Below, in pieces: positions 1-64,000 of a DNA stretch of 64,000 nucleotides (positions are counted from its first letter, which is position 1; each line of letters starts with the position of its first letter). A program made the translations under genes and the position numbers. This DNA comes from Argopecten irradians. Taxonomy: Eukaryota; Mollusca; Bivalvia; Pectinida; Pectinidae. The stretch is taken from assembly GCF_041381155.1 (NCBI RefSeq), contig NC_091143.1, positions 36,508,679 through 36,572,678 on the forward strand, read 5' to 3'. Under the pieces are notes generated by a model. The model was not told where the DNA came from. It saw nothing but the letters and a program-made list of their open reading frames with translations, and searched no databases.

Positions 1-3000
1 CCTCCTTCAAACGACGAGTTGAATCAACTGAAGGAAACTGAGAACCTTTATCACTCAAGTTTGTTTCGTATGCAGGTAAGACCATTTCCTCGGGAATATT
101 CTTCTTTGCATGTACAATTCCACTAGCCCGACGTCCGGGGCTAGTGAATTTCAGGTCAGGGCTAGTGGCTTCACGATCATTACTAGCCCGTGGGCTAGTG
201 AAAATTTCTGTTAAAATCCTATATTTACATTGAAATTTCAGTTGTAAATCAACAGTTTAGCCTTTTATTGCCATTCAGAATTCTACTAGCAGTAAATGTG
301 TCGTCAAAACTGAAGCAAACGATATCAATGCATACCACAGGCACAGGTGGTTCCCAAACGTAAATAACATTCTTCATCTAGGTGCATCAAACGTTTTGTT
401 ATGTAATTGATGAAAGTTAAGCGCTTGAGTGACCCAGATGGCCATGTGTTTGCCGAGGTTGCTGACAGACATGGAACGGAAAAATCTAGATTTCTTGACT
501 CTAGATAAGAATCAATTATGAAGTGACAGTTTTATTATCTAGCATCATTATCATTTTAGTGTTATAAATTTGAGAATATGGGGGTTGGATTCAAAAAGTA
601 CTACTGCTGTGAGATGGATAGCGGATCATTTTGAAGTGATTAAAATACACGGTAGAATGTTGTCATGTACACTTGCAGATACATAGGTATACTTAGTTAA
701 CACAGCTGACACAAATAAACCCACTGAATGTTTTTTCAAAATAACTTAAATAGAGGTTTCATAATTATAGGTACAATATTTTTGCATATTTTTCATCTTA
801 TCTTTCGTATATTTTTATGATATATTGAAAACTTGTAAATGGAAATCAGCAGTGCTAATTAATTATCATTTACAAAATATTGCATAATAAATTGTAAAAT
901 TGATTTTGTGTAGTTCTTGGAATAAATCTATATGAAATTGGCATCATTTGATTCAAATACGAATGTATCATTGCAAATGTTACTAGATAAAGTTTTTTTT
1001 CAATGCTCAGAAAATTAGGGAAAATAAGTAAGTGTTCAGTAAAACAGTAATTTCAATTAAAGATTTTTTTACAGAATTTTCATGAACTGTACTATTTACT
1101 AAATTCATCATACCTATACAATGAAAACAGCAGGTAATAAATACTGATTGTTCACTTTACATTTTCCTGCTAAGCTTTTAATATCAAAGTTAAACTTTAA
1201 TAGATATATACTGATTATGTTTTCTTTCTACGGATAGTTTTAAAGGAAATATCTGAGTGAAATAAGAACCATAATTTTAAATCTAAAGTATTTTGCATGT
1301 GATGGCTGCTTGTTGCATTGTCAATATTGACTCAAGAATGTTTTTACTAAATGAATACCTGGTACCTGTGAAACAATCTGTGCGATATTTTTATTAGCAG
1401 AATGGTATTTAACACACTGTTAGACATGTACTTGTTCTGTACAGGTTTGTAAAAAAAATCCAGATCGAGTAAAATGCACATATAAAAACGAACGAAAAAT
1501 AGGGCTAGTAGACTTCTGATCAGGGCTAGTGAAAAATTGATGCTACTAGCCCTTGGGCTAGTGCAAAATTTTCAGAATTGTACACCCCTGTTCCTTTGGA
1601 ATATTCTTCTTTGCATATTACAGAGTAACTTCCCTTGCAGGTAGGTATCGATTGTGATGTCATTTCTAAAAATCTTTTTGAGTAAAAATGTGTTGTTTTC
1701 TCCAAAACGTAACATGTTACTCTCATAAAAACATGTTATAACAATCAATACCTACCAGCAAGGGCAGATAACTCTGTAATATGCTATTTCAGGATAGGAG
1801 TTTCAAAATAGTAAAACAATATCATTTGAATATGTTTAGTCCCATCTTCTAGTGATTCGACATTTCGTCTCACTATGCTTTCCAACCATGATATGATGAT
1901 GTCAAAATCACTGGAATCGTACACAAACAACACAATTTTTCTATCTCTTCTTCTTTCAGCTGTACAAACGACAGATTTGAGTACACTTGTCTTTGTATCT
2001 CGATATGGACATATATTGAATGAACAGTATCAAAATAAGTGAATACAGACTGCAGATGGACAGATATTTTTAATAAATGATTATTTGTTTGTTTTTTAAA
2101 GATTACAGAGCTCCTTTCTGAAGTATCACTGAAAGCTAAACGACAGAGGCAACTTGAAAATGTCTTTACCACTGTCAAGGACATTCTTTTGGATCTCCCC
2201 AAAGGGAAAGCTCATGAGGTATTTTATACATGTCTCATTATACCTAAGTAATTGTAGGGGTTTGCTCTAACCAGGAATGAATTTCTTCTGTTTATCTTGA
2301 GTACTAAATATGATCTAATTTAGGTTAGATATCAAAAAAGTGAAAATCAATTTGATCAGTAATAGAAACATTATTAAAAAAAAATCTTAAGTCATTCTGA
2401 GGTGAATGCCATTCAATAACAAGATCACCAGATGAAAAGGAAAATATGTAAGATTATTCACCATTTCCATATTCATTGAATTTTGTCCTGTGTATGGCTG
2501 TGTATATAGTCCTGAATGTTTTATTTTAAAAAATATTTGTTGCTGATTCTCACTTAAATATTACTTTTATGCCTGTCAATTATACTTGAATTAAAATTAA
2601 AGTTTTTATCAAAATAATGATCTTCATTGCACTTATATCATATGAGTCATTGAAAAGCTTTATTTTACCTCTTTTTACAGCTGATGGAACAAGACTGGTT
2701 ACCAAAGAAAATTGTCAAGGTACCGATATACCAGTCCCCAGAGTCTGTGAAAGGAAGGTTTCAGTTTTTTCCTCCAACTGAAGTAAAGATAGTTGGGAGT
2801 TTTTTATCAAGAACCTGTGTGAAACCAGGTGTAAATTTGGACATTGCAGTTACAATGCCAGTTGTGAGTATTCCATTGATGTTTTCCTTTGAGCAACATT
2901 AAAAGAGGTGTGTGGGGGAGGGGGACATATATATTGTTGCCAATGTCCGGGACAGAGACAGAAACAATTATGTCTTACAGGCTTTTTAGTCAAAACAAGA

Positions 3001-6000
3001 TTTACATAGATCATTGAACTTTGCTAAATTGAAGTTGTTGGAACTGTCGTAAAACTTCCATTGCCTAATATGTAACTCAAGTGAATTTGAAGAAATAGTG
3101 TAGAGTAGCGTAGAGTTAGGCTTTGTCATGACTTTTTCTGTATGCCTGAATTGATTTATGACATTAAAATCATCTTTGAAATATATATTTTGGAATTTGG
3201 AGTGCAATGATCAATATAATCACGCAAGAAAATATAGAAAAAAAATTGAGAGCAGAAAACTCGAATTTCAGAAAATTAAAAGCCCGCTCATACAGAGATT
3301 TATCTGAATAAACAAAGTTAAATAAAAATTAAACATTATACCTATAAAGCAGTATGTATATGTATTGTATGAAGATAAATTTGTATTATTATAGGAATGT
3401 CTGCAGAGCAAAGACAACTTGAACCAGCGATATCTGAGAAAGAGGGCTCTGTATTTAGCTGTTCTAGCTAAACACCTGAAGAAGAAAGAAGAGGTGGAGG
3501 ATTTAAAGTTTACTTACCATCATGGCAGTCACTACAAACCTATCCTAGTTCTACAAGTGAAAGGTAAGGATGTAACGAGGGAGGTATGGTGGTTGAGTTG
3601 TCGCTAGATCACTGTTGATGACCAAAGGGTTTGCTAGTTGGAACTCAGTGAGGACACAGCCACTCTATATGATTGTGTTAATTCCTTTTAGTCCTGTTGT
3701 AAATGACTTTATATGTGTTATAGTATCATGTAAGGATGGTTGTTGAAGTGATCAGGAATTGGACCGAGTTAATTGCCAGTGACAGGGTGATTCATAGGAG
3801 GGTTTTTTGAGATCCCAAAAAGTCCCAGTAAAGTGTGATTTACCATTGATTAGCCCCACCTTCCGTTAATAATTGTGCCATCATCTTTTGATGTGAATTT
3901 TGTGATTTCATAATCTTAAATCACCAGAAAGTTGGATCTCGAAACCCCCGTATTGGTAGATCATCAATCTGTCTAGTGCTTGTTGGACCATGGTTAGATA
4001 TGTGGCCCAGCTAGGCATTTTCTTGCTCAAACTACAATTCTTCGCTTAACAGTGCCAAAATGTTAATTAGCTTCAACTGTTTCCCAAAGGGTTCAGAAAA
4101 CAAACAGCATCTGGCTGTGAAAACCCAATGTATACAGATAAATATGTGTTGACCACATACAGACAGCCACCTGGTATTTTATTATATATAGCAATATATG
4201 ATGATAAACCTTATAGTGTAACTACAAGTATATAACCATATAGCTAGCCATACCATGTGATACCCAATAAAGTTTTTGCGGGACTTGTACCTCCAATGGT
4301 GATGAACGTAATTCTTTGTAATCTTCCCGCTGAAATGACATTTGCGCCGGATCAATTATCATTGTACGTCATTTCATCACCAATAGAAAAAATAGTCCTG
4401 CACAAATGTTATCGGGTATCATGTGGTACGCGAATTATTCCAATGTTTGGCTAAAATAAGCAACCATCTGTACCAGATTAATAATTCTATTGTGGCTGAA
4501 TATCTTTTTACTTCTCTTTTACACAGGAGACACAGGAAAACCTATTACTGTACATTTACATGTGGTAGCGGAGGAAGGAATGTTCAAGCTGCATCGTTTC
4601 CATGTCAACAAAAACAACATTAGGAATCAGTGGTACCATGGTCAGACGCAGGAAGTGGAAGAAGGTGAGTACTGTTAATTAAAGCGAAAAGGAAATCATG
4701 AAATTGTATCCCCACAAAATTAATTAACTATACTGTAAGTGGTAGAGTGTAGAAATTGTTATTGCGTTGTAAGTTTTCATTATGCTTTATGTTTAACAGA
4801 TGATCAACCTACTACACCTGTGTACAACATGGCCATCCTTAGCGACCTGACCTTGACCCAGAACACTGACCACTTGACCAGTATACTCGGGAATAGCCAG
4901 GGAATCAGAGAGGGAATTCACTTACTGAAAGTCTGGCTTCATCAACGGGAACTCAATATGGTACATGTCCACTGTAATAGTTGTAAAGATGAAGGATTGG
5001 TCAACAATTCATGTCAATTATTATTTAATGGTGTTACAGTAAAACATGTTTACAATGGACATGCTTTTAACAAATTCATGGTTATGACGGAATATTTTTC
5101 ATTCCCTGATATGGTTCCTATAAGATGTTTGTAATATGTATATTAATATATTATGCTTATTATGAAGTAATTCTGTTTGTCCCGGAAGTTCATTATATAA
5201 CCATGCATGTTTTACTATATTAGACAAAATGAGTGGCCGATGGTTAAATTTTATCGGAATGAAACTTCAGCATTACCGTATTCGACCCAATAAGCGCCCA
5301 TGTCCCTATTAGCGCCCCTCCCCCTTTTTGAGGCCTAAATTTCAATTGCCCAGACATAAATAAGGACCAAAACTACATAAAACGGTATAAATTTGCAATA
5401 ATTTTGACTTATTTTCATTTTTATCAATTTTTTAAGCGCCCTGGGCGCTAATTGGGTCGAATACGGTAAGTCTGTTATTGTCAAAACGAAAAGTCACTCT
5501 TAGTTTAAATGCAAAATGAAGTAGTTTTTCATCTGCATTACTGCCTATCATAAATCCTAAATCATAAACCACATGATTATTAAGTGGTCCATCGTCCGTT
5601 CATATGTCGTCCTTCCGTCCAATAACAATTCTTGTTACCGCTATTTCTCAGATAGTACAGTCAGCAGGAATCTTTCTCAAATTTCATATGTATAGGCTTC
5701 ACATGGGCCCTAGTTGTACATATTGCCTTTTGGGACCGATCCAAGATGGCTGTCAGGCAGTCGTATTGGATTTTGAAACTTGAAGTTTGAAAAGCAGAGA
5801 AAAGCTCCCTTTTCCATTGTCAGACATACCTAGATCATTTTTTGGTGAGTACTAAGATCCCTCTGAGATCTCGTGTCCCGTAATAAAACTGTTACAGTCC
5901 TGTAACACTTATATTTAATTCTACGTTACAGGGTTATGGCGGTTTCTCTGGTTACATCCTGTCAATGTACGTCGCATATTTGTTGTCCAAGCGACGTCTT

Positions 6001-9000
6001 AACTACATGATGAGTAGCTACCAGGTCTTCAGAAACACACTTTTAAACCTTTGTAAGTATCACTTTCCATAACATTTACTCTCCTGTTAATGAAAATCAT
6101 AAGTTCATCATTACTGAATATAAACGAATCTTTCTTATCTATGTATATACAACAGGAGGAGAGAATGTAGGGGCTAGACTTGAGTTTGAATCTAGGACCT
6201 TCAAACACTAGCCAGATGCTCTACCGATCAATTGAGCTACCTGGTAACTGATTTTTGACTAAGTCCAACATACTACATGTACAGGGCATCCTATTGATCC
6301 TTGACTTATAGCAGTTTCAGAAAACAAATACCATTTCTTAAAAATCTGAAGAGTCAAAACATTTGACAAATAGACATGTACTTCAAAATCAAGACATGAT
6401 CATGACAGGAGATTAGACATGTACTTCAAAATCATAGAAAAGATTAATTGTTGATTGCAAAATGTTGAGTTGCCAAACTGATCAGCAATACAGTAAGTTT
6501 CCTTCGAGTTAATTCTGTTTTCTCACTGATTTTTGTAGCTAAATCTGATTGGACAACACAAGGAATCACCTTTTGTGATGATAACATGGATTCACAGCGC
6601 CCTCTGTTGTCAGACTTCCTCGAAACCTTTGATGTTGTATTTGTGGATGTGACGGGCTACTACAATATCTGTGCTTCTATGAACAAGTCATGTTACAATC
6701 GGGTAAGACTTTATGTTATTATTATATGATATTATTAGTCCTCTAACGGTAAAACTGGAAGGGACTATTGTTGTCAATTCTGTCAGTCCATCTGTCCTTC
6801 CTCACTTCCATCTCTCTCATGAAGTTTGTCAGCACTCACAGCTTCATTTCTTAATGAATGTGTATAGATAATTAAAATACCATGGATAGGTTGATATTTC
6901 ATGGTAATTGGGTCAAGGTCACTTACTTTTTTTAGAAGAAAAACCGTTGTCAGCAGCATTAATTGCTTTGTTTCCTTAACGGTGAAAAATTGTGGGACCA
7001 TCAGGGACATATATTGCTTCAGCACTGTTCAAATATCTTGTTAGTTTTAAAAATTAAAACGTTTGTTCTTTTTGTTAATTTGCCCTTGCTTTTAAATCTT
7101 ACTGACCCACTATATACAGTCGTACAGGAGATCAGTAACTTACTCAAGTAGTAGCATTAAACACAAGTACCTATACAACATAATTATTGGTCCAGAAGAT
7201 CGATCGATATCTGCTGGACATAACAAAATCCTCCTATACGGATCTTATAATTCCACACGTTACAGGTTCGTTACGAGGCTGGACAGGCCATGCTGATGCT
7301 TGACGACCATTCTCTAGACAGCTTCTCCTTGTTTTTCATGACACCTCTTCCTTTCCTCCGGACATTTGACAATGTATTTCAGTAAGTCTACTGTTACATG
7401 TACTTCACTCAAACTTTGTTATACATCCTTGTATTGAAAGACAATTAGGAGAAAACTTTATTTTCAAATCATATTTTAAAATAGCACTCTTTAACTAATT
7501 GTAGTTCATTTGGTTCAAAGGACCAATGTGTCCTATGAGTTGATGATATTAGGTTGCTAAAATGGTTAGACTGACCCCCTAAGGGCATAACAGGCAGGTC
7601 AAAAGGGGTCTATGTATTCATATTAACAACTACCTCTCTGAAACTAAGCAATGGATATCACTCGATACTTAACTCAAACTGTAAGCCTGAGGTTTTGTTT
7701 TATGTACTAATTAACCTGAGGAGCATCAATTATGTTTTCTCTGCCTCTTGCAGCTCACAATTTGGATTGTTGTTAAAATTATTTTCTTTCAAATGCTATT
7801 TTTTCAGCATCCGAAACTTATCTTGTCTTGAGGCTGCGGTAACAAAGTTTGACCTGACTGATAGAGTTATGGACCTTGGCGGTGATATGGTTGCCACGGT
7901 AACTCCTAGTCTGATAACAGTACTACAGCGTTCACTGGATAGGAGAATTAAACTGTTACAGGTCAAACAGGAGTCTACACCACAGGTCAGTACTCATGTA
8001 ACGTCACTGAAATACAGAGTATCATTAAACTTTGTATGATTTTGGAATTTAAAAAACACTTATACTTTAAATTTAGTTATCCATCACCTTCACTTATTCA
8101 TCTTTTCGAGAACATGCACACTACAAAATATCATCTGTAAGTCAAATAACTTTCAGTAAACAAAAACCGCTTCATCTCACTGAAGCATACTGCTGAAGTT
8201 GAAATTGTATGCTGAAGTTTATCTACTGTTATGATATTTAAAGGTATTGATTGATTTTATTAGAATGTTTGATATTACTACTCCCATATTCAAATGGTGT
8301 AACAATCATTACCTATTTTCAGGGGGGAAAACTTTCAATACAAAGAGCAGATAACTCTTTTTCATTTCAAGCTATCTTTAACTGACTATATTATCTTTTA
8401 TGTGTATTGTAGTGGAACATCAAAGAAGATCCTCCTAAACCCGGTTGTCAGGGGCAGATAACTGTTGGAGTTTTACTCAACCCAGACACATGCACTAGTA
8501 TATTAGACAAAGGACCACCGGCAGACTCTCCCGAGGTGAGTTTAAGTTTGTGTTTCCATAGATCACCTGTTTAGATAGCACATCATACCATCATTTACTG
8601 CAAGTACAGAACTACTATCATGAAATTAGTAAGCATTCAGTTTTACCTACATTTGTATGTAATGTCCTATCATAACTCTCTTTGATATGGAAGTAGAGTG
8701 ACGCATTTGTCTTAAAGGTAGGTTTCGCCCAATGAAATATAAAGACTACGAAATTGAAATTTATCCTATACATAGATATAATCTTCAGATCCTTTTCAAT
8801 GCATACAGCGAACAATATGGGTGGTCAGTTGCCTAGCTTGACCAGGAAAATACTCCTCTAAAAATAGAGCGAAGTCAAGCTTTACATAGAACATGACGCA
8901 TTTTTTTCCAAAACAAGGCCGCAGCAACAAACGGAAGCGTACAACAAAATGTCAGATAGAAGTGACCGTCTTGACACGGCATGTTTAGTTAAAAAACAAC

Positions 9001-12000
9001 AACAACAAATCGAAGTGCGAGGGACTGTTTATACATATCATATAACACTTCATGTTACTTACATACGCTCGCTAACTTTGTACACCAAATATACATGTAG
9101 TTAGTCTGCGGCTGTTTGTGCGCTGGCATATGTGTTGAAATTTAACTCACCACGTGCAATGTCGTTACACGAGTCCCAACAGATCCCGGCAAGTTCCGCT
9201 TGAGATGTGGCTTCTGTTTCTTCTATGCTACATGCCATCTCTGAATTTAATTCCCTATAGATATCCTAGGGTGCTACCGAATCCATCATAATTTCCTCCA
9301 CTTTGTTGCCGATTCAGATATATTTTTTTCATTGCACACACTTTCGTTCAACCATTTTGTTTACTTTTAGTGCGTGACAATGCGCATGCGCCAAACTTCG
9401 ACAACACAATCCATCGCAGCTTCATTTGCATATTATTTTGTCTGACGGACACCGTAATAAATCAAGGATTTCCTTCAATTTTGTATTCAAGACACATTTG
9501 TTCAATCTCAAACACATAAGGAAATTACATTGAGATAATTTAATATGTTTTTTTCATCTTTTCTTCCGCTTATCGCATTTCACAAAAAAATATTTATTTG
9601 GTTGGGCGAAACCTACCTTTAAAGATATTTTGGTTTATCTTAAATAAGACAACATGTGGATTCTACTTGTTGAAAATGAAAAGTGTATCAATCATAAAGT
9701 AAAGCGTATAAATTTTTATTAATAATCATAAAAGATTTTTATTTTGTAGGCAGAGGATTTTCGTGACTTTTGGGGTGAGAAATCAGAACTCCGGAGATTT
9801 AAAGATGGCAGCATATGTGAAGCTGTTGTATGGATGGAGGCAAACTCTGAAATATCGAAGAAGAGGACTGTTTGTTCTGTAGCTGTCAAACACATCCTAA
9901 AGAGGTTTGTGATGCTTTTACTGTCAGGTGCCATGTACAAAATATATCTGTTACTTTTATTTTACATCAGAGTTCAAAGTTTTTAAACAACAATCTGGTT
10001 TGGTATATTTTAGGCTTAATGTCCTATAAACAGCCAGGGTCATTGACGGATGGTAAATTGACAATTTAGGCTATCAATAGACTGTTTGTAGTGAAGTTGA
10101 CAGTTCTACTGAGCCTAATTAATTTAGACCTTCTTCTAGAATATAACCACTGATCATTTGATGTGTACCCGATCAGCTTCTTACAGCAAGGGACTTCTGC
10201 CTTTCTGTCTTGGAGGTGGACAATTTTTGGAAATGAAGGCTTCCCTCCTGAGAAGAGCCTAAATCAAGTTGGCCTCAGGGTCACAAGTTTGTTTGATGTT
10301 GAGCCAGGAACAAAACCAAAGTGAAAATAGTCATTACATCAAAACTGAGGCCTTCAACAATTAGGAGACCTTTATTTGGTCCCAAAAATAAATAATACAA
10401 CAACAATCTGAGGTTTCATTCAGTTTCGACTACTATACAGACGGTTATTTACATGGGTCAAAATTTAACTAATAATGATGAAATTAAATCTTAAAAGGTT
10501 GAAATTTTCACAATGTGATTTTCAGAGTATGTATGATTCAATTATTTCTCAATATTATGCGGATCCAATTTTTGCAATTATAATGACCATGTCACATAAA
10601 ATTACAAAAATATCATCCCATCGAAAATAACCTGTTACAAGTGTGATGTGATTTGTTTATTGCAGACAAGCTGGGATACCGCCAGAGTCCTTATGTTTCA
10701 TCGGCCCACAACTTGATCCACTGCTGTACCTCCCTGTTAAAACGAAGAAAGGAATGAAAAGTTACGGTACAGGAGAGGAGGAGAGTACGGCCATAATGCA
10801 CACCTATGACTCGCTGTGTAAAATACTACGGAATCTCAAGGACATGCCTCTCACGATAAACTCCACACAAGGGACGTCGCCAGTGTTTAGGTTTACGGAG
10901 GTAAGTCTAAGTTTGTTTTAACTCCTTGCTTCTGATCTCTTGTTGATTACAATTGGAAGTTTGACATCAATGATTTGGAGATAAAACATATAAATTTTTT
11001 TTCAAAAGTGAGTCGTTTATGCACTGTTGATAAAAAGAACATTAAATTCTGTGTACTGAGACATGTTATTTTCATGTACAGTGGACCCGCGATAATCCGG
11101 ACGCCGGTAGTCCGGAAAACTCACAATCCGAACGGAAATGTCAGGGAACGGATTTCCGTAACGTTATTTATACTCACTAGTCCGGAAATTCGTATTCCGA
11201 ATCCGGAACTCCATTTTGGGAACGGAATGTCATTTTCGTTAATAAATTCCCGCAATAATCCGGACAATTTGTTGTCGCCACGTGCCGAGAAAATCCAAGG
11301 CCAGCTACAGTCATGTGTACAATACACACAATCACTTGACACTGAGTGTGTTGTCATAACGACGGCTGCCAGGTCATAGCCACGGGCGTTTACCTGAACA
11401 CCTTTCAGACGGGTACATGCAGTCATGTAACGGTTCATTGGTTTTCTATAGGAGATCAAACTTCAGTGTTGTTATTGAGATACGCAATATATGTTTAGCC
11501 ACACACTTTTAAACATGCAGTTTGAGCTTGGGTACGGGTACGTATGCTGTAGATACCTTACTTGTTTCGCATGCAGAATATATCGCTATGAGTATCGAAT
11601 GCAATAAAGTGAGATAATACTCACAAAATTAATAAGAATTTTAAATGTATGTGAATCTATTCGAATTCATCGTCTGTGGTATAAGATATAAAGGCTACGG
11701 CATATGCCATTTACACGTGTGTGACATTGTGCACGAAGTTAGACGTGAACGGGCGCGTGGTTGTTACAAACGTCTGTAAGTCAGAAAGCAAAGATTTGTA
11801 GAAATGGTCATTAAAAACACACATTATACAAAATAACAATTATATGAGTTTATAAAATGTTCACAACTATTTGTTATCATAGTTTTTTTTATGCCAAGAA
11901 CGTAGATGATATTGATCCTTTGTTAGGCAATTTGCCGTACGATAGATCAAGAGTGGGATACGTAGCTATATGCATATACATAGTACACAATTAACAATGG

Positions 12001-15000
12001 CTTTAGGTTTCGTATTTTGAAGAAGAAATACGTTTATTCAATATTTTTTTAATATAATGATATAAAAATACCTATAAATCATAACAAACGAAGTATTAAT
12101 TATGATACACGTATATTACATAAAAGCCTATCATCGATTACAAGGTCAAGGGGAGTAACTCGTACGTGCCAATTTAATTGACTAAGAACACGGAATTCGG
12201 CAGTCCGGAAAACTCGTAATCCGGACGGTTTAGGCTGGGAACGAAGGTGTCCGGATTATCGAGGGTCCACTGTATAAAATATTTTTTTTTTTTTCAACAT
12301 ACCGTATATATTTTGCAAATTCATGATCATGGGCTCTTACTTATGATCATGTATTTATATATATACATTTTGTAAAATTATTTGAAAACAATTGAATTCT
12401 TGTTTGAGCTCTGTCATAAAATCATACGAAAAATTTTGTATCTCATGAAAATAAAGTGAAAAGTTTGATTACCAGTAAGTGAGTTAAAATGGTATACTAA
12501 AATTACATACAGCACCTGTGTTTGTATTTAAAGGTGTTTCACGCCACAGCAGTTGTAACTTACATTAGACTGTGTTTGTATTTAAAGGTGTTTCACGCCA
12601 CAGCAGTTGTAACTTACATTAGACTGTCTTTGTATTTAAAGGTGTTTCCAGCCCTAGAAGCCACATCACCACAACAGTTAGCAGGAGAAGCTGGCAGTAT
12701 TCAGTGTCCTAAACCCAACAAACCACTTCCCCCATATACACCAGTACACAAGAGTAGGTCATTCTTGGCCATAGCAAAATTTCTTGGCCATAGCGAAATT
12801 TCTACAATGTTTCTATGTTAGGCTACTATATTGTATATCATTACATGTCATGGAAATAATTTGATTTCCTCTCTTTCTCATGGATCAATTTGAGGAGCCT
12901 GATAAGATAGACTAAGCAGAATGTTAAATGTTACATGTATGACAGGATAAATATAAAATGCATTAAGAAAATAAGATTATATTAAAACTGCCTAACATTT
13001 TAATCCCAATCTTCAACTGTTACTTTGTCAATTTTAATTTTCTTCTTTTTTTTTTTAATATATTCAGGCATGGTAGTGATAAATCTTGAGTTCAATTGTT
13101 GAAAATGTGCTGTCTTGTGCCATGACAAATGTTCTTTGATCCAGCCAAAACATATATTTTGTAAACAGACTATATGTTTTGTATTTATAGTCACCTGCCT
13201 GATGGAAGGAAGTGGTAAATGGCCAGACGAAATTGAACCATTCCGACGTCTAAAAGCAGCTTTTCATATCGCATTGGGAAAGACCTTATCTAGTGAGCAT
13301 AGCCTGGTCGTCAGGACAACCCCAGGATACGTAGATGTGAAGAAGGTGAGTCTGATACATTAAACGAAAAAACACTGGTTTAAATGCTTTCTATAGATAT
13401 CTGCAATGTTAGAAACTATGTCCTGTGGAACATTTTACCAGTATTTATCCTGAAAGTAACCAATGGGGTCCAATTAAATTTCATATATACAGGAAGGTCA
13501 TTTAGTAAGCCAATTTGGCGATACCAAAACAATTTCCAAGAAGTATGATTTATCGTCGATTACTAAGCCCACCTTTTGGTTATTGTGATGTCATATTTGG
13601 ATATGATATCCCAATCACTAGAAGTTTCGTCTAATCGATAGTAAATTGTATTATCCACATAAAATTTACTTTATATTTAAACTTATTAATTACAGTCAAA
13701 CCTTTCAACAAGTTTATGGTAAATTTACAAGTTTACATGATTCAGCTATAATGTTTTCGCGCACATTTGATATTTCGAGAAATTTCTAGTCGGAAGTTAA
13801 TGAAAGATGATTTAGTTTGACTGTATTTTACATTCTTGCAAATGTGCATTAAGAGATTCTGTTGTAATTTTCAGAACAACTACATATTCCGAGTAGAGTT
13901 ATCCTACCTTCGTGAGATAGCCTTGGCCAAGTCACATCGTACTCCCGAGGGGATGATGAAGATGCGAGACACACCTGAATCTTTAGAATTAGAAAAACAG
14001 ATGGTAGCTTTGCCGAAACTTACCAGTACATTACATGGGTAAGTGTACTGTTTACTCAAAAACTTACCAGTACATTACATGGGTAAGTGTACTGTTTACT
14101 CAAAAACTTACCAGTACATTACATGGGTAAGTGTACTGTTTACTCAAAAACTTACCAGTACATTACATGGGTAAGTGTACTGTTAACTCAAAAACTTACC
14201 AGTACATTACATGGGCAAGTGTACTGTTTAACTCAAAGCATACTCTTTATGAAAAAAATCTTTGAGGTATTTTTCAGCTGCATTGTATACTGTTAAACTT
14301 TGCTATCTCCATTCTTGATGTTCCAGGGGTTACTGTCACTGTCGTTATATTAACCCTTAGACTATGTCATAGCAAAACTGAAGGCATTTCAGGAGTTAGA
14401 AATTCACCACCAAACACAGGCCTACAGAGACGTCCTTTAAACATTAGAGAGAGCAACCGCCAAGCTTCAGAGCCATACAGTGTACTGTTAGTTAATTCTT
14501 TTGATGTACATTGAAGGCCCCACGTTACCTGTCTGATCTGTTATTGCACACACATGTAGAGCCTTCAGTTTTGCTATGACATAATCAAGGAGTGGATATT
14601 ACAACACTGATTGAGACCCTGGCAGTTTAATTAGAATAAATATTGTTTTGTTTGTCAAAGCATCACAGCAAAACTTTGAGATAAGAATTGGAACTTGCGT
14701 GATAATTTGAATAATGGATAGCTAAATTGGAACTTGCGTGATAATTTGAATAATGGATAGCTAAAATTTTTACCACTTAATCAGTCTCAATTTAGGTTCA
14801 GCTCTTATGTTATTTCAGATATAATGACTGTTCTTTTTATGAAACAATTACGTAATTACCACAATATGAAGTTTGATTATTATCAAAATATTCAAGTCAA
14901 GCTGTTTAACCAATTATATGGTAAAAGTTTTGCATGAAATTTTACCTGTGATTCAAACTCCAATGATTAAAGTTGGTCTTCAAACAATGACAGCAAAAAT

Positions 15001-18000
15001 AAATTCTGTTTTGCTTCCTGTTTTAACAGACTGCAACAACAACACAACACATTTAGCGGGGCTGTACGCCTGGCCAAACGCTGGGTGTCATCACAACTTC
15101 TGTGTGACCACATACGGGACGAGGCGATTGAGCTGATGGTGGCCCAAATCTACATCTCTCCTAATCCTTTCAGTGTACCAAAGTAAGTGAAGAAGTTTTA
15201 GATAAGGCTTGTAATCCATTCAGGATTTTAATTAGGCTTAAAGTCCGATCACTTACCAACGTAAGTAAGGAAGTTTTAGATAAGGCTTGTAATCCATTCA
15301 GGATTTTAATTAGGCTTTAAGTCTGATCACTTACCAACGTAAGTAAGGAAGTTTTAGATAAGGCTTGTAATACATTCAGGATTTTAATTAGGCTTTAAGT
15401 CCTATCACTTACCAACGTAAGTAAGGAAGTTTTATATAAGGCTTGTAATACATTCAGGATTTTAATTAGGCTTCAAGTCCAATCACTTACCAAAGTAAGT
15501 GAAGAAAATTATTCTAAATGAGGCTTGTAATCCATTTGAGGCTCTGAGTTAGGCATCTAGTTCACTCTGTATACAAAAGTAATTACATATAGACTCTTGA
15601 GGTCAATGTAATTCAAATGTAAATCTATTAGGAGAAAACTGAATGTTTTTAGGTCTTAATTTATTTAAAGTAATGGAATAACTTGCAAAATAAGTGTAAC
15701 CCTTGTCAGTATACCTCTCAAATAGTGTTAATTTCTCTTTAGCTCGATTGGTTGACTGAGTGTTGATCACTGGCAGAGGCAGTGATTAAATTTGTATAAA
15801 ATACTCTGTAACATAAGTTTTGTCAAATAATGGAAGTTGAATGGAGAAATCAAAGAACTTGTAGAAAAGTCATACGTTGACCTCATAGGTTTTCATCTTC
15901 AATCACAGATATATATTACACAAGTTTTGATAACTTCAACTGGTCTGCATGGTATTACGTCTTTTCTTTTCTAGCTCACCACATGTTATTGTTGAGACCC
16001 ACACTGTTATCTTGTTAACACTTTAATATTAATCTTGTCTTCTGTCTTTTCCAGCTCACCCCTTGTCGGATTTTTGAGGTTCCTCCATCTTTTGTCACAT
16101 CATGACTGGAGTAGAACACCTCTACTGGTGAACCTCAACCAAGAGTTTACAGGTATTTGTAATTCTGGTCTTTCTCTGATTTGTAAATGAAAATGATTAC
16201 TCAGAAATGAATAATAATACATAGGCGCCTCACAGTGAGGAAGGGTGTGAGGGTGTGTGTATGCATATGTGTCCCATGAAAATCACTTAACAGAAGTGCA
16301 ATCATTAAAGCAGTATCAAGAACATTTCATATATTAATATCAAACTAATTCTTGATCAGATGGCACAATTGTAAGAGCCAAACTTGCACAAGACTTTGTG
16401 TTCATAATGGTGTTGATTTTTTGTGACAATACATTCTTAAGTTTGGTGACATTACATTATTTTCAATATCATGTGGTGAAGGTTTGCTTAATTATTAAAA
16501 TTACTTGTAATGAAATATGTTCTCTAATTATATTTTGTTTAATAATGAAGTTATATTTGACTTCAGTATCCTGTTTTAGAATTTACACCTCACTGTCTCA
16601 GACTTATAAAATGTGGCACCTGTTTTATGCACAAAACTTTTATATGTTTAATTCCTATAGCTGGTGACTATGCGGAGATTTCATCAAAGTTTTCCAAAGA
16701 CAGGAAAACCCTGCCTCTGATGTTTATTGCCACTCCTGGAGACAAGCTGAGTTCTCATTGGACGACGGGGTTGCCAACGGCGCCAATACTCCAGCGTCTC
16801 CTCCTATTGGCCAAGGAATCTCTGAATGTTCTGGAAAGTCAACTTCACTCCAGTCAGCTGGTAGATACAACAGACTTTAAAGTAAGTATTTACAACCTAA
16901 CTGTTATGTTAAATGTATGTCAAAATCAGAATTCAAGTGTATATATCAATATCAGTTTAGAAAATCATTTATATATATAAACTGTTACAAACCACTGTTG
17001 ATTAGCAGCTATAGACATTTAAGAACAACTTTAAGACAAAGCGTGCAACTGTAGACTGACTCGAAAATATCTTAGATAATAAATATTGAGCCTGATGCAT
17101 ACTAGGATGAAAGGTTACAATGAATGAGATTGGGTGCGCTGTTTATATACATTGCTGAAAGACATGGTGTTAAATATCATAAAATATCAAGATAAATTTA
17201 TGACAAAATATATACATTGCTGAAAGACATGGTGTTAAAATATCAAGATAAATTTAGGACAAAATATATACATTTCTGAAATACATGGTGTTAAGATATC
17301 AAGATATATTTAGGACAAAATATACTAGAAAATGAATATTTAACTGAACACCCATCAAATTCAATACAGCTGTCGCTTTCTGCTTTGACAGACATGATTC
17401 TAGAGCAACATAGGATGTAAACTGTGATCTCACATTACACGTAGTTCTGCTATCTTAGCTACTACCTTTCAAAAGTACCACCCTGATGTTTGATTCATTT
17501 TTCACCTTGGTACTATGATCTTTAATACATGTAGTAACATTCTATTACGTTATTACCAGCAAATCTTTCGGCCTCCAATGGAAATCTACGATGTTGTTGT
17601 ACACCTGAGGCAGAAAATGTTGCCACGTCAGAACCAGGCGGTGGACATCACAGACGAGACGAACATCCCACTACATGTCTATAACATGTCATGTGAGGCA
17701 ATGCCAGTCTACGAGTTTGACCCGGTACAGATGTATCTGTCTGAATTAAGAGTAGGTATCACAAACATTTACTGTTAAATGTTCTATGGAACAATAACCC
17801 ATGGAATAGTTATTTAAAGGATCAGGCCCCGAAAAAAACCATTAAGTCAACCTTGTTTCCAAAAATTGCAGCCGTCTTCATGTGAATTAAATCCATCAGT
17901 TATCTTCAGCTCACCTGTCTTTCATCTGTCTGTCTGTCTGACTGTCATCTATCAACATTGCCTTTAAATCACTTCTAATCATGTACAACTGAGCTACTGA

Positions 18001-19113
18001 TACGTTAACAATACAGTAAAACCTGCTATAGCAGCCACCCTGTATAAAGACCACTTGTGTAATAAAACCTGCTATAGCAGCCACCCTGTATAAAGACCAC
18101 TTGTGTAACACTTTTGACACTTCTTATATAACTCTCTTTAATTTTGGTTTTCAGGCAGCTTATGGTGAATATGCCCTGTTCTTCCACGATCGATATGGAG
18201 GAAACCTGATTGGCGTTATATGGAAACCTCAGGCATTCAACAAGACTGCATTTTCGGTATGTTGAATCTATGACAGTTCAGATGTACATTTAAATTCAAA
18301 GTGTCACAAGTCCTCCCTGTCAGAGTCATGATTGAGGGGCCAACAATTGACTATAGGTATTATGCTTTGTATATGGCAGGACCACAGTTGGCAAGTAATT
18401 TTAAAAGATGTCTCGATATATTACCACAAGCCCTCCACCTCTGGGCCGCTAGTTCGAATCCCATATGGGGCAGTTGCAAGATACTGACTGCTGGCCGGTG
18501 GTTTTTATCCAGGTACTCTGGCTTTCCTCCGCCAACAAACCTGGCATGTGCTTACATGACCCTGGCTGTCAATAGGACGTTTAACTAATAAAATCCAAAC
18601 CCTTTGTTTGGAGTTCATATATGTGAGGGGAATAAGTTATGGCATGTATAGTGGGGGACTTAAAGTCATCAAATTAGCTTGTTCTGTGTGTTTTAGGAAA
18701 ATGTAGTTATTGTGTTGTGTCTCCTTGTAAAAGTGAAACTCTTGTCCTGTTTATAGTCCTATCCGACTGAAGCATGCAGCAGAAGACAAAAAAAAGCACA
18801 CCCCACCCGATCATATTATATATATAAATGCTGACAATGGGCAATTGCTTACCGTAACTTAAGGAGGAGCAGGAACTGCAGGTGTTAACTAGCATTTCGT
18901 GATTAAGATAAAACATCGATAATTTTGTACTTATATTTGTTTTAGGTGAACCGCATAGCAGGAAAGATGCCAACATCACAGAACACAGACAAACACACAG
19001 AAGTTCAAATCGTCGGAAATGTTGAGGCCATTTTGGAAGATTTTCAAGTCCTTGGTGGAGGTCTTGTATCCAGAGTAGAGATAAAGAAATGGAACTTTGA
19101 GTCAGACCAATGA
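1..19113 (+). CDS. NOL6: Nucleolar protein 6 (NOL6/Nrap, Utp22 homologue), 5'-partial, 22 exons
   Basis: NOL6 works in the nucleolus in the small-subunit (U3) processome, where its yeast homologue Utp22 partners Rrp7 and casein kinase 2 for 18S rRNA maturation. Exons read directly: 1-75, 2102-2218, 2681-2863, 3395-3563, 4527-4664, 4800-4960, 5932-6052, 6539-6702, 7266-7381, 7808-7985, 8413-8535, 9750-9904, 10666-10900, 12642-12753, 13191-13345, 13875-14038, 15030-15182, 16055-16152, 16661-16881, 17560-17751, 18155-18256, 18946-19113. All have GT-AG borders and matching phases; total 3300 nt, 1099 residues plus TGA. Family-typical stretches include LNQRYLRKRALYLA (exon 4), LLKVWLHQRELN (exon 6), EGSGKWP (exon 15), VGFLRFLHLLS (exon 18), FRPPMEIYDVVV (exon 20) and NVEAILEDFQVLGGGLV (exon 22). 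Human NOL6 is about 1146 aa, so roughly the first 50-100 residues are off the left edge. Four splice sites sit in or beside tandem duplications (see findings). Identity is recalled from the family, not searched. Confidence 0.95.
105..1595. mobile_element. hAT-like non-autonomous element with CACTAGCCC subterminal repeats
   Basis: This lies in NOL6 intron 1. The right end reads inward as CAGGGGTGTACAATTC, a hAT-like terminus; the left end keeps only TGTACAATTC. Behind each end are several copies of CACTAGCCC/GGGCTAGTG in both orientations (about 123-200 and 1500-1563). The interior (200-1490) is AT-rich with no coding potential that I can see. A nearly identical 26-bp stretch containing GGAATATTCTTCTTTGCAT lies just outside each end (about 86-113 and 1590-1614), longer than the usual 8-bp hAT duplication. 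Confidence 0.6.
1613..1785. mobile_element. MITE with ~45-bp inverted repeats (CAAGGGCAGATAAC type)
   Basis: The arms start CATATTACAGAGTAACTTCC and end with its reverse complement, and the inverted match (with mismatches) continues through GCAGGTAGGTATC-GATTG. It sits in NOL6 intron 1 directly beside the hAT-like element. A diverged relative is at 54375-54545, and a further decayed trace is near 8300-8370. Confidence 0.7.
3775..3985. repeat. Decayed inverted-repeat element in NOL6 intron 4
   Basis: The left arm (GACAGGGTGATTCATAGGAG, then TTTTTTGAGATCC) pairs imperfectly with the right arm ending GGTAGATCATCAATCTGTC. A related stretch lies at about 13490-13650 in intron 15, sharing the GATTTA...GATTA...GCCCACCTT core. 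Confidence 0.4.
4253..4426. mobile_element. 174-bp MITE with ~60-bp inverted repeats and TA target site
   Basis: The left arm CCATGTGATACCCAATAAAG pairs with a right arm ending CGGGTATCATGTGG. Pairing continues through GCGGGACT and the CAATGGTGATGAA segment, with mismatches. TA lies directly outside both ends, as for Tc1/mariner-type insertions. It is in NOL6 intron 4, about 100 bp before exon 5. Confidence 0.7.
5037..5217. mobile_element. Tigger/pogo-like MITE, copy 1 (CAGTAAAACATG ends)
   Basis: The ends are CAGTAAAACATGTTTACAA and ATGCATGTTTTACTA, flanked by TA on both sides. The interior shares AAATTCATGGTTATGA and TGGTTCCTATAAGATGT with the element at 36939-37125, and a third relative is at about 51229-51402. 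CAGTRAAAC termini and TA target sites fit the Tigger/pogo group. Confidence 0.65.
5276..5466. mobile_element. 191-bp MITE with CCGTATTCGACCC ends, copy 1
   Basis: The left arm CCGTATTCGACCCAATAAGC pairs with a right arm that is its near-perfect reverse complement, and TA lies outside both ends. A second copy in the opposite orientation is at 20612-20810, and a ~45-bp remnant of the two ends is near 43965-44009. It lies in NOL6 intron 6. Confidence 0.8.
5575..5910. repeat. Dispersed repeat shared with 60385-60650
   Basis: Both loci carry, in the same order, a GTCCGT/GTCCTT-rich start, TTTCTCAGA, GGATCTTTCT, AATTTCATAT, CTAGTTGT, CATATTGC and TTTTGGG. It has no coding potential. The pattern resembles core units of bivalve Helentron-derived repeats, which is recalled rather than tested. 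Confidence 0.5.
6172..6247 (-). repeat. tRNA-like SINE head or tRNA pseudogene
   Basis: On the minus strand the segment has an A-box-like TAGCTCAATTGATCGGTAGA and a degraded B box (GGTCCTAGATTCAAA), spaced as in a tRNA. The D and T arms are imperfect and the B box lacks TTCGA, so this is not a working tRNA gene. It lies in NOL6 intron 7 and fits the tRNA-derived head of a SINE. Confidence 0.55.
8716..9618. mobile_element. 903-bp non-autonomous element with TTAA target sites, AGGTAGG ends
   Basis: The ends AGGTAGGTTTCGCCCAA and TTGGGCGAAACCTACCT are perfect inverses, and TTAA lies directly outside each. This fits the piggyBac or Kolobok superfamilies. I see no transposase reading frame. It fills most of NOL6 intron 11. 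Three other TTAA-flanked elements with AGG ends lie at 49118-49515, 52982-53560 and 55589-55987. Confidence 0.75.
10006..10062 (-). repeat. V-SINE 3'-part fragment, reverse orientation
   Basis: Reverse complement shows GACCCTGGCTGTTTATAGGA, matching the 3' part of the SINE copy at 18400-18605. It is a short decayed fragment in NOL6 intron 12. Confidence 0.5.
11079..12272. mobile_element. 1194-bp Tigger/pogo-like element, non-autonomous
   Basis: The ends CAGTGGACCCGCGATAATCC and GGATTATCGAGGGTCCACTG are near-perfect inverses, and TA lies directly outside both. Subterminal AGTCCGGAAAACTC repeats occur near each end (about 11109 and 12201). The CAGTGRACCC...GATAATCCGGAC terminus and TA target are typical of the Tigger/pogo group. 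Two overlapping ~110-135-codon open frames at the left end run through the terminal repeats and show no transposase motif I recognise. It lies in NOL6 intron 13. Confidence 0.75.
12521..12660 (+). repeat. 54-bp tandem repeat carrying the NOL6 exon-14 splice acceptor
   Basis: TTTGTATTTAAAGGTGTTTC occurs at 12521, 12575 and 12629, each 54 bp apart. The third copy holds the acceptor used for exon 14 at 12642. The two upstream copies keep the same AAAG/GTGTTT junction, and 54 is a multiple of three, so each would add 18 codons in frame without a stop. Confidence 0.9.
14018..14237 (+). repeat. 44-bp minisatellite, five copies, carrying the NOL6 exon-16 donor
   Basis: ACTTACCAGTACATTACATG starts at 14018, 14062, 14106, 14150 and 14194. 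Copy 1 is the end of exon 16 plus its donor GTAAGTG (14039). Copies 2-4 keep GGGTAAGTG; the fifth has GGGCAAGTG. Use of any later donor would read into TAA immediately after the normal exon end. Confidence 0.92.
14363..14583. repeat. Inverted-repeat element with perfect 22-bp arms
   Basis: TATGTCATAGCAAAACTGAA plus GG at 14363-14384 is exactly inverted at 14562-14583, and weaker pairing extends to CCTTAGA/TCAAGG outside. It looks like a MITE in NOL6 intron 16. I found no clear target duplication. Confidence 0.6.
14686..14764 (+). repeat. 39-bp tandem duplication
   Basis: Two adjacent identical copies of a unit containing TTGGAACTTGCGTGATAATT, starting at 14688 and 14727. Identity is complete, so the duplication is recent. 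Confidence 0.85.
15181..15510 (+). repeat. 78-bp tandem repeat carrying the NOL6 exon-17 donor
   Basis: GTAAGT occurs at 15183 (the real donor), 15261, 15339, 15417 and 15495, exactly 78 bp apart, each after CTTACCAA(C/A) or its exon equivalent. The unit contains TTTTAGATAAGGCTTGTAAT. Reading past the first donor meets TAA at 15184-15186 in frame. Confidence 0.9.
17147..17325 (+). repeat. ~58-bp tandem repeat, about three copies, NOL6 intron 19
   Basis: ATACATTGCTGAAAGACATG is followed by GTGTTAAATATC and recurs at about 17150, 17212 and (diverged) 17268. Each unit ends with GGACAAAATATA or similar. Non-coding. Confidence 0.75.
18015..18110 (+). repeat. 46-bp tandem duplication
   Basis: TAAAACCTGCTATAGCAGCC with CACCCTGTATAAAGACC is repeated exactly once in tandem in NOL6 intron 20, ending about 45 bp before exon 21. 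Confidence 0.85.
18395..18605 (+). mobile_element. V-SINE-like (RUDI-like) SINE, copy A
   Basis: It has a B box GTTCGAATCCC at 18452-18462, then a central region with GGTGGTTTTTATCCAGGTAC and CCTCCGCCAACAAACCTGGC, and a tail with GACCCTGGCTGTCAATAGGA ending in an A-rich stretch. This arrangement fits the molluscan V-SINE family described as RUDI. It is in NOL6 intron 21. Other pieces lie at 19400-19590, 19800-19940 and 10006-10062. Confidence 0.7.
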
Positions 19114-19266
19114 ACTATGTCTGTAGGGACAGACTGAACAGTCAGACATATCTTCTCTGTCATGAAATGTTTCTTTTGATACGGGAATATCAGACATGAC
19201 CTATGATGTCTTTCTTAATTGGTCAAAAGACCACATAACAGAAACTGTGTATAAGATTTTGAGATA

Positions 19267-19272
19267 AATAAA
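19267..19272 (+). terminator. Probable NOL6 polyadenylation signal
   Basis: A canonical AATAAA lies about 155 bp after the NOL6 stop codon. It is the first such hexamer downstream and is followed by a T/G-containing stretch. This implies a short 3' UTR. Confidence 0.6.
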
Positions 19273-19399
19273 AAATGTACTCTAATTTGGAGTCCTTTAT
19301 TTATTCTGTTCATTTTCCTAATTTCATTGGCAATCACATTTGAAGACAATTTCATATTCAGTAAGTCTTTTACACTGGCAACAGTTTTCACTATCTTCC

Positions 19400-19590
19400 A
19401 CAGTGGTCAAGTGTTTAAGGTATCCCGACATATCACCACAAGCCCTCCACCTCTGAAAATCCCATGTGGGACAGTTGCCAGTTACTAACCACTGGTCGGT
19501 GGTTTTTGTCCAGATACTATGGTTTTTTGCTCTACCAACAAACCTGGCATGTCCCTAAATAACTCTGGCTGTACGTACAGGACGGTAACA
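19400..19590 (+). mobile_element. V-SINE-like copy B, B box deleted
   Basis: Shares CACAAGCCCTCCACCTCTG, GTCGGTGGTTTTTGTCCAGA and CCAACAAACCTGGCATG with copy A. About 15 bases covering the tRNA B box are missing, so it could not be transcribed from an internal promoter. Confidence 0.65.
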
Positions 19591-19624
19591 GTCTGCAAAA
19601 CTTTCTGTATATGTAAGGCCAGTC

Positions 19625-19700
19625 ATTGCTGGAAACCTACGGGTCACTGCTCTACTTTTAGAGCGGCGACTCGTGGGTTTCCAACAATGAAGGCCAGTGT
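19625..19700. repeat. Inverted repeat / long hairpin
   Basis: GGCCAGTCATTG-CTGGAAACCTACGGGTC pairs with GACTCGTGGGTTTCC-AACAATGAAGGCC across a short loop with CTCTACTTTTAGAG. It sits between two SINE copies in the spacer after NOL6. Confidence 0.6.
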
Positions 19701-19799
19701 GCTAGTTCTGTATTTTCCTATTTTTGATTTTTTCCTGTTACCATGGGAAACCTAGTTAAAATCTCCTTAAAACATGCAATGGGGATATAGCCACATTTT

Positions 19800-19940
19800 G
19801 CTGGTCCTTATTTGTCCTATTAACAGCCAGGGTCACTCAGCGACTTGCCAGGTTTAGGTGTGCCGGAGAAATATGCTAACCTACGGACGTCCCATGTAGG
19901 TTTTGATCACACAGCCCAGAGGTAGAGGGCTGTTACATGT
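19800..19940 (-). mobile_element. V-SINE-like copy C, reverse and scrambled
   Basis: On the minus strand the segment starts CAGCCCTCTACCTCTGGGCTG and ends GACCCTGGCTGTTAATAGGA, matching both ends of copy A. The middle is shortened and altered. Confidence 0.55.
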
Positions 19941-20611
19941 AATAATGAATATGTGTGGACACCTTAATCAATCGGACACTGAGGCTCATCGTTGTGAGGT
20001 GATTTGATGAGACAAGTAAGACCCTCAATGGAGTTATGACAACCACTCAATTACAGATATAATTTGCTTACTGAAGCGTTGTAAAAAACAAATTAACACA
20101 ATATTTCCACAAATTCAAGATTTATTGTTCAACAACTGGTTTTTATATCAACAAAATGTCCTCAAAATAAGAAAACTGATAGTACAAAAGATTTCCATCA
20201 TATAACAATATTACATTGTGATTTAACAAATTACCAATCACACTTAACCAAGCAAGTACATGTATTCTCACGTCCATTCAACACTCATACCTAGGTAAGA
20301 TGAAACATGTGCAAGAATGATCATATGATACAATGTTCACGTTCTCTATACAGAGGGTGATCAATGAAAGGTAGTTTGCTCATTCACCCCTGAAATTCCA
20401 TAATGGACTGGTCAAGTCTTTGATATAGAAGAGTCTAAATGTGTCTTCAAGGGGTATGTGAATGAATTAAAATATAATAATATCGCTTTATGTTTAGCTG
20501 TCACATAAATATTTAGTTTTTCACAGCAGAAACGGCTCAAGATGTAGAAACAGTCAAAAGTTACACACAATAAATTTGTATACTAATTGGAGAAGTTACA
20601 TCAAATACATA
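19941..20611. other. Intergenic, nothing recognised
   Basis: AT-rich sequence between the SINE cluster and the MITE at 20612. I see no gene. A long 3' UTR of the minus-strand CREB3-like gene could reach here, but nothing proves it. Confidence 0.4.
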
Positions 20612-20810
20612 CCGTATTCGACCAAATAAGCGCCCAGGGTGCTTAAAAAAATGATAAAAATGAAAAGGTGCTAATAAGTCAAAATTATTGCAAATTTATA
20701 CCGTTTTATGTAGTTTTGGTCCTTATTTATGCCTGGGCAATTGAAATTGAGGCCTCAAAAAGGGGGAGGGGCACTTATAGGGACATGGGCGCTTATTGGG
20801 TCGAATACCG
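20612..20810. mobile_element. 199-bp MITE with CCGTATTCGACC ends, copy 2 (opposite orientation)
   Basis: This is the reverse-oriented relative of 5276-5466. It has the same AAGCGCCC end motif, the shared core CAAAATTATTGCAAATTTAT, and TA outside both ends. Confidence 0.8.
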
Positions 20811-23397
20811 TACTACATTGTACCAGAATGGTAACAAGTAGCTTTGTATCATTGTCGAGTAGTAAGCTTAGTCATTAGAAATGTTCAAGAAAATGTTTCT
20901 CTAGTAATACTTGTTAATGATTATATCATTGCGAAAACTAAAACAAGGATTCCTAATGCACAGGCGTTTGTAACAATGAACTAAGGATAATACATGTGCA
21001 GGTTAAAAATTTGCTACCAAACCCTGTGTCCTAGCTTCAGGATAATGAAAGAATCTGAGACTGATGTCTTAACTTAGCCAATCAAAAATGGTGTAACGCT
21101 GCAAGACGTCATTTGTGATTGGTTAAGTCAAAACCTAAGATTGTTTTGGTCTCAAGATTATTTCAGGATTTCAGAGCTTGATCACAAGTCTAGTTTGTCA
21201 GATTACAAATTTTTTACTGTAGAATTTATGTGTCATAATTATTCTTTAAATGAAAACATTTAGTTATTCTACATCTCTCATAGCCATTCCAGGGAAAAAA
21301 AGATTTGTTATACAAATTTTGTTCCACCTGAATATTTTCTTTTTGGTACCAGGGAATTTACATATTTAAATGTCACAATACAAAACATAAGTAACTCAAT
21401 ACAATGCATGCAATAAAATTATTACCAAAGGATCACAGGGATATGGCTTGAATTTCCAACCAACAGTTTTTCTATTCATGTTTTATCAATAGCATCTCAT
21501 GATACAAATAGACCATTGGTTGTAAATTCCCTGTGCTAATGATTAAATTTAGAGTTATCTGCCCAGTGTACTGACAACAATACACAATGATGCAGAAAAC
21601 ATTTACAAAAATTGTGCAAATAAAAAAAATAATAATAAATTCACAAAATAAATGTACACCACACATTAATCCATTATCAAAATAAATGTACACCACACAT
21701 TAATCCATAATCAAAATGAATGTAAAATACAGGACAGTCAAATTCATGATCATGTGGATCAGAGCAAAATAAGTTATCAGTATTATTTCATTGTACTTTA
21801 CACAACAGCAGGATAAAGGCTTACAAAATAGAAACCACCAAGATAGAGACTGATAAACTGTTAAACAAAATACCAAAGCTGCTATTGTGTATGGCAAGTC
21901 TTAATAAATTTATAATGTGAATCAATAAGAGACATTTCTCCAAAGGTATCAATACATTTTGTAAGAGCAAAACATAACTCCCAAAATTAAATTCAAATTA
22001 GGTGCGAGTAATCCTGCCCAATGAACGTGTATTCCTAAATATGAGTTAGGCAGCTGTATTTGTTGTGATAGTAATAGATTTCGTGCGATAACCAATACTG
22101 TAATATGTATATACCCAGCAAACCTGTCTTAGCTGCATAATCATAACTAGTTCTGCCCATTTACATACACTTCAAAACTAATGTACCACATACAAAATAT
22201 ACAATACCAAAGAGCAAATATACAGGTACACTAATTACAAACTTGTTAATGCTTCACCAACAATAGGACATTTTGTTATTCCGATTACATTTGCACAAGC
22301 AATTATGTGAAGTATTCATGGCACTTTATTGGGTAAATTAACTGTAGAGTAAATTTAAGCATTTTTGATGTAAGAAATTGTTGCAATTTGTACAGTTAAA
22401 TCTTGGTAACTCAGGTCGACGGAAATGTGATTACACTTCAAGTTGTCCGAATATTTATACCTAATCTTATATAATATTCATGTAGTGAAAATGATCGTAT
22501 AATATTCATGTAGTGACATTATAGTCTGGACCAAAATATATCTCCAGTAATTCTAATTAAACAGGTTTGAGTTAACGAGGTTCCATACTCTTAAAGACAT
22601 ATTAAGACACTTTCCCTGATTAAAACAATAATTGAGGCAATTTAAATACACCAGCTCTCTCGTTGGTACAACATTTAATACATCCACACAGAGACATGTC
22701 ATTGATATAAATAGGATTTCCTTTGGCTATATATCGTAGCACTATCTGCATACAGTAACTGATTTCTGGTACCAATTTTCACAAAGTGGTGCTGGCACGT
22801 GTAAAACAGATGGTCAGACGAATGTTTAAAACAGAAGGTAAAGGACATGTACGAGACGATGGGATAGGTAAATGTATATATAGCAAACATTTCCTTTTTT
22901 TTCCTTTTTTGTATTTTCATTTAAACTTCACGAAGTTTCCCCATATTCAAATTCTTTATTTTTGTAATTATATTTAATGAATCTTCTTTTGTGTACCAGC
23001 ACAAAAAAGGAGATATTTTAATTTTTAATGAAAGAATTTTCAACAAAAAAATCCTTTTATCTTAAAGCTACGAACTATTGAGTGCCATCAAGCTATTTCT
23101 ATACAGTTTCATTCAATTACTTGCTTTATCTTCTCAGTACATCACTATCAGTCAGATCAAGCTTTCACCACTGGGAAAAGATTCCTCCATTTTCCTGCTA
23201 TAATTACAAATCTAGAGAGAAATCCTTTTGTAGCAATTTTTAATCAAATGAAGAAAAAATGAAAAAATGAGAATAAGTTAATCTGTGTTTCACACATACC
23301 ACTTCTTTTCACAGTAATAAATCAACATGTATCTTCACACAACACAAGTCTATCATACATAATCACACAGGGTTTACTTTCATAACAATCTAAAATC
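20811..23397. other. Probable 3' UTR / spacer of the CREB3-like gene
   Basis: AT-rich and without a recognisable gene on either strand. It contains a 35-bp tandem duplication (AAATAAATGTACACCACACA at about 21643 and 21682) and a small duplication of TATAATATTCATGTAGTGA near 22470-22515. TTTATT (AATAAA on the minus strand) occurs near 22953, about 440 bp after the minus-strand stop at 23398, and is a candidate poly(A) signal. Confidence 0.4.
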
Positions 23398-26300
23398 TCA
23401 CATTTCATCATTAACTGTGTGTGATCCTTTGAATTTCAACTGTGTGTCATTTTTCTCTGTTAATTTGCTCGCAACTGTTTCACTGTCTGTGTCAGCCATA
23501 TTGCTATTGTCCATGATCTGTTCTGATTGGTCAATTTCATATTCTATAGAAGTATGGCCACTTGATGGAATTTTCACAGCTGGTGTTTTGGGCGGTATTT
23601 CCCAGGGAGGTCCTGGTTTCACAGACACTTTTATGCCGTAAGGGTCATCAAGGTCAGCCTCCATTTCATACCCAGTTTCCAGGAGACTCCTCGACTTTCC
23701 AGCCATAGGAATGTTCCTAGTTTCAAGTCCGTCTTTCCTTCCCAAGGGACTGAAGTTAGGTACGATGATGAAAGCAAAGGACAACACCAACACCTGATAA
23801 AGAAAGAAGATTGATTAGTAATTTTGTAATATAATTATGTCTTAAAATGTAAAATATGTACACACAAAAAACATACTCATGATTTTCAGGGAAAAAAGTC
23901 ACAACTTATACTCTGGAAAATACGTATAATGTGTATAATGAAAAAAATATTGAAGTTTTCTGTCATACTTTAAATTGTGTTTTAATTAGTAAGTACAGAT
24001 TTTGAAGGCAATTATTAATTCAAAAGACAGGCAGCTAATAAAGTTTAACGTAAGTTTAGTAATTGATATCTTTAGAAATTAGGAAAAATGCTATATAAAA
24101 TAAACAACAGATGAGAAATGTTTTGTTTTCCTACATCTATAAGACTTACCATAATACATGTTGATGTCTGTGGCTTGTTTGCCTTTGATAAAATGTATGA
24201 TTGTAGTTTCTTTAGCTGCTGTGTGAGTGATCTGGAAAATAAATATTAAGTAAATCAAATATTGATTGCGAAAGCTATTGGTATATGCTCTAGTACCTAA
24301 TTTAACAATCTATGAAAGAACAAAGAATAAATGGAAAAGTTTTACACAGATTTTATTAGCATCAATAATGAAACATATTTGTTGAATCCTGCAGTTAAAT
24401 TATTTCCAACATTTTTTTCATGTTTAAAGTAGAATAAACTTGCCGACCATGTCTAAACAAATTACATTTGGTGCATACTATCCAAGACATTAGATATACA
24501 TACAGGTTATGCTTTTCCAGGCTATCAACTTTCTTTTTGAGTTGTTGGTTTTCTGTCGTAGACATTTTTACCCTCTTTTCTAGTCCCTCAACATAGCCTT
24601 GCTTCCTCTTTCTGCTCTCCTTGGCAGACACCTGCAGGACGAAAATAGATTTCACTGACATTTGATCTATTCACAAATTAATTTATTTAAGAAGATAACG
24701 CTGCATAACCTTTCCAACTGACAAGATATCTGATCTATGTAATCATTGTTATTTCAACCAACTCCAGGAAAAGAATATTTCCTTAAAGAGATAAAGAGAG
24801 CTATTGCTTATTTAATATTGTCCTCGTAATTTATTCAGTTAAAGTCAATAATTAACGTTTTATATGTCTGCATGATAAAGATGTCATTAAATAAATTCAT
24901 ATTGCCATCAGAAATTCCTGTTTCTCTGTGACTAAAACTTTGGGTGTCATATTACACTTCTAATAAGTAACTGGATGAGCCCTTACTTTATTCCTGATTT
25001 TCCTGCGGACGGCCTTGAGGATTTTTTCCTCCTCTTTAGTGAGAGGCATATCTGTTGGTAGCTGAACCCCTTCCCTGGCCAGGAGTTCTCTCTCCTCGTC
25101 AGATAGTTTTAGCTCGGGAAACTACAAACATAGAAAACATCTCTTATAATTACTCTCTACCAGACTTCAAAAGTAGGAAACTTTGAACACACTTCTGTAG
25201 AATTTCTCGTTTCCCTGTTTTATGCATTTTATTTACATAATTACTTCAATTAGTTCATTAGATACACCGGCATCAAACCTCTTAAACAAACAGGAAATAG
25301 GACCTCAGTTACACTCTGAATAGTCCAAATAGTCCAAATATTTGAGTTAAGTGGCACACACTTACCTTTGAGGATTTTGTGTTAATGTCCTTCATGGTAA
25401 ATGGAAGGCCATCTGTATGGTTGGTGGTAAGTTTGATGATACGGACAGTACTCGTGTTGGCACTACTGGTCATCCCTGAGCTATTCAGGTCGTCTACAAT
25501 AAAGAAATCGGTATTGGTCATAAAATAATACAAGTAGAAAGCCCTTGATTTATAAATACTGTACCGTTTTAATTCAAAGTACTTTTCATACTATCAAGTG
25601 ATTATCATATGACAATCACAACTTAGTATATCTTTATAAATACAAAGATATGCAATTTTTATAATTCACTAGTTTTAGTCAATGTACTAGCAATCAATGA
25701 TCATACATTTCACAGGATGATTTTCAGTACATGAACATGATAATGAAATCATAGGATCCAGTGAAATTCTATTTATTTAATAAAAATTATATATTTGTCA
25801 ACTGACATCACACATACCCACAGGAATATCTAATTACAAGCATTTTTCGACATTACCCTTCCGTGAAGACATTTCTTTGTATATGGACTTAACTACATTG
25901 AAAGGAAGCAGTACTTTTGAGATCCATCAGCCTTTCAATAGATTACATACCTTAACTAATATATCATGTTTCTGACTTTCTGTTATATTGTATGATGCTG
26001 GTTAATTTTGAACGTGATACCCATAATTCATGCATACACATTATATATTTCTTTTTATGTTTTTTTTTTTTTTTTACATTTCTCTTTTATTTCACACCTA
26101 CCTAAACTAATGGTGACAGCTTCATTATCTTTCCCTTGTGTACTATCAATACAAGTAAGAAAGTCTTGTTCTGAGAGGAGACCTGATGCATCCAAGTCAT
26201 CAACACCTGCGATGTTAAAGTCTTTCATGTTGACATCCTCCATAGCTAGAGGACTGTGTTCTAATTTATCCATGAAGTCTGTTGTCATGCGTGTTGATGA

Positions 26301-27790
26301 ATCTGACAGATAATATTCCTTAGGACTGTTTTGTAATTGTTCGTCGCCGCAGCTTTGTGGCGAGTATGCACTTGATTCTAGTGACACCCCGCTGTCACTG
26401 TTTGTTGGGGATCTCTGAGCATAATAATCATGGTCGGTGTGAGAAGAGAAACTTTTTTGCCGAGGCTGGTCAATGTCTATATCTAGCTCTGTGTCCAAAT
26501 CACCTAGATTTGCTTCTTTAAGTACACTCTCCAGCAAGTCGCCATCTCCCTCAGAGAAAAGTCCAAGTTCTGACTGTAAACAAAAAATTTCTAAATCAGC
26601 CCATGCATGTTTGTTTTCACCATCACTTAGATGTACAGAATCTTTTTTTTCCCCAAATCAACTTAAAATTCATATTTATTAGGGTATTAATTTGGAAATT
26701 TAACTTCCAAAATGAAATCATACATTCAGAAAATATTTCAAATTGATTACAAATAGTCAAATATGTATAAATAGTTTGGCTTCTGTAAAATTTTACTTAA
26801 ACCTGAAAGTGAATAATTTAAAGATGCATAATTTTCTTGGTAACATTATATTAAATAATAAAGTACCAAAGTAAGATATCGGTAATTTTAATAAGATATT
26901 TTATATGGTTGGGAACAACAATAGAGTTATTACCAAAACTTGATGCGTAAACAAATTCCAGTTTCCATCTGTCCTAGAAGAAAATGATTGTTCACTGTCT
27001 GAATCGGATACATTTGCATCATAAAAACTCAAGATATCACATTCATCTCCACTCAGTTGGAAAGGCATCAACACATCATCAGTCAGACATTGATAATCCA
27101 ATTTACAAGTATCCAAAGCCATGATAGAAGCTGGTGGTATCACAATGCAAGTTGTGCTTCAATTTTTTTTCATTGGGTATGAGCAACAAAATTTTGCAAA
27201 GACCTTTACTAAATTACTTTGATGTTGGGTTGCATCATAAAGAGCTACTTCTGCAGAGTGTGTACACATGTAGTGGCACCAATATAAATATACATGCTTG
27301 AGCACCGGATTCCTTCTGGTGAATGATGATGTGTAACAAACCCATTGGTTTTTGTGTGATGAAATGTCACAGTGGAAGTCCCTGACTACACATGATCCTC
27401 ATGTAGATGAGTCATACTAGACTGGATTTATAAACAGTTTTATGACAGAATTTATTTTATACAGCAGTTTACAGCTGTCATTTAAGCTATAAAATAGTAT
27501 ACATGTAACAGCTGCAGGCTTGCATTGATTTCTAATTTGTACACTGAATATGATATTAGCTGATAATGCATGTAGACACAGCTTTACTGTGAATATAAAA
27601 CATGTACAGTCCAACACAACTCGCCATACATGTGAATAGCTTTGTTACATTTTATTTTAGGTTTCATGGGTTTAAAATATATACTTACAAAATCCACGGT
27701 CTGAATCCCTGGCACCTCAGATTTTAGCAGACCATCGTCGTCATTAAAGAGCAAGTCTAGGACCTGATTTGGGTCAGACGTGACCGCCAT
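23398..27790 (-). CDS. CREB3: CREB3-family membrane-anchored bZIP transcription factor
   Basis: CREB3-family factors sit in the ER membrane. After transport to the Golgi they are cut by S1P and S2P, and the N-terminal bZIP part enters the nucleus to drive secretory or stress genes. Minus-strand exons: 27790-27689, 26573-26102, 25493-25366, 25121-24987, 24631-24504, 24231-24150, 23793-23398; phases agree, 480 aa. Visible parts: acidic serine-rich N-terminal half with [13 protein letters not shown]; family block [14 protein letters not shown]; basic region [20 protein letters not shown] (about 267-289); leucine zipper (290-335); membrane segment [15 protein letters not shown] (about 347-361); then RSLL at 384-387, which fits the S1P RXXL site in the lumen. 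Which vertebrate member (CREB3, CREB3L3/4) it equals cannot be told. The stop is TGA at 23398-23400. Confidence 0.92.
26934..27122 (-). CDS. Alternative first coding exon of the CREB3-like gene
   Basis: An open segment starts ATGGCTTTGG and encodes 63 residues ([20 protein letters not shown], then an acidic S/D-rich stretch with [12 protein letters not shown]), ending at a clean donor (GTAATA). Its end phase is 0, as is that of the upstream first exon (27689-27790), and exon 3 starts in phase 0. A splice from the upstream exon into this one through the nearest CAG (before CTTCTATCATG) would break the frame. It is therefore better read as an alternative start exon giving a 509-aa form with a different acidic N-terminus. 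The acidic composition resembles transactivation domains. Transcript evidence is lacking. Confidence 0.6.
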
Positions 27791-27874
27791 CTTTCTTGTT
27801 TACGGCGTTACTGTAGTGCGTAAATTTTGTCCATGCAATATTCGCTGCTGTGGATTACCTTTCGTCACAAGAGA

Positions 27875-27882
27875 ACACGTCA
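27875..27882 (-). promoter_or_regulatory. UPR-element-like site upstream of the CREB3-like gene
   Basis: TGACGTGT on the minus strand, about 85 bp upstream of the first ATG (27790). It is one base from the UPRE/CRE-like TGACGTGG bound by XBP1, ATF6 and CREB3 factors. Confidence 0.35.
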
Positions 27883-28948
27883 CTCACCAAAACAGAAATG
27901 TTTCCCTCGTCAAAACCTCCACGTGTATTGGTGTATATAAAGCCTTAACTGGAAAAGCCCTGTCAGTCCTCTTGTGCAATACACACGGGAAGTTATCAAC
28001 CAGGAACCGAGATTTCGGTGTTTACGTTGTTGCCAATGTCAGTTAGCAAAACAGAATTCTTCTTAAGTGTTCAGATACGTAACATATCATCAGCCATTAC
28101 ATAACTAATAAGCAAAGCTTGGAATTTCAATATCAAAGTTCCATTCCTTGTTACAATAACCTATTTCGTCAAGGATGTTGTTTCTAAATTTAGCGACAGT
28201 GTCATCATCCCCGACACACCGCTGGAATGACGTGGAGGCGGAAGTAAACAATGGACTTTCGGAAATTATTTTACCGTAAAACCACAAGTAAACTCTAAGG
28301 GTGTTCCGAAATAAACGATGACCCTCAAACAAAAGTTGCATAAAATAGCACGATATTCAATAGCTTGATTTGTTTACTTTTTATATCTAAATCATACTTG
28401 TGAAAGCATTTGAAAAGTAATCGAATATAATTTTCTAAAGTATATCATGTAAGTAATACACTTTAAGTGTTATTATATTCTTTTGGAGATCATCAATCAT
28501 ACTATTTTACGCGGGAAAATATAAGTTGTAGTCTACACCACGTGTCAATTTTCCCTCAAAAAGAAAACCATGAGCGTAGTTAGGGTTCAAACAATGTAGA
28601 TGCAATGTCATTTCCTACCGAATCCCCTACAATGCTTTTAGTATTTTATTGTGTGTACAGTTATTGAACTAGTACAATATCCTACAACAGCATGATAAAT
28701 GATAAAGTTATATAGCATACGTCTCTCACCCTCTCTAGTGCCCATTCCATACCATCAACCCCCTACCCCTCCCACCACACCCACTTAGCCATAGCATATA
28801 AGGAACCGCCGATCCACCCACTAACGAAGGAAACAGACGGGAGATCAATCAGGGTTTAGCGGAGCTTTGATTACACTTTGGTGCATTATGCACCTGTGTT
28901 TGAAAAAAGAAATATTGAACTTCATGGCCTATATATAGCAACTAAAAT
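27883..28948. other. Upstream region of the CREB3-like gene; no gene recognised
   Basis: Contains TATATAAAG (about 27933) and the UPRE-like site at 28228. A 78-codon minus-strand open frame (28105-28341) has no motif I know and no supporting splice context, so it is not called as a gene. From 28345 to 28948 I see nothing. Confidence 0.4.
28228..28235 (+). promoter_or_regulatory. Exact UPRE-like TGACGTGG
   Basis: TGACGTGG about 440 bp upstream of the CREB3-like start, within the only GC-richer stretch of this spacer. It could allow feedback by the encoded factor or by XBP1/ATF6. An 8-bp match may be chance. Confidence 0.35.
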
Positions 28949-29184
28949 CGATCCGGATAAAATATACATGATGCATAGCTGACGCCACGGATAAACTACG
29001 ATGCGTCCCGAGAAGAGAGCATTTATATAGCCAGTGCACAGGTTTACGACGCGCGCGCAAAAAAAAATACTGAAAAATCAGTATTTTTTTTTAGTTATTT
29101 GGGTTTTTTTTGCGCGCGCGTCGTAAACCTGTGGCCAGTGAGATTGCAACATAGGCCTAGCTCATGCATATTTTATCCGGATCG
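28949..29184. mobile_element. MITE with CGATCCGGATAAAATAT ends, interrupted by a foldback element
   Basis: CGATCCGGATAAAATATACA at the left is mirrored by the right end (ATATTTTATCCGGATCG), with further pairing through CATGATGCATAGCT/AGCTCATGCAT. The 97-bp element at 29037-29133 lies inside it, so the outer element is older. Without the insert it is about 130 bp. Confidence 0.7.
29037..29133. mobile_element. 97-bp hAT-like foldback element with 7-bp target duplication
   Basis: CACAGGTTTACGACGCGCGC at the left is perfectly inverted at the right, and GCCAGTG is duplicated directly outside both ends (29030-29036 and 29134-29140). The middle is itself palindromic (ATACTGAAAAATCAGTAT inside A/T runs), so nearly the whole element folds into one hairpin. 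The CA-rich terminus and 7-8-bp duplication suggest hAT. Confidence 0.8.
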
Positions 29185-29429
29185 GCCACAGTAAATATTA
29201 ATAAGCTGCCGTTCAAGGTGTTTGTCATAATTGGGCTTATATCGTCTTAATGACGGCACTTTGTATAGATGTGTAGGATGATTTCGAAAGGAAAATAATC
29301 GCTCTTTCCAACGGTAGTACTGTTTTTACGACGATGTACTAGAAATGTGTTTTTATAGCCGCTAAAGGTAGACGGGTTAGATATTTGAGTCTAAAAGCTT
29401 GCCACCCTTCTCGTATATAGTACCATGTA

Positions 29430-29945
29430 GAGTAAGAACGAATATATGTACCCGGCCTACTATACCTTTCGGCCGGGTACGAATTGGTCCCTATGTGTCG
29501 TAGTGGAGCACTGCCTCCGAAAATCACTTGGGCATAGTTTTCTATACTTTTTTGTAGGTTTCCAATTATTTTATGCGTATACATGCATATTTTTTTTGTC
29601 CAAAACAAACATAACTACCGTTCTTAATATCTACCGTACCGCTCACACAACGTCAAATTCACAATTTGTGGGCTTGCTGTATAAATTCTCTTCAGAAAGA
29701 CCTTCATATGTATTATGTAAATAAAATAATGCCTCGATGAGAATTTGATAATTTATGTGGTTCAGTTTTATTGCCTAGTAGGTAAGCGATATCAAACAAG
29801 TACGATAAAAACGCAAACAGACGTTTGAATGGTTTGCATAATCATTACTTTGCTCCATTAGCAATAATAGGCAGCAATTGTAGCTCTAGAGACGTCACCA
29901 TTATCTGTCTAAAAGTCTTTTGAACTACAATATTGCAGCTACATG
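29430..29945 (+). mobile_element. ~515-bp unclassified interspersed repeat, copy 1
   Basis: Matches 46295-46815 in reverse orientation almost throughout. One end has a GTACCCGGCC...GGCCGGGTAC hairpin; the other has GACGTCACCATTATCTGTCT then ACTACAATATTGCA. I found no terminal inverted repeat across the whole unit, no target duplication and no coding frame, so the class is unknown. Confidence 0.75.
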
Positions 29946-30330
29946 TAGAGTATGATTTTTATCGTTTATTTATCTAAAGCTCTAAAACGTCTAAAAATGG
30001 TCTTAGGACACTCTGGTGGGTCGTCCATGATTATATAATCTGTAACTAATCCTCAGATCCCTGTGTATGGCACGTGTACTAGAACCCTTGAATCCAGTCC
30101 CTTACTTTAAACTTACTTTAAAAAAAGTATACATAGCTATAACACTAATAGTAAAAGTTTGTGAAAGCTTATACTTACTTAATCATCGTGAATACAGTGT
30201 GTGTTTTTTTTAATGAATATCTCTATTGTCTATCAAATCACTAGCTTTGGTAGTATTTGTACATGTATTGCAATATCATGGATGGATCATGGTTAATGCA
30301 TGTACATGTATGTTTTAACCAATCCAACTC
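29946..30330. other. Intergenic, nothing recognised
   Basis: AT-rich spacer between the interspersed repeat and the tandem-repeat element. No gene or structured repeat seen. Confidence 0.4.
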
Positions 30331-30334
30331 AGAT

Positions 30335-31055
30335 CGATTTAAAAAGCTACTTGTCATAGAGTTCTGCATGAATTGTAACCAAATTTGGACAGAAACATCC
30401 TTGGGGGAAGGGGGGAATAGTTTGTATGAATTTGGCTCTGACCCTCCGGGACAGGTGGGGCGGGGCCAAATGGAGGAAATAGAGGTTAATCCTTTAAATC
30501 TCTACTAGTCGTAGAGTTCTGCATGGAATGTAACAAAATTGGGCCAGGAATATCATTGGAGGAAGGGAAACAGAGTTTGTATACATTTTGGCTCCGACTC
30601 CCTCTGGGAAGGAGGGGCTGGGCCCTATAGGGGATATAGGGTAAATCCTTTAAATAGCTACTCGTCAGAGTTCTGCATGGAATGTAACCAAATTTGGTCA
30701 GGAATGTCATTGGAGGAAGGGAAACAGAGTTTGTATAAATTTTGGCTCCAGCCCCCCGGGAGCAGGAGGGACAGGGTCCAATAGAGGAATAGAGGTAAAT
30801 CTTTAAATCGCTACTAGTCATAAAGTTCTGCATGGAGTGTAACAAAATTTGGCCAGGAAAATCATTGGAGGAAGAGGAATAGAGTTTGTATAAATTTTGG
30901 CTTCAAAGAGTTCTGGATACAAAGGACTGTAATCAAACTTGGCCAGAACCTTTAATACCTTCAGAAAAGAAACAATGATCTTTTATTTAGAACATTACTT
31001 GTCATTACAACCACATGAGTGATACTGGCCCTCTGGGCCTCTTGTTTCTTTTCCA
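30335..31055 (+). mobile_element. Pearl/Helentron-like element: ~155-bp tandem core plus hairpin-ended tail
   Basis: GTTCTGCATG starts near-identical units at 30361, 30516, 30670 and 30825, about 155 bp apart, then a cut unit at 30910. Each unit includes a TCATTGGAGGAAG-type stretch and AGTTTGTATA. The tail ends in GGCCCTCTGGGCC followed by TCTTGTTT, a GC hairpin near the end. Tandem ~160-bp cores and a hairpin tail are known from non-autonomous Helentrons (pearl/HINE) of bivalves. No autonomous protein is present, and plus or minus open frames through the repeats are not genes. Confidence 0.6.
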
Positions 31056-31783
31056 ATCTTTTGTGAAATATCACTGACTAGGTAAAATTGTACAGTCTAC
31101 ACTGTTTTATGATCATGCAGCATTTTGTTTATTATACAGCATATCCTAATGAACAAACCAAGGAGTGAGTAGCCCGAAATGTACATTATCAACTGATATA
31201 CATGTTATATGGTCTATAACTTTGAAACAGTACATCAGTATTGCTTGGTTTATAAGATTAGGTGCTGTTGACATCCGGGTCATTTAAGGACGACCTTCTG
31301 TGTGTGCAGTGTATTGCAATATGTGGATGTCTGTATGTTTTGGGGGACTGTGGTATATTTGATTTGTATAGATTGTATATATATAGGCAATTTTTGTTAT
31401 CCATGCATTATATATATATATTATCAAATAAATATGTTGACATCTGCATTACTAAATATCAGTTCCAATAAGAAAACATCTTCCCACCATCCATACAAAT
31501 TACTTTGTAGAAATGCAAAAATTTAAAGTATATTTTGATACACATTGATAAAAGACAGACTTTATAACTATAAGTATGATACAGATATTTATTGTAAATT
31601 CAAGATCTGTATACATCTGCAATCTGTTATATCAATAAACAATGGGATAAACGAAATACCGTATACAATAATACTTAAATAGTTATTAAAATGTCTCCAT
31701 TAATTAAAAAGGTATTCATATTACAATATAATGTTTTTTAATCAAAATTCTGTAGTGCATGATAAAAATTAATATTTTGTTTA
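31056..31783. other. Intergenic / HSCB 3' region
   Basis: AT-rich with no gene. TTTATT at 31588-31593 (AATAAA on the minus strand), about 190 bp after the HSCB stop, is a reasonable poly(A) signal. Confidence 0.4.
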
Positions 31784-33540
31784 TCATTCAAATCCTTTAC
31801 GATATATTTCTTTGATTTTATCATCCACATTTACATAATATGTCATTTTAATCACATGCTCTCTAGCCAGTAAAATGTTCTTGTCTTTAAAAGCATTTGA
31901 TATTTCCATAAAGCAGTCATCAATTCGTTCATTATTTTCATTCTGTATTGCCTGTATAGATTCTGGACTATCAGCATCAGCCAGTTCTTCATTTATTTCC
32001 ATGATTTCCATGAGAAAGTCTGGGTCCACATCACTGTTAGCCTCCTCTACGGGAAGCTTGTTGAGCTCCAGGAGATAAAGAGCTCGTGACAGGGGCTTAG
32101 TCAGGGTTGTGTAGGCCTTGTTAACCATGGATGACTGTATTTCAGCCAGCTCCCTTTCTTTCTGTAAAAAATATCACACATTTCCAAAGTTAAAATTGTG
32201 CAGTTTTAACAATAACTCAAAGTTTACAGTTACATGTGCAATAATTTCATACGCGTACGAGTCACACATCAAAAAATTTTTTTTAATAATATTATGATAT
32301 TCGACACCAAAAGTTAGCAGCATTTTGATAATAACAAAAATAAAAAAAATCGTATAAAAGGCCTTTGCGGCTTATACACAGGTGGGACTTATTGTCCGGA
32401 AAATACAATACCTACAATGAATATGTTTTCTAATTTTACAAATACAAATAACAGCCTTTGAAGCCCCCACTCACAAGTAAACACTTCATTTTTGTCCTGT
32501 TTTTACCCTTTAGGCCAAAACAAATATGTCTGTTTAGGGTTATATTGGCAAAACAAATAGGTTCCCTAGGTCAGGAGGATTTTTAAAAACTTTTTAGTGT
32601 CTTTCACTCAAAAGAATGGCCAGAACCGGAGTCTGAGATCGAAATCCTGACTTTTTTTTTGTTGTAGAAAAGTGGGGAAAAAAATAGGGTCGGGAATAAA
32701 AAATTAGGGTCGGTCAGGTAACCCTGAACAGACATATTAATTTTTTTGGCCTTAATTTATTTTTGTCTGTTTCAGCACAAGTAACTAAAAAATGCACTGT
32801 AAATAATCCCCCTCCCAATGCCGCTGTACTTTCAATATGCCAATAATCTTCATCATTGAAGCAGAGACCTAGATATAATAGGGACAAGTAGCATCCTATA
32901 TTATATCTAGGTCTCTGATTGAAGGACAGCATCAACACTAAGAAGAAGAGTCAAGGAAGAGTTATTATAAAATAATTCATAAAAAACAGCACACAAAATT
33001 TAAGTTCATGCAGTAGACATCCAATGCATCTTTACAACTAAAAATGAATCTCACCTGAGTTTTCTGACTGTACTTGTCTGGATGCAGAACTTTCTGGAGT
33101 TCTTTGTAAGTAATTGCCAAGGTCTTCAAGTCAACATCAAATGTTTCCTCCGAATCTAAAATTTGAAAATATGTCAAATCTGACACCTGTTGGACAACAC
33201 CACATTCACAAATAAACATTTCAGATCTGCCATCCTTTGTCTTTCCGCATTTCCAACAAGTTCTCCCACACAAAGTTGAAGATAACCTGCCCCAAACATG
33301 TGTGTTTTTCGACAAAGTGAAAGTAGGACTGTCCATCGCTCGACCTTCGTGAAGCTGGCTTGCTGCAATCTTGTTTAGCCTTATGGCAGCTATTCCACTA
33401 CAACGTCTTGTGCGTACGTATCCATTTGGTATTTCTGAATGTAGTCTTTTGTTTTTATTTAACATTACAGGTGTTTTACCGATAGTATTCAGTTGTTCTA
33501 TGAGGCATCGGCGTAGCATGATTCCCATGGACGCAGACAT
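31784..33540 (-). CDS. HSCB: Iron-sulfur cluster co-chaperone HscB, mitochondrial
   Basis: HSCB is a J-domain protein that brings the ISCU scaffold with its Fe-S cluster to the mitochondrial Hsp70 (HSPA9) and triggers ATP hydrolysis for cluster transfer. There are two coding exons, 33540-33055 (162 codons) and 32161-31784 (125 codons plus TGA), giving 287 aa. The N-terminal ~75 residues are basic and hydroxylated, as in a transit peptide. The metal-binding motif of animal HSCB is complete: CWKCG at 95-99 and CEC at 111-113. The J domain has HPDKYSQKTQ at 153-162, and the ISCU-binding C-terminal bundle has YLLELN and MEIMEINEEL. The intron holds a PIF/Harbinger-like MITE. It is head to head with LSM6 about 780 bp away, with the first LSM6 exon much closer. 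Confidence 0.95.
32513..32751. mobile_element. PIF/Harbinger-like MITE, copy 1 (TTA target site)
   Basis: GGCCAAAACAAATATGTCTG at the left pairs with CAGACATATT...TTTTGGCC at the right, and TTA is duplicated outside both ends. A 3-bp TWA target and GG-starting ends are the Harbinger pattern. It is in the HSCB intron; copy 2 at 45489-45716 is in the same orientation. Confidence 0.8.
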
Positions 33541-33647
33541 CTTGATTCTTACGAGATCCAGTCACGTGACCGCTCTTTGCGGCTAGTTCAAGAAGCCGTA
33601 AATCTCGCGATATTTCATATTATTTTTCGTGCAGCTCTCGATTTGCA
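33541..33647. promoter_or_regulatory. Bidirectional promoter HSCB/LSM6 with TCTCGCGA
   Basis: The HSCB start codon (33540, minus) faces a likely untranslated LSM6 exon ending at 33647 before a strong donor, GTAAGTATAT. TCTCGCGA at 33603-33610 matches eight bases of the TCTCGCGAGA motif common in metazoan bidirectional housekeeping promoters. No TATA box is apparent. Confidence 0.6.
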
Positions 33648-34324
33648 GTAAGTATATGTAATGCTTTTGAACAAAAATACTTGCAAAACACACGTAAGGA
33701 GAGAGTGATTTGACAACTATCATGTACAACACAGTTAAAAGAATGGATAACAGACACAGGGATTAAAACTGGCTCTTTAAAAAACTAAATTCATTATATT
33801 TGCAGGTTCTATTGTCATATAACAGGTATTAACCATCTTGATATTTGCATTGCTTAGCTAGCTCAGCCTAGCTGATGGGAGCTGTTTTTCATGTGTTATC
33901 AGTTCATTAGAAATCAATATTGTCTACAATCACATAACAAGTTCGGTTATAATGTGTGCCATAAAATATACATTTGTAGTAGTTATAATTGTTTGTTTGA
34001 TAACATTAATTATTAGGGCCGTTCAGGAAAAGTTATTATCATATCCTTTGACTATATAAATGTGTACATATACACCACACTATCTCACAAGGGTGAACAC
34101 TCAACAGAAGTCCAAAAAAAGTGAAAGGAGATGTACACGTTAGAAAGAAGAAAGTTAGCTATATATAGTCAAGCAGAAGAGAAAAGATAAGATCTTAAAC
34201 TTAGTCACCTTTAATATTTATGATCGTGTAAAAGGGGCAGCAAGTTCTAATTGTACGTATTGACCAGCTACATGTACATATGGTTATAATCTCTTACATC
34301 TATACTGTTTCTTTTCTTTCAGAA

Positions 34325-35213
34325 ATGAGTAGGAAACAGACACCCAGTGAATTTTTGAAACAAATTATTGGTCGACCTGTTGTAGTAAAGTTGAACTCTG
34401 GTGTGGATTACAGAGGTAAAGTTTACATCTCTTCACTTCAAATATGGCCTGCAGCCTGAAAATTAATGTATGTATAGTATACATATATATATACTACAAT
34501 ATTAGCTGATTGACAAATATATACCAATGAATAAAGTATTTATTTACAGATGTGATAAATACAAAATGTGATATGCAATTATACAAATATTGTTGTTAGG
34601 ATTGCATTATTTTATGGTTTAATCATGAATTTTTAGGTGTACTGGCCTGTTTGGATGGTTACATGAACATTGCCTTAGAGCAGACAGAGGAATATGTAAA
34701 TGGCCAACTAAAGAACAAATATGGTGATGCCTTCATCAGGGGAAACAATGGTAAGCATCAACTTGACTGCTAGGGTGTGCAAAATCTGTAGCTGCATGGA
34801 CAGATATGGTAGAAGAAAAAAAAATGAAAAAGTGTAGAGATGATGGGAAAAAATGCTCTGTGTTCCTGGGGTGGATTGAATGCTATGGGACAGCCATAAA
34901 CAATTTCCTTAATATTCATCAATACATTTAATAAATACACATTGACAGTATTGAATAACACTCTTAATCTACATTTACAGATTACATATTAGGGAAAAGA
35001 AAGAAAAAGTAAAAGAAAGAAAGAAAAAAATGAAAATTGAGTTTATATATAGGAATACCCAAAACTTTTATAATTAAATAAATTTCATAATTCATACATT
35101 ATATACACGTGGAGTGGTCATAATGGTTATAAATAACATGATTTTAATATTAATTATTATTTTCATCTATAATTTCAGTCCTATACATCAGTACACAGAA
35201 GAGGAGAGTATGA
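34325..35213 (+). CDS. LSM6: U6 snRNA-associated Sm-like protein LSm6
   Basis: LSm6 is a ring subunit of both LSm1-7 (cytoplasmic decapping and mRNA decay) and LSm2-8 (nuclear, binds the U6 3' end). Coding exons 34325-34415, 34637-34750 and 35179-35213 have matched phases and give 79 aa. The protein is nearly identical to vertebrate LSm6: MSRKQTPSEFLKQIIGRPVV, then the Sm1 region with LNSGVDYRGVLACLDGYMNI, and Sm2 DAFIRGNNV, ending STQKRRV. It is one residue shorter than human. The acceptor lies two bases before the ATG, so the 5' UTR exon is upstream, probably ending at 33647. AATAAA at 35800-35805 is a candidate poly(A) signal. Confidence 0.97.
34865..34985. repeat. Short interspersed repeat (GCTATGGGACAGCCATAA), copy 1
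   Basis: Shares GATGCTATGGGACAGCCATA-type sequence, ATTTCCTTA, ATTCATCAATACATTTA and CACATTGACAG with 38575-38705, in the same order and orientation. It lies in LSM6 intron 2. Class unknown. Confidence 0.65.
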
Positions 35214-35799
35214 AAGTATGTCTGGGTGTGCAAGGTCATGGGAGTTTGTGTGGCGTCCAGGAGCGAGTGTGTGCAGATTTGAGGAATGTGTGTGCACATC
35301 TATGAATGAATGTGTGAAGGGCTGGAAAAATCACAAGGGAGGGAGGCAACTGTGACATGGAAAAGTGCTTGCTGTCACCATAGAAATCTCAGAATTGGTG
35401 AACATGTGTTTAACAAACTGCCATAAGCTTGATTTCATAGTCAAAAGGCTAAATCCTCTGAAGTAATGCATCTCAAAAAAAAGATTTGCAGACCATAATT
35501 TATTCAATAACTTTTTGAACTGTTTCTGTGATCAAATTGATCAACTGTGTTTTGATGATATTTTCCTTCTGCACAAATACTTGACAATACAATGCTTCTG
35601 GCATTTAGTGAAAAAAACTCTTTATTTGAGTAAAGATCTTGTTCAGGTTTAAGTATACATAGTGAATCTTTCATATCTTCTCATATGTACAAAAGCCTCT
35701 CTTTAGTAGCCAATATTGTTCAAATGTATACACAAATTTTCATTAATTATCGTGGCATTTCATGGTTTCACATGTCAATTTTATCATTTTATATGAAGT

Positions 35800-35805
35800 A
35801 ATAAA
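35800..35805 (+). terminator. Candidate LSM6 poly(A) signal
   Basis: AATAAA about 590 bp after the LSM6 stop codon, the first canonical hexamer seen downstream. Confidence 0.45.
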
Positions 35806-36395
35806 ACAGTTGTTTTGGTATGTGAATTTATTGTCTTCATTTGAATAAATCATCATATAATAACTTTGTTGGGAGTTATGGGAGACTCAATCAAATTTAA
35901 TGAATTTAATGTGTGTGACACAATCAAATTTAATCTGGTGACAGGGGGGGGGGGATGGTGCTATAGATACATTACTCAAAGGTCATGATGACCTATAGTC
36001 AGGTCAGTTGAAGCCAGCCAGCTTTCATGTGTTAAAAGTCCATAAAGCTCCTTTCTGATGTGTTTAAGTTACTTCCCTTTGTTTCCCACCATAAGATACT
36101 AGAGCTGATCTTTGATGAAGTTTTTTTGGTGAAAATTTGCTTAAATATTTCAGAGACCAAATTTCATCACCACAGGGAGAAAATCTTAACAAGTAAGGCA
36201 GGGCAATATCCCCCATGCCTTGCAGTAGTACTATATATATTTTCTGTAGAACCTGCATGTATTTCATGGTTGTCTCTCTAGATAGCAATCTGTGACTAAT
36301 GCAACATCAGATTTGAATGTTTCTTTAATAAAGAGAAACTATATCACAAATTGGAAGTCCTCAATTCTAAAGGCACAAGGGTGCTATAGTCTGAG
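35806..36395. other. Intergenic, nothing recognised
   Basis: Includes a G run (35945-35954) and AT-rich sequence. No gene is called; overlapping ~74-codon frames on both strands at 36060-36288 lack motifs. Confidence 0.4.
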
Positions 36396-36399
36396 ACAC

Positions 36400-36513
36400 A
36401 GGGACCTGGCACGAACATTTTTAACCAACAGTTACATATATATATATTATAGTATACTATAATATATATATGTATACTGGGTTTTTTTTAATTTTCGTGC
36501 CAGGTCCCTGTGG
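36400..36513. mobile_element. ~114-bp foldback element with AT-palindrome core
   Basis: CAGGGACCTGGCACGAA is inverted as TTCGTGCCAGGTCCCTG around a TA-rich palindromic core (ATATATATTATAGTATACTA). The two ends and core would extrude as one long hairpin. Class not determined. Confidence 0.7.
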
Positions 36514-36685
36514 CCTGAGATACAATTTAATGAAGCTTACCAATACTTGAACGGTTGTGGAGTTATATTGTACAGGGATTACCCCAAAACAAAAGGAAAA
36601 AGTGATTTAGTGTCTAACTTTAATTTCCATGGTAAAAGAAAAATATTGAAAATGGCAAATGGCATAAATAGAGCACAAGCCTGAT

Positions 36686-36686
<1 letters not shown>

Positions 36687-36724
<38 letters not shown>
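36687..36724. repeat. (TA)n microsatellite
   Basis: About 36 bases of perfect TA dinucleotide repeat after GATATACATG. Confidence 0.9.
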
Positions 36725-36727
<3 letters not shown>

Positions 36728-36938
36728 AGTTTTAATGAGTGAATCGATCTTGGAGTTAGAGCCCAGAAAAGCATCTCTGACGAACAGAGCACCAATTTAA
36801 TATCTCGCGTTTCGTGAGGGATAAGAAGAGAAAACACTCCCCCTAGTGTCCATGACAGTTAATCCGAGGTCTCAAGTTGCCAAATATATTCAAATTCAAA
36901 CAAAAGCTTTCCATCATTATCGATACTCGCTGCCTGTA

Positions 36939-37125
36939 CAGTGAAACACATCTAAAACGAACACGCTTACAACAAATTCATGGTTATAAAGTAGTAAATC
37001 TCAATCCCCATCATGGTTCCTATACCGGTAAGATGTCTGTTATATGTGTACATGTATTATGAACTATGCTGTTGACGAAGTGACTTTGTTGGTCCCCAGA
37101 GATTTGTTATAACCGTGTTTTACTG
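36939..37125. mobile_element. Tigger/pogo-like MITE, copy 2
   Basis: The ends CAGTGAAACACATCTAAAAC and ACCGTGTTTTACTG pair, and TA lies outside both. It shares the interior AAATTCATGGTTATAA and GGTTCCTATACCGGTAAGAT with copy 1 at 5037-5217. Confidence 0.7.
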
Positions 37126-37169
37126 TACAGTTCAACTTTTCTCTTACCCCTGACAGGGATATCCACAGC

Positions 37170-37440
37170 TTTACCGTTGTGAGATTTTTCTATCTCACCT
37201 TAGGGTAAAGACATGCTACACAAGAACTTTGCACATGATCACATGGGTAAGAGAAAAAGAATTGCTCACCTTCCTTGGGGTGAGAAAGAAGATTTCAACC
37301 CCGGGATAAGATTCTTAATATAAACTGTCAAACACTCGGAAAGCTTTGTGTTTGACAACTTAAGAATCGTACACCTCGGGTTGAGATTCTCCTGTCTCAC
37401 CCCAAAGGGGGTGAAAGAATCTATTAGTCTACATTGGATG
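37170..37440. repeat. Cluster of inverted TCTCACC/GGTGAGA motifs and a hairpin
   Basis: TCTCACC and GGGTGAGA occur in both directions (37193, 37279, 37403). GATTCTTAATATAAACTGTC is followed within 60 bp by its near inverse, GACAACTTAAGAATC. It is probably a decayed composite inverted-repeat element. Confidence 0.45.
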
Positions 37441-37444
37441 TCAC

Positions 37445-38570
37445 CAGGACCAGCATATTTGGCCGATATTGCCAGATTTATGAATTATACAAGTTTTAGT
37501 TACAAAATGTACTATACATTAGGAAGGAAAGTGTCAATTATGACAGAAAACACAAAAATCCAGATTAAACAAGGACTGGTTTTGACATGTTATACTGTAT
37601 ATATTATACGCTTACACATAATATTGACAGGGAGTTTTCTTTAGAAACAACAAAAGCAGAAATAACTACTGAAGGATTTTATTCATGAGGAGATCTAATA
37701 AACATGTTCAACTTATAAAATATTGCAAAATAACTTTACAATAACAGTTACACAGTAAAATATCTAACATTAAAACTCTCCCATGTTTATAACAGTTGAT
37801 AAACAGAACAATATGGTTCGCTACATCTACATGACCAGCCTTCCAGTATTATCTTGTCTAGGGCAGTTAGGTATTCTACAACATTGCAGGATAATGAAAC
37901 GTGGCAAAATTGTAAATGACCTGTTCAATACAGTGATATAATTGCGTTTATTTGGAAGTTCCATTGTAATTGTGCATACATGTGCAATCCATATACATTA
38001 TTTTTACATATTATATAAAGATATTCTGTTTTATCTTTTTAATTGAGTATTAAAAGTGCACAAGTTGTACACGGGTAAACATTAACATATGAACACATCC
38101 TTTAGAACTATAGATGTATACCACCTAACCGGGTACTTCTTTTTCTTTTATATATGTTTAACATATTATGGCAAACAGATTTGGTATTTCTACAAGTAAT
38201 GTCAGACTACATCTAAATAAAGAGAGGATTGCTCCACATGTAAATAATATGCCTTAACAAAAATTCAACAAATTTCTATTTTCATATCCCAGACTTTTTC
38301 TGTTGAAATTTATTTTTTGGAGTACATCTAGCAGTTGCCTTTTAAGACTTTCTGTTGTGATTTCACACTATTCTCACATTGTTTGTGCAACAGGATGAAG
38401 CAATATATTATGCATGATGTGATTTAACAACATCAATATAAGAGCAAATTGAAGATAGGCCCAGCACTCCAATAGATTACTTGTTTGTTTGTTAAAATAT
38501 CTCCTTCCGTTCATGATCAATGCAATACATTATGTGGATGGTATTTGTTACTCTGTATTCTTGTTGTGAA
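37445..38570. other. Intergenic, nothing recognised
   Basis: AT-rich spacer between convergent LSM6 and IDH3A. No gene seen. Confidence 0.4.
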
Positions 38571-38574
38571 TTAA

Positions 38575-38705
38575 AATATTCCTGCAGTGAAATAGATGCT
38601 ATGGGACAGCCATAAGAGATTTCCTTATTATTCATCAATACATTTATTAATTTACATACAATAAATTCACATTGACAGCAAATAAATAATAATCTACATT
38701 GACAG
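38575..38705. repeat. Short interspersed repeat (GCTATGGGACAGCCATAA), copy 2
   Basis: Same family and orientation as 34865-34985, with a short extra stretch (TTTACATACAATAAATT) in the middle. Confidence 0.65.
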
Positions 38706-39583
38706 GGCACATATAAAGAGAGAAATGTATCAAATAGTTATCTCAGATCTAGGATAAAGCATGGGTAATATATACTTTTAAGATACACGAACTTTTAAAA
38801 CAAATGTACATTATAACAATATTGGACATTTATTTAATGTAGATATTCAAAATTTGTGTAGGTGTTAATTAGTTAATTAAGACTTCATTGATAAATATTC
38901 AATGAGAAATGGTGCTAAATGTATAGCAAATTTTCTACATGGCAAATGTGTATAGGAAAATTAAATGAAAGCAAGGATATCAATACAAAAATCATTACTA
39001 ATCTGGTACATTTGTGCCTAAAAACTGCTTCGTAAATGCCAAATCACCAATGTAAGAGCATGTAGAATATCTTAATATCATACAGTACTTATATGTGGTT
39101 TAGAAAGATTCTGATCCTTAGTATGAACTGTTATATTATGTATTCCTAAAGTGAAATCAGATGAAAAAGTTCATCGGGTGGTCACCTTCAAGGGGCCATA
39201 ACTCACCAAAAAATGCTTCATCGTAGAATTAAAAAAGAAATCACAGGTATATGAAACAACAAAAAGCACTTTATAACAAAATAATAATTTACTACATTTT
39301 ATAATAATACATACCAGGACTCATAAATAACATTCTATAGGCTTCTATTGATAATGTTTGGGCAGTGAATTTTACCCATTTTTTTATCAATAATTTTTTT
39401 TTATAAGAAAATAATTGTTACTACATATATTTGTGTTTTTAACAAGATATATGTATCACAAAAGATAAAAGTCATAATAATTGATGGTTGAATTTATAGT
39501 TCTGATTCCGGAAAGATTAGGACGAAGCAATGTTGTAAACCCTGTAAACAGTATTATATAAATATATTGTTGTGTTGCAGTGT
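38706..39583. other. Spacer / IDH3A 3' UTR, nothing recognised
   Basis: AT-rich. No gene seen. The IDH3A 3' UTR must begin below 39584, but its end is not clear. Confidence 0.4.
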
Positions 39584-47418
<7,835 letters not shown>

Positions 47419-47722
47419 TGTTGACCTTCACGAAGATGGCGCTGTGTCGTTTCCTGAATCGGGATCAGAATGGCGTTTGTAAAGTTGATTATAATATAAA
47501 AATACGAAGCGGTGAAAGAAGAAAGATTTTCCGGAATCCGGCGTCATTTTTACCATTTCGGTTCCAGATGAAGCCAGCGTAAAGTTTTTAACATAAAAAG
47601 ACTCTGTATTTGATGTGAAATTTTAAGAAACCGTTCAAACAATTGAAAATTTTAGGAAGAAACCGTTCAAACGATTGAATCTTTTACAAAAGTAATTCCC
47701 CATTTGTATATATACAGTACTA

Positions 47723-47849
47723 CGGTGGCTGGGAGCGGACATGAAATAAATAAAATTATTGCGTGGGAACGAAATGGTATTGCGTGCGAATGAAATATTA
47801 TTGCGTTCGAACGAAATATTATTTATTTCATGTCCGCACCAAGCCACCG
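47723..47849. mobile_element. 127-bp foldback MITE with CGGTGGCT ends and TA target
   Basis: CGGTGGCT-GGGAGCGGACATGAAATAAAT pairs with the right half ending GTCCGCACCAAGCCACCG, with TA outside. The loop has three imperfect ATTGCGTnnGAACGAAAT units. It is about 300 bp upstream of the IDH3A start. Confidence 0.75.
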
Positions 47850-47920
47850 TATGTATTAAATCCTTGGATCGAAACGGATATTATGGAAGTGACACTGATA
47901 GAACGAGCGAGGGCACAATA

Positions 47921-47958
47921 GCGCCCCCCCCCCCCCCCCCAGGACAGGGGGGGGGACA
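47921..47958. repeat. C18/G9 homopolymer pair
   Basis: A run of 18-19 C followed after AGGACA by nine G. It can form a hairpin or i-motif/G-quadruplex and is also a typical place for sequencing length error. Confidence 0.85.
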
Positions 47959-47959
47959 T

Positions 47960-49113
47960 GTCTTTTATAGGCGGATAATGGTTATAAGGATCTGTGTTTT
48001 AATCAGATTGAGTACATTTATACGTAAATGTACATGAAAAGACGACGCTGATGAAAATCGCTTAGATAATGATCATATTACAATGGTTGGTTAGTTGATT
48101 GATTAGGATTAATGTATTGGTCATTTCATAATGATATATCACTAAATCACGCTGCTCAAGACACCGAACAGCACACCCCGCACGGTCACTTATATACTGA
48201 TTTATCTAGACCTACATTTAGCCTGTTACACATGTAAAATGTAATTTTTGTATTATATATATATAATAATTATGTATTTGGTATCGTCTATTATATATTC
48301 TCAGCAGTCCACTGAAACTTCATAATGTGACAAGGAATTCAGCGAACTAATGCGGGAGTCGAAAACAAATACATGTGTAATTGTGACATTTTACTAGGCG
48401 TTCTGGCTACGTGTATGACTACACATGCATCTCATTTGTGTCTTAAAAATAATTTTAAAATATCACAAACATACAAACATAAGAAAACAGGATTTCGCGT
48501 GCGTGAAAATGTTAATATTAAATTTGCACATAGTAAATACACATCTCGGCTATATGCTCTTTTTCAACGTATATTTGGCAATTTATTGTGACGACCTGAC
48601 GTTAACAATTCGGTGAATCCTAGCATATTGCAACGAAAAAAAGTTATATGACTTTTCCGGATTCTGACTCGGCATAGGAAATCGTTTATTAGTATCGCCA
48701 TCTCTATCAATTTGACGCTTGATTGGTGTCAACATGGAAAAGAATGCATAGACGATTCTTGCAACTATAAAAGAGTTCCTTTGAAGAAGCTGGCATTGGG
48801 AAAAGTCCTGCACTTCATAGGTGTTAGTATTTTGAAACAAATTTGATATTTATTTTTTGTTTGTAATTATTTGATAGATACTGGAATGCATTAGGCTTAC
48901 TGTGCAATGGTTGACAATGATCAGCTGATCGCAAACTTAAAAAGTCACTACGATGTTACTTATATCACTCATTTGTAACATGATGTGTTATATCACCTGT
49001 ATTTGACTTAATATTTCTATTATTAATCTGATCTGTCCCGAAGACTGTTTGTGATCAATATAAAATGATGGTATATTCTTTTCTTTGTCTTACTGACTTG
49101 CACATAAGTTCTA
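47960..49113. other. Intergenic, nothing recognised
   Basis: AT-rich spacer between IDH3A and the kinase gene. Short open frames at 48373-48616 and 48583-48840 have no motif, Kozak or splice support that I can see. Confidence 0.4.
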
Positions 49114-49117
49114 TTAA

Positions 49118-49515
49118 AGGTCCACTACCTTTCCGAAACAGCTTTTAATTTTTAAAATGGGAATGGAAAACGAGGTCGATAATTTTGAAGAGTCGCAAAA
49201 GTTATTAACTTACCGTTAATACTACACTCATCATCATCGTAGGAAAAAAATAATTAAAATAAATAAAATGTTAATTTCATAACGCGGGTCGTCTTATGTT
49301 TCCCGCCGTCGTCCTAAATACCGCGCGGTAGTTGATTATTACTGCGCCAGACGGCAAAACAGCGAAGTGGATCTCGACATTTATCACATATTACGCAGGA
49401 AATCTTGCATTTGTTTGGTGTTGTTACCTCATCTTAGGCCATCGATATGTATATTCTTATGTTATTAATGTTTTTAAGAAACCTTTAAATATTGCTCCGG
49501 AAAGGTAGTGGGCCT
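49118..49515. mobile_element. 398-bp MITE with TTAA target sites, AGGYCCACTACC ends, copy 1
   Basis: AGGTCCACTACCTTTCCGAA is inverted at the right end (GGAAAGGTAGTGGGCCT), with TTAA on both sides. It matches 55589-55987 in reverse orientation over its full length, including ATGTTTCCCGCCGTCGTCCT. Confidence 0.85.
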
Positions 49516-49999
49516 TTAAATAAGAAGTTAATTCAAGTTTAAAACATATTGTTTCTACATCTTACCATGGTGTAATATGACATTTCAAGCATGAAAATAT
49601 AAGTATTTTTACCTTGATTTTTCTTCCGAAAATCCAGAAAATAGCCATGTACTGAAATTTTAATATAATTTTAGGCAAAGCCTCTCTGAGAGCGCAGCAG
49701 TTAATCCATTCTTCCGTTTTTTTGTTTTTTTTTTAAAATGAGTAACTAAATAGAAATAAAGGATTTCCAACGGGGAAAGAGTAATCTCCCCTGACCCATC
49801 AGTCTTATCGATATTGACATGTGTTTTGTTTTTATAGCTTAATGGGAGCGCTGAATATTTGTACTGCTAGAAACCATTTATAGAATTATTAATTATTAGA
49901 TTCATAGCTTTGCTGAATTACTGGCATTGAGTTTATAACAAGGAAAACAATATTGAACACTGGATACTTCTACTTTCACTTTCTGCAAAAATACGTGTC

Positions 50000-50120
50000 T
50001 GCGGCTACAAATTATATCTTATGTCATTCTCCATTGCCAGGCGGGAAATTCCGAAGCAACTGCTTACGTAAAACGGCTTTTAAGTTAAGATTCAGGACAA
50101 AATGTAGTTTTTAGATTCAG
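50000..50120 (+). other. Possible 5' UTR exon of the ERK3-like gene
   Basis: A GC-richer stretch ends at a strong donor (CAG/GTAAGA at 50121). The first coding exon of the kinase begins right after an acceptor at 51869, only six bases before its ATG, so an upstream untranslated exon must exist; this is one candidate. Confidence 0.25.
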
Positions 50121-51228
50121 GTAAGAATGAATTGGAAGGTTTATCGTTCAATAATGTTTTTATTTTGAATTTTTCCAAGCGTTACTTGTTTGTTACTTTG
50201 GACACTGTCTTGCGCAATGCTGGATTTTGTGTTGACTTCCTGTTTCCGGTTTTTAAGAAAGTTTTTTTTAACTCTACATATATTGGATGATTTACATAGA
50301 ATAACGTTACTGAGACACCTCTATCACAAGAGTTCGCTGTGCTCTCTAGTAGATATCAAATTATCCTCCTGTATTTTACTATCTTAGTATCGAGTAATAC
50401 TGTATATCTAAAAACCCTTAGGCATTAAAGAGGTTAGCCTAGTACATCCAAAATGAAAGAAATAGTATATATTTGCCAATCTCTCTAATTAAAGATGCTC
50501 CACTGCTGACAAATGGTATTTTTCACTATCAAAAACAGGAGCAGACGATTCAGTATTTTTCTTCAGTTATAAAAGTTACTAACTTTACATCATTACCACC
50601 ATTGAAAAGTTTGAGCTTCTAATTTTACTTCAAGTTAAAAATATGAAAAATAATTAATTGCATCCCGAAAAAAATACGTGGCACTATATATCCTATATGG
50701 AATGAAGTAATGATTGTGCATGCACCAAGGGCGAAATAAATTATCTTATGTTATTTTCTGTGTTAATTAGGCATATATATACACAATTAAACACCAATTA
50801 TTGTTCAAATGATGAATATCATTTATGTTCTGTCGGCGGTGGAGCATCTTTGATAACTGTTTCTGTATACACAATACACATATAATAAAATTTAATTGTT
50901 AAAAATCAAAATGTCATCATCAGAAACATATGCCTCTCTGCAAACCTTAATCTGACATTAAGCTCCAACACTTAATTGTCAGTCTATTTCTTATTAGACA
51001 TTATTTTGCTGAAGTATTACATATATAGTATTGTGCATACGAAGTATATAATCATTACTGCATATACACAAAATCCGAAAACACTTCCATATGATATATG
51101 AAAATCAATTTTACCTACACTGTGCTAATTTCTTTTAAATCAAAAATTTAAAATCAGTACTTAGTTGTGCATTATCATTCATTAATATCATTATAAATTT
51201 TAAAACAACTTCTTTCTTTTTTGGTACT
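50121..51228. other. Probable intron or upstream spacer of the kinase gene
   Basis: AT-rich. No gene or clear repeat seen. Confidence 0.35.
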
Positions 51229-51402
51229 AAAGTAAAACATGGATATAATGAAACTCTGGGGACCAACATAATTACTTCATTTTAAGCATAGTTTGTTATT
51301 CACATGTTACGGACATCTTATAATTATGCCGGGGACTGGAAAATAATATGTTATATTAACCATGAATTTGCTGTAAACATGTTTGTAACAACATGCTTCA
51401 CT
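51229..51402. mobile_element. Tigger/pogo-like MITE, copy 3, diverged
   Basis: Contains AGTAAAACATGGATATAATG, CTCTGGGGACCAACATAATT and, inverted, the AAATTCATGG motif shared with 5037-5217 and 36939-37125. Ends are less clear than in the other copies. Confidence 0.5.
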
Positions 51403-51875
51403 GGATATGTAATTTATTGAACTTTTCCATATCAAACTTATTATTATAATTCGAGTAGATAATAAAATCATGAGGTATAATACAAGTGTCGATGTGGATC
51501 AGCTGTTGTAATCAGAGACAATGAATTGATGAGTGCAGATCCGGATTGCCATTTGACTCTGTGTTTCTAATCTCCCTTTCAAGTTTTCAATTTTTTCTGA
51601 TCATTGGTTCCATCAGAAATAACATATATTGTATGTAAAACAAAGAACATGATTTTACACGAACATTATCACTATCTATGCTAGGGATCAAACTTAGAAC
51701 CACTGGCCAATACCCATATGGGTAAATATAATTACAAGTCTGACACCCGACTGATCAAGCAAAATTGTAGTTCTTTTAGCTGAGGGGTATATTGTGGATA
51801 TATATAGTATTCACCAGGGTTACAAACAATTTTAATATTTAACTTAATCTAAAGTATTTCTTATTTTAGGCAACT

Positions 51876-57144
<5,269 letters not shown>

Positions 57145-57294
57145 TGTTGGCTTAAATTAGAAACAGCTTATTCTGATTTAGTATTATATCATTCACCATT
57201 CAGTATTTATAATTGAGTGCAATGGAAGTGTATTTTTTTTTGTGATGCATTAGATAGCATTTTTTTTATTAAAACATTAAAATTGACTATTATT

Positions 57295-57434
57295 CTATTA
57301 TGGCCCTTTCCAAAGGGAACTGTTCTCCTATAGTGTTGTCTGTGAGGTATAGTCCCTGAGTCGAAGACGAGGGGACTACACCTCGCCAGGCCACACTATA
57401 GGAGAACTGTTCCCGAGGGAAAGGGCCATAATAG
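57295..57434. mobile_element. 140-bp foldback element with CTATTATGGCCC ends
   Basis: CTATTATGGCCCTTTCC plus GGAACTGTTCTCCTATAGTG is inverted at 57390-57434. The loop holds its own hairpin (GGTATAGTCCCTGAG...). It lies about 150 bp after the kinase stop, so it could be within the 3' UTR. Confidence 0.75.
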
Positions 57435-57637
57435 ATTTAGTACGTCACATGACATTCATTATGACGTCATATATTTGGTCGCATGCTCATTCCCGGGGGA
57501 CTATACTTTAGTATAGTTCCCGTAGTCAGGTATAGTCTCCCGTAGTCAAGAAGGACAGAGAACTGTCGCAAAATAGATCATGGCTGTTATCCAATCGCAT
57601 TCCTAGTAATTTTCATGTGATGTACTAAATTCAGTCA
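57435..57637. repeat. Second inverted-repeat unit, TTTAGTACGTCACATGA ends
   Basis: ATTTAGTACGTCACATGA is mirrored by TCATGTGATGTACTAAAT 180 bp later. It directly abuts the foldback at 57295-57434 and shares its GGACTATAC motifs, so the two may be one composite. Confidence 0.6.
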
Positions 57638-58431
57638 ATCATATCAGGTATTTTTCTACTAGGTTACTTGTTGTCATTAAACAATCTTAATATCAAATTA
57701 TGTATTAAATATTGATAAATTTCAGAATTAGTGTTTTATAAATTTTTATTTAGATTATTTAGATTTTTCTGAATATCAATTTTTATTTCACTTTTCCAAT
57801 ATTTAAGAAAGCCATATTTTACTTGGTTATAGCTATAGGAATAACATGTTTTTGAAATCTTAACATTTGACAATTATGATTGAAACTTTAGTGGAAAAAA
57901 ATTATAATGTAGATTTCATCTAATGATTATAAACTTTGTTAAAAAAAATCACCGCTGTGTGGTTTTTATGAATAGGATATCATTAGTTTTACTTTGTATT
58001 CGTACTAAATCTAACTAAATCTGATTGGCAATTTTTTTTCTTACAATATATCGTACCTCGTAAGAAAGGGCTGTTATCATGATCATGATTACAGTCACAG
58101 GTTGGAAAAAGATTTTTTTTTTTTGAAAAGCAGCAACAAAATTTAACTATGATTATGTAAAAGCATTTCCTGTCACAGTTATGTTTTTGAATTCATCATG
58201 TTATGAAACAAAAATTTTGCAACATTTTATGAAAATCGCAATGTGGATTCACAAAGTTTGGTTCCTTTTTATACTACACTGAACTTAAAACAAAATGGTG
58301 ACATTAATGCTTAAATTGGGCATGTAAGAGAAGGCATTTCAAAGTTTGCAGAGCTTGAACAGTAGATTTTGTGTTCAAGACATCAAATTTGAATATGACA
58401 TCAAATCTAGATTTTGAAACACAGTGGCGTC
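57638..58431. other. Spacer, nothing recognised
   Basis: Very AT-rich, may include the 3' UTR of the kinase gene. No gene seen. Confidence 0.4.
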
Positions 58432-58820
58432 GCTAGCAGCAATTTAATGTGCACGCGAAGTGGAGTCCGAGCGCCGAAGGGGCGAGAAAATCGTTGTTTG
58501 GGGGTCAGTGGGGAGGCCCCTCCCCCTAGAAAACCCCTCGATTTAGAATGACAGAGATGAGTTTTACGATATATATTTTTATGATTTTAAATCGTTCTTA
58601 ACGAAGGCTAGTAATTTTGAGAAGAAAAAATAACACTGAAACGAACTAATTCATATTGCAGATTGAAAATTATCTATATTAAGAAATCATTATTGTAAAT
58701 GTCGCCGAAGGCGCGAGAATTTTTGTGTTTTGGGGGTCCCAAGTCAAATAATTTATTTTTTGTAGAATTGATTAATGTGTACGCAGTTGCGTTTTTGCGT
58801 CAATGGTAGCTACGCCACTG
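58432..58820. mobile_element. 389-bp hAT-like MITE with CAGTGGCGT ends
   Basis: CAGTGGCGTCGCTAGCAGC pairs with GGTAGCTACGCCACTG. GAAACA flanks both ends as a partial 6-8-bp target duplication. GCGCCGAAGGGGCGAGAA and GTCGCCGAAGGCGCGAGAA are repeated inside. CAGTGGCG termini are common in hAT elements. Confidence 0.7.
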
Positions 58821-60384
58821 AAACATAAACATGAACAGATTTTGGCTATTATGTAGCTTTTTATTTCCTTTCAAGGACATTGAAATATAAGCTAGGACCC
58901 TATCGGAAACCTATGATAATACTGAAGTTAAAATGCAACAACACTTTTAGGTTTTTTCCCCCTCTTGAAGAGAGAGGAGCCTTTTATGTAATCACTCTGG
59001 CATGGTATAATCCAGGTTAAGGTTCAAGTGATGATATGCTCACTGCTATCTGAAACATTGATTTCTAAATTATGCGTGTTGTAATGAGTATGAGAACTAT
59101 CATAATACAGAAGAAAATGCTGGATTTGAAAATTTCAAGATGCTCAATGGGCCTTGAATCTTTTAATTAAGGTTTTGGTCCAAGATGTGAAATGCTGTTA
59201 TCTCTAACAACTACCATTGATTTCAGCATAGATATTGGATTATAAGTCTTGCTCTTGGCATGGACAAATATTTCAAGGATGGAAAATTAGAATTTTGAGA
59301 ATTTCAAGATGCCCATGAAGACAATTTGTACTTTGCATAGGGCTTAGTTTTACATATGTTGTTATAGATATGGGAAATTATTTTAGGGGTAAAGCGCAGG
59401 ATTTTGAAAATTTCAACAGACTTATTTGACTAAAAATGTACAAGCATGATAATTTTTCGTGTCTTTAATGGTTGCTGGTGGTGAACTTTATTGTTCTCAA
59501 ACAGCTCTTTGATAAAGGACTGAATGTTCCAAGATGTTGTCTTTATTCTATTTTCAAATTGTCAGAGAATCATGATCAATGATACATGTAAAACACTGCA
59601 TCTAGATATTGCCGCCTAATTGAACTTAAATGCTGTGTGAAAATATCAATTTTGAAATTTCATTGAAATTCAACACAGGGATATGAATTTATATATAGTA
59701 TTGATTCAGTTAAGATTTAAGCTTCTGTACTTTATCTTCATTTCAATAGAGTAGTTTTAAAAACAGCAGTAACAGATATCAAATGTTGGAATCCTAGTAC
59801 CGTTTCAATCTTAGCCAAATAATACTGTCAAGGATTTATAAGTGAGAAGGATTCGTGTCTGTCTCTTTACACTACTAAACACCACCCGAGACGCCTATGA
59901 ACCGAGAATAAAAACAGTTTATCTCAACAAATACTTGCCTTATCGAGTCAAACGAAACACCAATGTAAAGTTTGTTAAATTTCACAACGTTTATTACTTG
60001 CTTTAAGAACGGAAGTTTTAGAAGACATGTTTTAAATTTTTGTTCAAAAATATGTTCATGAAATGTCGGCCCCGCTTCAAAAAGTAAGACAGTCACCCTC
60101 GCACCCACAAACTGCATCAAAGGCTGCGCTGGCGGATATCAAAGGAAAATCAGTCGTCGCCCAATGTCACGGTCAGTGCACAAACACAAAAGCTCCTGGG
60201 TTGTTCTTCCCAAAAGTCCAGTTTGACTTATCCTTCTCATATACATCCTTGAATACTGTTAATTGATATTCTTGCCTTGTTTATTAATTATGATTAATAT
60301 TGATTTGTAAGTATATTTATCAAATGATGTGAATGAAATTATTGAATAAAATACAAATTAAAAAGACCTCTTTCTGTTGTGTTC
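58821..60384. other. Spacer, no supported gene
   Basis: AT-rich with imperfect repeats of ATTTTGAAAATTTCAAGATG-type sequence near 59128, 59290 and 59400. A 67-codon open frame at 60063-60266, with AATAAA at 60345-60350 beyond it, might be a terminal exon or small gene, but no acceptor, homology or domain supports it. Confidence 0.4.
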
Positions 60385-60650
60385 AGTTCACCATTGTTCT
60401 GATCACCTTTCGTCCTTGGTCCGTCCTTTTGTCAGTGGTCTGTCCTTTCGTCCATCCTAAGCAATTAGTGTGACCATTGTTTCTCAGAAAGTAGAGTATG
60501 GATCTTTCTTGAATTTCATATACATGTAAAGCTAGATTCCCCTAGGACTGTTTTAAATTTCTAGTTGTGCATATTGCATTTTGGGCTTCATCAGTCATCA
60601 AGATAGGCAATGGAACCATCTTTGATTTAGAGAGTTTCCAATTTCATTTG
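60385..60650. repeat. Dispersed repeat shared with 5575-5910
   Basis: Same order of motifs as the earlier copy: CGTCCTT-rich start, GTTTCTCAGAAAGTAGAGTA, GGATCTTTCTTGAATTTCAT, CCTAGGACTG, CTAGTTGTGCATATTGCATT. Confidence 0.5.
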
Positions 60651-61584
60651 TTAACGACATCATTGTTATAAAACGTAGATATTATATCTTAATATGATGA
60701 ATATATACGTAATTCAAAATTAAAAGTTATTAATTACAATATGCGATATAATATAACAAAGTATTCAACATGCGTCATCAGAAATATGCAATGCATCATT
60801 ATATAACAAAGACAAAGATATTCTTAACATGAAAGTTACAACGAGAATCTAGAGGCAAAAAAATGATTAACTCGATAGAACTATTCTTAAACTCAGAAGG
60901 AAAGTCACGTGTTTAGATGACTCGGAATTTGACCCTCATGCACCAATGCCTGGACACCCACAACAAAGTCATGGTGTAACACGATTCTCGAATTCCTACC
61001 CGACACCTCGCACTCTATCCACGAACCAAGGACTGATGTCGACGCTCTAACAAAAGGTATCGGAGAAAAAGTGACACTTTTCATTTTAAACAAAGTTGAC
61101 GAACAAATGTCGCATTTAGTGGATGCAGATGAACACCGTGTTTACAGCTCAAATAACGTAAAAACGAACAGCCGTGCAACCTATGACCCGTGCACCGTAC
61201 AACAGTAACGGGAACTACTACCCTACCTTTGATCCGCTCAACCGTGACCCTAACAGTGTCGCCAACCTTCTACGCAGCATCTAACAAATACCAATATCCC
61301 GCAGTGCAGTGCAAAGCTTGGATCTGGTCAACAGTCTAACGGTACTACCAACATTCCCTATATCCAACTTCTAACCCGGTATCAACGAATCGCGACAACC
61401 GAATATATACGCCATATTCTACAACACCAACGGATCCCGGAACGCACTGCCAGTGGCTCTCCACTGTACTATCGGCCCGTCTAGGTACCCACCAGTGTCT
61501 CGGTTAATTTTTGTGGAACAACCAGACCCCACAGCTGAAAAGGTAGAAAAGTCGGTCACAGGTCCCCATTCAGTAAACAAGTAC
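60651..61584. other. Unassigned, possibly 5' part of the LINE below
   Basis: From about 61140 the composition changes to less AT-rich, with many TAC/AAC/CCC codons in broken frames. It may be the degraded leader or ORF1-side of the LINE; no domain is recognisable. Confidence 0.3.
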
Positions 61585-62250
61585 ATTCAGATAACCTCAC
61601 ATAACTGTAAAAAACATCAATACCAGTGAACTTGCTATCTGGGAACTAGCACAGATATCTGATATTATACTCTTACAGGAGCATTGGATGTTTGATTGTC
61701 AATTATCTACCCTAAATAATGTGCATCAGGACCGCTTCGGTAAAGGGAAAGCGTTCGGTACCCATGATCCAATACTGCCTATGCAAAAGCCCCGTGGATA
61801 CGGAGGTATAGGGATTCTATAGAACAAGAATGTAGACCAATACTGTCGGATTCTCGGCGAAGGAGGAAACCGTATACAAGGCATTGAGCTTCACGAGGAT
61901 AAAGGCCCTTTCATAGTGTTATCTGTATACATGTCGTGTAAAGGTAGAGGTTCACATACGGATGAATGTCATAAATGCCTAAGTCGAATTCGTGAAATAC
62001 AAGCCAAATTTGCCTCAACCCATCAAATTGTGATCGGCGGTGATTTCAAGGAAAACCCGAATGGCTCCAACATCTGTGCAAAAGAAATACGTCTTCTCAT
62101 GGATGAGTGTGATGAGTGCAGAAACTTCGTCATCACTTCTTCTTGACCAGTGATCATTATTCCTACGATCGGCAATGTACTGCGATCGGATGTATGCTAG
62201 CATCAACAAAAAACAAAGAAGACACTGAATACCAAATGAGAAAAGTTTGA
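61585..62250 (+). mobile_element. Decayed LINE fragment: AP-endonuclease-like (EEP) domain
   Basis: In plus-strand frames interrupted several times one reads ITSHNCKN, ELAQISDIILLQEHW, KPRGYGGIGIL, IQGIELHED, FIVLSVYMSCKGRGSHTDEC and IVIGGDFKENPNGSN. These are the LQEHW, GGIGIL, and GGDFNENP-type steps of the endonuclease of non-LTR retrotransposons. The uninterrupted part is 61916-62146. No reverse transcriptase follows, so it is a truncated, inactive copy. Confidence 0.7.
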
Positions 62251-62289
62251 ACACTCGATGACGTAAAAATGCCTATTTGTTAATAGTAC

Positions 62290-63860
62290 TACCCATATCG
62301 TTGTATCAGGATTTGGCAAGAAATCCGAAACGGCGTTAGGTCGATCTGGATATAATGTTAGTACACAAACATGTAATCATCGTTCAACCACAAGAATAAA
62401 TTCCGGATGGAGAAACAATGACATTAGTCATGGACAACACTGACTGTAGACCCGGCTTCACAATGCTCAAGCTTCTTCAGTGGGGTAGAACACATCCCCC
62501 TTCTATTTATGATGCGCTTACACACTACCATCGATCATTGTACTTGTCCAGTGTAGTATACACTACCTTCATGGACCCTGCACCACATCTGTATGTCCAC
62601 ATCAACGTGAAAGAGATTACACCTTTTCCGTTGTCGTTCGTGGCCAGATTGTCTGACTGACCTCCGGCACCGTACCAGACATTTTGTTTGGCCCCCGAGA
62701 CACTTAGTCGATCGCATCGTCCGATACGGTTGTCATGTTGTTGCCATTGGTGATAAGCATTTAGATCTGCTTGGATTACAGTTGCGGATTTCTTTGGCAA
62801 AGGCTGAAAAATATCTTGTAACATCTTTTAACCAAGTAACCACGTACAGTTGAAAACGAACGCCATAATGAAAATGTTCCTGAAAGAGTGCATTGAACGT
62901 GACCAGAACGTGAGAGGGCTACTCTGCTCTTATTTCATAAAGACAGTAGTATTCAATGCGATAGAACATTCTAAACGTTCTTTGCGGGTAGTTGGAAATA
63001 TAATGCAGTGTTTTGGACATTGTTACAACATGCTTCTGGAGTTCGTGCAAACGGGGTACTGCCCTAATTATTTTATTCTCTTTCACAACCTATTCCGTAC
63101 GAAGGTCACTGGAGAAAGCAAGAGAATTATCACCAGTATGATTATGAAGTACAGAGATACGAATTTATCGTGGTATTGTGAATGTTTAAGTCTAGATCCT
63201 CTTAGTTTGATATCAAGTCCAAATTTACTGCTTGTAGAAGAATTGCGTCAGGTTTACTATCTACATTCGAACTACGATTACATTCGTCGTACCGACACTG
63301 GTTTCGTCTTAAATTGGCGACCAAATTATTTCTAGAATCATCCAGCGACACTTATCTTGATGTCGCATCAATTTTCCTCATGCATTCTATAGCAGATGCC
63401 GTTAGGTTGAATCTTGGACAAATACTAAGAAGAAAAACTTCTAATAAAGATACCTATTACCAGACCAGAAAAAACAAACGCTTGCTTGAATTGACGGCAA
63501 CTGCAACTGTAAGTCGAGGAATTTTATCACTAGCCACCTTCTATTACAATGTAGGTTGTTACAGCAAAGCTTGCGAAGAAGCAACTTGCTTATTAATCGC
63601 ATGCCAAAAACGTACATCACTATCATGATTTTGTACCCAGGATATATACCGAAAAACAGTTATAGGAAAAGGATTCACACATCTTCAGAAATCACAGCAG
63701 TTTTATGTGCTCGACTACCAAATTCGTGAACTAATGACCTTTATCCAGAGGAATTGCGTTTAGAAGTAATCTACAAACATATGCTTGATGATATATTCCT
63801 CCCCCAGTTCCATATGGGATATTTTTGCTGCTCCTTTCCACTGCCAGGCTCGGAAATATA
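62290..63860 (+). pseudogene. Broken Mab-21/cGAS-like (cGLR-type) gene with C-terminal TPR-like part
   Basis: Mab-21 family proteins have a nucleotidyltransferase fold; some, such as cGAS and cGLRs, make cyclic dinucleotides on sensing nucleic acid, and bivalves have many copies. Pieces read in shifting plus frames: SGFGKKSETAL, then DLDIMLVHKHVI (DLD at 62343-62351, the place of the catalytic acidic pair), MDNTDCRPGFTMLKLLQWG, LRISLAKAEKYLVTSFNQ, then a long open part 62850-63335 with MKMFLKECIERDQNVRGLLC, SYFIKT and GYCPNYFI of the C-terminal helical domain. A further open part, 63314-63628, ends in a TPR-like LATFYYNVGCYSKACEEA, and DLYPEELRLEV follows near 63745. At least five frame breaks and several stops separate these pieces, so it is not functional as read. 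The LINE fragment lies directly upstream. Confidence 0.75.
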
Positions 63861-64000
63861 GACATGTCTTGGATTTTAATGATCGACCTATTACAAATAG
63901 GAACCAGTAAAATCTATGGGATGTCGCATTATCCAATCATACAAAATCTGGTAGGAAATATGTCACCAACTTCTTGGTGACATAGAACTAGCTATCAGAG

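Follow-up and report, generated by a model that had tools for sequence, protein, structure and literature searches.

Three tandem arrays that straddle splice junctions in the NOL6 gene of the bivalve Argopecten irradians are, with a probability of about 0.75, ordinary recurrent minisatellite-type duplications that happened to include exon–intron boundaries and have been tolerated, possibly with a mild bias towards exon ends. The gene lies in a window of 64,000 nucleotides (the whole stretch of DNA analysed, from contig NC_091143.1) and clearly illustrates the duplication of splice junctions in a conserved gene. Within its genome NOL6 does not seem exceptional, and the question is rather why splice sites are so frequently caught up in repeats.

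The NOL6 gene and its junction-crossing arrays

The identity of the gene was established by protein alignment with human NOL6 (PDB 7mq8 chain NH), which matches it with an E-value of 1.4e-182. The gene product contains the Nrap_D4 and Nrap_D5 domains above cut-off, its exon match to PF03813 is the single one in the genome, and similarity over the protein together with the Nrap domains places it with NOL6/Nrap/Utp22. Our gene model lacks the first exons as well as one from the middle, and the exon numbers 14, 16 and 17 used here are those of the earlier note. All features are given as positions in the window and lie on the + strand. Exon 14 (12642..12753) starts in phase 0 and falls within Nrap_D4, while exon 16 (13875..14038) and exon 17 (15030..15182) both end in phase 2, with canonical donors at 14039 and 15183, respectively; according to the gene model and the repeat finder, an exon between the arrays (13191..13345) has neither junction in an array. 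In the alignment, TE|VFPA at the 12642 acceptor corresponds to human TEVFPP, LTSTLHG|LQQQH at the end of exon 16 to human LTSALHGLQQQH, and FSVPNSPLVGF at exon 17 to human FTPPSSPQVGF. By this comparison the canonical sites are the last acceptor copy and the first donor copy of each array, and the conserved NOL6 frame requires no new intron at the arrays.

Using Tandem Repeats Finder, we called three arrays, with units of 54, 44 and 78 bp, that straddle one acceptor and two donors. Each is a run of similar units over one junction (head-to-tail units of about 10–100 bp in at least two copies of high identity, as in minisatellites) in which the first donor or the last acceptor restores the conserved protein. 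The units hold exon bases, a splice site and intron bases, with the array edge lying inside the exon by 23 bases in the 44-bp array and by 7 bases in both the 78-bp and the 54-bp arrays. The 54-bp array (12516..12648, 2.5 copies, 98% matches) covers the intron–exon boundary of exon 14 and presents the acceptor ‘tatttaaag|GTGTTTC’ in three places, so that the exon would begin at 12534, 12588 or, canonically, 12642; the third copy is partial, extending for about 25 bp (18 bases of intron and 7 of exon) before the real exon continues. In the 44-bp array (14016..14237, 5.0 copies, 97% matches) each copy consists of the last 23 exon bases plus the donor, which is GT at 14039, 14083, 14127 and 14171 and GC at 14215, where the fifth copy reads GCAAGT; copies 1–3 are identical, and copies 2–4 have a donor score equal to that of the canonical site. 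The 78-bp array (15176..15536, 4.6 copies, 92% matches) carries donors at 15183, 15261, 15339, 15417 and 15495, of which those in copies 2–4 have a C at −1 and score 5.1, against 8.4 for copies 1 and 5. Since its copies have diverged, the 78-bp array is the older one. There is possibly a fourth, weaker duplicate, as the acceptor of the exon at 16055 resembles position 15975, 80 bp upstream, with 4 mismatches in 24.

The earlier note had counted three acceptors and two sets of five donors at these junctions and held that the arrays arose separately. The repeat finder and the listing of the units agree on the three acceptors (the third in a partial copy), and the five donors of the 78-bp array are all present. 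The 44-bp array has its five copies but only four GT donors, the fifth being GC. A separate origin is supported by the lack of any sequence relationship between the three units and by their different ages. The claim that the upstream acceptors of exon 14 keep the reading frame also stands: the 54-nt extensions are open, and their use would lengthen the protein in frame by 18 or 36 residues.

Comparison with other genes of the genome

Control exons were taken from the CCT chaperonin, myosin and kinesin families of the same genome (three families only), which yielded 172 non-duplicate exons, 29 of whose donors and 29 of whose acceptors were not called. Arrays with a period of at least 20 included 10 of 143 control donors and 2 of 143 control acceptors, figures that supersede those from an earlier form of the control (8/121 and 2/113, respectively). 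This means that about one in 14 control splice donors sits in a tandem array, and the donor count serves as a baseline for judging such findings. The significance of the NOL6 count, three of 38 junctions, depends on the null, that is, on whether it is set against intron points or other junctions. Compared with control junctions, the P-value is 0.21 by the repeat finder (12/286) and 0.27 by self-match (13/271), whereas against random intron points of the genome (1.6%) it is 0.02. We rejected the idea of NOL6 as a special target, as its count fits the junction rate of the control sample; on our reading, it has three such arrays because this genome undergoes tandem duplication often, and its junctions are struck approximately as in other genes.

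A possible excess of splice donors in tandem arrays

Once copy number is corrected for, donors appear to exceed intron points about 2–5 fold, chiefly on the sense strand, in small tests whose P-values carry no correction for multiple testing. The repeat finder placed 10 of the 143 donors in arrays where 2.1 (1.5%) were expected (P = 7e-5), while the acceptors, at 2/143 against an expected 2.1, showed no excess by this method. A copy-number-corrected self-match gave 7/132 donors against 1.7% of intron points (P = 0.007) and supersedes an uncorrected version (donors 6/111 and acceptors 5/108, where intron windows gave 0 to 12.5% depending on their distance). Without the correction there is no donor excess, arrays now covering 8.0% of the background sequence. 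When at most one mismatch in 24 was allowed, the counts were 5/132 donors (P = 0.03) and 3/139 acceptors (P = 0.27), each against 1.3%, and 32-base windows gave donor ratios of 1.6–2.7 and 0/139 acceptors at 0 or 1 mismatch. The starts of arrays are most frequent within the final 40 bases of the exon, with 7 at the 143 donors, and deeper in the intron they average about 1% per 40-base bin (0 to 3.7%).

The excess differs between strands. Donors scoring at least 8 were found in array units at 12/59 in the sense direction (5.8% of control windows) and at 1/59 in the antisense direction (3.2% of control windows), and the two counts differ with P = 0.002. A strand-independent effect of a DNA motif is unsupported, given that antisense donors with a score of at least 8 are not enriched, and at the looser score of 6 they number 7/59 against 7.6%. 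Decoys outside called exons, at 8/257 sense and 1/159 antisense, showed no clear difference between the strands. In a word count over the whole genome, ACAGGTAAGT occurs 9575 times and the reversed word 2404 times, and spaced pairs number 2485 and 75, respectively; the raw pair counts are not taken at face value because one array on C1 supplies 54 of the 100 listed word-pair places. When each array is counted separately, an excess of about 2.4 fold remains (11 arrays over some 662 independent sites on part of C1, a proportional estimate, against 16 over some 2345), with P between 0.03 and 0.07 depending on the counting choice.

The proposal in the earlier note that splice junctions are duplication-prone thus gains moderate support genome-wide from the donor counts, although not as a property specific to NOL6, and in other forms of the test the support is weaker, sometimes non-significant, and disappears without copy-number correction. 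The excess of arrays at junctions is also inflated, because selection holds one copy and the arrays therefore stay recognisable longer, and the junction bias could be zero. A mild mutational bias to exon ends, about 2–5 fold over intron points, is likely, though not firmly shown. Should the donor excess prove real, splice sites would be both source and victim of local duplication, and in genomes of this sort the choice of the spliceosome between successive identical donors could be studied in many natural cases.

Proposed origin and tolerance of the arrays

In the reading that we prefer, the birth and expansion of a minisatellite would at times catch an exon–intron boundary. Such an event may be tolerated where an undamaged canonical site still borders the exon and the additional copies are intronic. 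A duplicated donor would be the easier to tolerate, the canonical copy being transcribed first, while a duplicated acceptor would have decoys preceding the canonical site and should survive more readily if the frame is kept. The 54-bp acceptor array may be the more survivable for this reason, since its extension (54 nt, open) keeps the frame.

Alternative explanations

The earlier note had pointed out that all extra donors lead straight to TAA and had suggested that alternative or poison splicing is tolerated or used. The TAA is there, but it follows automatically from phase-2 introns and GTAA. In the control donor arrays (n = 10) the first extra unit contains a stop in five and is open in five, one of the open ones being kinesin array L115 when taken from its first donor copy, and this even split gives no sign of selection for poison splicing. 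The stops were consequently rejected as evidence for poison splicing, and the suggestion that such splicing is used is left unsupported. Masking of the extra donors by hairpins was also rejected: the units carry an ACTTAC/GTAAGT inverted pair, and with 80-base flanks the mean unpaired probability is similar for the canonical donor (0.31 in both donor arrays) and the extra donors (0.27–0.42 in the 44-bp array and 0.34–0.39 in the 78-bp array). We regard it as very unlikely that transcripts from downstream donors tune NOL6 by nonsense-mediated decay and that the 54-bp array yields a variant with 18 or 36 further residues. Such use would fit the strength of the extra donors (44-bp copies 2–4 and 78-bp copy 5 equal the canonical score), acceptor scores of 6.9, 7.7 and 7.3 along the 54-bp array, which do not favour the canonical site, and the open 18-residue extensions; on the other hand, predicted pairing does not separate canonical from extra donors, and an open stretch of 54 bases would not be rare by chance.

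Exon–intron boundaries, and donors in particular, might instead be true mutational hot spots for tandem duplication in this genome, linked to transcription or splicing (for example through nicks or RNA:DNA hybrids at the 5′ splice site) and steadily supplying decoys. The donor excess in several kinds of test, its sense-strand preference and the peak of array starts at exon ends all point this way, and we nevertheless hold it to be unlikely, as the excess vanishes without copy-number correction, is smaller for near-identical copies, is accounted for in part by slower decay of the constrained copy and does not extend to acceptors by the repeat finder, in a control drawn from three protein families and with uncorrected P-values. 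The broader proposal, in which a process of transcription or splice recognition writes exon-end duplications at sense-strand donors and decoy donors stand in ladders in perhaps thousands of genes, the order of transcription controlling their use, appears improbable to us. That the arrays are steps of intron gain, with a signal-bearing unit either moving a boundary or yielding a small new intron, has precedents in a potato gene (PMC4974935) and in some new intron positions of Drosophila (PMC2891723), as far as the available passages of these papers describe them. Here we consider it highly improbable, because the conserved frame requires no new intron and an intron within one unit of the 44- or 54-bp arrays would measure about 30–33 nt, probably too short to splice. 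An assembler that added or lost copies is hardly more credible as the cause. The near identity of copies in the 54-bp and 44-bp arrays would suit such an artefact, as would the fact that the scored matches in the assembly include no second copy of the stretch, yet the 78-bp copies and the fifth 44-bp copy have substitutions of their own, the same pattern recurs in other genes, and a preference for sense-strand donors would not be expected.

Relation to known systems

The closest known case is a tandem duplication across an intron–exon boundary in the potato RdRp gene PGSC0003DMG402000361, as presented in the available passages of the report (PMC4974935). Like the 54-bp array of NOL6, it crosses the boundary and copies the branch site, pyrimidine tract and acceptor; the potato gene, however, formed a new intron with transcript support. 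NOL6 differs in having several copies with no new intron required by the frame, and in that two of its three arrays copy donors, not acceptors. The same passages cite vertebrate ATP2A1 and 24-bp fission-yeast repeats, the latter reported as multi-copy units, as tandem duplications that multiply splice signals, but the model there duplicates a purely exonic AGGT segment, while the NOL6 units span an existing exon–intron boundary (PMC4974935). In Drosophila, local tandem duplication is likewise a source of new splice positions; there it concerns coding-sequence duplications with a proto-splice site, compared between species, and multi-copy arrays at existing junctions do not appear in the passages available (PMC2891723). 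Internal tandem repeats are also reported to alter gene structure in human segmental-duplication genes (PMC2812944). Among the literature matches listed, none describes an enrichment of splice donors in tandem arrays, which is a weak absence. Zhuo and co-workers are said to have described tandem-array introns in human genes in 2007, a likeness that, going by the title, would lie in arrays carrying splice sites.

Other arrays in NOL6

Three further NOL6 arrays sit within introns and touch no junction: a 39-bp array of 2.1 copies (14686..14765), an array merged from 32- and 56-bp repeat-finder rows (17144..17324), and a 46-bp array of 2.0 copies (18017..18108) that lies 46 bp upstream of the exon at 18155–18256. 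Together, six arrays fall within 5.6 kb of the gene (P = 0.007, for a region chosen after seeing it), a local cluster that ‘random’ duplication leaves unexplained.

Three splice sites of NOL6 lie within unrelated tandem arrays

The Nrap family has one match in the whole assembly (845.8 Mb, 1508 contigs), located in the window (C10:36508679-36572678), and the window thus holds a single NOL6 gene. Our exon model comprises 20 exons from 2102 to 19113, leaving out the initial exons and a middle one, and the joined exons match human NOL6 (PDB) with an E-value of 1.4e-182. Using Tandem Repeats Finder, we retrieved arrays across one acceptor (12516-12648, 54 bp × 2.5) and two donors (14016-14237, 44 bp × 5.0; 15176-15536, 78 bp × 4.6). 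The 54-bp unit contains the intron end and the first exon bases; its three acceptor copies would begin the exon at 12534, 12588 or 12642. The 44-bp unit includes the final 23 exon bases and the donor, and the 78-bp array repeats an exon end and donor in five copies, of which copies 2-4 have C at -1. The repeat finder and the listing of units both uphold the tandem copying claimed in the earlier note, as well as five copies of the 44-bp donor, although the fifth has GC and the GT donors number four. The separate origin of the arrays also holds, since the three units share no sequence relation and their ages differ, as judged from 44-bp copies 1-3 being identical and the 78-bp copies diverged. 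Both donor units (14016-14237; 15261-15510) include the inverted pair ACTTAC / GTAAGT, spaced by just four bases in the 78-bp unit, whose first copy is without it; no influence of the pair on predicted donor pairing was seen in either array.

A weaker relative of the acceptor of exon 16055-16152 is found 80 bp upstream, at 15975 (4/24 mismatches, matrix score 10.4), and by its sequence could be a fourth duplicated NOL6 splice site or a chance resemblance. Six arrays with unrelated units fall within 5.6 kb of NOL6 (12516-18108), compared with 13 across the 64 kb window; three of the six are away from junctions, and the cluster is local.

Splice junctions of other genes

Control exons were taken from three conserved protein families of the same genome, namely CCT chaperonins, myosins and kinesins (n = 179; 172 after removal of 7 duplicates). 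Their splice sites were called with a matrix that had first been trained on NOL6, then refined on the sample, which at a score of at least 5 yielded 143 donors and 143 acceptors (29 of each uncalled), and the same repeat finder was applied. Arrays of period at least 20 cover 10 of the 143 donors and 2 of the 143 acceptors. At five control loci (L090, L115, L019, L131 and L065, from myosin, kinesin and CCT genes) exon ends and splice sites recur in about 4 to 17 tandem copies, and some of these arrays are as striking as those of NOL6: a myosin exon end and donor in 54-bp steps × 4.8 (L090), a kinesin exon end in 62-bp steps × 4.4 (L115), and a myosin acceptor inside a 60-bp array of ~17 copies (L065). 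With 3 of 38 junctions in arrays, NOL6 is within the junction rate of the control genes (P = 0.21; P = 0.27 against the self-match rate). NOL6 was therefore dropped as an unusual target, and junction enrichment must be asked of the genome instead.

Donors appear over-represented in arrays after correction

Uncorrected, arrays cover 8.0% of background sequence, which equals or exceeds the share of donors covered, and self-matches gave no clear junction peak (donors 6/111, acceptors 5/108, intron windows between 0 and 12.5% depending on distance). Since an intron array counts every copy whereas a junction array counts once, the null that we regard as fair is the fraction of unduplicated sequence occupied by a single unit per array, 1.5% (48 arrays in 161 kb). 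Against this null, 10 donors were seen in arrays where 2.1 were expected (P = 7e-5), while acceptors were at expectation (2 seen, 2.1 expected, n = 143). A self-match test that dispenses with the repeat finder, looking for recurrence of the 24 bases round a point and counting only first (or last) copies, gave 7/132 donors against 1.7% (P = 0.007; 0.03 at the control's upper bound) and 6/139 acceptors against 1.7% (P = 0.03, or 0.09 at the upper bound). Allowing at most one mismatch, the counts were 5/132 and 3/139, each against 1.3%; over every window size and mismatch limit tried the ratios ranged from 0 to 3.3, many being non-significant. Donors exceed acceptors by the repeat finder (10/143 vs 2/143, P = 0.03) but hardly at all by self-match.

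At the 143 donors, seven arrays start in the last 40 exon bases and four in the first 40 intron bases; deeper in the intron the mean is ~1% per 40-base bin (0 to 3.7%). Donor-like sequence scoring at least 8 occurs in sense in 12 of 59 array units (control windows 5.8%) and in antisense in one (control 3.2%), a difference with P = 0.002; at a score of 6 the figures are 16/59 (control 12.4%) and 7/59 (control 7.6%).

Genome-wide, pairs of the donor word ACAGGTAAGT lying 20-50 bases apart number 2485 against 75 for the reversed word (single words: 9575 and 2404), a pair count dominated by a few long arrays, a single one of which accounts for 54 of 100 listed places. When each array counts once, there are at least 11 for the donor word (among the places listed, which end at 67.4 Mb of contig C1) and 16 for the control word (whole genome). 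This corresponds to ~1.7% and 0.7% per independent site (P = 0.03; 0.05-0.07 with more cautious counting), where the number of donor sites on this part of C1 was estimated by proportion and is likelier too high than too low because the first 100 single words there are sparser than the genome average. An array of 35-bp units bearing ACAGGTAAGT extends for more than 2 kb at G000:C1:58594767-58597087.

Possible causes of the donor excess

The corrected donor tests agree in direction at ~2-5 fold, although they are small, share data and carry P-values uncorrected for test number. They favour the earlier suggestion that junctions are duplication-prone, against which stand the flat uncorrected tests and the repeat-finder acceptors at expectation. 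A mutational bias towards donors is likely, albeit modest and unproved. Slower decay must contribute part of the excess, since selection holds one copy of a junction array. The predominance of donors over acceptors could possibly reflect purging: extra acceptors, lying upstream of the canonical one, would be encountered first, and acceptor duplications would thus be purged oftener, whereas extra donors lie downstream and would be transcribed later. The acceptor array of NOL6 preserves frame.

A 2007 study reportedly dealt with human tandem arrays, and the literature matches listed included no report of donor enrichment in such arrays. In a potato RdRp gene, a new intron was produced by a tandem duplication that spans an intron-exon boundary (PMC4974935), some Drosophila intron positions are explained by tandem duplication (PMC2891723), and a third paper deals with tandem repeats inside human genes and their bearing on gene structure (PMC2812944). 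Like the potato duplication, the NOL6 arrays span junctions of exon and intron; the conserved frame of NOL6 calls for no new intron at them.

Reading frame and possible use of the extra sites

The human NOL6 alignment has no insertion across TE|VFPA, TLHG|LQQQH or VPN|SPLVGF (the nearest gap, of three residues, lies a few residues past TE|VFPA), which makes the final copy of the acceptor and the first copy of each donor the conserved sites. As had been proposed, the upstream acceptors, which would add 18 or 36 residues, keep the frame, and read-through past the donor of either the 44-bp or the 78-bp array confirmed an immediate TAA. Both donor-array exons end in phase 2, so that G completes the codon begun by the two leftover bases, and the triplet of GTAAGT that comes next reads TAA. 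This stop follows from exon phase and is uninformative as to poison splicing (an isoform with a premature stop), a reading the earlier note had offered. Nor do the control genes indicate that poison isoforms are favoured: a stop falls within the first extra unit in 5 of 10 donor arrays and is absent from the other five, such as that of L090 (myosin), where this 54-bp unit is open in frame.

The extra donors are not weak, with copies 2-4 of the 44-bp array scoring 8.3, like the canonical donor, and the fifth copy of the 78-bp array scoring 8.4, like the first, and predicted pairing revealed no masking of them by local folding; leakage to the extra sites may therefore occur. The three acceptors score 6.9, 7.7 and 7.3.

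Other elements in the window

The intron after the 44-bp array holds a dispersed repeat (14304-14643) that matches dozens of places in the genome, with 72-79% identity in the longer matches, and it is a MITE-like palindromic element because its two ends also match in inverted orientation. A protein kinase domain exon (PF00069) lies at 51942-52433 on the + strand. In the last NOL6 intron, 18420-18475 contains GTTCGAATCC, which we take to be a tRNA B-box-like motif, and is perhaps a tRNA-derived SINE; a translated stretch resembling it lies near 19430-19480.
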